Origin: Coffea arabica
Lineage: Eukaryota > Streptophyta > Magnoliopsida > Gentianales > Rubiaceae
NCBI RefSeq assembly: GCF_036785885.1
Contig: NC_092323.1
Coordinates: forward strand, 4,690,501-4,754,500
Direction: 5' to 3'
DNA length: 64,000 nt
Below are positions 1 through 64,000 of this stretch, in pieces. Under the pieces are notes generated by a model that did no database searches, was not told where the DNA came from, and saw only the letters and a program-made list of their open reading frames with translations. Position 1 is the first letter of the stretch. Every line of letters begins with the position of its first letter. Position numbers and translations under genes: made by a program.

Positions 1-35
1 CATGGATTTTTTGTTGACTTCAGTGTAGTATAAAG

Positions 36-3000
36 ATGTCAGCTTTTCCAATTATTCCCAATAATGGCTTAATAATTTCTCAAGAAAGATTCAAACTTGA
101 TGTCGGAGAACCAAAATTTTTAGGAACATATAGAAGTGTAGCTAGTTCATTTTCTAAGTCATATCATAGTTTAGTTTCTCTGCCTTTATTGGGATGGAAT
201 TATGGTCATTGGACATCCCAACATAGATTATATTTGCATAGTACTAGGTTTAAGTCACTCAGCAATGAGACGAGACAGGCAGAAACCCGCTTGGGGAAAA
301 AGGTGAATTATGGTACGAGAAGGAAATTTTCAATAAGATTGCGACCGAGGTTAAGATTATACTGGAGAAGATTGAAAAGGGTTTCCATAAGCTCGATTTT
401 AAATGGTCTTGGAACATTCATTCGTAAAAACGTGAGAAGAGTGACCCTTTCGACTTCTGTTGCGGTTGTTTTGGGGCTCTGCTTTTTGTTTCTGAAACTG
501 ACTGCAACGTCGCCTCCTAAAGTTGTTCCCTACTCCGACTTGATCATGAGCCTGCAAAATGGAATGGTGTCAAAGGTTCTTTTCGAGGAGGGTACTCGTC
601 GGATATACTACAACACAGAATCGTGGGTGATGAAAGATGCTCAAATATCAGAACGTGAAGCTTTAGCTCCTGGAAATAGTATAGATGATGGTCAAGCCGG
701 CAATGATGTTCTAAAAACGAGTCAAATGGGTAGCAATGTGCTTAATAAAATGGTGAAAAGCCGAGCTTCTACTCCTTTATGGCAATTTTCTACCAGGAAG
801 ATTGATCACGATGAAGGATATCTTCTTAGTCTAATGAGGGAAAAAGGAACTTCATACAGCTCAGCCCCTCAATCACTACTTGCGTCAATCAGGAATTCAT
901 TGATAACAATGCTGTCATTATGGATCCCATTAACTCCTATCATGTGGCTTCTTTATCGTCAACTTTCTGCGGCCAATAGTCCAGCTAGAAGACGAAGGCC
1001 AAGTAATCAGTTGGTTACTTTTGATGATGTGGATGGTGTGGATACTGCAAAAGTAGAGCTTATGGAGGTATCCTCAAAATTTTGCTCATTAAATTTCATT
1101 TGCAGACACGCTTCTCATTGTTGATTTTTCCGAGAATGCATATTAGAACTAGAGATTGTAACTAAGAGGAAGTTTAAATGGCCATGAAATTCTCTTTGAG
1201 GACATGATTCATGTGGGCCCGCCTGTGTAAATGCAGCTAAATATAGAGCAGAGATTGTTAGTTCAACCTTTTGACTGCTCTGTGGTACCATTTGCGCTTG
1301 ATGTGTGCAATGCTATTTGTCCCTTTCTTAAGCTGAACAATTGTTTGGTTCAAAACTTGGATATAGAAAAAGGAATATCATTCATAAGGAAAGTTCTGCA
1401 ATCTTTAAGTTTTGGCAATAATCTTATCCCCAAAGAAAAAAAGTTTCAGCAAAATAACTGTTATGAGAAAATATATTACATGCTGTTCTAAGCAGTATTA
1501 TGGTTTTTTTTCCCTTTTATTTTCCTAAATATCTTTCTCTTTTTCTGGTTTTACTAAGGATGAGTACAAGGAACCAGGTAACCCATTTACTGGACCTCTT
1601 GACCCTTAACATTTTTTGAAACTTAGTGTCACTCCTCATTAAATCAAGTATTGATCTACAACATTAGTTGTCCAACTGCAGTTTAAAACTGTCTTGGTAA
1701 ACTTGAATAGTTTATAGTTCAATATATGGAATTGGTTTCATACTCCATCATAGATGTAGATCACTAAACATGGTTTGCTTCTTAGATGAACATTGGTATG
1801 CCAACCACTTGGTGTACTTGCTTTAGTTACCAAATCTTATACTCAGGATGATTATAGACACTAATAGTTCTCACCTATTTTTGGTCTGGAAATGAGAAAG
1901 TCAAATTTCTCAGCATCATTATATGAACAATAGTTGTGATTGAATTTCTGCTTTGATTTTCACTTTCAATACTGCTTGCTAATAGTAAGAGACATACCTT
2001 TGTTACTATGAAGCAAGAATCCTGGAGATACACTTACCATGATTGGGCTAGGTTAATGATCATATATGTGTGATGATCTACTTGCATATTCCGGCGTCCA
2101 AAAGTATAATGCATACTTTTCTTAAAATGAACACAATTCGGTCATAGAAGGTAGCTAGACTCACTTCTTTCTTCTTTTTCCTCTCTCTCTCTCTCTCTCT
2201 CTTCGTTTGGCATTGACTGTCTGTCTAACCTAGATTGCTATATTTTCCTATATTTTGTTAAGCCTATGCATAGTTATCAAAACTGAATAGAAGAGGGAGG
2301 TAGTACAAATTCCAAACTTGAGTCACTTGAATATTTTTCAAGGGCTACACAATGATAAACTTCCTTTGAGTTAGCATACAGTGCATAAAAGTAGAAATCT
2401 GAAAACAATTGGAATGAGAATGTACAGTTGTGTTATTGTTTGAACATTATTAACCATATTTATCTTGTTTCTGAAGAGCACATTGGAAAGTTAAAGTAGC
2501 AAATGTTAACTGAATATATCACCAAATCAATAAGGACAATGTGTCTTTCGGCCTTTTGAGATTCTGTTTTATATTCTGAGCTCTGTGGTGTGCTATCAAG
2601 TAAGTCTTTCATGCTAGACTGATTTACTGTGTTTTGGATTAAAGATTCAACAATACAGCATGAGATGCTACCGGAGTTAGTTTCTTTTATTGCTGTGTGG
2701 TTTTGCATACCCCTGGTCACTAAGTATACTTTTGTGTCTGTCTGTGTGAGAGAGCGCTTGCATGAGCCTACATACACATAATTGTACACAAAATTACAAC
2801 TGTTTGTTGCCATTGGGATTGGTTTTGATGCACGCACTTCATCTACAGATAGTATCGTGCCTACAAGGAGCAATAAACTACAGTAAGCTAGGAGCAAAGT
2901 TACCCAAAGGAGTGCTACTTGTGGGACCTCCAGGAACCGGGAAAACATTACTAGCCCGTGCAGTGGCTGGAGAAGCAGGAGTACCATTTTTTTCAGTTTC

Positions 3001-5307
3001 TGCCAGTGAATTTGTTGAGTTATTCGTTGGAAGAGGAGCAGCACGTATTAGAGATCTATTCAGTGTTGCAAGGAAAAATGCACCTTCAATAGTTTTCATT
3101 GATGAACTTGATGCTGTTGGAGGAAAACGTGGGAGAAGTTTCAATGATGAAAGGGATCAAACACTTAATCAGGTATTCTTTCACCCTGACTCAGGTATTT
3201 CTGCCTTTGTATATTTGAAAGTGTTTAGCTCTTAAACAATCCAATAATAATATGAAAAATTTAAGGGACATTAGGTGTGCCTTCTTGGAAGCTACGGACC
3301 AGGACATAAATATTTTAGAAAGATGAACACGCAATATATAAAGAGTTGAATTGTGTTGCATTAGTAGCATGAGCAAATTAATGAGAACTTCTTTGATGTG
3401 TTGCGCTAGAAACAGATTTATGTTTCTAAGGACCTGAAGATGGTAATGCATATGAACTGTTAATTGAACAATCATAAATGAATAACAAAAACTAGTTGCT
3501 AGAATCACCTAGAAATATTTGCAAGAAAAGCTCATAACTTCAAATTCTCGATCCAGAACAATGATAGTAATCAATGGTACATGGCTATTATAAACCTGAT
3601 AAAATTAAAACAAAAAAAAGTGCAAAAGACAATTCACAATTATATTGGAAGCACAAACCAATGACCTTATCCTGAAGCTAACAATTGTTCAGTCTCTCAG
3701 GAGTTTGAAAGATGGTTCAAAATTTTTGTATTTAGGTCTTCTCCACTTGATGTGTCTAAAGTGGTCCCAGTAATGAGGATACTGGTTCTGAAAGCAAGAC
3801 TACTAGGTTTATTTCCATTTGAGATTTTGTTTTCACCAGCTTTTTTTGTGGTTGTACTTGCCATATTCATTATGATCTTCAGTAACTCTTAATTTTGAGT
3901 ATCTTAAAAGATTGAAGAGCTTTTATTTTGTATAATTTCAATTTTCATTGACAATTCCTTGGCCTTTGCAGTTGCTGACTGAAATGGATGGCTTTGAGTC
4001 TGGAACAAATGTTGTTGTTATTGCTGCGACTAATAGACCTGAAGCTTTGGATCAAGCTCTTTGTCGACCTGGCCGCTTCTCCAGGAAAGTTTATGTGGGA
4101 GAACCAGATGAAGCTGGGAGGAGAAAGATTTTGGCCATACATTTTAGAGGGGTGCCTTTAGAGGAAGATATGGACCTTATCTGCAATCTAGTTGCATCTC
4201 TCACTCAAGGCTTTGTTGGTGCTGATCTTGCAAACATAGTCAATGAAGCTGCACTGCTTGCTGCACGCAGAGGTTAGTTTAAGATGTGCTGCATTAACAA
4301 ACTAAATTTCAGTTCTCTATCGGTGCAATCTTCTCCGCTGGTTAATTAAAAGAATGGTACTTTTTTTTTTTAAATTGAGAGCATCCTAGAACAATTATTT
4401 TCACCTCCCTAGACTCTTTGTAGGTCTGGTTTAGTCTATGGCTCGGCTCTTCTTGGGCGAGTACTTTCAACTCTAGCGGCATAAGCTCTTTGAGTCTCAC
4501 CTCCCTAGAAGTCAGGTGCTATTACGGCTACCAAGAAACTCTACCTTATCACTGGTTGAGAGAGTTTGGAGGATAGCTTAATGTGCGTAGAAAATGTCTC
4601 CTGAGCTAGCTAGGAACATAAATGGCATAGCATCCTTTTTTAAGCTGGAGAACTGTTGCTTTATGCATGATTGTTTCTTGGACATTTTAGAGGTGGTTAT
4701 GGGTATTATTGCAGGAGCTGATTAGTAAACTGAAAGCATGGTGTGGGAAGTTTTGATCGGCCAAAGGATGTTTTCAAAGCATCTTAAGAGCTGCTTCTGA
4801 GAATCAGCTTTGTATACCTTAAAAGCAGTTAAAGCAGGGTCTACCGCAAAAATAAAAATAGCTCAAAAGCTTTTAGATTCAAAAGTGGTATAATCAGCTG
4901 ATTTGAAGCAACTGATAAACTTTGCTGCTAAATCTCTTGCTACTGGTTTCCATTTCTTGAATATCTGAAATTGCTTAAAGGATTTTCCAGTAGCCTTTTG
5001 TGAGATGTCGAGAATGGTGTTGGTCATTTAATGCCTTCTGATTTGACCTTGCAAAATCTATAGCTGAATTTTCAATTCTGCTTGTCATATGCTTTCCTGA
5101 TCCACAGGGGCAGAACGTGTCTCCAGGGAGGATATAATGGAAGCGATAGAAAGAGCCAAGTTCGGGATAAGTGATAGGGATTCGAGTTCTAGTACCATAG
5201 GTAGGGAGCTAGGAAAACTGTTCCCTTGGATGCCTTCCCTAATGGGGAGGAATGATACGAGACAGGAAGGAACGGGTGGGCCTCTGGGCTATCAAACTCT
5301 AAGTTGA
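36..5307 (+). CDS. FTSHI3: FTSHI3: chloroplast FtsH-like AAA ATPase without a protease domain
   Basis: Four exons: 36-1067, 2849-3172, 3972-4272 and 5108-5307. All junctions are GT-AG and keep frame, giving 618 residues. The first 130 residues are basic and Ser/Arg-rich, as in a plastid transit peptide. Hydrophobic segments at about 136-155 and 286-308 would anchor it in a plastid membrane. The AAA module is complete: Walker A GPPGTGKT at 370-377, pore motif FVELFVG at 399-405, Walker B IVFIDE at 425-430, and a second region of homology with TNRP and RPGRF (472-488). After the ATPase core only about 60 residues follow, and no HEXXH zinc site or M41 protease domain is present. Length and layout match what I recall of Arabidopsis FTSHI3 (about 620 residues). 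Inactive FtsHi proteins are known to act in plastid protein import or assembly motor complexes; the exact role of this one is inferred. An in-frame stop lies just before the ATG, supporting the start. Confidence 0.9.
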
Positions 5308-5542
5308 TGAGCGCGTTCCCGTTTGTTGTATCCGGTCATTTGACCTTCACAAGTATAATTTTGATATCTGTAGATGTAGCTGCAATAATCTTTGCTTCCA
5401 TCGAGATGGGGTTCTTCTTGTTTATAATTTTTGTGCCGATCTGTAAACCAGAAACGTGATATTACTCCCACTTAATTTCTCCTATGATAAATACATTGGA
5501 ACGTGGTTAGTATCTGCAAATTTACGTTTTATGGCAGCTTTA

Positions 5543-5693
5543 CGCCTTGTTTGGATTGCTGTTTTTTGTAGAAAAATTACGTCGTTTTCCGTAATCACAT
5601 TTCCCTATTATCTTTTTTCCCTTACATACATCAAATCGCTACAGTAATTTTTTCATGAAAAATCATGAAAAATGCAATTCAAACACAACCTTA
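5543..5693. mobile_element. Tourist-like MITE, about 150 bp
   Basis: Ends are inverted: a left CCTTGTTTGGATTGC faces a right GCAATTCAAACACAACC. The interior has the block ATCGCTACAGTAATTTTT, also seen in the copy at 6126. No coding capacity. A target duplication is not clear, so boundaries are good to a few bases only. Confidence 0.65.
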
Positions 5694-5756
5694 ATTTTTG
5701 GGTTAATAACACTTTGCCTTCCTGGATTAGAGTGGTAGTTCTACTTTGTCCTCCTG

Positions 5757-5759
<3 letters not shown>

Positions 5760-5823
<64 letters not shown>
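5760..5823. repeat. (TA)n microsatellite
   Basis: About 31 uninterrupted TA dinucleotides. It lies between two copies of the same MITE family and is likely length-variable. Confidence 0.95.
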
Positions 5824-5824
<1 letters not shown>

Positions 5825-6125
5825 TGCCTAGGAAATGTTAAGAAAGATATAATCTGCAACTATTTATCATTAATTGAACCAGTAAGAAAGGTATAATGTA
5901 AATATAATACTCAAAATTAACATACTTTATACCAAAATATTTATTGATAAAAATATTATATATTTCTATGGCAAGGGAAGGTGTTACTATAAAAAAAAAA
6001 TGGGTGGAGGAGGAAGGTGTTACGATGGCAGAGGCAAAAGAGGGGAGTGAGAAAGATGGGCAATGACAGGGAGAGAGTAAGAAAACCAGAGAGCATGATG
6101 AGAAAAAAGGTGGGGAGAATACTAA

Positions 6126-6274
6126 AGGTCTTGTTTGAATTGATTGTTTCCGTCAGAAAATATTGTCGTTTTCCGTTATCACATTTCCCTATCACCTTTT
6201 TTCCTCACATATATCAAATCGCTACAGTAATTTTTCCATGAAAAATGACGGAAAATGCAATCCAAACACAACCT
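6126..6274. mobile_element. Tourist-like MITE, second copy of the 5543 family
   Basis: Left end AGGTCTTGTTTGAATTG and right end CAATCCAAACACAACCT are inverted repeats. The middle, from the GTCGTTTTCCGT block to the GCTACAGTAATTTTTCCATG block, is close to the copy at 5543. The flanks show at best a weak TAA/TAG duplication. Confidence 0.65.
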
Positions 6275-7972
6275 TAGATAGGAAAAATAATTCGTTGCTA
6301 TTTGAATGGGATGGTGGAACAAAAGTCCCTGATTAACCCAATAATACCAATTTCATGAATTTAGATCTTCTATTGTGATAGATTAATTGTATGATTGTAA
6401 GCCACCTTTGATTCCAAAACATGTCTTGTTCGTAGTGATAAATTACACCTAAACCCACTCCAATATTTTGGAATGAAAAAAAAAAAAGTGAAGTGAGATT
6501 TGCACTTTCAAATTAGCTTCTACCACTTATTGAAAGGATATTATTTAGCGAGAAGATTGGAGTGCGAGTGGTTAAAATAAGAGTGCAAATATCAATTCTC
6601 CAAAAGAATAGTAGTTTATTAAAGATTATCAAGCTTTAATAAAAAAAAATATTATTTGCACTCCCATGTTTTTAACCACATTTTCAACATAAAATAAATG
6701 TTGGGAGTACAAATAATAAAAAATAGAGGAAATAATAATATTTCGCTTTTAGCAGTTATTATCATTAATTGAGTATTCCCATTCCTCCGACCATACGGCA
6801 GGCGCTAGAATATGGTCGTTGTCAACATTGGCAACTGATTCCCTTAGTGGGCCTTCCAGACGATTCGCACAGATTCTTACGGTAAGAATTTGTTGTTAAT
6901 AAAAGGGAAAAAATCCGTGAATCTCTGAAATTGGAAGGATACGGTCCAGGAGTAGACAAAAGTGCTGCCGCTTTGGGCCAACCATTTGTATGTATTAGCT
7001 CATGGCCTCTTCACGCCTGAAAACGACGTGCGCTTGTCCTCCCAAACATTTCCAGGATGGATCTTTTTGCGTCTTGTGACAATGCCAACATCAATGCCCA
7101 CCTAATCGGATGCCCGGTCCCCGTCGCTTCACTTTTCTTCCCATGTTCGTTGGAATCCTGGACGCAGCGCGGCAGGATCTTCGATGCCGTGCCTCCCCAA
7201 GTACGGAAACTCACCTTTTTTGTTTTTTTTCCCGTCAATTGTCATCATCTAACTTATTCTTATTTTAATTTTAACCTATTTTAAAAAGGTAATTCAACAG
7301 GATTACGAAAAATCGACTGAATCATACGAATGCATTAGTCATCTATATGGATCTAAGAGAAACTACATACAGGATCACGTAAACTCGCTAGCAAAGTGCC
7401 TTTTGGCGACTTCTTGTGAGCCCAGCAGCCATTGAACACTTCAAAGATGAGAGAAGGAAATGGTAGTGATCTACGGGTTTAAAGTTCTTCATGCAACACG
7501 GCATGCTCCAACTTGGTCTTGGACCGCGGAAGGAGGACTCAGACTCATCGTCAAGGAATTTCTCTTCTTTAGATGCGTGCAACTTGTTTTTTTTTTTTTT
7601 TTACGCTTTCATCCTTCCTCTCATCCTTTTCAACGACCTTTTCAACGACAAGAATGACTCTAAAAACCCTCCTCTAATCACGAAATAATGTACATGAATA
7701 CATGACCAACAATCCCTAAGACAATTCACACGGCCACATGATCAACAATTGTAACAACTCTTCCATAATCACCAAGCAATGCACGTGAAACAATGACTAC
7801 TTGACCAACAATTGAGACAATTCCACAGCGAATTCTAGGGAAGACATGATCAAAATGCATTTCACGCAAACTTGCAATTGGAAATTTATGCTACTAATAA
7901 TAGCACCCTACTAAATAAAGTCATTCGAGAATGAGTTAATTCACACTCCCTTCATTCTCAATCCCCGCCTAG

Positions 7973-8151
7973 TGTGTTTGGATAGCCAAATAACGGCCAG
8001 AAATTTTTTGCTTACATCACAAATACAATTTTCAACACACTTTTTTATCTTTCCAATTACCTTTTTATTTCACGTACAATACATCACATCACAAAAAGTG
8101 TTATAGTAATTATTCCAAATAATATTTCAAATAATCTCCTGTCCAAACACT
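7973..8151. mobile_element. Short MITE with TGTTTGGAT ends
   Basis: Left GTGTTTGGATAGCCAAAT and right CTGTCCAAACACT are inverted. It shares the inner block CACATCACAAAAAGTGTTA with the element at 11768, so the two belong to one family. No coding capacity. Confidence 0.55.
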
Positions 8152-8651
8152 GACTCAACTGTGCTCCTTCGTTCCAAATTCACGCCTAATACAAATATTG
8201 ATTCAATGGTACGAGCTATCGATGCGTCACAGGTTGTGAAGATAGAACCGAGAGGTGTGGATAATAGCCTCTCCTACACATTATTTTTGGACATCAGCAA
8301 AGCTGAATAGTGAATACCAATTGAGAAAGGCCACTAAATATTTTACAAAATACTACTCTATTATTTCAACAACAAAAGGTGAGCTTAATGTACATTGCAC
8401 AAAGCAACAACAACATGACGACCAAGAACCTACTAGTTGCTAATCAATCTTCATTTTTTTGCTTTTGTATGTACATTTGCAACAGTCGTTCAACATTGGA
8501 TTTGCAGCCTTATTTTTCTGCATTTTGGGTATATACTCATTATGTCGGCCTGCAAGTTGCTCTTTCTTCTTGTTATTCAATGATCGTATACATGACTTGT
8601 TGCTTCGGTCCTTCAAAACCAGTCTTCAACTCGATTCCATAGCCTGGTGAT

Positions 8652-10577
8652 TTAGTAACCTTGTTCCTCAGTGAAGAAGGACTTCAGTCTCCGGTTCAGC
8701 TCTTTCCTGTGACTTGAAGGAAAATATGTCAAATGGAACATCTATTTACAAGGGACAAAACCACTCAAGCCAATTTTACGCATCTATACCTCATCAAAAG
8801 TCGGTCCATATTCGAGGTAGATAAGAGACCTCTGTTTTCTTCAGCTCTTCTAAGGAGGTAGGGCATAATCTGCTCTACAGGTCCAAATGGCAAGTACTTG
8901 CTGACTCGAAATCCTGCATTTTTCAATCCAAAAGACAGCGTCTCTGCCATTGCATAAAGTTGAGCGAATTGGAGCTTCCGGTTATCCTTTCCGATTCCCA
9001 ACTCTGTTGCCTTAACCGCTGCAAATTTCCCTGTTCATCATCAAAAGCACACAACTTACTCGTAGAAATGTATTGTGATTGAGTTCCTCAAACGTTATCA
9101 TATTTCAGATTCTCTACCTGATTCAACATTGTGTGTTGCAAGAACTACGGCGCCGGATCCACTAGCAACCTCTTCAAGCAGAAACTCTGCGCAGCTATTA
9201 TAGCTTGCATGCGTTTCTTGGATATTGTTTTGAATAGGAGACTCCGCTCCCAGAGAAGCTGCTATTCCTCGTTCGCTCGACATATAAGCACCCCTCACCA
9301 ACTTAAACCCCACCGGCACTCCAGCTTTATCTGCTGCTTTCTTTGCCTTTACCAACCTATCTTTTGCATCTTTTAGGTAAGCTTGAATTGTTCCGAAAAG
9401 TAGAGGTTCATCATCTCTATGATACAGGGCAGCCGAGGAGTACGTCAAGTAATCAATTGCTGGTTGCAGGGCAGTGTCCTCTGCATCAATTAGTAGTGGA
9501 ACATTGGCTTCCATACCCTTTTCACAAATCTTGAATAATCTTTCATGAGTCAAGAGGAGATTTCGCTCTTCCTCTGGGGACAAAGGCTCTGGCTTTTTTG
9601 GGGTATGATAAAAGGGGCTTGAATCTGAGAAAATTGGAAAACAATTAAGCTTCCAGGGGAGATGGAAAGCACTATCCCTGTATTCCCATCTCAGCAAATC
9701 GCTTACTCTTCTAAGCAAACTAGGGGGACAAATTGCACTAATCTTCACTACAACAAAGCTAACCTGTTCCAGAAAAAATCCAACATTTTCAAGCACTTTG
9801 CTAATTTTTCAGATATAGCACATGCATAATGTTTACAAGCACAAGAGAAGAAAAGTGCGTTACTGTTTTTTTTTTTTTTTTTTTTGAGAGGAGAGGGGGG
9901 GTAGGGGTGTGGAGGGGGAAGGTTTTGGGGCGTGCATGGAAACCAATGACCAGAAGAGGGGGAAAAGGTAAAAGAAAAGGAGATTGATGCAAGCAGCTTA
10001 CAGAGGACGGTGGCAGAGAGCTTGAGTATTCAACTGTCCTGATAAACTCCATCATATTCTGATCGCAGGATTCATAGTCCGCAGCATTTTCCAGACCGTA
10101 ATCCAACATCCCTTGCAATCCAGCAGGATCCCATAGCCTGGTGATGGTCCTACCTGCCTCCTCCAAATTTTTACCGGCACAGAAATGATCATAAAAAGTA
10201 TGTTTTATAGCTTCCGATATAACCTGCTTCAAGATAGGCGTTTCCATAAGCCTGGAATTCATGACCCACAGGCCCATATCCACCATGGGGTCAACTGCAG
10301 CCATTTCCAGGGTGATCAACGATTTCAACAGCCTTGGGGTGGAAACCGTTGAGAATAATCCCTTGACGTCTTGAAAATCAACGATGCTGTCTCTGGAAGA
10401 TTGAGTTGGGGTGACGGTGGGATTGATGGAGAAGTTGGCCTCACTGTCGGCTCTTTCCACTAGATTTAAAGGAGAAACGGCAGCAGCGATCGGGGATGGA
10501 GCAGAGCTAAAACGCCGGAGGAGGAAATATGGGAGGTTTTGGAGAAGCTTGGGGCACGCGACACCACGAGTGGCCAT
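8652..10577 (-). CDS. PRODH: Proline dehydrogenase, mitochondrial
   Basis: Oxidises L-proline to pyrroline-5-carboxylate with FAD on the inner mitochondrial membrane, the first step of proline catabolism. Exons on the minus strand: 10577-10002, 9763-9118, 9030-8790 and 8706-8652. They join in frame to 505 residues, close to the 499 I recall for Arabidopsis PRODH1. The N-terminus is Arg/Ser-rich (MATRG, then FLLRRFSSAP), as expected of a mitochondrial presequence. Family blocks follow in order: VVVKISAIC near 196, LIDAED 283-288, KLVRGAYM 346-353, LATHN near 402 and YLLRRAEENRG 465-475, which contribute to the FAD and proline sites. I chose the ATG at 10577; a longer frame starts only with TTG. 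Intron 1 (about 240 bp) holds a poly-T/G-rich stretch. Plant PRODH is normally induced by proline and hypo-osmotic recovery. Confidence 0.95.
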
Positions 10578-10670
10578 GCCCAAGGCTGATGGCGAAGTAA
10601 TTGCGGTCTGTTACTGCGGTTGTTGGCAAGCCTTCGGTCTTTCTTCACGTATGGGGTGGTTGTTGTGTTA

Positions 10671-10688
10671 CTCATGTACATATATAGA
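10671..10688 (-). promoter_or_regulatory. Possible PRODH core promoter: TATA box and ACTCAT
   Basis: On the gene strand a CTATATATG box (10678-10688) lies about 100 nt before the ATG. ACTCAT, the proline/hypo-osmolarity response core known from Arabidopsis ProDH promoters, occurs at 10671-10676 in the opposite orientation. Six bases occur by chance often, so this is suggestive only. Confidence 0.35.
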
Positions 10689-11155
10689 CATAGATACACG
10701 CGGAGCAACAAAACCATTACGTTACTTATTACAGGATCCTTCGTGGCCCCCCGTACTTGTGTGGGTCAGAATCGGCGTAATTAATGGTCAAATGATTTTG
10801 TGAGTCGCGCCGAATTTTAGTTCGCGGTAATGAATACGTTGGATACAGTCATCCAAGGCGAATTAACGGTTGGGGGGGGAGGGAGGAGGGTCTGGCAAAA
10901 GGAGGTACGTCACGTCAAGACGAAATCAGGATGGTACTGCATAGTCATTTCCCAGTCATGTCTTACTGGAATCCGACTCAGCCCATGCTCACGTCCCCCT
11001 GGACGCCAGCCAGCTGCTCTCCACTAACTCCTTGCTTCCGCTTCTTCTGTCTTTCTTCCTCGCTTCCCGCTGTTTTTTTTCTTAATAGCAAGTGGTAACT
11101 TCTTCTGGTGCAGAGGATTAATCAGACTGGAGATTTGGTCGACTTACTTACTTTA

Positions 11156-11304
11156 TACCTTGTTTGGATTGCATTTTTAAAATTTTTTAAAAAAAAATAT
11201 TACTGTAATAATTTAATATATGTAAGGTAAAAAATGTGATTAAAAAAATATGTTTACAAAAAACGTAACAATTTTTTAAAAAAAATTACTGTCCAAACAA
11301 CGCC
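11156..11304. mobile_element. Tourist-like MITE
   Basis: Left ACCTTGTTTGGATTGC faces right TGTCCAAACAACGCC. The interior has TATTACTGTAATA and runs of A and T. A TTA may flank both ends, but the exact edge is uncertain by a base or two. Confidence 0.6.
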
Positions 11305-11767
11305 TTAATACTATAAATTTTATCGTCACCACTTATATCTTTAATGAAAATTAGTTTTCGCATGGTTATACTAGATTGTAGTAATAACTCCAACAGAAGA
11401 AATCGCACCCCTAAATTACAATACGAGCCCGTAGGTGGTCCGACTCATTTTGTGTCTGATAGTTATCAGCATGTCCTGTAATCAATTCGTGTATACTATC
11501 TCATCGTGTAACCTTAAAATAAGATTATATATAGTCTAAAGAATTAGTCTGACCAAAATGTTGATGCGTCCTAAGTTAAAGAAAATTACAATACAAGGTC
11601 GCTCTTGGCAAACTAGAATGAACGAGTATTGCCGAATTAAAATTCCAGATTTACCCTTGACCCAAATGGAGTTATCGTGTAGTAGTACAAAATTAAGTAC
11701 TCCAGATAATTTTTCCCAACCGTGGGTGAGTGTGGAAAATCCAATTTAACATGTGATATGTATCAGT

Positions 11768-11937
11768 GAGTTTGTTTGGACAAGCCAAATTTGGTTTGTT
11801 TAATTTGTTTTCACAAATCCCAATCACCTTTTTATCTTCCCAATCACCTTTTTATCTCACATACATCACATCACAAAAAGTGTTACAGTAAATATCTCAA
11901 ATAAATCATCCAAATAAACTCTTATCCAAACAAACTC
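11768..11937. mobile_element. MITE with 17-bp inverted ends and AGT flanks
   Basis: GAGTTTGTTTGGACAAG at the left matches the reverse complement of CTTATCCAAACAAACTC at the right with one mismatch. AGT flanks both ends (11765-11767 and 11938-11940). The inner block CACATCACAAAAAGTGTTA relates it to the element near 7973. Confidence 0.7.
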
Positions 11938-12714
11938 AGTTCCTCCTAACGTACCTTGGGAAGTGGGCGCGTCCGGTTTTGCATGTTGCAGGCCAGGGCC
12001 TAGGGAGTTGGGTCAATTGAAGTTTTTTAATTAAATTTAAAAATACAGAAAATCAAGAAAGTTAAACTCTAATTTGGCGCTGTTACGCTATGAAAAAACA
12101 CCAAATATAATTTGTTAATAAAAATATTACGCATTGATTTTTTCTGTGTTACTCAGGTGTTGCTCTTAATACTACTCTTTTTCTACCTATAAATAGAGAT
12201 ACCCTTGCATTCAACCGCATCATCTTTTCAACTCAGTATATTCCATGCGTGGATCCTTATACTACTATATTCTCTACTTTTTAAGATATGCAAAATATGA
12301 GATTCTGACTTGTAATCGTTTTCATTTATTGCTTGATGGGGCCTCACGCGTGAGGCTGCCCGTGTGTTGTACTTTTATTGTATCCAATATGTATAGTAGT
12401 TGTTGGACAGAATTCTGGGAGTTTGGAGGGAATTTCTAACAGTAATTAAAGAGGACGTAAGAGATAATAGGTGACGAAAAGGGAAAAATCGAAACTAAAA
12501 TGATTCAGTTCTACGTCTAGTTCATATAATTATGCCAAAACAAACCAGTGATGTGAATTGTGATTTAGACATCATTTACTACAATAGATGAAACTAATAG
12601 AAAGGTCTTTTTTTTTCCTACTATAGTGAGCTGGTTTATCGTTGTTCCCCCGGATGCAAGGTAACGAGCATACGTTATTTCTTCGCTCTACTGTTAGCAA
12701 TGTCCAGAAATTTG

Positions 12715-13991
12715 GGGCCTATTTAGAACCTGAGTTTTTTGAGAATTTATCTAAAACTTTACTGTAGTGCACTGTAGAAATTTTTGAAAAAAAATTATAA
12801 AAATTTTTGTAAGGTGAAAAACTTTTTTTTTCATTTTCTTTTTTTTCTTTCTTTTTCTCTTTCTCTTTCTTTTTATTTTTCTTTCTTTCCTTTTTCTTTT
12901 ATTTCCTCTTCTTCTTCTTCTTCTTCTTCTTCTTCTTCCTTCCCCCTCCCCTTTCCTCATTACCTCTCCTCTGCCTCCCACCTCTGCTAGCACCACCTCT
13001 GTTCTTCTTTTTTTTTTTTTTTGCTTTTCTCCTCTCCCCCCCTCCCTCTCCCTCCCCCGTCACCCCCAAACTTTTCCACCATTCCTTTCCTCTCCCCTCT
13101 ACCCGCCACCCCCTAGGCCTGCCACCCCCTTTGCCCACTCTCCCCCTTTCCTCCCCTCTTTCCTCTCCCTCTCCTTCGCACTCCGATGCTTGAGGAAGGC
13201 CGGCAGCTGTGCGTTATTTTTTTTTTGCTTTTTCTCTCCCTCCCTCTTCCCCCTTCGCCACCTACCCTTCCCCTTTCTGCTCTATGATTTGGGACCAGAC
13301 CGTGACCAGATCTTTTTTTTTTGCTTTTCTCCTCTCCCCCCCTCCCTCTCCCTCCCCCGTCACCCCCAAACTTTTCCACCATTCCTTTCCTCTCCCCTCT
13401 ACCCGCCACCCCCTAGGCCTGCCACCCCCTTTGCCCACTCTCCCCCTTTCCTCCCCTCTTTCCTCTCCCTCTCCTTCGCACTCCGATGCCTGAGGAAGGC
13501 CGGCAGCTGTGCGTTATTTTTTTTTTGCTTTTTCTCTCCCTCCCTCTTCCCCCTTCGCCACCCACCCTTCCCCTTTCTGCTCTATGATTTGGGACCAGAC
13601 CGTGACCAGATCGTAGCCCCCTCTCCCTCCCCCTTTGCGATCTGGTCGCGCGACCAGATCGCACCTAGCAGGAGGGGGAGGGTGGCGGGGGGAGGGAGAG
13701 GGGAAGGGAGGAGAGGGGGTGAGGGTGAGGGGAAGGGAGGAGAGGGGGTGAGGGTGAGGGACTCAAAAATTTTTTTTTAGGTTACCGGCGTCGGAATAGG
13801 TGACCGGCGCCGGGAGAGGTGGTGGTTGGTGTGGTGGGTTGGGTGGGTAAGGAAGAAAAGTTTTTGGAAAATTTTTTATGTATAGATTTTTGAAGTGTGT
13901 AGATAAAAAACTTTGGAAAGTTTTTTGGGGTTCCTGTAGCAAAAGTTGTTAAAAAACTAGTAACTAAAAAACTAGGGTGTCAAACAGGTCC
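12715..13991. mobile_element. Long Tourist-type non-autonomous element, 1,277 bp, polypyrimidine core
   Basis: The ends GGGCCTATTTAGAACC and AAACAGGTCC are imperfect inverted repeats, each followed inward by a TTTTTTGAG- or AAAAAACTAG-like block, and TTG flanks both sides (12712-12714, 13992-13994). The subterminal regions carry the ACTGTAG motif shared with other local MITEs. The core is extremely C/T-rich (about 12,830-13,630) and then G/A-rich. It includes a 300-bp tandem duplication. No transposase frame is visible; the predicted Arg/Lys- or Ser/Pro-only frames are composition artefacts. Confidence 0.65.
13013..13612. repeat. 300-bp tandem duplication inside the 12715 element
   Basis: Bases 13013-13312 and 13313-13612 are the same sequence in tandem, spaced exactly 300 bp apart, with two substitutions seen by eye. 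The near identity implies a recent duplication. Confidence 0.95.
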
Positions 13992-14550
13992 TTGGTTTGT
14001 CATCGAATGTTTATAAATTTATTCAATTGCATTTACAACAACAGTGCATAGCCCCTTGATACAATTCCGCAGCTGAAGACAATGACCAAATGCCAAACAC
14101 TGCTCTTTTTTATACAGCATTATTGGTGTTTTTTTAATATAATTATGATATTTGTATAATCTAATCTTTTTTTTTTTCAAAAACTATAACTATTGTATAA
14201 CCTATCTATTATAGATTACATGGGAGAGAAAGCCTAAAGAGGTTGTGTTTGGAACTAGCAGGTACACAGATCTTACTAAACCAATAAAGTGATTTGGCAC
14301 AATTTTTAAATTACTTTTGCTACAAGTAAAATTTAAACCCGCACCTATAATCCAAGGAAGAATTTAAGACCCTCCTTGATGGCCACTAAGCCAAGCTCAG
14401 TGTTTCTAATCTATTATATTATGCTAGCATTAATGGTGATGTGTAAGAATTTGAACCATGATCAAACCAAGCAGAAGGAACCTGACAACAAAGCACTGCT
14501 GCACCGCACCGTTAGTATTTGAATCCCAATTGGCGAGAAATTAATGGGCT

Positions 14551-14787
14551 GAAATGACAAAAAAGCCAATAACTCATACTGTGTTTGCATACCTCATTTA
14601 GGGGCAGGAAAGTAAAACGTCACACGATAACAAATCCCAGCCGAGTGGTCCTGTATCTGAAATGACAAAAAAGCCAATAACTCGTACTGTGTTAGCATTC
14701 CTCATCAAAGGCGCAAAATAGGTAAAGCGGCAGGATAGTAAAATGACATCACAATAACAAATCCCAACCGACTGATCCTCTATCAGG
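14551..14787. repeat. Imperfect tandem duplication, units about 108 and 129 bp
   Basis: Both units open with GAAATGACAAAAAAGCCAAT and close with AACAAATCCCARCCGA. The second has extra bases in the middle. The hAT-type element at 14791 is inserted right after the second unit. Confidence 0.85.
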
Positions 14788-14790
14788 GCC

Positions 14791-15276
14791 TAGGCCTGTC
14801 AATGGGTCGGGTCTAGACCCGGATCCGGATCGGATCCGTGAAATTATTACGGGTATCGGTAGGGATTTAATTCCGTTTTCCAGATCAGAATCCGTTTTGT
14901 CAAACAAAAAAAACGGGTCGGATACGGAATATAGTATTCCGGCCCGTATTAGACCCGGATCCGGATATAAATGAATTAATAATTTAAAAAATATATATTG
15001 ATCAATATAATTTGATTAGGGTGATGTATTTGAATAAAATCAATTTGATTTCTTTTCTTTGCATTAGTTAGAAATTAGTTTACAAATATATTTTTTTCTC
15101 ATTTTTATTAGAAATTATAAACTTTGCTAAATTTGTTCGGGTAGACCCGACCCGGATCCGGAACATAGAATAAAAGACCTGCCGGGTAAACGGGCCGGAT
15201 CGGATCCGGTATAGTAATTCGGGTCCGGGTCCGGAATAATGAATTCCGGCCCGGACCCGGCCCGTTGACAGCCCTA
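14791..15276. mobile_element. hAT-type non-autonomous element, 486 bp
   Basis: Termini TAGGCCTGTCAATGGG and CCCGTTGACAGCCCTA are inverted repeats of the hAT TAGGG-type. An 8-bp target duplication TCAGGGCC flanks it (14783-14790, 15277-15284). Both subterminal regions are packed with CCGGATCC/GACCCGGA motifs, and the centre is AT-rich. No transposase. Confidence 0.9.
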
Positions 15277-16025
15277 TCAGGGCCGCACCGTCACTTGAGC
15301 ATTTGCTGTGAAATTCCAAAAATGGTCACACAACCAAGGTGACAATGAGGGACGAAAGTCATTGTATTTAACTCTATTCCTGCTTTTATTGAGTCATTGA
15401 TAGACTAATTTGATCTTGATTCGCAATTTTCATTATGATCTTGGATGTTTGATTCATTAACTTGAGAGGCAAACCAGTTCTGAATTGTTGAATCCGAACA
15501 CTTCATACCATTTGTCTCGAAATTTGTTTCTGCCTCTGTCTAATTGCCAAGTGTGTTGTATTATTGGACTTATTTTTCAATAGAATCCTATAAGTTTATT
15601 AATTACGAAACTTATATACAATAGAATTCTAAGAATTATTAATTAATACAAATAACTCTTAATTAGAGACGAGATAGACAGGATAGATTCTAGATCTATG
15701 TACAATAGAATTCTAAGAATTATTAATCAATACACAAGATAACAGGACGGGATAGACATCACAGATATGAAATCTGCGGGACGGAGCAGATAAGACAGAC
15801 GATTTCGAGCGAAAGTGGAATTAACTCTTTCTTTTCTAACCTAACCTTTATTTTCTTTTAGTGTATTTTCTTTAATTCTCTACCCTGAAGGGCCTAAACT
15901 CCCAAACTAGGCATTAAACTAAACGATGTCGTTGAAAAATCTTTTAGATGGGCTTCTGGTGATCTATTCACAAAAACATTTGAAATTCATTTTCCCGGCA
16001 TTCGCATCCGCAGCTCTCCCATTCT

Positions 16026-19000
16026 ATGGCAGACGATTCGACGCCTGCTGCACGGTCTTCCAAAGGTCATCTCTCTCTCTCTCAGCATAAATTCCTCATT
16101 TGCATTTAATTTTAGCTTGTTGTAGAATGATATACCATATATCAAAATTTTAATTGCACTGGGGGTTTCATATCAAGCTTCCCCTGCTCGCAAGTACTTG
16201 CGAAGATTTTCTGCAATCGATTTCGAAAAGTCAATAAATTCGATTTCTTTAGTTTCAAGGAAATTGCCAATCAAAGGCATGGAAAACGTTGTAGCTACGG
16301 TAACTGGCTACACCGGCTTGGAGCGATTCAACCTCATCAAACTGATTTCTTTGGCCGGCGGTAATTATGTCGGTAGAATGAGTAGATCAGTCACTCATCT
16401 CGTAGGTTTTCGGCATCCTGAACTGTCTTTTCCAACCTAATCTTCGTATGAAAATGCTTTTGGCTTGAGATATATATATTTTTAAATTAGGTTTGTTGGA
16501 AATATGATGGAACAAAATACAAGCTCGCTAGACAGTTTGAGACTCTGGTAGTTAATCATCAGTGGATTGAGGATTGTATCAAGGAAGGAAGACGTCTTCC
16601 AGAGGATCCATATACTCTGCAGTGGTACGTCATAAAAATATTACTGCTTTTCCCCGGTATTGTATCGTAATTGTTTTCATAGTTTTGCATTTCTGTATGA
16701 GTTGCTAGAATTTTTTGGGTAGGACGATACAGAAAATTAACATGCAATTGTTACTCACCTTGTGTAAATCCATCCATTGTTTGCAGTGGGCAACAAGTGG
16801 GGCCATTATCAATAACTATTCCTTTTAGTTCTGATGTGGTGAGACATCCCCGTCTGCAGAAAGACCGAAACGAGGTTTGTATACATTAATTCAATTTTAA
16901 ATCGATGTTGTAGCATTCATCTTCTCATAGTCTTAATGTTAGGTGTTACCAGTGATTGGTATTTTTAAGTATGGATGACTGCAGGTGACTTGATAGTTTT
17001 GTGTATCAGCCTTTCTTATTTCAACAAGCATAAGCTGTCTTAGGCAACACTACACATACGGAAATTCCCCCTTCATCTTTCCTGAAGCTCTTGCTTTGAG
17101 TCCTGTACATGATTTAACTCAGCGGCTTTACACCGTGTTCAGAGCAATTTCCATTCTCACCTTATCATGGACAATACATACCTGACATGCTCTACACTTT
17201 TCACATCTTTGAGTTGGTATTATCTTGTTATAGATTTGTAAGTTAACATTTTGGCCCCTTAGATGGGATGACTTCAGAACACAAATTGTTATATGCTGTT
17301 TCTAATGGAGAAGAAGACATCCTGGACACTAGAGGCTAAGGGAAATCGTCGGTATAGGGGCACGGGACAAGTACCTCAGACAAAATTCATACATGTTGAT
17401 AGTATTTCAAGTACCGTTCTTTTTGCTTAACTGAACTTAACTTGAAATTTCCAGATAGATTTCTTCTTTTCTGTTGTTTTATAGGATGTTCACATTGTAC
17501 AACACGTTTTGGCAAAATGGATCTCCATAATGAGAAAGATGCTTTTTCTTTGACATTTTTTTTTCAAATCGAAGTCCTGCATCAAGTACAGGAGATCTGT
17601 AACATCAACCTTACTTTCCACTGCAATTTACTGTGATTTCAGAATTTGTTGCCTAAGCTGGAGCAAAGCAGGCATAGATTGAAGAGAAAAATTAGCAGAG
17701 GAAGTCCAAAGCAGGAAAACTCTTCTGCTAGTACATACCGTTGCACTGAACCTTATTCACCCAGCATTCAAAGGGAAGAGGTAAATACAAATTCTTCTAT
17801 CATTCATCTTTCTAATGCTAATTCTTTCCTTTTAATTTGCTCTCCTTGTTTGCATGATTGACCTCAACGTCTATTCTTTCAAAATTGATGGGGAGACAGT
17901 TTAGGCTTCTCATGTTCTTCTTAATTATCTGTCTGAACTGTTATGCTTCTTAATCATCAGTCATGTTTGTCTTACATATTCTTTGTTTGTAGGGAAATAA
18001 CAAAATATTACTACATAAGTAGAAAATTCTTTGGCTCATCTTATAAGAATTGCCATCTTATAAGAATTGGTTGTCATGCTTTCCAGTAAGCAAAAAAACT
18101 CTTTGGATAACGAATATTTTCTGAGTTTTTAACAAAAAACTAGGAGTACATATCAGCCTTTTTTCGTGCCTATAATGTCCATGTATAAGCTTATCCAGCA
18201 ATTGCATTTTAACTTTCCACTTTCATTGTGCACATTTTGGTTAACTTTTTCAATATCTGCTGCTTGTAATGAATTACTTCCATCTTGCATCTAATCCTTT
18301 TTTTTGGCAAAAGCAGTCTGTGCTTTCAAACTCCATATGCTTGGTTAGGACGATGGCTTGAGAATCACTAATTGCTTTGTATTTCTATTTTTTCCTACCT
18401 GTTGAAAACTTGAAATAGATTGAGGTATTACATTCTCCTCAGCATCCAATCTTTTTGAGTCAGAAGAAGGGAAAATCTGCTTCACTTGAAACATCTCGCA
18501 GAAGTCATAAGCGCAGGCTAGTGAAGAAAAATATGAGAAAAGAGACTTTGGACATAATTTCAGATTCTGAGGAAGAAATCTCAAGACAAAAAGATTTTCA
18601 TGAGCAGTACTGCAGTGGAGCTGTTTCTAATAGTTCTGTTCAGGGGGAAGAATGCAGATTGAGTGCTAGGGTCACATGTGACTCTACCGGTTATCAATCT
18701 GGACAAAAGAGATCTGAAGCTCTGACTAATATGCAGGACATTGACAATGTGATTGATGTCCTTGATATTCATGATGACATTTTAGATGTAAATGGTGCCT
18801 CATCTTATCATGTTAGAGATGCTGATGCAAATGGTAATGACATTGAACAATCTACCAGATTGCCCGCATCAACGGAATTGTCTTGTGTCATTTGTTGGAC
18901 AGAGTTCAGTGCAACTAGAGGAGTTCTGCCATGTGGCCACAGATTTTGTTTCTCTTGCATCCAGAGCTGGGCAGATCATGCGGTAAATTTTTTTCACATA

Positions 19001-20657
19001 ATACATGCTTTGGATCTTGTTTTTAAGTGCACAAAGATTGTACTCATTCTCATGCAGGGAAAAAAAACTTGGAAGGCAATATGCTGTGATACGTGTGGAA
19101 TGTTCTTGTCATTCTAAAAGTACAAATAGCCTTCTATTCTTGTGTTTTCTGCGTCATATCTAATGCACAATTTACCAGAATAATTCCTTATCAGCTCGTA
19201 TTGAGTACTGCACTAATCTAGTACCCAACCATTGGGTAATGATTTATCTGTCAGACATCTGCTTTTATTCTGGGGAAAATGATTATTGTAGATTTTATAA
19301 TACTTGCACCTGTTTTGACGTAGTAGTTTCGCAGATGTTCCTCAGACAAGAGACAGTTGTTTGATGCTCATGATAAGAGCTATGTGTCTTCCGTGCTTGC
19401 AAAAATTAGTATGAAATTTCAAGATAGGGGCTATTCTTCTGTATGCTCTCAGATTTTAGCAATTCATTTTACCATTCTGACCATCTTATTTAAGCTATGT
19501 GGTTTTGGCTTAAATTACACATGGTTTTCTTGTAGTTAATGAAGTTTCATAATAGTTCATTGTTCTGATCTTAGACTTCAAGCAGGAAGACTTCAACATG
19601 TCCTCTGTGCAAGGCTAGTTTTGTCATCATTACAAAGGTGGATAATGCTGTCTCTTCAGATCAAAAAATATATTCACAAACTGTTCCTCATGATGATCCA
19701 AGGATGGGCATATATATTCTTGATGGTGGGGAAGCACCGAGTATTCCTTCTAGTGTAAGTTGTCACAAGTATTGCTGTTTTCTGTTTACTTTGAAATAAT
19801 CTTCCTTTGTACTCCCAGGTGCCTTTCTTCTGCAATTTAACAAAACGATCTGTAACTTGTAAAATACCCCTCTTCCTACTTGAAGCCTTTTTCAGCAGCA
19901 GATAGATTTGTGGATTTTAAAATCGTCATTCGATTATAGCATTTTGGTACAATTGAGATTGACATTTCTTTTGGAGCTCCTTCCACCCCCGGGGCCGGGG
20001 GCGGCGCTCTCTTCCTCTCTCCAGTGCTACTTAATGGCATCCTAACATCTTTGATTTGGATCTTAGGCACAGCAAACCGCTAAGCAAGAGTTACCATGGA
20101 TGAGTCGTTTTTACTTGTGAAACAAAGTTCCATGCTGTGAAAACAGTCCATTGAAAGTTGCCATTTTACTCATTGTAGATGGCGCCTCCAATTCTGTTGT
20201 CAACAGACAGAGGAACGTGACATGGGTATAGGTTACTAGTTGTTTACCCATGATTGAGTGTCGTGTAGTTGCAGAAGGGCCTGACAGCTCAAAAGATTTT
20301 CAACAAAAAAGAAGTTGTTCAACTGATTGCAAATAGGTAGCGGACAAGGGATATATGTTTTTTGGACATAAAATGGGAGATGGGGTGCTTGCTATTTGTT
20401 TTTTACTTAATTGAACAAGCTGTAAGAATGAACTTCCATAGTACTTAATACACGTCTGATTTGTTTTTCGGATTATGCAGTCATCAGGAGCACCGGTGTG
20501 TTGCCACTGCTCTCGTCGAGAACCAGAGGATCTTCTAGAAAGATGTGATGTTTGCCAGATTCAACGCATTCATATCTTCTGCCTGGATCCTCCAGCTTTT
20601 CCGTGGATTTGTGCTAATTGCAAGGATCTACAGAGGCTGTACCTTTACCGCCGTTAA
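16026..20657 (+). CDS. BRCT-RING-PHD-like nuclear protein
   Basis: Eight exons: 16026-16065, 16178-16401, 16491-16624, 16787-16874, 17643-17780, 18419-18982, 19575-19754 and 20481-20657. All join in frame to 514 residues. An N-terminal BRCT-like domain (about 33-125) has the GGNY block near the middle, the SVTHLVC strand and the [10 protein letters not shown] helix. A basic, Ser-rich linker (about 155-250) may hold nuclear localisation signals. A C3HC4 RING follows: CVIC at 364-367, CGHRFC, then CPLC at 405-408. The last exon is a Cys-rich PHD-like finger (CCHC from 463 to CANC), ending near the C-terminus. BRCT plus RING suggests an E3 ubiquitin ligase in DNA-damage or chromatin signalling, but that is inference. 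I recognise the type as a conserved plant protein but cannot name the Arabidopsis gene with confidence. It is not BRCA1 or BARD1, whose RING is N-terminal and BRCTs C-terminal. Confidence 0.88.
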
Positions 20658-21516
20658 TCTGTTAATATCTCTCGATTATTGCATTAGGATGAAAGGATAT
20701 TAGCTTTCTAGTTACGACACTTTTGTTCATACAGTACAAATATATTTTGGATTTCATTATAAAGTTGATTCGCAAGTGAATTCCCCCTGACTAATAACGA
20801 TATGAGTAGCCAGGATGCGATAACTGTTCTAGAGAAGGTTGTAAATGCGATCAGTTTGCTTTAAGCGGTTCTCCTGGCTGACATGACTGTCAACTTGGTG
20901 TGTTTGGACATGTATTGTGTGTAATGCATATAGAATTATAGAATATAAGGAACGGTACGATTCTTCGGAATCGTTGGTTGACAAGCTTAATGTAGTCTTA
21001 CCCGTCCTTTAGCCAAGTGTAAGTCACATGTCCACAAATGAGTAAATGCTTGAAACTCAAGCACTGACAAAAGTTTCGGCCGTTCTTATTGCTGCTTGAT
21101 TTTCTTGAAATATAGTAATTCATTCTGTTCCTCGCTTTGGGGTTTATTTTCTTTCTTTCTCCATTATTCCCTCAATTATCTGGAGATCTTCGGATTTGCC
21201 TCTTTCCACTTTAATGGAGGGGTATTTACCCATAATGTCTGAAATTAACGAGAGTTGTCATTAGCAGAGCCTGGTTAGGTAGGAATTCAACAGTTCAAAC
21301 TCTTAATTCGCTGCATCTTCAGAATTCATATTCACCATCATTAACCCCTGCCTAATAATCATATAGGCATTCTCCAACAAACACCGAAGTTATAGAGTCT
21401 CGAGGCTTCTCAAAGCCTCCTAGTAGAACAAGGTGCCTGGATAATTTCAGATTCATCAAATCAACTCTGCTGGGATTGACCAGCAGTCGATCTTCCAACA
21501 ATTGGTTCCGATAACG
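20658..21516. other. Intergenic, BRCT gene to tetraspanin
   Basis: Holds the 3' end of the BRCT gene and the promoter and leader of the tetraspanin gene. No mobile element or RNA gene recognised. Confidence 0.5.
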
Positions 21517-22516
21517 ATGAAAAGTTTCAGGAAACTCTTCCTTGGGTTTTTAAACGTCCTAATTTTGGCATTCGCAATCTTCCAAACCGTTTGTGTGTTG
21601 ATATACAATCATGATCCCCCCAACAAACAGTGCTACAAAAACTCTGCCCCGACGATTTTTTGGTTGTCAGCCTACTTGTTGATCATGTCATTGATAGGGT
21701 TGATGGCTTCATATTGTAAGTCCGGATCCCTGCAGATCTTTTATGCGTGGCTGATGGCGATGACTACGATTGTGGCCATCACTTTCAGCATTTTCATGTT
21801 TTTGACTTTGCCCAATGAGTCCGCAAATGCTACATATCAGAAGACGCAGACCGGAAATTGGCTAGCCGGATTCTCCCCACTCTTGCGCTTAATTTTAGTG
21901 AATGATCAGGAATGGAATAGGGCCAAGACGTGTTTGATCGACAAGGGATTATGTCAGGGGTTCAGAAATCATTCTGCCAGTTCGCCATGGGATTACTTGT
22001 ACTACGTTCAGGTTATTAACAATTTAACATCTTTCTTTATTTGATCGCCGTCTCCCTGTAGTCATCCCCCCCCCCCTCTTCTTCTCTTTTCTCTTCCTCT
22101 TCTGCGCGGTCATAGCAAAATTCACGATTGGGCAATTTAAGTTTTGATGCATGTTTGATTGATGCTGTGTTGCTTGTCTGCAGTTGGGCTGCTGTAGTCC
22201 ACCAAAACGTTGTGGTTTTCTGCAAAGAAATGAAAGCTTCTGGGAGATCCCAGAATCTGGGTTTGCTTCCCAGAACGAGGAATGCCAAATGTGGGCAAAC
22301 AGCAGGAACAGGGGAGGGTGCTACGATTGTGACTCATGCAAAGCAGGTTACCTAACCAAATTCCAGATGGACTGGCAGGCTGATAAGGCACTATTCGTGG
22401 CCATCCTTCTCATCCTCATAGTTAGTACCTCCCTCGCCTTCTGGACCTTCGGTTGCAGGGATGAAAGCGAGCATGCCCGTGAACAAAGGAAATACAGGAA
22501 CATGGTCAATGCTTAG
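21517..22516 (+). CDS. Tetraspanin family membrane protein
   Basis: Two exons, 21517-22011 and 22184-22516, give 275 residues. Four membrane spans are visible: about 8-30, 44-66, 72-96 and 235-256, with short cytosolic ends. The large extracellular loop carries the plant tetraspanin GCC motif, here GCCSPPKRC from residue 167, and further Cys pairs (CYDCDSC) that would form disulfides. Plant tetraspanins organise plasma-membrane microdomains and sit on exosome-like vesicles. I start at the ATG at 21517 because the longer frame upstream begins with TTG and the first span then starts at a normal distance. The exon join falls just before GCC, as is usual in the family. Which TET subgroup it belongs to I cannot tell. 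Confidence 0.93.
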
Positions 22517-25500
22517 TGTGCCAATTTCAATTTTGTTCCCTTTTGTTGTGGCTGAATCGTTCACTGTAGAATATAGATGGCCAACCAACTTTGGTGGAGT
22601 TCAATTTGGGCAATGTTCGTCATATTTGATGCAATTGCCTCTGAATTTGGTAGTTTTGCTGCAGTAGATTGTAAGTACATGTACCAGAATCACTTCTCTC
22701 ACCCTATCCCATAGCAATAGAGGTGCATTTACGAAATTTAGGCTTAGTGATTGAGAGCTTTTATTGTTGTGCAGATTCTAGATTTGTGTGTCCCTTCAGG
22801 CTGCCTTAGGCCTGTGGTTTTCTCAAATCATCCTTTGCTCTAAAAAGTTCAGAAAAGGGGGAAAAAGAGAAAAGAAAACAACAGCAATACAATGCTGTTC
22901 TGATACAGTAGCACACTTCTCCATGTATACCATTTTTTAAGTGCTTATGCATTTTTAATTTTAAATCGTTGGGGTTACCAGAGAGGGCCTGACTTGGATG
23001 GCATTTTAATTTATGGCTTCCCAAAGCATGACGCAAGTGTTACTCAATTCTTCAACGACTCCGTCTATGAGTTGTCTTTAGTGAATGGTGCGATGGTAGC
23101 GTAAAGCGTGCAGGCAGTCATGACAAAAGGACAGCCTATTAGCCTCTCTCTGTCTGTTAGTAACTCACCGACTCTGGCTCGTGATTTTTGTTTTGGTGCA
23201 TTTTTTTTATTTTATTCTTTCTGGACGCCGGTCACCTGTCAAATCCTCAACCCGCTGTCTTGATACAGCAGATTATTAGTTACAAGGAAATATTCTGGTT
23301 TTATTGTTGTTAGCAGAGAATGGACAGATCCACTTAGAAGAATAATTGTTACTAGTGCTGAAGGGACAGTTGACGTGTGTGCAATAATAAATAAATATTT
23401 AAAATTTTGTAAAGATATTTGTTAAAATTATTTTTTATGAGATTTGGTTTTATAATACATACAGACATTTACATAAATAAATGTACAAATAAACTATTAT
23501 TTGGTAGTGCGTAGTTATTAGAAAAAGAGATAGAAGTAGATATGATAGTGGGTAGGAGAGACAAAAGCAAACATGATAATGGGTAATTATATTTGAAGGG
23601 TAATTTAGGAAGATCACAAGACGACAACTTTTTTTTACGCCAAAAAGCTCCCTACCCCTTTATATATGATATAGACAAGGACAAGGATAAATTTGAAAAC
23701 ATATAAAGTTAATGTCCAGTTAAAGTTAACTATCTCTACATATGCTTTAGGGTTAATCACATTTTATCCCCTTAAAGAATACCCCATTTCTCAGTTTACC
23801 CCCTAACCTTTAATTTTGCTCACTTAACCCCCTTTAGGACAAAATTGCCCTTACATTATTTTGACTTTTCATTTACCTTGTTTTCCTTTCTTTTATTTCT
23901 TTTTCTCTTTCTTCTTTATTTAATTCTTCCTCTTTCCCACAAAAATCTTCACCTTAATGATTGAAATTAAAAAAGAGAAATTGCAAAGATCTATCTTCTC
24001 CTTAAATGATTAAAAAAATATTCAAATCACTTTCCTAAAATACAATTTTTTTAGCCTTTCAATTCTTTTAATTTTGGATTTTCCTCTTTCTTTTCTAGTT
24101 TCTCATTTTATTCCCAAGAAAATATCTTAAAATGAAATTGTGACCTGATTAATAATCATCAATTGAAATTTTTGACACGTGGCATCATACAAAAAATCAA
24201 AATTAGTTTTTGATACCTTTTAAACCTTCACCCAGAAATATGCAATTAAAAACTCAAAACAAAAATTTTCGTTGAAATGGAATTTCTATTGGGAAGGATG
24301 AAAGAGAGAAGAAAGAGAAAAAGAAATAAAAGAAAGGAAATCAATTTCATCTTATGATATTTTCTTGAGAATAAAATGAGAAACTAGAAAGGAAAGAGGA
24401 AAATCCAAAATTAAAAGAATTGAAAGGCTAAAAAAATTTTATTTTAGGAAAGTGATTTGAATATTTTTTTAATCATTTAAGGAGAAGATAGATCTCTGCA
24501 ATTCCTCTTTTTTAATTTCAATCATTAAGGTGAAGATTTTTGTGGGAAAGAGGAAGAATTAAATAAAGAAGAAAGAGAAAAAGAAATAAAAGAAAGGAAA
24601 ACAAGGTAAATGAAAAGTCAAAATAATGCAAGGGCAATTTTGTCCTAAAGGGGGTTAAGTGAGCAAAATTAAAGGTCAGGGGATAAACTGAGAAATTGGG
24701 TATTCTTTAAGGGGATAAAATGTGATTAACCCTATGCTTTATTATTGTAAAAATACTGTCACAAATTACAGTAAAAAAAAAAATGTCCAACCGTTCCCAC
24801 CCCACTGTGCTAGTAGTAAAATTTGGGTGTTAAGGTCGTCAATTAGGCTAGGCTTGGCTCAACCCAGAAAAAAGCCCATTAAACTGATCGGGAAAATTTT
24901 GGACTTAACTATTAGGTTGAACTACGTGTGAGTCAAGTTTAGACCTGTCAAGTTCAAACCCGATCAATGTTTGGCTTATACATGAGTCTAATTATATATA
25001 TATATGTATAAAAAATATATAATAATATCAATAATTTATAATTATACATATTATGACATAAAATTCTAATAATTTATAGATAAATTTATAGTAATTCACA
25101 ATTATAAAAAATATATATATTATATAATTATGAGTTTAGATGAAGTTGAATTTAAATCTGAAACTCATATATAATAGTACAGTGTGTAGCCTAAACTTAA
25201 GTCTTTTGATTTGAACTTGAAACTCGAAAGTTCAAAACCCAAAAACTAGGACAATTTACGAGCAAAGTCTGAATTTGCTCAATCCCGATTCAAAAAGGCC
25301 AATTGATACTCCCATTTGACGACGTGTTTTTAATTTGTCACCTTTGCGGGGACAAGCACATAATGTACATTCTACGGCACCAAATAAATATGAGCTCACG
25401 CCAAAGGCGAAAGCCTCCAACCCACCTCCTGCTGCGGGGTCTCGGAGACAGCCAGGGCCAGGCCCAGGCCCACAAGAGTAAATAACAATTAATAGATGCA

Positions 25501-25838
25501 ACGGAATGGACACAATAGTCTAGATGCAACGGAATAACATCCTCTCAACGCTGGATTTACGTACCTACTCACTGGATATCTGTGGATGTTTTCGTTTGCA
25601 GAGAGGATAAGACCCTTTGAAAGCCAGCCGAGACTAGTGGTTTCTTCTTTGTTTGGTCCATGGTGATCATTGGAACAACCAATACTACTAGTAGAACATG
25701 GTAAGTAAAACGAAAAGAAAACAAGAGGAAGAAGAAGACAGTAAAAGGCTCTCACTCATAAATCATACTGGGAATCAGACGGTCTGCCAAAAAGAGAGCA
25801 TACATACACTGCATAATATTTCAGATTCAGAGCTGAAT
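22517..25838. other. Intergenic, tetraspanin to small ORF gene
   Basis: Contains the 3' end of the tetraspanin gene, AT-rich DNA, and the foldback element at 23750. From about 24,830 to 25,250 there is AT-rich DNA with scattered GTCAAGTTYA motifs that resembles a decayed hAT-type repeat, but I cannot set its ends. No further gene supported. Confidence 0.5.
23750..24732. mobile_element. Foldback element with 391-bp arms and 9-bp target duplication (MULE type)
   Basis: The left arm 23750-24140 and right arm 24342-24732 are inverted copies of equal length and high identity, around a 201-bp spacer. Ends are GGGTTAATCACATTTT and its complement. TATGCTTTA flanks both sides exactly (23741-23749 and 24733-24741). 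A 9-bp duplication with very long inverted arms is characteristic of Mutator-like non-autonomous elements. There is no coding capacity. A transcript across it would fold into a long hairpin, a likely source of small RNAs. Confidence 0.9.
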
Positions 25839-26060
25839 TCAGAAAGCATAGGTTCGGGTGTTGGGAGAATCAGCGATTCTCAGAGTTCGTTCGATGAGCT
25901 TTCGAGCCTTCCTGCTCCTTATTTCCACTCTCATGCTTTCACTCTTCTCAATTTTGTCGTACGCTTTCTTCATCCTCAGAGACTTGAGGAGTTTGGACTT
26001 CAAATTCCCCACCAACTTCTCCAAGCCCCCAGTCGTCGTCGTCGTCATCATCGTCATCAT
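25839..26060 (-). CDS. Possible small protein, 73 residues, unrecognised
   Basis: The frame starts at the ATG at 26060 and ends with a C-terminus reading RIADSPNTRTYAF. The body is charged and helical, with MRVEIRSRKARKLIERTL. Gene-like context supports it: a GGTTATAAAC box at 26328-26335, a pyrimidine-rich leader, and a clean 110-nt leader intron (donor at 26234, acceptor at 26125). In the spliced leader this ATG is the first AUG, whereas retaining the intron would add upstream AUGs. An overlapping frame encodes a run of ten Asp from the same GAC/GAT repeat but has no ATG. I faintly recall similar C-termini in unknown plant proteins, so this may be a conserved family. A longer gene with other exons cannot be ruled out. 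Confidence 0.5.
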   Translation of the reverse strand: MMTMMTTTTTGGLEKLVGNLKSKLLKSLRMKKAYDKIEKSESMRVEIRSRKARKLIERTLRIADSPNTRTYAF

Positions 26061-26327
26061 CAACAACAGCCTTCGCTAATTCCTTCAACGCTCTTCTCTT
26101 AATTAAAGAAGAGTCGAGTTCCCCCTGCAAAATGAATCAAATGTTATGAAGGAAGGAAGGGGCACGTAACTAATCAGCTGGCAGCAGATGATGAACAGTC
26201 AGTTTTACATGCACCATAAAAGAGAAGCTACTACCTGCACCAGGTGTGTGTGTGTGTGTTTGTGTGTGAGAAAGAGAGGCAGAGAGAGAGGCAAGCGAGA
26301 AAGATCAAAGATGCTAAAACGAATGAG

Positions 26328-26335
26328 TTTATAAC
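26328..26335 (-). promoter_or_regulatory. TATA box for the small ORF gene
   Basis: GTTATAAA on the minus strand. About 30 nt downstream begins a CT-rich, GT-repeat-bearing leader that is then spliced. It fits the predicted transcript but is untested. Confidence 0.4.
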
Positions 26336-26783
26336 CAGCCGTTAGACTTAGACGTCAGAGTGCATTAAGTAAGAAGAAGAACAACAACAACAACAAAGTT
26401 GGAAGGAAGGCTAATCACGCAATCCTTGAGAGAGACCGGGAAATGTACGACCCTACATCTGATCTGACTGACTCGTAACGAACAAATTACTGTAACATTA
26501 AACATTACTGTAGATTAACAGTTGATTCATTAGTTCTGGCTGTAAATTACCCTCTGAGTTCAACAAGGATTCATCTAAAAAAGAAAAAAAAAGATTGAAA
26601 TGGCTTTGTATATTGGAGCATGAGTGAGGGAGGATACAACGGAGTAGAAAAGGAGTAGTGTTGTTATAACGGACTGATTCTTTTTTCTATATAATATAAT
26701 ATATTCTTGTCTTGTTTTCTTGCCGTTGTATTTTGTGATGCGGCGTAAGTAAAAAGACTTTAACTGGTAGGAGTATCATTTTC

Positions 26784-27510
26784 TAGGAGTGGGCGCGGGT
26801 CGGGTACTCGTCCCATTCATCATTTGGCTTACTCGACTCGTATCTTGCGGGTCAGTCATTTTCTGACTCTTACCCGTCCCGTATTAGGGTACTCGCTGAG
26901 ATAGGGTTGGGTCAACGGGGTACTCGTCCCTCCAATTTATCATTTAAATTTTTTTTAAAAAATGATTTATATCAATTTAATTTTATATTTTACACATTCA
27001 TTTAAGATTTAATAAATCTTTTTTCTAAAAAAAGGTTTCCCACCAAAAAACAAGCATGTGAAGAGAATATAAGATAAAGGAAAAAAATTAAAAGAATTCA
27101 AAATCAATAAAAGTTTGAAATAAGTAGCACAATTTTTAATATATATGTTCCACATTAATTAAACTTTTTTCTATAAAATATAAGATCATGACCTCTACAA
27201 ATGAATCTTGTAAATAAACTATAGTCTCTCATATTTGTAATGCAATTTGTTCAATAAAATTACTTATTTAGTTCTAACTTATTATTTTATAGTGTGTGTA
27301 TAAAAATAAAAAATATATATATACGGGGCGGATCGGGTACCCGCAAATTTTTAATTATGTGATCCTAATCTGCCCCCCATCTTAGCGGGTACCAGATCCT
27401 CTTTTGACCCGATCAAATACTAAAAATCAAATATTCTAATTTTCGGATAGAATCGAATAGGATCGGATATAACGGATTTTCGGGTTAGCGAATAATTTGG
27501 CCCACCCCTA
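26784..27510. mobile_element. hAT-type non-autonomous element, 727 bp
   Basis: Ends TAGGAGTGGGC and GCCCACCCCTA are inverted repeats. TCATTTTC is duplicated on both sides (26776-26783, 27511-27518). The left subterminal region repeats GGGTACTCGTCCC-like units, the right has GGATCGGGTACCCG and GATCGGAT units, and the centre is AT-rich. No transposase. Confidence 0.9.
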
Positions 27511-28129
27511 TCATTTTCTCCACGAATTCTTCCGGCCTTTGAAAAGGGAGTAATATAATAATATGTATGTTCTTGAATATTCCCGCATAATTATTGTCAT
27601 CTTGTTGAATATTTTCTTAGATTTGGACTAGCTAATTTGACAATTTAGGCTTATTTTTAGTCCGCGAAGAAATAGTAAAAGCTATAGCGGCATGAATCAA
27701 TTGCTTTAAGCATTGTTGTTATTTGTTTTTTTTTTGGGATGAATAATAGATTCGCATAATCAAGCACGGCCAGAAAATAAATGTGGAATGTTTGGCTCGA
27801 GATTAGCAGAAAAATACAGGTGGACGGTTGATGTGGGCTACTTGTTGCAGGTGCGGGTGCAGGCCCGGCCCTTGTTGCATGGCTGTCCTCCTTCCACCAG
27901 TGTGGAGGACGGAGCTCGGGAGCTGCTGCCGCCGCCTAACTTCTCCTAAGGATGGGATAAAATGATTGAGATACGAGAATAATATGGATCACACAAACTG
28001 AGAAGTCCTAGCAGGAATCATAGATTGATGGCCCGCCATAATCAATCGACAAGTTACTGATTTTTTAACTGGTCGCCGGTCCTCTAATCCTCAGTGGGAA
28101 ACCAAATGCAGTAACCTCTCCAACTCTAA

Positions 28130-29811
28130 GGGGGCGTTTGGTTCGCAGCTTGGAATCGGATTCGGATTTGGAATCGGATATCCTGGGTTTGGAATGAGAC
28201 CTTTCATTCCAATACATCTGTTTGGTTCAAGTATCTGAAATGGGTATCATTACTATACTTGATGTTTGGTTCGTTGGTTCTTTCGGAATGGAATCTAATA
28301 AATTTCCAATTTTAACCTTACCTGTAAAATTGACAATAAACCTTGTCTTAGAGTTTCAAAAGAAAAATTACATAAATCTTATTAATAATCTTGTCATATG
28401 TTGGGGAGAGTTATGCAGGTTTTTGTATTTTTAAGGGTAAACAACAAAAAATCCCCCTGTGGTTAAGCAATCATACATAAAAACCCCCTGTGGTTTCATA
28501 TCATACCAGTCGATATCCCGTGGTTTGAATTAACCTGAAAAGTAGACGAAAATCGTCAAAACAGACGGAGCTGAGTGAATAGACGAAAATAAGGGGGAAA
28601 CCCGCAAGCGGGTTTCAGGAAGGCTATTTAACAAATTACTTAAAAAAAAAAAAAAAATTTTACATGCAAGCTGCGTTGAGTTGCACATGCCCATCGGAGG
28701 GCCCTAGGATGCCCAGCAAACCTCCCCTCTCATCCTCACCCTTCAGGTGAGGGTTTGAGAGTATGTGTTTGATATAAATAGAACAGAAACGCAGCTTTTA
28801 GTCATTTTACATAAGGGGGAAACCCGCAAGCGGGTTTCAGGCTATTTAACAAATTTATAATATTCCACGGTCTGCACTTCTAATCTTGCACCAATATGAA
28901 GTAGGTGGGTTTCAAGTGATAACTCAACTCACAAAATCAATGGTTTGAGTAACGCCTAAATTCCAATTCGATTTGCGAGTGGGGAACCTTTGGTGATATG
29001 ATGCAGATCCGTACTTCATCCTATTGATACAAATCTGATGCTTATTGGTTTTGGATTCTTTTGCATTTTTTGGGTTGCATTTGAGATCAGCATTCAAGAA
29101 GATGATGGAATAAACTATGATTTTCATTTTGACCCCACAAAGTCAATAGCGGAAGACAAAACAAAAAAGAGCCAGAACCCACAAAAAAGAAGCACTAAAG
29201 CTCAAGAATCATGAAGATCTGCTAACTGCTAATATCAGAAGAGAAAACAAAATAAGAAAAGTGTGCAGATTTGCCGGACCGTACAGAAAGCATAGTACGT
29301 ACTGCTCCCAAGAGCAAAAAATCTAAAGAAACTAGAGATACAAACCTTTTAAGGAGCAATCTACAAGGGAAATGGAAGATTGAGAATCAGCAGAAGAAGA
29401 TCCACTATTGCACAAATTATTCTTGTTTATGGACTTGGAGAATAGAGAACTTGGAACAAGAAAACAAACAGAAGAAAACTTGCGTACCTCTCTAGTAGCA
29501 CAGATGTGGTTTTCATTCGTTTTTTTTCTTCTTCCCACGGCAAAAGCTCCAGCTTGTCGTGTTTTTAAGGGGTAATTAGGGCAGAGAATTCGGGGGAGAA
29601 AGGCGACGGAAATAATGAAAAAGAGAGGAAGAAGAGGGACCGGGAATAAGATTTGGGTTTTGGACAAAACCCACGAACTTAGTCAGGAATGGAGAAATGA
29701 CATATTTTTAGATATCATTCCAATATTTCAATTCCAATACCAGTAAACCAAACATGAGTTATGGGGTTTATTCCATAACCCCATTCCGATACCCTCTTAC
29801 CAAACGCCCCC
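28130..29811. mobile_element. Harbinger/Tourist-type element, 1,682 bp
   Basis: Inverted ends GGGGGCGTTTGG and CCAAACGCCCCC, with TAA on both sides (28127-28129, 29812-29814), the classic Harbinger target duplication. Just inside, GGAATCGGATTC-like and CCATTCCGATAC-like blocks are also inverted. No DDE transposase is visible, so it is non-autonomous. The centre carries unrelated DNA, including a hairpin-bearing direct repeat (28590 and 28812). An open frame on minus (29332-29667) has no match I recognise and may be captured sequence. Confidence 0.8.
28590..28856. repeat. Direct repeats of about 45 bp, each with a 9-bp-stem hairpin
   Basis: Blocks at 28590-28638 and 28812-28856 share AAGGGGGAAACCCGC, its mirrored GCGGGTTTCAGG and GCTATTTAACAAATT, with one 4-base indel. 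Each can fold GAAACCCGC against GCGGGTTTC around AA. About 175 bp with a poly-A run and a CCTCACCCTTCAGGTGAGG inverted repeat lie between them. Origin unknown. Confidence 0.8.
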
Positions 29812-29967
29812 TAAATTCGATTGGGCGTTGCCAAAAGAGACATTCTGATCCTGTGATCAATAGGTCTTAAGTTCAAATCATTAACAGGGCAAGTAAAGTC
29901 GAACAATTGATCCTTCTTTAAATTAAAGAAAAAGTAAATAATCAAAAGCACTAAGGATTGTGCTAAT

Positions 29968-30163
29968 TAACCAAGTAGTTGGCCCTAAGTAGAGTTTACT
30001 TAGGTGTAGGTCATGCATTCTAAAAATTCAGATTTTTTTGCAGGTTTCGTCAGTGTTTGGGTTGGTGTTGGTTTAGTTTCCTTCAATTTTTCTTGGACCT
30101 CTTTAGATTTCCCTCTCCCTAATATCGAGTAAAAATAGATTTTATCGTATCCCAAAAAAAAAA
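29968..30163 (+). mobile_element. SINE with A-rich tail
   Basis: About 200 bp between an 18-bp target duplication starting ACTAAGGATTG (29950-29967 and 30164-30181, two mismatches). The head resembles a tRNA-derived promoter (TTGGCCCTAAGTAGAG, then GTAGGTCATGCATTC), the tail has GGACCTCTTTAGAT and ends in poly-A. The same tail motif occurs in the SINE at 40052. Confidence 0.75.
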
Positions 30164-31590
30164 ACTAAGGATTGCACTAATCACGTTATCGATGCAAATG
30201 GTTTGATGAGATAACAAAAAAATAGGTTAGGCACTGAAGTAATAATTCACTCCAAAACACTCTTGCAGCACTAAATATTTGCAGTTTAACTTAACTGTAA
30301 TACTTCTACACAAAAATCAGCATGAAACATCCATTGAGTTAAGACATATCCTAATGAAAAACGGTCTGCCTCATGTCAAAACAAGAAACATATGGGCCAT
30401 TGATTTGGAGTTGACCCAATCAACATAAACACGGTCATCTTACACACAATTTGAAGTTTGCCCCGTTCATTTCTCGGTCTCCACATCCCTATTGGGCCAC
30501 AGGGAATAAGTCCATAAGAAAATTTTTGCCTTTCTAGGCTTTTCTCCGGGTACCCCGAATCATAACTCATCTTTGATTGGATGCGAAAAGTATAAGAAAG
30601 AAAGAACGTCTGGGGAAAGAACAAAAGCAAATCGAACCGAATTATTTTGCAGCTCAGAGGTTGCAACTAATCTTTATTTGAACAACTTCATGGTAGATTT
30701 TTCTTGCTCATTCTCTTATAGTACAATATTATGGGACAATTTCTTGCCTTTACAGGATTAATTAATTTCTTCCTCTTTTTTTTTTTTGTTTGTCGCGTTA
30801 ACAAGTCATCAATTTTCGTAACTGGTTTTGCATTGCTTTGAGGATTGTTTGAACTGTGATAAGTTGAGTACAAGTAGGTAGATTTCATGAGAAAAGAAGA
30901 AACCAATTATGCTTTTTGAAGATAGCGTCATCGAATATGGATGTTAATTCAATTCATGCATGTGAGCTTAACAGGACATATTAAAAGGGTAAATTTGCAG
31001 TTGAACACATGCAAAACCAAGCAAAATAAAAGCATTTAAAAAGTAATAGAAAAATACAATTGATACATGGGCATTTTTGAGGCTCCATGAATTAGAGTTT
31101 TGGGTTCAAATTTCTTTGTCCTCTCTCCGCTTTTTAAGTCCTGCTCCTTCCCTGTTAAAAAAAAAAGAATGAAAAAAAATTTATATATGGGCCTTTGATT
31201 TCTAGTTATTCTTTCAAGGGGCATTTCCTAATTAAGTTAAGTTTAATAAAAAAAAAAAATTTACATTTGGATGCCCAAGAAAGTTTGTGGAAATTAATTT
31301 CATAGATGCAATTGCATGTACTAACAACTAACTAAATAAAAGTAGCTAAACTTTCGCAAATTACCATGAATGGATGGCTTATGATGTGTCAAAATACAAC
31401 GTTTATATAGACGGCTGCGGGCACAACATTATATAGACGGCTGATTTGGTTTGACTCTGCAATCAAGTACATTGAGTCTTGTACTCATGAAGACGAATTC
31501 ACCATTTGCTTGAAAAGGAAGGATGGGTATAAATAATTTCTTATTGTATCTAATCTTGACGTAATTTCCTCTGCTGGTCCATTGGCCTTA

Positions 31591-31599
31591 CTATAAATG
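31591..31599 (+). promoter_or_regulatory. TATA box, first TBL gene
   Basis: CTATAAATG lies about 185 nt before the ATG and is followed by a long pyrimidine-rich leader (CTTTCTT runs), a common plant 5' UTR layout. Confidence 0.4.
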
Positions 31600-31781
31600 A
31601 ATCGATAGACAAAGACAACCATCACTTTTGTTAATGAACTTACCGCAACATGCGTATCTATGGAAAGTCTTTCTTTCTTCTACTTTCCTCACTCCTTCTC
31701 TTTCTTTCTCTTTTTTTTTTTTCCTCTCTTGTCTTCCTCTATTTTTTCCCCACCACATCACTCAGATTATAGACCTCATCA

Positions 31782-34096
31782 ATGAAGCACCAAGCCTCTG
31801 AACTTCCGTTGGGGAAACCACAGGCACGGAAAAAAGCACCCAGGATAGCTCCGTTACTTATTGCCTTGACTGTTCTTTTCACAATTATCCCTTTATATTA
31901 TCCTTCATTAAGATACAACAGTAATCCCAAGAAAATAAATCAAGCATCCTCTTTTCATCCTCATTCGGAAATCACTTTAGAACAAAACAATGACCAAGAC
32001 CATCATCTAGTCGAAGAAGGTGACCGAACATTGGCGGCCCCGAAAGAAACACAAGGGGATGATGATATTGCAGAGAGACCCCCCGAAAGCTCGAAAGATC
32101 AAGAAGACGAATCAGCAGATACAGAGACAAGAACAACAACAAAACCACCAGAAATAGACCTACCTAGCTCTACAGAAAGTGGGCTGGCAATTGCAGAATC
32201 ATTGGATAAAAGGGCTGATCAAACGAGCCGAGGCCAGGAACAGGTGATCAATGGCAAAAAACCAGCAAGGCCTGGAGGAAATAAAGAACGGCCTAAACGT
32301 CGCCAACATGATTTTGGGGGGAGCCCAAAAGAACGAGAAATGCCTGCCAGGAGAATTCCAAGCCTTAGCGGTGGAGATGGTGGGCTGGTGAATAAGTCTC
32401 AGGAATTGATAGAGAAGAAAGGTGAAGGGTACTGTAACTTGTTCTCGGGGGAATGGGTACCCAACCCTGAGGGGCCATATTACACGAACGAGACCTGTTG
32501 GGCAATTCAAGAGCATCAGAATTGCATGAAATTCGGGAAGCCTGATACAGGGTTCTTGAAGTGGAGGTGGAAACCTGATGGGTGTGAGCTGCCGATTTTC
32601 GACCCCCAACAGTTTTTGGAAATTGTGAGAGGGAAATCCATTGCATTTGTGGGAGACTCTGTTGCGAGAAATCACATGCAGTCATTGATATGCCTCTTGT
32701 CCAGGGTAAGCCTCAATTCCGGTCCATTACCATCTTTGTTATTAGTACGTGTTCATTTGCTAATTCAATGCATTTATTCAATACTTGCCTCTTCTTTTTC
32801 GAATTCATGAAATTTCAACGGCGAATATTTTGACGTACGGTGCTGGCCGCACAATCTTGATTTTTAATTGGTCATGAAGGTTTTTGCTTTTTTTTATGTA
32901 ACATAAGGTACATTTATGTTGCTAGTGTTGTTTCTAGTTATTTCTCCACTAGAATCATCAGTTCAACTTCAGCAAGTAGATTACCAAGTATTGTTAATAC
33001 ATAAGGGAATAAGAAAATCAATCTAACAGTTAAACTACCAGTCTACTTCTTCATTAGATTAATGCAAAGCTTCCTTGATGCTGGATTCATAATTAATAAA
33101 CATCTTTTAAGAAAAGAACCAGTTTTGTCCACTACCTATAATATATGCTAAGGCTCTTGAGTCAAAATCCTTTTTGTTGAGAAATTTGAGATATTCCAAT
33201 GACAAAAAAATCTTACCATTGTATCTGCCATTGGCATAAATTTACCTTAAACATCTTTTTTTTTTCTCTCTCTTTAGATAGGATTTCGCATAATGTGTTG
33301 CATTGGCGTGTGAATTCAGGTTGTTTATCCGGAGGATGTTTCTATAACAACAGACGAGAACAAGCGTTGGGTATACAAGGATTACAACTTCAACATTTCC
33401 ATGTTCTGGGCTCCATATTTGGTGAGATCAGAAAAGACGGTTCCAAATGATGTAACTCGGCCTTTCAGACTCTATCTTGATGAGTTTGATGAAGACTGGA
33501 CAAGCAACATCGAAACGTATGACTATGTTATCATCTCGGCCGGGCATTGGTTCTTCAGGCCAACACTCTTCTATGTAGACCGCCGCCTAATCGGCTGCCT
33601 CTACTGTCCACAAGAGAACGTCACTCATTTAAAATCGTCTTTTAGCTATCGAAGAGCTTTCAGGACAGCTTTCAGAGCCCTTAACAGCTTAGACAATTTT
33701 AAGGGCGTAACGTTTCTTAGGACCTTTGCCCCGTCACATTTCGAAGGTGGCCAATGGGACAAAGGTGGAGATTGTGTTAGGACCAGGCCTTTCAAGAGGA
33801 GCGAGAGAGCTTTGGATGATTACAATTTGGAAATGTATAGGATTCAACTTGAAGAACTCAGAATTGCGCAGAAGGAAGGAAGAAGAAAAGGTTTAAAGTT
33901 CAGGTTGTTTGATGCGACGCAATCCATGCTGCTGAGACCAGATGGTCACCCCAGTAAATATGGCCATTGGCCTAATCATGATGTGGCAATGGCTAATGAT
34001 TGTGTGCATTGGTGTTTGCCTGGACCAATTGACTCCTGGAATGATTTCTTGTTAGAACTGTTGAAAAGGGAGGAAACGGAGATTTCTTTTTCGTAG
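31782..34096 (+). CDS. TBL: TBL O-acetyltransferase with a long charged stem
   Basis: Exons 31782-32705 and 33320-34096 give 566 residues. TRICHOME BIREFRINGENCE-LIKE proteins acetylate wall polysaccharides in the Golgi. This is a type II membrane protein: a basic N-tail, one span at about 24-43, then the lumenal domain. The TBL domain opens at Cys218 (CNLFSGEWV), with the catalytic GDS at 291-293 and DCVH at 535-538. Other family blocks are [28 protein letters not shown] and [11 protein letters not shown]. Between the span and the domain lie about 170 residues rich in Glu, Lys, Gln, Arg and Pro, against about 35-55 in the four paralogues here. Closest relatives, from memory, are TBL19-TBL22, some of which acetylate xyloglucan; the exact substrate is unproven. 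It is in tandem with the next TBL gene on the same strand. Confidence 0.95.
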
Positions 34097-34648
34097 TGTT
34101 CATATAGGAGAACCACCTCTCGGCTCACCCTAACCCTAGAAAAGAAAAGAATAAGGTAGATACTTTCTTTTCATTTTCTTTTTTGAAAAAGAATAATGTA
34201 GATATACCGAATATGTGTACAATTTTTTTGTCAGATTTTAATTTTTTTCCCCTTGAATTTTCTTTGTTCTTTTTTTTTTTTGTTTTGTTTTATGGGAGCC
34301 CCATGTTTGTTCCGGATTTTGAAATTTTGTTACGGAACTATACATCGATATCAGGAGAAAATTGAGACCTCACAAAATTGTTACAGATCGCTATCACATG
34401 CAAAAAGTTACGGTCCTGTACTGTATGGGAATTTTTTTTTTTTTTTTGTTAAAAGTAGAAAAAAGATTATGCATAATTATTTCTGGCTCACAAATCGGCT
34501 TCGTGAGATCATACGGAGCATGTAATATTACCTCAAGAATGTCAGCATAACCAATCTCTACCTGCTCCGATTATGAGGTTTTTTACCAGTTAAATTTTTA
34601 AGCACTACCACATGTAATCTCTCATATTTGAGCTCCATGACCAGCAGC

Positions 34649-35865
34649 TAGGGGTGAGCAAACGGTGCAAATTCGGTAATTCGGTTAGTTGAATTCGGTT
34701 ATTTGACTTATAGAAATCTAAACCGCTTTCAATTTCGAATTGGCTATAACCGAATTTATTTTGACTTATGTTCTAATCATTTTGTGGTTTAATTGGCATT
34801 TATTTGATCACTTATACCTAGAATCCTTAGTCTATGATTTAAGGAACACATAAAAAGTGATTAATTTAAACTAGAATAAACCTTAGGCTGTACAATGATT
34901 AGTGATAATTTATGAATTTATAATTTGCAATGATTAATAATAAGTAATATTAGTTACAAACTTACAAATTACAATGATTAGTGATAAGTTATATTAGTTA
35001 CAAACTTATAATTTATTTCAAATCAAAATAAAACTTATTTGCTTACATATGTTATTGTGAAAGTCAATACACTAATACATTGATTTGCAATTCATATGCA
35101 TTCACTTACATTGCTTAGTTGTCTTATCTATACTTAAAACCTTAAGATTAGTGAATAGAAAATATGAATTTTTATGTTAAATATGTAATGTAAATTTAGA
35201 ACATACTAATACTTGCAAGTTACAGGTTACGCATTCAAATATTCAATAATTCAAACACGAATGATGTATCAAATTACCAATATCTAAATTCTAATTACTA
35301 ATTATGTTTATTGTTTAATATTTAGTATTATACATAAATGTATTAATTATTATCTAATTCTAGTCATGTTACTCATGTATAAAATAATAAGTATTACAGT
35401 TATGTTATATTGTTATGTATTACTATATATTTGTATTATTATAGTCATATAACAATTAACAAATACTAAAATATATTGTACATTAGTATATATTATTATT
35501 ATTATAAGTACATAATAATACCATGTACTAACTATTATTAATAGCATTTACCTATATAATATAATAATATATTAGTAGTATATACTAATACTAAATAGCA
35601 TTTATCTATAAATTATATAATTTTATAAAATAATTTGGTATTCGAATGCGGTAATGCGGTACCCTATTTTATTTTACCGAATTTGAATGCGAAATCGGTT
35701 ATTACCAAATTCATAATCTCATTACCTATTTCATACCATATTAGAATTCGGTGAATTTGATACCTACCGAATTTGTACTAAATTACCAAATACCCGATTT
35801 CAAATTTCCAAATTGAATTTGAATTCGGTTATGAATTCGGTATGTATCGAATTTGTTCACCTCTA
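34649..35865. mobile_element. hAT-type non-autonomous element, 1,217 bp
   Basis: Ends TAGGGGTGAGCAAA and TTTGTTCACCTCTA are inverted repeats, and CCAGCAGC is duplicated on both sides (34641-34648, 35866-35873). Subterminal regions on both sides repeat ATTCGGT/ACCGAAT units. The middle (about 34,790-35,630) is AT-rich and without coding capacity. Confidence 0.92.
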
Positions 35866-36140
35866 CCAGCAGCTGATTTTCTTTTTCACATAGTTGAAAG
35901 AATGCTGAATAAAACATTTAGGACATCCCTGAGGAAAACTAGGCAGCACATGTATGGGTAAGTGAAGAATTTGGACTCTTGTGCTGACATAGTTTTGAAA
36001 ATGGTGGGATTCGATCGTGACTCGGGACACTGCAGACACTTTTAGTTAAGGGAATCAAAGATGGTGGAATTGGTAGAATAATAGTACGAACTGTATATGG
36101 AAGATGAGTAGATTGGTTGGATCTGCAGCTTAGACCTAGA

Positions 36141-36344
36141 AATCATCATGTTCTCCATAAGTTTCACCATCTCAACTAGGGGTGCAAACGAGTCGAGTCG
36201 ACTTGAATTTTGTTTTAATCGAGTCAAGACTCAATTTAATTTTACAAAACTCAAATTCGAATTCGACGAGTTCAAAATCCCAAACTCGAGCTCGAACTTA
36301 AAAAATAAAATCATCATATTCTCCCTAAGTTTCACCATCTCAAC
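36141..36344. repeat. 36-bp direct repeats around a hAT end fragment
   Basis: 36141-36176 and 36309-36344 match at 34 of 36 positions. Between them lies a fragment that begins TAGGGGTGCAAACGAG, a hAT-type terminus, followed by CTCGA/TCGAG-rich subterminal DNA, but with no second terminus. It looks like a partial element or repair filler, not a complete insertion. Confidence 0.75.
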
Positions 36345-37030
36345 CTTGCAAGTCCTAACTAACTCCTAGTTAATGTTCTCCAATCTCCATTATTTGAGTG
36401 TTGACTGCGCAAGTATTTATTCGAAACAATTGCTTAACCACACTCCTAATAACTACGGCCACACGCTGGTAGTGCATTTAATTGTTGAAAGCATATGAAA
36501 CAATTCTTGCATGTCCTCCTCCTCCTCCTTGTTGCAGATACTTCGCATTTTTAATTAACGTGCATTGCTAGGCTTGGGAAACACTTGGATCATGCATTAA
36601 ATTTTTATTCTTTTGTTCCGAATTATGGGTTTAATGGAATATTATGTACTACTTAGCATAATTGGGAGTATAAGTTGCAACTACTAGCTTGCTACTTATA
36701 GTCTTAAATATTCAACTGCACAAGAAAACAAAACTGTTTTCTTTGGTTAAGCTAAGACTAATTTATAACTCCTTCGAACTAAACCATTCAATTTGCTTTT
36801 GCTCTTTTTTAAGTAGTCCCCCATCAAACCGTCCAACTAAACCACATAATGTTGTATATGTATATGTGCTACGTACGGCCACCCAACCTCTGCAATATAT
36901 CTACTAAACTACTCTCATTTCAGATCCTGCCTCTATTCTGTGTTCATTTAACGTATACTCATCAGCCATTTCATTCACCATTCTGATCTCCACTTACCAA
37001 CAACGCTAATTGAAGCATTAGCTCCAAGGA

Positions 37031-39902
37031 ATGGATCAGGCTGCATTTGTCAAAAGCAACTCGGTTCAAAGGGCCCCTATGATACTTCCCATAGCAGTAA
37101 CAGTAACAGCATTAGTCATTCTCGCGATTCTCCCGATTTACTACCCTCTGAGAAGATACCCGTCTCAAGCAGTAGTGAAGATCGCCGCTTCCCCTCCATA
37201 CCATTCGGCCCAGAAACTGATAAAGGCAGTAGAAGATGAGGAAAAGTGTGACATCTTTACAGGGGAATGGATTCCAAACCCCAATGCGCCCTACTACACA
37301 AACGCTACGTGCTGGGCGATCCACGAGCATCAGAACTGCATGAAATATGGAAGGCCCGATGACGGGTTTATGAAATGGAAGTGGAAGCCAGAGGGGTGTG
37401 ATTTACCGATCTTCAACCCGTATCAGTTCTTAGACATCGTCAGAGGCAAGTCCATGGCCTTTGTGGGAGACTCCATTGGCAGAAACCACATGCAATCCTT
37501 GATATGCCTCTTGTCCAGGGTATGCATGCCCTCTTCTTTCTTTCTTCTTTTTTTTTTTTTTTAAAAAAATGAAATTCCTAAGTTTCCTTAACACATAAAC
37601 TTCTCAAGCTAAAAAACTGTACAAAATTTTTTCTTTTTTTTTCGTGGAGCAAATCCTAAATTTCTTTCCCTTTAATATTTCGGCTTAGGGCTAGAGGAGT
37701 CCTAGAGATCATGCAATTTTGTTGTATATTTCGGTCAACCAGTCAACATAACATGTCTACCTGTTTTTGATTTTGGCCCATCTAGCTAGAAAGCATAACC
37801 AACAATTAACAAGAACATCGTGTCAGAGATTTGCTGGCAAATGACCAACTTTACCTAACTTTTTTTTTTTTTTTGTCAAAACCCAACTTTACCTAACTAG
37901 CTGTGCCATAATTCGGTCTTTTTCTGCATCCGGACAGAATAAGTCGATAATTAAGTTATCGATATTCTCTGTGCATCATGGTTATTGGGATGGTTTCGCG
38001 TTCCAGATTCAGTGCAAGGAACAATTGCTAGGACCGTCTAACGTGCTAGCATTGCTAAATATTGTAGGTAGAGCTGTTAAACGAACCGAGCTGTTCGGTA
38101 GCTCGGTTCGTTTCGGCTCGTTCGTGTTCGTGAAAGGCTCGTTCGAAATTTTAAACGAACCGAGTTCGAACGAATTTTTTTGTTCGATTAATAATCGAGC
38201 GAACACGAGCATGTTCGCGAGTTTTAACGAACGTTCGCGAACATGCTAAACGAACGTTCGCGAACACAATCATGTTCGCGAGTTTTAACGAACGTTCGCG
38301 AACATAGACATAATTATCATTTAACAAATTTTAGGGTTAATTTATAGCTGGACTTTTATATTTGGAGGGCAAATTTCTTTGTTTTATTTGTTGTTTTTAT
38401 GTTAATGTTAGTTATATAGTTAATGAATAATAGAATTTAGTCACTTAGTGCTTTAATTATTTTTTAGAATGATTAATAATTTGCATGGCATATTTAAGGC
38501 ATAAAATAATTTGGATTCGAGCATTTCGAACATGTTCGCGAACGGCTCGTTTATGTTAAACGAGCCAAACTCGAACTCGAACTCGAACACGAATTTTACT
38601 TAACGAACCGAACACGAACACAGGTTTGGAGTTCGAAAATTAACGAACGAACACGAACGTTGTTCGAACTGCTTAACGAACAGAGCTCAAACATGAGATA
38701 CTCGGTTCGATTCGGTTCGTTTACAGCTCTAATTGTAGGAAGACGTCTTTACGTTATTAAGGGTGCTTTTCATGAAATTGAAATCTGAAAATTAAAAATT
38801 AAAAATTAAAAATTTAATTTATTAAATTATTAAGTACAAAATTTAATACATTTAAGTGTATGTCATTTTAAGTGATAAGTGAATAATTTATTAATTATTT
38901 TTTAGAGCAAAATTTGTTTAGAAAATTCAGTGCTACTTAATTAATTCAGATATTATATATTTCTTTTATTATCATTAGGGTTTCAACATACTAAGATCTG
39001 AATTCATTAAATTTAAGTATTAAATTGAGTTATCAAACAGAGCATAAGCACAACGGCAAGCCAACAACATCAAATTGATCCTAAAGATTTGAAATAATTT
39101 CTCATTTTAGGTGGAATTTCCAATTGACGACTCGGCCACGGATGATGACTATTTCAGGAGGTGGAAGTACCCAAGTTACAACTTCACCCTGGCAGCATTT
39201 TGGTCACCCTTCTTGGTTAGATTTCAAAAACCAGGCGCAGCTGACCTCTTCGATCTTTACCTTGATGAGTCTGACGAGAAATGGAGCACCCAGATTGAAG
39301 GATTTGATTACGTCATCCTCAACGCCGGGCAATGGTACTTCCGTCCGAGCATGTACTATGAGAAACGCCGCCTCGTGGGGTGTCGTTTTTGTCAACTAGG
39401 GAACATCATAGACCTCCCAATGACTTACGGGTATAGAAGAGCGCTGAGGACAGCATTCAGGGCAATCAATAGCTTAAAAAATTACAGGGGTATAACATTT
39501 CTCAGGACTTACGCACCTTCTCATTTTGAAAACGGGGAATGGAACAAGGGTGGAAATTGTCTGAGAAAGAGGCCGTTTTGGAGCAACGAGACTGCCCTGG
39601 AGGCCAACAATTTAGAGGTTTACTTGACTCAAATGGAGGAATTTAGGGCTGCAGAATGGGAAGGGAAGAAAAAAGGGTTGAGGTATAGGTTGCTGGATGT
39701 AACTCAAGCCATGCTTTTGAGACCCGATGGCCATCCCAGCAGATATGGACATTGGCCGCATGAAAATGTGACATTGTACAACGACTGTGTGCATTGGTGC
39801 TTGCCTGGACCTATTGATTCCTGGAGTGATTTTTTGCTCCACATGCTGAAGATGGAGGGTAGGAGATCCCACGAGGAAAAGCTTCAACCACAAACGCAGT
39901 AA
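37031..39902 (+). CDS. TBL: TBL O-acetyltransferase, gene 2
   Basis: Exons 37031-37519 and 39111-39902 give 426 residues. One N-terminal span (about 17-38) is followed by a short stem and the TBL domain from Cys73 ([10 protein letters not shown]). The acyl-enzyme site is GDS at 146-148 and the paired DCVH at 388-391. [10 protein letters not shown] and CLLSR are shared with gene 1, so these two form one subgroup distinct from the minus-strand genes (DDRQNC, CLLAS). The domain predicts a Golgi wall-polysaccharide O-acetyltransferase of the TBL19-22 type. Its 1.6-kb intron is much longer than in the minus-strand copies because of a hAT-type element and a second MITE-like repeat. Position and phase of the intron are the same in all five genes. 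Confidence 0.95.
38069..38731. mobile_element. hAT-type non-autonomous element, 663 bp, in TBL gene 2 intron
   Basis: Ends TAGAGCTGTTAAACGAAC and GTTCGTTTACAGCTCTA are inverted repeats. ATTGTAGG is duplicated on both sides (38061-38068, 38732-38739). Both subterminal zones are dense in GTTCGCGAAC and AACGAACG units, which are themselves palindromic. No coding capacity. Confidence 0.92.
38761..39044. mobile_element. Probable MITE in TBL gene 2 intron
   Basis: An AT-rich block with weakly inverted ends, TGCTTTTCATGAAATTG at the left and GAGTTATCAAACAGAGCA at the right, with TAA near both edges. The mirrored inner blocks (TTTAATTTATTAAA and TTCATTAAATTTAAG) fit a known type of plant MITE. Boundaries are uncertain. 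Confidence 0.4.
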
Positions 39903-40485
39903 AGAAAAGCTAAAATAGATTTTTTTTTTCTTCTCCTGCTATACTGCTAGTACTGTTCTTAATATATTGTGTGCTATGCCCTACTGTAGTTTCTAAAGGC
40001 TCGGTACTTTAGCTAAAATCTTGTGGAGTAAAACATGTGCAAAATGCAACCACCGGACTTTGGGTTGGTGACCACCATTAAAGCATTAAGGCTTGATGTG
40101 GTGGGAGGTCAAGGATTCAAGTCTTGTCTTTCATCAATTGCCACAATATGTAGGCAACTTCAAAAAAATCTATACGGATGTATAGTGCACCTGGTTCGAT
40201 TGTGGTTCTGTCCCTTCTGGATTACTCATGGACCTCTTTAGATCCCGAAAAAAAAACATGCAAGATGCATCCAACAATTTCACGAGTTTACTTTCGTGAC
40301 TCGAGGCAAATTATACAATGTAATAGACCTGATTTGTAATTGCTAATCAGACAAGTCGGAGTCTCGCAACTATTTCTGCATGCATGTCAATAAACAATAC
40401 CATGATGACAAAGTGAGACACATTGAAGCTTGCGAAAACAGGAAGAATCATGGGGTAGGGGAACCTCAGTTGACCGGGCGGAAAT
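39903..40485. other. Intergenic between TBL genes 2 and 3 (convergent)
   Basis: Holds the two 3' ends and a SINE at about 40052-40255. Nothing else recognised. Confidence 0.6.
40052..40255 (+). mobile_element. SINE with poly-A tail
   Basis: A roughly 200-bp tRNA-like SINE: A-box-like GGCTTGATGTGG and B-box-like GGTCAAGGATTCAAGTC, then TCATGGACCTCTTTAGATCC and ten A. Imperfect duplications of ACATGNGCAARATGCA flank it. It shares its tail motif with the SINE at 29968. Confidence 0.7.
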
Positions 40486-41928
40486 TCAAGAATTTGTCTG
40501 ATTTGTTGGTGTGCTCTTACCCATCAGGCTAGTAGCATTATATTCCGACTGCAACACTTGAAGCAAGATCTCATTCCAGGTGTCAATGGGCCCTGGTAGG
40601 CACCAATGGACGCAATCAGCATTTGTGAAGTTGGCACCAGGGCCATGTCCATAGTGGTTTGGGTGACCATCTGCCCTCTCTGCCATCATATCAGTTGGGT
40701 CTAGGATCCGAAACTTCAAGCCCCTCTTCTTCCCTTTCCCGTCTGCGGCTATCAGCTCCGCAACTTGAGTCGAGTAAAGTTTCAAGAAGTATTCCTCAAA
40801 CCTGATTTCGTCCTTTGCAATCGGCCTTGTTCTCACGCAGGTCCCACCTGTATTCCATCCTCCGTTCTCATAGTGTTGCGGAGATATTGTCCTCAGAAAT
40901 GTGGTTCCCTTAAACTTTTCCAAATTTAGCAGCGTCGTAAACGATGTCCTGAAGGCCATTTGGTACCCATAGTACATACTAAGGCCGGTGATTTTCCTTT
41001 TGTTGCAGGCGTAGCAACCTATAAGCTTACCCTTTCTGTAGTACACGAGTGGCCGGAGGAACCACTGTCCAGCTGATATGATCACATAATTGAACTTTTC
41101 AATGTGATTGGCCCAGATCTCATCAACCTCGTCCAAGTAGAGGGTTTGACTCGTGACGGGGTAGATATTGGTGTCGGCATCTTCGGATTTCACCAAGTGA
41201 ACGGACCAGAAAATGGCTAGCGTGAAATTATATTCTGCATAAAACCACTGCCTAAATCTTGGGTCTGCTGTATATGAGTTATCCACAGGATCAGCTGCCT
41301 GAGAGAACAGATAAAAACACCATTTAGTTACAATATATATGATTTTAACCATTTGAGTAAACTACCCCCACCAAAAGATTAAAAAAAAAAAAAGGAGGAG
41401 GGAAAAAGATACTACTAGTATTGATTATTTGCAACGTACACTTGCTAAGAGGCAAACCAATGACTGCATTTGATTTCTTGCGAGTGAATCACCGATAAAG
41501 GCCAGCGACTTTCCTCTTACAAGCTCCAAAAAGAGAGTTGCATTAAACGGGGGTACCTCGCATTGACTTGGCTTCCACCTCCATTTCATGAATTCGGTGT
41601 CTGGTCGTCCGAACTTGATGCAGTTTTGTCGATCATCAATCTGACATTTAGTTTCATTCGTGTAGTAAGGCCCCTCGACTTGAGGAACCCAATCTCCGGA
41701 AAACATATCACATCGGTTCACCAACCCAAATGCCCTGCTCGAAGGCAATGAACTCCTCCTGTAAACCAACTCCATATCCAGCCTCCATGGAGAAAAAGAA
41801 TAGTTGTACAAACAGAAAAAAGCGGTGCTGAGGAGAAGAAATGATAAGATCAGTAAAGACAGCCTTTTCGAGGAGACATCAGGACATGTACGCTTCCCAC
41901 TGGGAAGTGTAATGATACAGGCCTTCAT
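40486..41928 (-). CDS. TBL: TBL O-acetyltransferase, gene 3
   Basis: Exons 41928-41440 and 41298-40486 give 433 residues. A basic N-tail and one span (about 22-41) precede the TBL domain (CDMFSGDWVP from 73). GDS is at 146-148 and DCVH at 391-394, so both catalytic motifs are present. It has [14 protein letters not shown] and CLLAS, as do genes 4 and 5, which marks a minus-strand subgroup. The block MMAERADGHPNHYGH departs from the MLRPDGHPS form of its relatives. The C-terminus carries an extra 15 or so residues rich in Thr and Asn. A Golgi polysaccharide O-acetyltransferase is predicted; the substrate is not known. Confidence 0.94.
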
Positions 41929-43188
41929 TGATGTAATGTAATGTAACCGCGATGAATTAGCATTTGGGTTTTATTGCTTTATTTATATACACAACGCAAC
42001 TACACAGCTACGCAATCCTCCGCTAATGCAATAATTAGACGCTTGATCTCTTTCGTCTTTTCTTTTTGCATTTTGTTTCTAACGTATCATTTTATATGGC
42101 GGTTTCAAAGGAAAAAGATTTGTGGAATCACGGCAGAAAATTGAAAAAAAAAATTCAGTTTCAATACTATGACAGGTTCTGATAAATTTGAGGAGGATAT
42201 AGGGTTTAATGAGTAGCCTTTGTCGTGTTTAAATTCCAAAACACACGTTCAATTTTCACAAAACAATAATATCTTTGATTTATGAATGGAAAGCCACCAA
42301 AAAAAAAACCGTATCTAGTGGATTAATTCTGTAATTAAGCTAAATCCCATGATATGATAATGATCAATGGAAAAACAGTTTCAATGAAAAAGTAATCATT
42401 TCTAAATTTTGAACTGAAGGCTGACACTGACAGTGCACATTGGAGTACGAGGAAAGATATCATCAGCTGCACTGCCTTCCTTTTCTTTCTTTTTTTTGGT
42501 AGAACTCTGCCTTCCCCTTTACTCTTCGACTGGCTGCACTTCAACAGCCAGTGGCAACCCACGACCCAGGGGAGGGTCGAAGCATGGAGTAAATAAATAT
42601 TTGTTGTAAAAGTGAAAGAAAAGCAAAGGACAAAAGAATATGAAATTTATTGCTCCAAGTTAACAAAACTATGGGGGCAAAAAATTAAGAACAAGTGGGG
42701 AGGAATCAGGTTTTCTTGCAAGAAAAATCCTATATTAAGCCATAGTGGGTGATTTAAGCGAACACAAATAAACTAAAAGATGGTACACCTCATTGATTGA
42801 TTTTAGAGATTACATGTTTGTGTCTATTGTTTAGAAGTACAACAGACTTCTATTTGTGCCTTTTTGTTCTGCATTTTTTTTCCCCCATTCTGGGTGACTT
42901 CCTTCTTGTTTTATTTATATTGATGTGTTCCAAGAATCTCTAATTATTTAATCAGCCATTTTGGGATAAAATCAACGTCATGAATCTGATGATTAAACAG
43001 TCAACAGCTCTCCAAGAGGGTGGCTATTTATGCAAATATCAACAGGCAAAGAGAACTCTGGTCATTAAATACTGGGATGAAACAGATTAGCATCTTCAAA
43101 TTTTCGCATCTGGCCAACAGTTTGTGGCTTTTTGTGATGGAGATTAACAACAAATTGTCAACGTTTACGAAGAAATGGGCCCCGAGCA
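41929..43188. other. Intergenic between TBL genes 3 and 4
   Basis: Promoter of gene 3 at the left and 3' end of gene 4 at the right. AT-rich, with no mobile element that I can delimit and no further gene. Confidence 0.55.
41981..41990 (-). promoter_or_regulatory. TATA box, TBL gene 3
   Basis: GTATATAAAT on the minus strand, about 55 nt before the ATG. The short distance implies a leader of only about 25-30 nt. Confidence 0.45.
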
Positions 43189-44527
43189 CTAGGCTTTTTG
43201 GGTTTTCAACATCTGAAGCAAGGCCTCATTCCACGTATCGATCGGCCCAGGTAAGCACCAATGGACACAATCAGCAATAGTGACGTTTTCTCTGGGGCCA
43301 TGTCCGTAGTGGCTTGGGTGACCATCCGGCCTCAGCATCATGAGTCGAGTAGCGTCCAGAAGCCTGAACTTCAAGCCCCTATTCCTCCCTTCCCTTTTCG
43401 CTGCTGTCAGCTCCGCTAATTGAGTCCAATAAAACTCCAGACTGTACTCTTCCATCCTCATCTCTTGCTTGCCAATTGGCCTCGTTCTCGTACAATTCCC
43501 GCCTTTATTCCACTCTCCATTTTCATAATGCTGAGGGGAAAATGTCCTTAAAAAGGTTATCCCCTTGAAGCCTTCCAAATTCAGCAGGGTCCTAAAGGAT
43601 GTTCTGAAGACCATTTTGTACCCATAGTACCGAGTAAGGCTTGTGACATTCTCTTTGTTACAGAAATAACACCCTACAATCTTTCCCTTTTCGTAATACA
43701 GAAGTGGCCGCAGGAACCACTGTCCAGCTGATATGATTATGTACCTGAAATTCTGAATATGGGCTGCCCAAGATTCATCAACCTCATCTAAGTAGAGCTT
43801 CATAAGGCTAGTCAAGGAGTAACCCTTGGGGTCAGCTTCTTCTGATCTAACCAGATAAGTAGACCAGAAAGCTGCCACAGTGAAATTGTATTCTGCATAA
43901 AACCACCGTCTGAATCTTGTATCTTCTCCATATGATACATCCACAGGTTCAGCTACCTAGTAAAAGGATAAGAACAATAGACAATAGCAGTAAAACCTGA
44001 ATGTAATAGCGTCAGATTTGAAAAAAAGAAAAGAAACTAAGCAGTTGATAGATACATACACTGGCTAAGAGGCAGACAAGTGACTGCATTTGGTTCCTTG
44101 CCAGTGAATCACCAACAAAGGCCATGGACTTTCCTCTTACAAGCTCCAAGAATTGAGTCGCATCAAACGAGGGAAGCTCGCATTCATTAGGCTTCCACCT
44201 CCATTTCAAGAACTCTGTATCTGGTCGTCCAAACTTCATGCAATTTTGTCGATCATCAATCACGCATTTGGTTGCATTTGTGTAGTAAGGCCCTTTGGAG
44301 ACAGGAATCCAATTCCCACTAAATAAATCGCACTGCCGCACTAACCTTGTTGAGTTACCAACAAGATTTTCACTTGCAGGCGGTGAACTACGATCAACTA
44401 TTACTGGGTTCTCATACAAACAGAAAAGGGTGGTACTAACCAGAAGAAATGAGGTTAAGATCAGTAAAATCAATCCGTTAGGAGATTTGCTCTTCCCGCT
44501 GGGAACTGCAATCATGTAAGCCCTCAT
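43189..44527 (-). CDS. TBL: TBL O-acetyltransferase, gene 4
   Basis: Exons 44527-44060 and 43956-43189 give 411 residues, the shortest of the five. One span lies at about 19-38, and the TBL domain starts with [10 protein letters not shown] near 66. Catalytic GDS is at 139-141 and DCVH at 385-388. The conserved blocks [30 protein letters not shown] and [14 protein letters not shown] are intact. It is closest to genes 3 and 5 and lies head-to-tail with gene 3, so a tandem copy is likely. The intron is only about 100 bp. The retrotransposon at 45334 sits about 800 bp upstream of its start and could affect its promoter. Confidence 0.95.
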
Positions 44528-45333
44528 TAGAGTAGTTGCGGACGAAAGAGAATTCGGGGTTGCACTTGTATGTGCAGTATTCTTCTAGATATATGTGCAC
44601 TAATGTGGTATTCTTCTAGACCTTTAAACCGAAATTTCGGGAGCAATCATGCAAACGTAAAGAAAATTTTCAGATGCTCCAAGGTGTCTGTTTGCAGCAG
44701 AACAGCTAATAATTGAGCTCCAAACTGCAGGCATGGACATGGAGTACATTAAACTTGTCAGGGAAGACTTCTTGGTTCCAAAATGCCGAAGAACATGTAA
44801 GAAGCCAACTACAGAATACATGATATCTCCTTTCTTTTGTTCTTTTAGGCTTGATTTTTTTTTTTTTTTTTGGATAGAAATAAGGATAAATATATTAATT
44901 AATTCCTCCAGGCTTGATGCACATCAAGTATGTTTGCTTTATTACGTGTGTCTATGTGTGAGCACTCATCATTGGGGAATGATCAATCGGAAAACCACTA
45001 GTTCTAAAGGAACTAAATACCAGAATTCTTGGCAATCATCAACGCTTGGCATCCAAGTTACTCTACGTTCTTGGAGCTGTACCAGTTGAATCCTGCTATC
45101 AGTCCGTGGCAAGTTGTGAAACTGAGGGTCTAAGCGTGGAGCAAAGTCATTGCAGCCCAGAGACAGGAACGAGTTTTACATTTGATAGTCATCAGAGAAT
45201 ATTCAGAGTACTCGAGGAAGATTTTTCTAGTGTCTCAAGAATTGTTGAACTCAGGAAAATGTTTAGATACAAAATAGAAATAACTATCAATGAGCGAGAG
45301 AATTAGGTGAACTGGATATGTAAATTTGCTATC
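44528..45333. other. Intergenic, upstream of TBL gene 4
   Basis: Promoter region of TBL gene 4. A plus-strand open stretch at 45046-45306 has balanced codon use and reads like coding sequence (TSFTFDSHQRIFRVLEEDF), but it starts with TTG, has no recognised family and stops 27 bp before the retrotransposon's target site. It may be a fragment of an old gene. Confidence 0.4.
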
Positions 45334-47553
45334 TGAAGAAGTCATTTTTGTCCTGCTGGAGTGGATCACCCGAGCTGGAGAAGACCTCTGATCCTAGGTG
45401 GTTGACTCAGACGAGGTCACCTGCTCAAATTGTAAGAGGGACTATAGTCCCCGGTGTAACTCCGAAACTTAAGGGTCCGTTTGGATTAGCTGTTTTTGGG
45501 GTTGTTTTTCAAAAACAGCACTGTAGCATTTCGTTTTTCAAATACAAGTCCGTTTGGATTAGTTGTTTTTGGGGTTGTTTTTCAAAAACTATATGAAAAA
45601 CTTTTACTGTAGATTTTTTTGGATTATTTTTAGAGGTATTTTTAAAACATATTTTTGAGTATTTTTATAATTTTTTATTTTTATATTTATATACATTTAT
45701 GCATTTATAATACATTTATAAATACTTATAAATAAATATATTTATATAAAAATATATAAATGCATTATATTATATATAATACATAATATAAATATATTTA
45801 TAAATGTATAAATTATAAATGAATATTATATAAATGTTTATTATAATTTAAAATTTAAAATTTTTATATATTTATATTTATATACATTTATGCATTTATA
45901 ATATATTTATAAATAAATATATTTATATATTTAAATAAATATATAAATGTATTATATTATATATAATACATAATATAAATATATTTATAAATGTATAACT
46001 GTATATTATTATAAATTATAAATTATAATAAATATCATATAAATGTATAATTTATAACTTATAATTTATATATTTTTATATTTTTATACATTTATACATT
46101 TATAATACATTTATAAATATTTATAAATGAATATATTTATATATTTATATAAAAATATATAAATGTATTATATTATATATAATAGATAATTTAAATATAT
46201 TAATAAATGTATAAATGTATATTATTATAAATGTGTATAAATTATAAATGAATATTATATAAATGTATAAATTAATATATTATAAATATTTATTAATATT
46301 ATGTATAAATGTATGAATATAATTAATATAAATGTATTAATATTATGTATAAATGTATAATTAATATTATGTATATTATTATAAATGTATAAATGTATTA
46401 TATTATATATAATACATAATATAATGTATTTTATAAATATACATATATATATTATGTATAAATGTATAATATATAAAATATATATTATGTATATATTAAA
46501 TATATAATATATAATATACAATATTTATATAAATGTATAGTTACATATTTATATTATATATAATTTATATAATATATAATATTTATATAAATATATTATA
46601 AATGTATACAAATATATTTTATATAAAATAAAATATTTATAAAATGTATAAATAAATATATAAATATATAATATTACAAATATATAATATATATAATATT
46701 AATTAATATTAATATAATTTATATATAATATACATAATTGAAATATACATATTATATATATTAATATCTATTATAAAACAAAATTGCATAAATATATTTA
46801 TAAATTTATATATATATAAATAAATGTATTTATATAAAATATAATATTTATTTCAATTGATATAATATATAATATTATACATAATTGGAATAAATATATT
46901 TAAATTAATATAATATATATATCCTATATTTAATTGAAATAAACATATTAAATATGTATTTGGAGTTGTTTTTGATATATTGTTTGGATATGTGTTTTTG
47001 AAATTGTTTTTGAAATACACATTTACTGTAGCATTTGGAATGTGAAAAACAGTTTTTCAAAAACAGTCCCAAAAACAAGAATCCAAACGGACCCTAAGTC
47101 AGTTCGGGAATGAAGTAGTAATGAGTATAGAGAAGACTAGTATGCCTTTACCCGAAATTTGGCCGTCCCCCTCTCAGTAGAAGTCTTGAGTATTTATAGA
47201 GGATGGACAGGAGAGAGGGACTGCTTGCACAGGTCCCTAGAGATCTGGCAGAGTCAGCGTATCAAAGTGACTCAATGGACTCTGCAGAAAGGTGCGCCGG
47301 GACAGCTGTGTCAGTCGGCGCGTGTCAGAGCAGCTTTGCCAGAAATGTCAGAGGTATCAGAGGTGTCAGAGGTCATGTTTCACAACTCCGGTTGTCTGGT
47401 CACCATAATTGACTTCGGCTAAGTAAAGGAAAACCTTAGCCGAGGCTGTAATTAAGCCGAAGTCCTAACGCGATGGCGAACGGCCGAGGTGGTCGGAGCC
47501 TAAGAGACATAGGGCGGGACCCCAGCTCTGCCGAACTGGAAATACCCTCCTCA
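45334..47553 (-). repeat. 3' LTR (left copy), split by a Tourist-type insertion
   Basis: 595 bp of LTR once the 1,622-bp insertion and its 3-bp duplication are set aside. It matches the right LTR over the full length with about two differences. Next to it, inside the element, a G-rich run (GGGGGGCTTAG on minus) is the likely polypurine tract. Confidence 0.93.
45473..47094. mobile_element. Harbinger/Tourist-type element, 1,622 bp, nested in the 3' LTR
   Basis: Inverted ends GGGTCCGTTTGGATT and AATCCAAACGGACCC. TAA flanks both sides (45470-45472, 47095-47097), and the right LTR shows the empty site with one TAA. The left end contains a second copy of the terminal sequence about 75 bp inside (from 45549). 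Subterminal ACTGTAG motifs are present at both ends. The core from about 45,650 to 46,960 is almost pure A/T, built of ATTTATA- and ATATAAAT-like units. No transposase is encoded. Confidence 0.95.
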
Positions 47554-47829
47554 CTAAGCCCCCCAAGCCTCGGGAAGGGCGAGGTCGCGGTACCCCGAAG
47601 TGGCTACTTCCCGGGGCTGATAAGGGTGTAAGACACGGAGTGTTGGGACACGTCATTACCGTGCGGATGAGACTGAATGAGGGGTGAAAGGACGGCTGTC
47701 AGCTATAATGATGACTCCGTGGATGGACGTGAAATCAACGGTCAGATGAACAGTCCTCATTAAATGAGGAGAGAGGTTGCGTCCTTACGGATCCCAAAGG
47801 TTTTGCCCTTTCATCTCCTCCCTGTTAGC

Positions 47830-47840
47830 CTATAAATAGG
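47830..47840 (+). promoter_or_regulatory. TATA box ahead of the retrotransposon's antisense ORF
   Basis: CTATAAATAGG on the plus strand, about 145 nt before the first ATG of the antisense ORF region, followed by a CT/CA-rich leader-like stretch. It is separate from the LTR promoter. Confidence 0.45.
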
Positions 47841-47983
47841 GGTCCCTTTTTACCAATTTACTCTTCACCAGAAATCAAGAATCACCACAGAGCTCTATTT
47901 CTTCGTCTTTTCACTTCGGCACACTTTCAAACCACATCCTGAGTAAGTTCACTTCTTCTTCTTCTTCATTTCTCCCTCTAGCA

Positions 47984-50177
47984 ATGGCTAGAACTGCCCG
48001 TACTCATAGAGAGACAGTGAGGCCCGACTTCGCCGAAGCAGAAAGGCCTGAACCCTCCGAAGAGAGAACGGTTTCTGAGGCCGGGGAAGGGGGGCCGAAG
48101 CGTCTCATCAGGCCGGGACACCCCAGGGAGAAAGCGAGGGAACCGAGGTCGAGGGGGAGGTCCTCTACAACGACGACCTCGGCGACGAAGTTCCAAGGGA
48201 CGAGGGAGTGCAAGAGCCTACTACTCCTCCGAACCTGGAAGCAATTGACTACGGCATTGTTCCTCAATTCGGCAGCGTAATGACTGAAGCAATGATCATC
48301 GAGGTGGTTCGTCAGTATCACTGGAGGAGGGACTACACTATTTATACTCCTCAGACGAACCAGTCAGCCGAGCTCCCTCCACGAGGTAGAGTGGCCATAT
48401 ATATCGATCAGTTGGAGGCAGGGCTAAGGATTCCAACCACAAGGTTCCTCCGGGACTGCCTGAGATATTGGGGGGTGAGAATCACTCAGCTCGTCCCCAA
48501 CGCAATCCGGGTCCTGGTCGGCTTCCAGATGTTGTGCCGACATCAAGAAATAACTCCCACAGTCAACCTCTTCCGTCGCTGCTACTCGCTCAAGAATAGT
48601 GGGACTGAGAAGGGGTGGTACTACTTCGGGAACAAAGTCCCGAAGTTGGTGGTAGATGCACCTTCCTCCATCAAAGAATGGAAGAGGAACTTCATTTTTG
48701 TCCCGGCTGGTGACTTCCCCAGGGGGTTCTGGTGGAGGCCGCCTACTCCGGTCAAAGAGACCTCTCCGGGTAAACTGGAGGAGGATAACTTCAGAAAGCT
48801 GACGGGGTCGGGCCTCTGGATCAATTGTTGGGATTTTCCGGAGTCAGTTCTTGTCGACGGCGGCATCAGCCGAGCTCTTATCAGCCCGGATCGTCCGCCA
48901 TTCTATTCTAATAGGCTTGAAAAGCATTGTACTTCCTTACTCCTTACTTCGTCTATTTTTTTCTTTGATTCTAACTAACTCTCCCTCTATGCTTCGCAGT
49001 GAAGAAGGTTTCCGATCTGATCACCGCGGGGCCTTCCGGGGTCAGCAAGAGGCCGTCCAAGCGTAAAGACCAGGCCGAACCATCCACTCGGCCGAAGAAG
49101 AAGACCACCTCGGCACACACCACTACGGTGACGGCAAGCCGGGGGTCTCCCGTGATAATCACCGGGGAGGGCTCCCGCACTTCATCGATTCCGGCCGGGG
49201 TGGGTCGTACTTCGGCTATACCCGTTGGGGTGCCGATCAGGGGGATAACAATTGCCACTCCACCTCGGGGCAGAGGAACAACGGCATTTCCCGTAGTCCC
49301 CGTGACGGGGTCCTCTCTCTTTAATCTTCACAACGTCCCCTCACAAGAGGCCGGGGAGGATAAAAGGCACTCCGGCGCGCAATGGTGTCCGGAGTGGGAG
49401 CTCAACGTGAATGACCGCTGCAAGGACCCCTTGGTCGCTCAGGAGCTTCTGGTCCACTCAGTTCTGCCCCGAGATAATACCTACGCCAGGAAGCTTTCCC
49501 CAGGCGAACTGATGCAGAGTGCTTCCGTCTCATGGGCATCCACCACTGCTTTCCTCGCCGAACTGACCCAACGCTATACAAGGTTGGTTGAAAACTATCA
49601 ACCTTCTGCCGAGCTCGAGAAGAAGGTTGCCGAGCTTGAAGAAAAACTGAAGGCGACCGAGCAGGAGCGCGACAAGGCCGAAGCAGCGCGAGAACAGGCC
49701 GAGGCTACCAAGAACTCTTTGATGACTGCCCTTGCCGAAGAGAAAGATAGAAGGGCTCAGGAAGAAGAGTCAACCAAGGCGGCCATCGAAGAAGCGGGGA
49801 CCTCGGCGCTGGAAGCCTTCCGGAAATCAGAGGGTTTCCTCAAGGATCTCGGCGAGCTCACCTTGCCGAGCTTCATGTTCGGATACACTTCGGCAGTTCA
49901 CGATGCGGCTCCCTTCCTCACTCCGGATCAGCTGGAGTCCCTTCATGATAAGGAACATTTCAACGAGGATGCCAAGGAACTATTCGATCGTATGGCCGAA
50001 GGCATCCGGACTGGAAGGGATCTGGCCGAGGTAAAGGAGGAGTTCAACAAATGGCTATCTGAATTTGATCTGGACGGGGCTGAACTCCAAGGTGACGACA
50101 TCGGCAGTGATGGCGGAGGTGATGGCGGAGGTGAGGCCACCGGAGATAACCAGGAAGCCGAAGCAGGGGGCGCGTAG
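47984..50177 (+). mobile_element. Antisense extra ORF region of the Tat element
   Basis: Lies between integrase and the 3' LTR, in the opposite sense to gag-pol, as known for part of the Tat lineage. The first half is a globular part of the plant-transposon-protein type (WGVRITQLVPNAIRVLVGF, then FFGNK/FVPAGDFP-like blocks). The second half is a charged coiled coil (about 49,600-49,830) with a Gly/Asp/Glu-rich tail. An intron near 48,930-49,000, with a standard pyrimidine-rich acceptor, probably separates the two. Function unknown; the family's antisense proteins have been proposed to act in regulation or assembly. About one break may be present. Confidence 0.75.
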
Positions 50178-50447
50178 ATAATAGGCTGATTTTTGTAATA
50201 GGTAAGCCGAGGTCATAGATAACCTTGGCCATTCGCTTGTAACTCTGAGCCGAGATCACATGTGGCCTCGGCTTTTTGCTTTTCGTATCTCAATATAACT
50301 GGTTTTTTGACTTGCATTTTGTCTTCTTTTTGATTGAGTTTTGTCTTCTTCTTTGGCTACTGCTTTGTCCCCTTATTTTTCACTTAAGACAGAATGAGAA
50401 TAAGTGAGAAATAATTTAAAGAGGTGAGATATAAAAACACGTACCCC

Positions 50448-53400
50448 TCACGGGTAATACAACTTAAGGTTCTCAGCATGCCAGGTTCGGGGCACCCGCG
50501 AACCATCTCGGTAAGCTAGTTTACAATATCCATTTTGGCTGGACTCAATAACACGGTAGGGTCCCTCCCACTTGGGGTTGAGTTTTCCCTGGGGCTCAGC
50601 TCGGCTGACAGAATTTTTCCGGAGCACAAGATCTCCCGGACTAAATCTTAAGTGTTTGACCCGAGCATTGTAATAGCCAGCTAGGATATTTTTGTATGTC
50701 GCAACTTTGGCCGCGGCCATATCACGCTTCCCTTCGGCGAGGTCGAGGTCAACACGCCGCTCCTCTTCATTGACTTCGGCAGCATACGCAGCCATTCGCG
50801 GGCTAGGTGTAATGAATTCAGCTGGAACGACGGCCTCGGACCCATAAGTTAGGGAAAACGGCGTTTCTTGGGTCGCTGATCTCGGCGTAGTCCGGTAGGA
50901 CCACAGTACGCTGGGGAGCTCTTCCATCCACGATGATCCAGCCCGGTGGAGCCTGGTCTTGAGGCCATGGAGGAGAGTTCGGTTGAAGTTTTCGGCTTGT
51001 CCATTCGCCTGAGGGTGCCCTACCGAGGTGAAATGTTGCTTGATCCCCAAGTTCTCGCACCATGCCTTGAAAGGGTTATCAGCAAACTGCTTTCCATTAT
51101 CCGAGATCACAACTCGAGGTAATCCGAAGCGGCAGACCACGTTTTTCCAGAAAAATTTTTGGACAGCCAATCCAGTGATGCTTCTCAGGGGCTCAGCCTC
51201 GACCCATTTAGTGAAGTAATCCACCGCCACCACCACGTAGGCATAGTTGCCTGGGACCCTGGGGAATGGACCGATTATGTCGGTCCCCCATTGTTCGAAG
51301 GGCCATGGCGAGGTGATGGGGATCATAAGATTAGTCGGTTGGTGGTGCTCAGGGGCATGGTGTTGACAAGAAGGACAACAGAGCACCATGACCTGGGCGT
51401 CCACCTTCATGGTGGGCCAAAAGTACCCAAGAAGCAAAGCTTTCTTCACCAGCATCCTGAAGCCGACGTGGGCACCACAAAGTCCCTCATGAATGTCTTC
51501 AAGGACCCTCTCGCCTTCTTCCGGGGTGATACACCGTAACCAGGGGCCGAGGTAGGACCTCTTGTACAGGAGGCCCTGCCGGAGAGTGTACCGAGCTGCT
51601 TTTCGCTGAAGCTTTCGCGATTCAGCTCGGTTTTCGGGGAGCTCACCCCGACTGAGATATCGAGTCAAGGGCCCCATCCATGTGTCCCCAGGGTAAACGG
51701 GGTACACGACCTCAGCTAAATATCCCGGCTCGGCTAGAACTTCTACGAGGACCGTCTTGTTCAGATCGGAGAAAGAGGTGGAAGCAAGCCGGGAGAGGGC
51801 GTCAGCCCTTCGGTTTTGTGACCGCGGTATTCTTTGGATTTCAAAAGACTCGAAATGTGTGGCCAGCTGGAGTACCTTGGAGAGGTAACGCTGCATCACC
51901 TCTTCCCTGGCCTCGTATTCGCCTAGTATTTGGCACACGACGAGTTGGGAGTCGCTATAGACCATGATATGCGCGGCCCCGAGCTTACGAGCTATTTGCA
52001 GACCGGCAATGACGGCTTCGTATTCGGTTTCGTTGTTGGAAGCGGCAAAATCGAACCTCAAGGCGTACGAGCAAATTTCCCTTTGGGGATCTTCAAGGAG
52101 CAAACCGGCTCCGCTACCCTCGCTATTGGATGAGCCATCCACATGCAAGGTCCATCGCTGGGGCTCGGAGGTGGACGGGGTGACAGTCTGGGTGGTAGCC
52201 GGGATGGTCTCACTCACTTCCTCAAAGGTAAGCTCGGCCAGAAAATCTGCGAGAACCTGGGCTTTAATTGCTGTGCGGGGCTCATAAGATAAGTCGTACT
52301 CTCCCAGCTCGATGGCCCACTTGGTGAGGCGTCCAGAGGCCTCCGGTCGCGACAGGACCTGCCGAAGTGGTTGATCTGTCCGTAGACAGACGTGATGAGC
52401 CAAGAAGTACGGCTTAAGCCTACGAGCTGCGTGAATTAAGGCCAGCACAAGTTTCTCCGCCTGAGTGTACCTGGTCTCAGGACCTCGGAGGACTCGGCTG
52501 ACATAATAAACGGGCGTTTGGACACCCCCCTCCCTTATCAGTACGGCACTCACAGCTTCAGCTGCAGCGGATAAGTACAAGAATAACTTGTCCCCTGGGC
52601 GAGGTGAGGTGAGTGTTGGGAGGTGGTTGAGGTAATCTTTTAACTGTTCAAACGCCTGTTGGCACTCTTCCGTCCAGGAAAATTTGTCAGCTTTCTTGAG
52701 GACTTTGAAAAATGGCAGTGCCTTGGAGGCTGACTGCGATAAGAACCGGTTCAAGGCGGCCAGCCGCCCTGTCAGTCTCTGGACGTCTCGGACACACCGT
52801 GGTGAGGACATTTATTGGATGGCCCTCACCTTGTCTGGATTTGCTTCAATACCCCGCCTGAAGACGAGGTAGCCTAGGAACTTTCCCGAAGTGACCCCGA
52901 GGACACATTTCTTGGGGTTCAACATCATTCGGGTCTCCCGAAGGACTTCCAGGACTTCCTTCAGGTCGGCAAGAAATGCTGAAGTTGTCTAGCTTTTGAG
53001 GAGGATGTCATCCACATAGGCCTCGACAGTTCGGCCGATCTGAGATTTAAAAGCTTGGTTGACCAAGCGTTGATACGTGGCCCCGGCGTTCTTTAGTCCG
53101 AAAGGCATGGTGGTGTAACAGTATGTGCCTTTGTCCGTATAGAAGGCGGTCTTTTCTTGATCCTCCGGACTCATCCCGATCTGGTGGTACCCTTTAAAGG
53201 CGTCAAAAAAGCAGAGGACTTCATATCCCATTGTCGAGTCCACCAAGGTGTCGACCTTAGGCAATGGGTAACAATCCTTGGGGCAAGCCTTGTTGAGGTC
53301 GGTGAAGTCGACGCACATTCTCCAGGCCCCGGTGTCCTTCTTCACCATGACCGGGTTGGATAACCAGGTCGGATATTGGACCTCCCGGATGATCTTTGCG

Positions 53401-55925
53401 GGGAGGAGCTTATCCACTTCTTCGCCAACAGCTCGGCTGCGTTCAGGGCCGAGGTGCCTTCGTTTTTGTTTGACCGGGCGGATTTGGGGATCGACATTCA
53501 GCTCATGTATCATGAGGTGATGTGGAACTCCTTGAACCTCCTCCGCGGCCCAGGCGAAGACGTCCCGGTACCTTCTTAGGAGGTCTACCATACCTCTTTT
53601 AACAGGATCGGGCAGTCGGGTACCAACGCGAACTGTCTGATCAGGCTTCGTGGGGTCCAGAGGGAGTTCTTCCACCTCATCCCCAGTTTCCAGCCTTGGG
53701 ATCTTCTCAGCTCGCTGAGGATCAATGCTATCTATCGAGAGGATATTTGACCTCTTCTCAGGCCTTGCCCCGGAGGTTGATGGGGAGGTTGCTTGTAGAG
53801 TGGCGAGGTAACATTCTCGGGCAGCGCAGACGTCGCTGCTGACTTCGGCCACTCCCGCTGGAGTAAGAAACTTGAAGCTTAAGTGATAGGTGGAGTACAC
53901 TGCCCGCAAAGCATTGAGTGTAGGCCGGCCGAGGAGTAAGTTGTACGGGGAGTCAGCCTTGACTACTACGAAGTTGACGGGGATGGTTCTGCAGCGGGGG
54001 TGACGCCCTACAGTTACTGTCAGAGCCACCATCCCTTCGGGGTGCACAATGTGTCCCCCGAACCCAACAAGAGGGGTCCTTACCGGGGTCATGCACCCCC
54101 TGGCCAGTTTAAAGCTTTCAAAGGTGCGGAGGTACATGACGTCCACTGAACTTCTCGGGTCAATGTAAACCTTTTTCACGATGTAGTTATTGGTGAGGAT
54201 TTCAATCACCAAGGCTTCATGACTGCTGGAGGCGGCCGGGACGGGGTCACTAGGCCCGTAAGTGATCACTTCGGATAGGCGAGAATTGGCCTCGGCCTGG
54301 TCCGGGTTGGCTTGTCTGTAGGTCCTCTTCCGGGAGTTCTGGCTATCTCCTCCCGTCGGACCGCCGGCAATGGTGTTAATGACTCCGGCAATATTTGGCC
54401 CATATCCCAGTCTTTGACCTGAGGATCCATCTCCGGGTGGCCTTTTCGGCTCCCTAGGATCCTCGGGAGGTCGGCAACTGCTTCTTGACGTCCGCCTCTC
54501 ATCACGGCGTTGGTCACCCCGCTTATCGCGTCGATTCTCATCACGCGAATGACCTCCACTTCGGCGAATGAACTGCTTGAGGTGGCCTTGTCGGATGAGG
54601 TTCTCAATCTCCTTTTTGAGATCGTTGCATTCCTCTGTTTCATGTCCGATGTCCCGGTGATACAGACAGTAGAGGTTCGAGTTCCTCTTGTCTTTGCTGC
54701 CCCACATTTTGGGAGGGGCCTTTCCGAGGTTGTTTTGTTCCATTACAGACAGCACGCGGGATCGGGAGGTGTTCAGGGGAGTCAGTGCGGACTCTGGGAT
54801 GGGCGACTTCCCCTTAGAGATCCTGTCGAACACACTACGACGATCTCGGCCGGGACTCTGGAAACCGCTTCCAGTCCCAGCTTCACCTCGGCCAAGCTCC
54901 TTCCCTTTTCGGGGGTCGGCCCTTGGGCGAGCAGCTTGTACTTCTTTCTTCATGCGATTGAGGTCCTCGGCCTGTATGCCCTTTTCGACCTTCAACCACA
55001 GTTCGTGGAGTGTGCGGGAATACTTCTTGTGGATCCCCGTGTTGAACACTCCAGATACAAGCCCATGAGTGAATGCAGCAATAGTGACTTGCTCATTGGG
55101 CTTAGGTATTTGTACGCTTTCCTCATGGAACCTCTGGACGTACGACCGAAGTGACTCCCCCGGGTTTTGCTGCATATTCAGCAGATAAGCCGAGGTCCTG
55201 GTCGTAGGTCGGGAGGAGATGAATCGATGGAGGAATCTTTCCACCAGTTCCCCCAGGGTGGAGATGCTCCTAGGTTCTAATCCCCAGAACCATTTTCGAG
55301 CAGTGCCCTGGAGGAACACTGGAAAAGCTCGGCATATGATTGGGTCAGGGATGCAATATAAACGGAAAGCCGAGATGAAGGCGTGGATGTGATCCTCGGG
55401 ATCACCTCGGCCGTCATAAGATGGTATAGAGGGAAGCTTGAAGTTTGGAGGAAGCCTTTCCTCGTTAATGTCATCAGTGAAGGGCGGGGCCCTCATATAA
55501 TTCACCCCGGGTATTCCCAGGGGCCGAGGTTCCTCCTCGGGTCGTCGGCCTAGGAGTCCTCGGGAAAATGCCTTGGTCATGGAAGCTACCTTAGAAGTGG
55601 CCTTAGAAAGTGCCCACTTTGAGGCACTTCGGCTTAGGCGCCTTCCATCAGATTCTTCGTCAGATGAACCTTCGGGAGACCCATCTGATTTTCTTTTAGA
55701 GGACTCAGCCTTCTGCTTGCCTTGCCTCTTTAAATATCTCCCCAACTCCTCAAAGATGTTGGGATTCTCGGTTACAAACTCGGCCATACGCGTTATGGCC
55801 TCTTCGTTTGCGGGCTGAGTCCTTGGGGGCTCCTGCCCTTCTGAAATATCTTCCGGTTGGGCTGCATTGCTTTGCTCAGCACCAATGGTGAGAGCCCTCC
55901 TGCTCTTAGAACGCGTAGGCTTCAT
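50448..55925 (-). mobile_element. gag-pol region of the Tat element
   Basis: Read on minus from 55925. gag comes first (conserved WFWGLEPRSISTLGEL and NPGESLRSYVQRF blocks, then a CHRDIGHETEEC-type knuckle). The protease region is around 54,200-53,800. Reverse transcriptase follows, with YVDDILLKS near 53,000, then RNase H, the second RNase H (HVDGSSNSEGSGAG) near 52,150, and integrase (HH-CC finger, GTDIIGPFP, SDNGKQF) down to the end. Reading is largely continuous, with about one break between the two long frames. Confidence 0.9.
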
Positions 55926-55946
55926 ATTTTGGTATTCTCGCGCTTC

Positions 55947-55963
55947 CCACAGACGGCGCCAAT
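55947..55963 (-). other. Primer binding site of the Tat element
   Basis: Right after the 5' LTR on minus, one base in, comes TGGCGCCGTCTGTGGGA. The first nine bases complement a tRNA 3' end of the ACGGCGCCA type, probably tRNA-Asp. Confidence 0.65.
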
Positions 55964-56558
55964 TGAAGAAGTCGTTTTTGTCCTGCTGGAGTGGATCACC
56001 CGAGCTGGAGAAGACCTCTGATCCTAGGTGGTTGACTCAGACGAGGTCACCTGCTCAAATTGTAAGAGGGACTATAGTCCCCGGTGTAACTCCGAAGCTT
56101 AAGTCAGTTCGGGAATGAAGTAGTAATGAGTATAGAGAAGACTAGTATGCCTTTACCCGAAATTTGGCCGTCCCCCTCTCAGTAGAAGTCTTGAGTATTT
56201 ATAGAGGATGGACAGGAGAGAGGGACTGCTTGCACAGGTCCCTAGAGATCTGGCAGAGTCAGCGTATCAAAGTGACTCAATGGACTCTGCAGAAAGGTGC
56301 GCCGGGACAGCTGTGTCAGTCGGCGCGTGTCAGAGCAGCTTTGCCAGAAATGTCAGAGGTATCAGAGGTGTCAGAGGTCATGTTTCACAACTCCGGTTGT
56401 CTGGTCACCATAATTGACTTCGGCTAAGTAAAGGAAAACCTTAGCCGAGGCTGTAATTAAGCCGAAGTCCTAACGCGATGGCGAACGGCCGAGGTGGTCG
56501 GAGCCTAAGAGACATAGGGCGGGACCCCAGCTCTGCCGAACTGGAAATACCCTCCTCA
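55964..56558 (-). repeat. 5' LTR (right copy)
   Basis: 595 bp, TG...CA. It carries a TATA box on minus (CTCTATAAATACT, about 56,194-56,206) that would drive the element's transcript. It holds the uninterrupted version of the site where the Tourist-type element sits in the other LTR. Confidence 0.95.
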
Positions 56559-56563
56559 CTATC

Positions 56564-57694
56564 TTCATGCTTCGTTTCTCTTGAAATTAAAAGATGTACT
56601 TCGCTTTTTTTTTTTTTGCATCGGAAACAGAGGAAACCTTATTCAGATAATCCTCTAAATTGGTCCTTTTTTTTTTGTGCTGCTTTTCAATTTACAGAGT
56701 AGACTGGTCACGTAAAATGGATAATCCTCGGATGGATTATATTTTCGCATGTTGTCCTTCAAGTGGGTGATCTCTGAGGCACTAGCCTATCATTGTAGAT
56801 CTATGGTCTATGCAAAGAATGAAATTTACCAACAAAACAAACAAGAAAATGTGAATTGTATTTTAGACGAATCGATTTCGTACTGATAAACTGCATTGGA
56901 TGGACAACCGACGTGTGACAATTGAAATAGTAAATCATTTAGCTGTTCAGCTTTCATCAATTGATTGATCTTTGAATATTCCATTCTCGCTATATTCAAT
57001 CGGCAGCTTGCAATTTCGACGCCATCTTCATTGCAAGAGCCTACAAAAACAAATGACCATGCTCCATCTGATTAGTTTTGTCGTTACTCTCCTTCTTTCA
57101 TGCAGATGTACAGCAATAATTTGCTGCTTATCCTTTAGTAACACGCGTTTACTAGTCCAAGGATAAAGAAAGGGACAAGCTCAGAGAGAAAACGAAAGGC
57201 ATTACCAAGAGCCTACTATATTCCAGAAATCCTGTGCAAGCAAAGTCCGAATACTGGAATCAACAGCCTTTGGCTCCTTTCATTTAGTGCAAAGATGAAA
57301 TCAAGATTTCGACCATTGTCTCCTATCATTTACCACTCATACGTGACCTTTTCATATTCAAACAGGGTACGTAGTACATTTATTTGGTCTGACAATGATT
57401 TAGTTCTCGTATTTTCTTGATCTAATTGAGCCCTTTCTTGGATAGATTAAAATATAAAATAGGAGTGGCGTAGAAACTGTCAATTGACCAAAAAAACAAA
57501 GAAGTTGAGTCCGAATACTGGTAACGGATCATTTCTTTCTTTCTTCTCAATCATTCAAAGGCCCCACTGGCAATGAACAATGCCTTGCTTGCAACGTGCG
57601 GAAGTCAGGTCTTACATAAATTATCTTGCAATTGTCACCCTTCCCTTGTCACAAGTAAAGTAAACAACGTAACCTCCAAAAAGGAATCCAATCC

Positions 57695-57726
<32 letters not shown>

Positions 57727-57975
57727 CCTCCTCTTCTCGTCGATCTGAATCCTGGTGCAAGCAAAAACACCTCAGCCATGAGCCGACAGCCAAACACCCG
57801 CCTCTGGGGTGAGAGTTGACTATTTTAATCTAAACTCCCGGCGTTTCAGTTTCCACCCGATCTCCTCTATTGGGCCGGTTAGTGAAAGTCAAGGTACTAA
57901 TTATTATTGTTATCCGCCAGAGTGGCAATTGACCAAGTTGCCAGCAACTAAATTAACGCGGTTAAGCTTTAACCT
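56564..57975. other. Intergenic, retrotransposon to GH81
   Basis: AT-rich unique DNA with the GH81 promoter toward the right and a short CAT microsatellite at about 57,697-57,725. The open frames here are short and unrecognised. Confidence 0.55.
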
Positions 57976-60183
57976 ATGCTGAAGAAAGTCAGACGAAAGG
58001 TCGTGACTGCGATCACAAAGCCCTTCAAGAAAAAGGGTAGAAAAACCCCTCCTCCTCCTCCCCCAACAGAACCAGAGCCAGCCCCACCATCGCCTGCTTC
58101 TCCTTCTCCACCTCAATCTCCCACCATGTCACCACCCAAGAGGAAACACACACAACCGTTCCTCTTCCCTCAATCCCAATCTGTAGTTCTCCCTGATCCC
58201 TCCACCTTCTTCTCACCCAACCTCCTCTCCTCCCCACTTCCCACGAATTCTTTCTTTCAGAATTTCGTCCTCAAGAACGGTGATCAACCTGAATACATCC
58301 ATCCTTATCTCATTAAATCTGCAGTCTCTGCCCTCACCGTCTGTTACCCATCTCAATCCCACAACTCTGCTTTCATTTACCAGATCTTTAATGCGGATCT
58401 CACCATTTCTACTTTGAACAATCCCAACCCTAATGCCACCCACATCATATCTTCCTTCAGTGACCTCAGTGTCACGTTGGATCATCCTTCGAGCAATTTA
58501 AGGTTCTTTCTTGTGAGGGGCAGTCCATTCTTGACTTGCAACGTTATGGGCAATGTTGCGCTCTCAATTTCAACCATCCACGCTATTATTGGCTTTTCTT
58601 CTAATGCATCCCTCACCAAGTACACCATCAAGCTCAATAACAATCAGACTTGGCTATTGTATGCTTCTTCACCCATAAGCTTGACTCATGACATATCTAG
58701 TATTACTTCTGGTGTGTTTACTGGGATTATAAGGATTGCTGCATTGCCAGATTCTGATTCAAGATCGGAAGCGATTCTTGATCGATTCAGTTCTTGTTAT
58801 CCACTGTCTGGTGATGCTATTTTCAATAGGCCATTTTGTTTGGAGTACAAATGGGAGAAGAGAGGATGGGGAGATTTGCTAATGCTTGCACATCCTCTCC
58901 ATCTTAAGCTTCTTTCAAGTGGAGATTGCTTTCTCACTGTCTTAAATAATTTTAAGTACAACAGCATCGATGGTGAGCTGGTAGGCGTTGTTGGAGATTC
59001 ATGGTTTCTGAAAAGTGATCCTATCTCTGTAAATTGGCATTCGATAAAAGGTGTTCGGGAGGAAACGCAAGAAGAAATAGTTAATGCTCTTATCAAGGAT
59101 GTGGAGGCCCTTAGTACAACTTCCATATCCACTACTTCATCTTATTTCTATGGTAAATTGATTGCTAGAGCCGCAAGATTTGCAGTGATTGCCGAAGAAG
59201 TGTCTTACCTTGATGTGGTTCCAGCTATTAAAAAGTTCTTGAAGGATACCATTGAGCCTTGGTTAGATGGCACATTTGGGGCAAACGGGTTCTTATATGA
59301 TCCAAAATGGGGTGGAATTGTGACTAAACAAGGATCATTGGATTCTGGGGCTGATTTTGGGTTTGGAATTTACAATGACCACCATTATCATCTAGGCTAT
59401 TTCATTTATGCAATTTCTGTGCTTGCAAAGATTGATCCTTTTTGGGGGAAGAAGTATAGGCCCCAGGCTTACTCAATGATGGCAGACTTCATGAATTTAA
59501 GCAGGAGAGCAGATTCTAGTTATCCACGTCTGAGGTGTTTTGACTTGTGGTTATTGCATTCTTGGGCTGGAGGATTAACAGAGTTTGCAGATGGAAGGAA
59601 TCAGGAAAGCACAAGCGAGGCTGTAAATGCATACTATTCAGCGGCTTTGATGGGGTTGGCCTATGGAGACACCCATCTTGTTGCCATTGGATCAACTATT
59701 GCAGCTCTAGAGATTCAGTCAGCGCAAACATGGTGGCATGTGAGAGAGAACGACGCTCTATATGGAGACGAATTTACTAGAGAGAACAGAGTGGTTGGCG
59801 TCTTGTGGGCTAACAAAAGGGACAGTGGACTTTGGTTTGCTCCACCCGAATGGCGGGAGTGTAGGCTGGGAATTCAGGAGCTGCCTCTGTTACCTATAAC
59901 CGAGATTTTGTTCTCGGATGTTGAGTATGCCAAAGAGCTCGTGGAATGGACGTTGCCAGCTTTGGCAAGGGAAGGGGTTGGAGAAGGGTGGAAGGGGTTT
60001 GTCTATGCCTTGGAAGGGATTTATGACAGAGAAGGTGCTTTGGCTAAGATCAAGCAACTGACTGGGTATGATGATGGGAACTCTCTTACAAATCTTTTAT
60101 GGTGGATTCACAGTAGAGATGATGGAGAAGAGATGCATGAAAGAGGAGGCAAATTGTGCTGGTATAGTCACTATCATCACTGA
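57976..60183 (+). CDS. GH81 endo-1,3-beta-glucanase
   Basis: A single exon of 735 residues, normal length for plant GH81 enzymes. The family hydrolyses 1,3-beta-glucans such as callose or oomycete/fungal wall glucan; the soybean beta-glucan elicitor-binding protein is a member. There is no signal peptide: the start is basic (MLKKVRRKVV), followed by a Pro-rich stretch (25-55), which suggests a cytosolic or non-classically exported protein. The C-terminal catalytic half has the family's key blocks: DFGFGIYNDHHYH (Asp468 in NDHHYH) and NQESTSEAVNAYY (542-554), whose Glu544 and Glu548 are the expected catalytic acids. The N-terminal beta-rich half starts near residue 70 (FLFPQSQSVVLPDPSTFF). From memory, its Arabidopsis counterpart At5g15870 is also near TBL genes, in line with conserved gene order here. 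Confidence 0.95.
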   Translation: MLKKVRRKVVTAITKPFKKKGRKTPPPPPPTEPEPAPPSPASPSPPQSPTMSPPKRKHTQPFLFPQSQSVVLPDPSTFFSPNLLSSPLPTNSFFQNFVLKNGDQPEYIHPYLIKSAVSALTVCYPSQSHNSAFIYQIFNADLTISTLNNPNPNATHIISSFSDLSVTLDHPSSNLRFFLVRGSPFLTCNVMGNVALSISTIHAIIGFSSNASLTKYTIKLNNNQTWLLYASSPISLTHDISSITSGVFTGIIRIAALPDSDSRSEAILDRFSSCYPLSGDAIFNRPFCLEYKWEKRGWGDLLMLAHPLHLKLLSSGDCFLTVLNNFKYNSIDGELVGVVGDSWFLKSDPISVNWHSIKGVREETQEEIVNALIKDVEALSTTSISTTSSYFYGKLIARAARFAVIAEEVSYLDVVPAIKKFLKDTIEPWLDGTFGANGFLYDPKWGGIVTKQGSLDSGADFGFGIYNDHHYHLGYFIYAISVLAKIDPFWGKKYRPQAYSMMADFMNLSRRADSSYPRLRCFDLWLLHSWAGGLTEFADGRNQESTSEAVNAYYSAALMGLAYGDTHLVAIGSTIAALEIQSAQTWWHVRENDALYGDEFTRENRVVGVLWANKRDSGLWFAPPEWRECRLGIQELPLLPITEILFSDVEYAKELVEWTLPALAREGVGEGWKGFVYALEGIYDREGALAKIKQLTGYDDGNSLTNLLWWIHSRDDGEEMHERGGKLCWYSHYHH

Positions 60184-60650
60184 ATTCGTGAATCCAGTGA
60201 GCTGATAAGTATAATAAGACGACTCCAACATGATATTATGTGTACCAATAAAAATCCGAACTAAAGAATTTGTACCTCACCCGATCGTTACTGAGAGTTT
60301 ATATCTTCGCTTTATAGAAGGAGAATGCGTGTTCATTTGATCTTGATCCTTGTGAAGCAAAAGGGAGACTAGACTTGATCTGCATGTAGAAATCATTCTG
60401 TTTGGGAATTATTATGCTCTTTGTGAATTGTAATTGCTTCTCCAGTGTGTACAATATTCATTTTAGGAATCATACACCAATAAAATAATTTATCTGCAAA
60501 TAAACAAACCCAACTTTGTACTAGTAACAAGTTACAACTGCAAATGCCCCTCTTTAGCAAGACACGACAACTGCAAAGGTCTCATTTTTTTTATGCTCCT
60601 AGACTGTGGAGATTCAAGAATTTGTCCATGCTGCTTGGATCACTACTACC
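60184..60650. other. Intergenic between GH81 and TBL gene 5 (convergent)
   Basis: Two 3' ends only. AT-rich, with AATAAAA near 60,480 as a possible poly(A) signal. No other feature seen. Confidence 0.55.
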
Positions 60651-62037
60651 CTACCCTTCGGTCTTCAGCATTTGAAGTAAGGCCTCGTTCCATGTATCAA
60701 TGGGGCCAGGAAGGCACCAATGGGCACAATCCGGGTTCTTGATATTTGCACTAGCCGGATGTCCATAGTGACTTGGGTGACCATCCGGCCTCAGCGTCAT
60801 CATTTCAGTGACTTCTAGCATCCTAAACTTGGGTCCCCTAGTTTTCCTCGCTTCTGTCTCTGCAGCTGTTAACTCTGCTACTTGAGTTGAATGAAGCTCC
60901 GAAAAGTAGTCACTCAACTTCATTTCATGTTTTGGAGTTGGCCTTGTTCTGGAACAAGTCCCACCTTCATTCCAATATCCATTCTCATAATGGGACGGCG
61001 TAAACGTCCTCAGGAACGTAATCCCTTTAAATTTCTCTAGATTCAGCAGCGTCCTAAACGATGTTCTGAAGGCCATTTTGTAGCCGTAGAATACATCAAG
61101 GTCTGTGATGTTTTGTTTTTTGCAGAGGTAACAACCTACAAGCTTTCCCTTTTCATAGTACATGAGTGGCCTAAGGAACCACTGTCCAGAGGAGATAATC
61201 AGAAAATTGAAATTCTCGACTTGAGTTGCCCAGGTCTCATCAACCTCATCCAAGTAGACATTCATCCTAGTGAGGTTGACGTTGACTTCGGCATCTTCTG
61301 ATCTAACCAGATGGAAGGACCAGTAAAATGCTAATGTGAAATTGTATTCTGCATAGAACCACAGCCTAATTTTCGCAAATGGGGCATGTGCTACTATAGT
61401 GGGATCGGCTACCTGGAGGAAGGATTATACAATGTGGTAGTTACAGCAACAGAAGTAGGCAATTATTGATTTCCCCCCAAACCCTCCCCACCCACACGCA
61501 CCAAGTACGAGGAAATAAGAACAAACAGTCGAGATCGGCAGCACTTACACTGGCTAACATGCAGAGCAACGATTGCAGCTGGTTCCTAGCGAGGGAATCA
61601 CCGATGAAGGCCATGGATTTTCCTCTCATGAGTTCCAAAAACTCGGTTGCATCAAATAAGGGCAGCCCGCATTCGTAAGGCTTCCACCTCCACTTCATAA
61701 ATTCCGTGTCCGGCCGGCCGAATTTCATGCAGTTTTGCCGATCATCCATCTCACAGTTAGTGGCATTTGTATAGTAAGGCCCTTCGGCGTAGGGAACCCA
61801 GTCTCCAGAAAATAAATTGCAATGGCCCTTTGAACTTGTGCCGGTAGAATTACCAACATTTCCGCTGGAAGGCAATAAACTGTAGTAAACAATAACCCCC
61901 TGCTGCCCTGGGGAAAATGAGTAGTTATACAAGCAGAAAAGAGTGGTGAGGAGAAGAGATGATGAGATGAACAAAATCAAAGGCTTGGGATTATCAGGAC
62001 ATGGGCTGGCAAGTGCAGCAGTGATTCGAGGCTTCAT
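60651..62037 (-). CDS. TBL: TBL O-acetyltransferase, gene 5
   Basis: Exons 62037-61549 and 61412-60651 give 416 residues. The start is the ATG at 62037, since the longer frame begins with TTG. One span (about 21-41) precedes the domain at [10 protein letters not shown] (near 75). Catalytic GDS is at 146-148. The partner motif reads DCAH at 391-394, still D-x-x-H. It shares [16 protein letters not shown] and the CMLAS intron site with genes 3 and 4, but is separated from them by the retrotransposon and GH81. Its exon 2 opening ([18 protein letters not shown]) diverges from the ADPVDNSY/EPVDVSY form of the others. A Golgi wall-polysaccharide O-acetyltransferase is predicted. Confidence 0.94.
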
Positions 62038-63223
62038 TCCTGTAGCTGGATGCAATGATTTCCTTCAGAGATAATCCCGGGGTCCTCCGTACTTCGTATG
62101 CAGAACGGCCCCGTGATTTTGGTGTCCAAGGAACTATTTTCCTAGTGATTAGATAGGTCACAGGAGTGCCAGCTCAACCGGTGAAAACTTGCCCTAAAGT
62201 CGTCAATAAAAATGTAATGGAATCATGGAAATTCTTTCTTTTTTTTTTTTTAGGAAGAATTATGGTAATAAAAATGCTTTGCATGTTCCAATTTTTTGCT
62301 TGATTTAATTATCAGCAACTATAACATGCCATTCTGATTACTATAATTATTACCCTTTTTCGCATTTATATATTCTTGTACAAGTAGGTTGCTTCTAACA
62401 AAATGAAACAGCTAAGTAATAACTTTAAATAATCACTCGGTTTTCTCTACCCCTTTTTCTTTGACTTTAGTTATCAATTGGCACCGTCCACCCGCCGGAG
62501 TAACATCAAAATTCCTTTCCATCTGAACCAAGTAATTACCGAGTACCGACTACTTGGAGGAAATAACCGGTTGGCATTTGCGCCAGAGGGCGAAGTTTGA
62601 GAAACTTCTGTATGGTTTAACTTGACCGCGTCCACGACTACCAAGGATAGCCTTTCAATTGTTTTCAACTAAACACCGACACATTGGACCCTGCTGATAC
62701 TGGGAATTACCAAATGCGGAGCATTGATAGCGTCAGCGACCGGGCTTCCTTGGCTTAATTGGTTTTGCACCGACAAAGCCCGCCGGCCCGCAGGTCGGGT
62801 CCATATTCCATGACTCGGGCCTCAAGTGATGGAGAAATATCAAAAGATTAAAATAAAATAAAAAAAAGAGGGATGCTTTCTAATTTCTCAAATTCTACCA
62901 TAAACGAGGCACAGAGTTAATCTCGAGTATTTCTTCCAAGTAAATTAGAAACATTTGTGGGCTGCTTGTCCTTTTCCTCTCCCTCCAACTTCTGGTTTCA
63001 CAAAGAGTGATGAACAGGAGGGACGTCAATAAACATATAAAGCAGACTGACTGCGTTCTGCTCCAATAATTCATATCCGTTTGGTTTGTAGCATATGAAT
63101 CAAGGTCTGAATACAACTTCTCCAATATACGAGACAATTATAAGTGTAACAACCTGGAAATCTACAGAAGGGAAGCTAACTACGGAATACTTTACAACAT
63201 CAATAGGCAAGGCACAAACACAC
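62038..63223. other. Intergenic, TBL gene 5 to golgin-like gene
   Basis: Promoter of TBL gene 5 at the left and 3' UTR of the next gene at the right. No mobile element or extra gene supported. Confidence 0.55.
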
Positions 63224-64000
63224 TCAGAATGCCAGCCTAATGAAAACCAAGATGTGTAGAGCTAAAACATAAACCACGAATGCCGACCTGAGCAGCATTA
63301 ATCTCTGCAAAGTCTCTGTGCGCCCGCCAATTTGAGGCTTGTGATGGGGATCAACTATATAATCTGAAGCAGCAGGTCCCTTGCCAGAACCAATTCTGCC
63401 AAATCTATTTCTTGCTGTATTATTTACATCAGCACCGCTGGTCTCAAGGCTCCTTGATAATGCATTTAGTCTTTCCAACTCCATTTCGTTTAGATGAATT
63501 TCACTCACAAGGCGTTCTGCCTGGGCCTAAAAGAAAAGCAAAATACAACTAACCATTTCCTCTCATAGTCACATGCGAACAAGCAAAGGTGACAAATAGC
63601 AAGCTTTGCAGTATTCCCAGAGCATAAAACCTCACCTGTTTCACCTCGAGCTGCTCAATAAGGCTATGAAGTTGTTTATCCAACATTTTCTCCCGCTGAG
63701 CTGAAGTAAACCATATCAAGTTCAATATAGTTTGTTCAGTAGAATGACACAAAAGATAGTTAACAACAGCTCCCAAATTTTCATGAACCTATTAAAATAT
63801 GATAGCAAAAACTCAAGACCATACAACTTTAGTCTATGATTCTTAAGTTGTTAATTTCAGACCAGAAGCAGCAAATAGTGCGCAAGGAATGCAAAGAAAT
63901 GAACATATAAATAATTCCTCCCCTTTGACACTCACTCTAAGGGTGCTCACAAGTGGCTCCAGTTTAATCAAGTAGGTACATTTCAATAATGTTAAGTCGG
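63224..64000 (-). CDS. Golgin-like tail-anchored protein, 3' part only
   Basis: The C-terminal 170 or so residues of a gene that continues past the window. Exons on minus: beyond 64000 to 63936, 63788-63636 and 63526-63224; all three join in phase 0. A coiled-coil part (KMLDKQLHSLIEQLEVKQAQ, then a Glu/Leu-rich helix) is followed by a Gly/Arg linker and a C-terminal hydrophobic anchor, AFVVYVLALHILVFIRLAF, ending the protein. This layout is that of golgins and related Golgi tethers with a tail anchor. From memory, At5g15880, next to GH81 and TBL21 in Arabidopsis, is annotated as golgin family A and would be the ortholog. A shorter middle exon (63700-63636) using an inner acceptor is an alternative. 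Confidence 0.65.

Follow-up and report, generated by a model that had tools for sequence, protein, structure and literature searches.

The window, a 64,000-nucleotide stretch of the Coffea arabica genome, contains a retrotransposon in which one LTR carries a 1,622-bp insert and the other has the empty site, which raises the question of what kind of element the insert is, when it arrived and which transposase could have moved it. A preliminary description had called it a Tourist-type element from its TAA duplication.

The insert is a terminal-inverted-repeat element, non-autonomous and without assigned strand, spanning 45473 to 47094 (1,622 bp, 10.6% GC), with boundaries set by its ends and by the near-identical copies L002-L005 described below. 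It begins with GGGTCCGTTTGGATT (45473 to 45487, plus strand) and ends with AATCCAAACGGACCC (47080 to 47094, minus strand), a perfect 15-bp inverted pair, and comparison of the flanks places TAA duplications at 45470 to 45472 on the left and 47095 to 47097 on the right, the whole from one TAA to the other being C14:4735970-4737597 in the genome. A second copy of the left terminal sequence (45548 to 45589, plus strand; 98% over 42 nt) lies 73 bp inside the first, and such an inner terminus copy is also found at the 3' ends of three transposase-bearing relatives. Repeat analysis delimits, approximately at 45640 to 46960, an AT-rich core that consists of degenerate repeats, both direct and inverted; the longest frame starting within the element (88 aa) is located in this core. 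The length, perfect ends, TAA duplication and confinement to one LTR given in the preliminary description were all found in the sequence.

The host retrotransposon spans 45334 to 56558 between CTATC target duplications at 45329 to 45333 and 56559 to 56563, which were read from the flanks. Its left LTR, insert included, occupies 45334 to 47553, and the right LTR of 595 bp, delimited by LTR alignment, occupies 55964 to 56558 (both on the minus strand), with the single TAA of the empty site at 56100 to 56102. Since gag and pol are encoded on the minus strand, the insert sits in the 3' LTR of the retrotransposon. Reverse transcriptase and RNase H stand ahead of integrase, the order seen in Ty3/gypsy elements, and the host is a Ty3/gypsy-type retrotransposon. 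Antisense to gag/pol within it, a plus-strand frame at 48208 to 48978 matches Transposase_28 (E 3.3e-15), a family described as 'putative gypsy type transposon', and is possibly an additional antisense frame of the retrotransposon.

With the insert and one TAA removed, the two LTRs are 595 bases each, align without gaps and differ by exactly 2 substitutions, where about two differences had been proposed. A genome search with the right LTR gave at least 43 matches (best 40 of 216 candidates scored), of which 30 were compared, two being the window's own LTRs and the other 28 being L030-L058 without L035. In all 28 the alignment runs straight across the site and none contains the insert; many of these copies are LTR pairs of one retrotransposon, so the 28 are not independent sites. 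Since the site is empty in every other LTR compared, the empty state is ancestral and the insertion derived. Most simply, the element inserted after the retrotransposon had integrated, and the sequence of events proposed earlier is in this respect backed by the ancestral empty site.

A search of the genome for copies of the element itself (best 40 of 3,105 candidates scored) found at least three further full copies, L002 on C11, L003 on C10 and L004 on C5, which are mutually identical over 1,622/1,622 bases and from which the window copy differs at position 624 only. L005 (C8) shows no substitutions against these three and one 25-bp deletion, and the next relative among the matches scored, L006, stands at 93%. 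When flanks were compared at E 1e-5, none of the five near-identical copies matched another, and the sole flank match in this test of ten copies (70 bp, 83%) joins L004 to the older copy L012. Carriage to the other sites by a retrotransposon or in a segmental duplication was rejected on this ground and because none of L002-L008 has a match at E 1e-10 to the 1.5 kb flanking the window copy. The mobile family that had been suggested is borne out by at least four near-identical copies at unlinked sites.

A single substitution in 8,085 aligned bases dates the copy set to about 9,500 years (95% interval about 240-53,000) at 1.3e-8 substitutions per site per year, and the same rate gives 129,000 years for the LTR pair (0.13 My; 95% interval 16,000-467,000). 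At 7e-9 per site per year the point estimates become 17,700 and 240,000 years, respectively. The young age claimed earlier for the insertion agrees with the point estimate of 0.13 My, but the bound of 0.2 My does not hold as a bound, given the 95% interval of 0.016-0.47 My. A second pair of copies, L020 and L022, lies at different sites and over 1,799 bp differs by two gap positions but no substitution, suggesting that recent copies stem from more than a single source. For the window copy and its near-identical sisters, one source copy would have given rise to a recent burst, from which it is fair to infer that a helper is active at present.

To read the duplication rule of the family, we checked 29 copies (L001-L028 and L064) and retained the 22 with both ends readable; the seven dropped for a missing or damaged end were L006, L008, L012, L014, L015, L019 and L021. 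This count left out 29 of 30 exact-26-mer loci, whose sequence stops 1.5 kb beyond the 5' end; one of these, L071, has a weak end candidate with 4 mismatches. An equal 3-bp duplication is present in 16 of the 22, versus a chance agreement of 6.5% when unrelated left and right family flanks are paired (30/462 mismatched pairings). With a 3-base match that frequent by chance, the single TAA alone is weak evidence of insertion, and the case for insertion rests on the ends, on paralogous sites that are empty and on sister copies at unlinked positions.

In locus orientation the 16 duplications are TAA (three), AAT (four), AAA (two) and ATT, GTT, TAT, GTA, CAA, CAT and GAA (one each). When sorted into triplet classes that read alike on both strands, they comprise 3 TWA, 5 ANT, 0 CWG, 3 TNA and 16 N-W-N, and 13 of the 16 are neither TAA nor TTA. 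Genome-wide, 117 exact 26-mer 5' ends were found, and none with the reversed control; TWA precedes 8 of the 117 (9.2 expected from flank composition), and the middle triplet base is A or T in 100 (P 1.2e-5 at 68% AT). As the family is not TWA-specific by either count, the TAA at the window copy is incidental, and the label 'Tourist-type', which had been drawn from that TAA, falls with it. The proposed genome-wide search for the same ends with TAA flanks, with comparison of divergence, succeeded in its near-identical copies but did not recover TAA flanks as a rule. No equal 3-bp duplication is seen in six of the 22 copies, L004 (CTT/TCT), L013, L016, L018, L020 and L026, and L004 lacks it despite its very young age. 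By eye, allowing one or two extra end-adjacent bases yields AAG for L004, TAA for L020 and ATA for an element on C16 described below, and slightly inexact end cleavage possibly lies behind these flanks.

Left flanks in locus orientation were tabulated for 50 places, 21 of them two-ended copies and the other 29 exact 5' ends (L064 and L073 were left out so that no place is counted twice); C stands at -4 in 28/50 (P 1.3e-10), and A makes up 154 of 250 bases at -5 to -9 (P 1.5e-18). On the right, where flanks are read outward, 10/22 have C at -4 (P 0.003) and another 10 have T, and A makes up 67/110 bases at -5 to -9 (P 4e-9). The pattern was first noticed on 30 exact ends and was checked on the other 87, unused for discovery, in which C stands at -4 in 32/87 (P 2.4e-6) and the middle base is W in 73/87 (P 6e-4). 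AAA occupies -9 to -7 in 37 of the 117 exact ends (8 in the first 30, 29 in the other 87) versus 4.8 expected from flank composition. The family target is palindromic (A-tract, C, N-W-N, G, T-tract), although no position of it is invariant; its central three bases are duplicated, and the outer two bases of that triplet are nearly free. The window insertion matches this context loosely (GAAACT-TAA-GTC, with T rather than C at -4). Two exact 5' ends 8 kb apart, C14:38384229 and C14:38392309, share the same nine flank bases and are probably a local duplication rather than two insertions.

Candidate sources of a transposase were sought by a genome search that gave at least 193 DDE_Tnp_4 matches at E <= 0.001 (best 150 of 1,152 candidates scored); hAT matches are also present in the transposase search. 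The sole partner element read end to end, at C14:17941332-17947349 (6,018 bp), has AAT on both sides, ends in GGCTCTGTTTGGATC and AATCCAAACGGATCC, and carries at its 3' end an inner terminus repeat 73 bp in, as the window element does; the two elements were likened by their ends. Its putative transposase is spread over separate frames, with matches to DDE_Tnp_4 (E 2.7e-18) and Plant_tran (E 1.6e-10). A Myb-like frame matches Myb_DNA-bind_3 (E 9.7e-5, 23.7 bits against a cut-off of 23.6), and an N-terminal frame reaches no family at cut-off, with HTH_Tnp_4 at E 0.053.

A second transposase element, at C16:29171339-29176810, was located by terminal match, with its 5' end at C16:29171339. Its 3' end equals the 5' end of the window element at 25/26 and 35/37 bases, and its flanks, ATAT/ATAT, contain no strict 3-bp duplication (TAT versus ATA). 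Among the 40 places most like this C16 end (best 40 of 610 candidates scored, compared with the 150 transposase matches; 10 of 50 rows were dropped as second pieces at the same places), 36 lie at most 2 kb 3' of a transposase match in the expected orientation (chance 0.00025 each), and the other four comprise one that is 350 bp off on the same strand, two at 3.5 and 8 kb and one that is far. Because the query was itself taken beside a transposase, this count ties the end to transposase elements; it does not show that they moved the window element. Transposase exons at four places (C4:58142, C4:27749277, C2:51818387 and C19:32138941) score equally and are free of stop codons, which suggests that a related transposase element spread recently. 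At L061, L062, L083 and L088, which are less AT-rich after the 5' end and were inspected as candidate carriers of a transposase, no transposase frame was seen by eye. Two of these, L061 and L083, have only about the first 69 bp of the 5' end (from base 1501 in element orientation) followed by unrelated sequence, and the change comes at almost the same position in both, as though only one end had inserted or the copies had broken at a common weak point.

Taken with a probability of roughly 85%, our reading is that a Ty3/gypsy-type retrotransposon had already integrated when a non-autonomous PIF/Harbinger (PHIS) DNA transposon entered its 3' LTR by cut-and-paste. Affiliation to PHIS is well supported by the ends and the partner transposase, and the broader affiliation implied by the preliminary description stands, since the same kind of ends bound elements with a DDE_Tnp_4 (PIF/Harbinger-type) transposase. 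The terminal inverted repeat contains GGGTCCGTTTGG, which has the form G(N)5GTT given as a motif in the available part of PMC2213677; a 3-bp duplication is found at the proportion stated above (16/22), and DDE and Myb/SANT frames lie between matching ends in the C14 element, the only one read fully. Transposase and Myb-like protein of the partner lineage would bind the element ends in trans, and the bound ends would be joined to the target at a 3-bp stagger, and the target would be chosen by its flanking A/T tracts together with the C/G pair and the A/T at the centre. The window element may have been mobilised in trans in this way by the partner lineage.

An ordinary Tourist MITE mobilised by a PIF/Harbinger transposase of the canonical, TWA-specific kind, the reading of the preliminary description, would share much of this, namely a terminal inverted repeat whose shape, GGGTCCGTTTGG, fits the PIF motif as excerpted from PMC2213677, a TAA duplication in the window and a partner transposase matching DDE_Tnp_4 and Plant_tran. 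We consider it improbable, however, as TWA accounts for only 3/16 clean duplications and 8/117 exact 5' ends, and the sole clean partner duplication is AAT. About as improbable is a retrotransposon that came in with both LTRs filled and whose right copy of the element was then lost by precise excision or gene conversion, which would make the empty right LTR derived. Elements of the superfamily usually excise precisely and leave no footprint, and in the part of PMC2836001 on mPing in yeast excision was nearly always precise (109/110 events); against this, the 28 other LTR copies include no filled one, so that no filled parent is known, and a single insertion explains the site more simply. For conversion, another copy is an unlikely donor, since the closest others found are about 95-96% identical (best 40 of 216 candidates scored), whereas the window LTRs differ at 2/595. 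Excision or conversion had been named beforehand as what could overturn the insertion, and no copy among the 28 speaks for it.

Movement by a CACTA-type transposase is barely credible. Duplications of 3 bp with free sequence are typical of the CACTA superfamily, and those of the element family are varied in just this way, but CACTA elements end in CACTA/CACTG and the termini here are GGGTCC; the same kind of ends, moreover, bound DDE_Tnp_4 elements.

Groups of PHIS are distinguished by their duplication, in the part of PMC4482050 available to us, as PIF/Harbinger (TWA), Pangu (ANT), NuwaI (CWG), NuwaII (C|TNA|G), ISL2EU (AT) and Spy (none). The family duplication fits none of these six published groups, from which the family is set apart by its duplication rule. 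TWA, required for narrow PIF/Harbinger and Tourist elements, is found at 3/16 (8/117 versus 9.2 expected). Pangu, NuwaI and NuwaII resemble our family in combining the DDE superfamily with non-TWA 3-bp duplications, and NuwaII likewise keeps C and G just outside the triplet (all from the same part of PMC4482050). Unlike these groups, the family shows ANT in 5/16, CWG in 0/16 and TNA in 3/16, although C at -4 is enriched as in NuwaII.

With maize PIF and rice mPing/Ping/Pong the family shares a G(N)5GTT terminal inverted repeat, a 3-bp duplication, an extended palindromic target and a partner with a DDE transposase and a Myb-like frame; unlike in Tourist/PIF/Harbinger, the triplet is N-W-N here and TWA there. 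The element, at 1.6 kb and with an AT-rich repeat core, is longer than most Tourist MITEs. Such a core is not new: among the PIF/Harbinger families of Medicago, some with a (TA)n core and some with 60-bp tandem repeats are described in the accessible portion of PMC2213677. In the excerpted text of PMC2836001 the extended target preference covers 9 bp for plants and 15 bp for vertebrates, against about 19 bp here (A-tract-C / G-T-tract); vertebrate Harbinger elements share with the family a longer target preference. Elsewhere the duplication is given, in the passages available, as TAA for barley Harbinger elements (PMC5738225), mostly TAA or TTA for grapevine PIF (PMC2528002) and TWA for Tourist (PMC12595863). 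The PIF/Harbinger survey in PMC2213677 required, by the portion at hand, TAA or TTA with no mismatch, and because of this filter a family like that of the window element would be missed or misfiled there. In the open literature searched, neither a description of an N-W-N PHIS family nor a match to the terminal sequence of the element was found; the family may already be catalogued in subscription papers or Repbase.

We give about even odds to the proposal that these copies represent a recently active PHIS lineage with an unnamed target rule, in which specificity would have shifted from the triplet to a palindrome of about 19 bp, and which would form a seventh group defined by its duplication. 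If so, only the central A/T, common to TWA and CWG, would have been retained in the triplet. Young near-identical copies and candidate transposase elements occur together in one genome, which makes target recognition in the superfamily directly testable, and a common shortcut is corrected, in that a single TAA next to a single insertion is not enough to define the element as Tourist.
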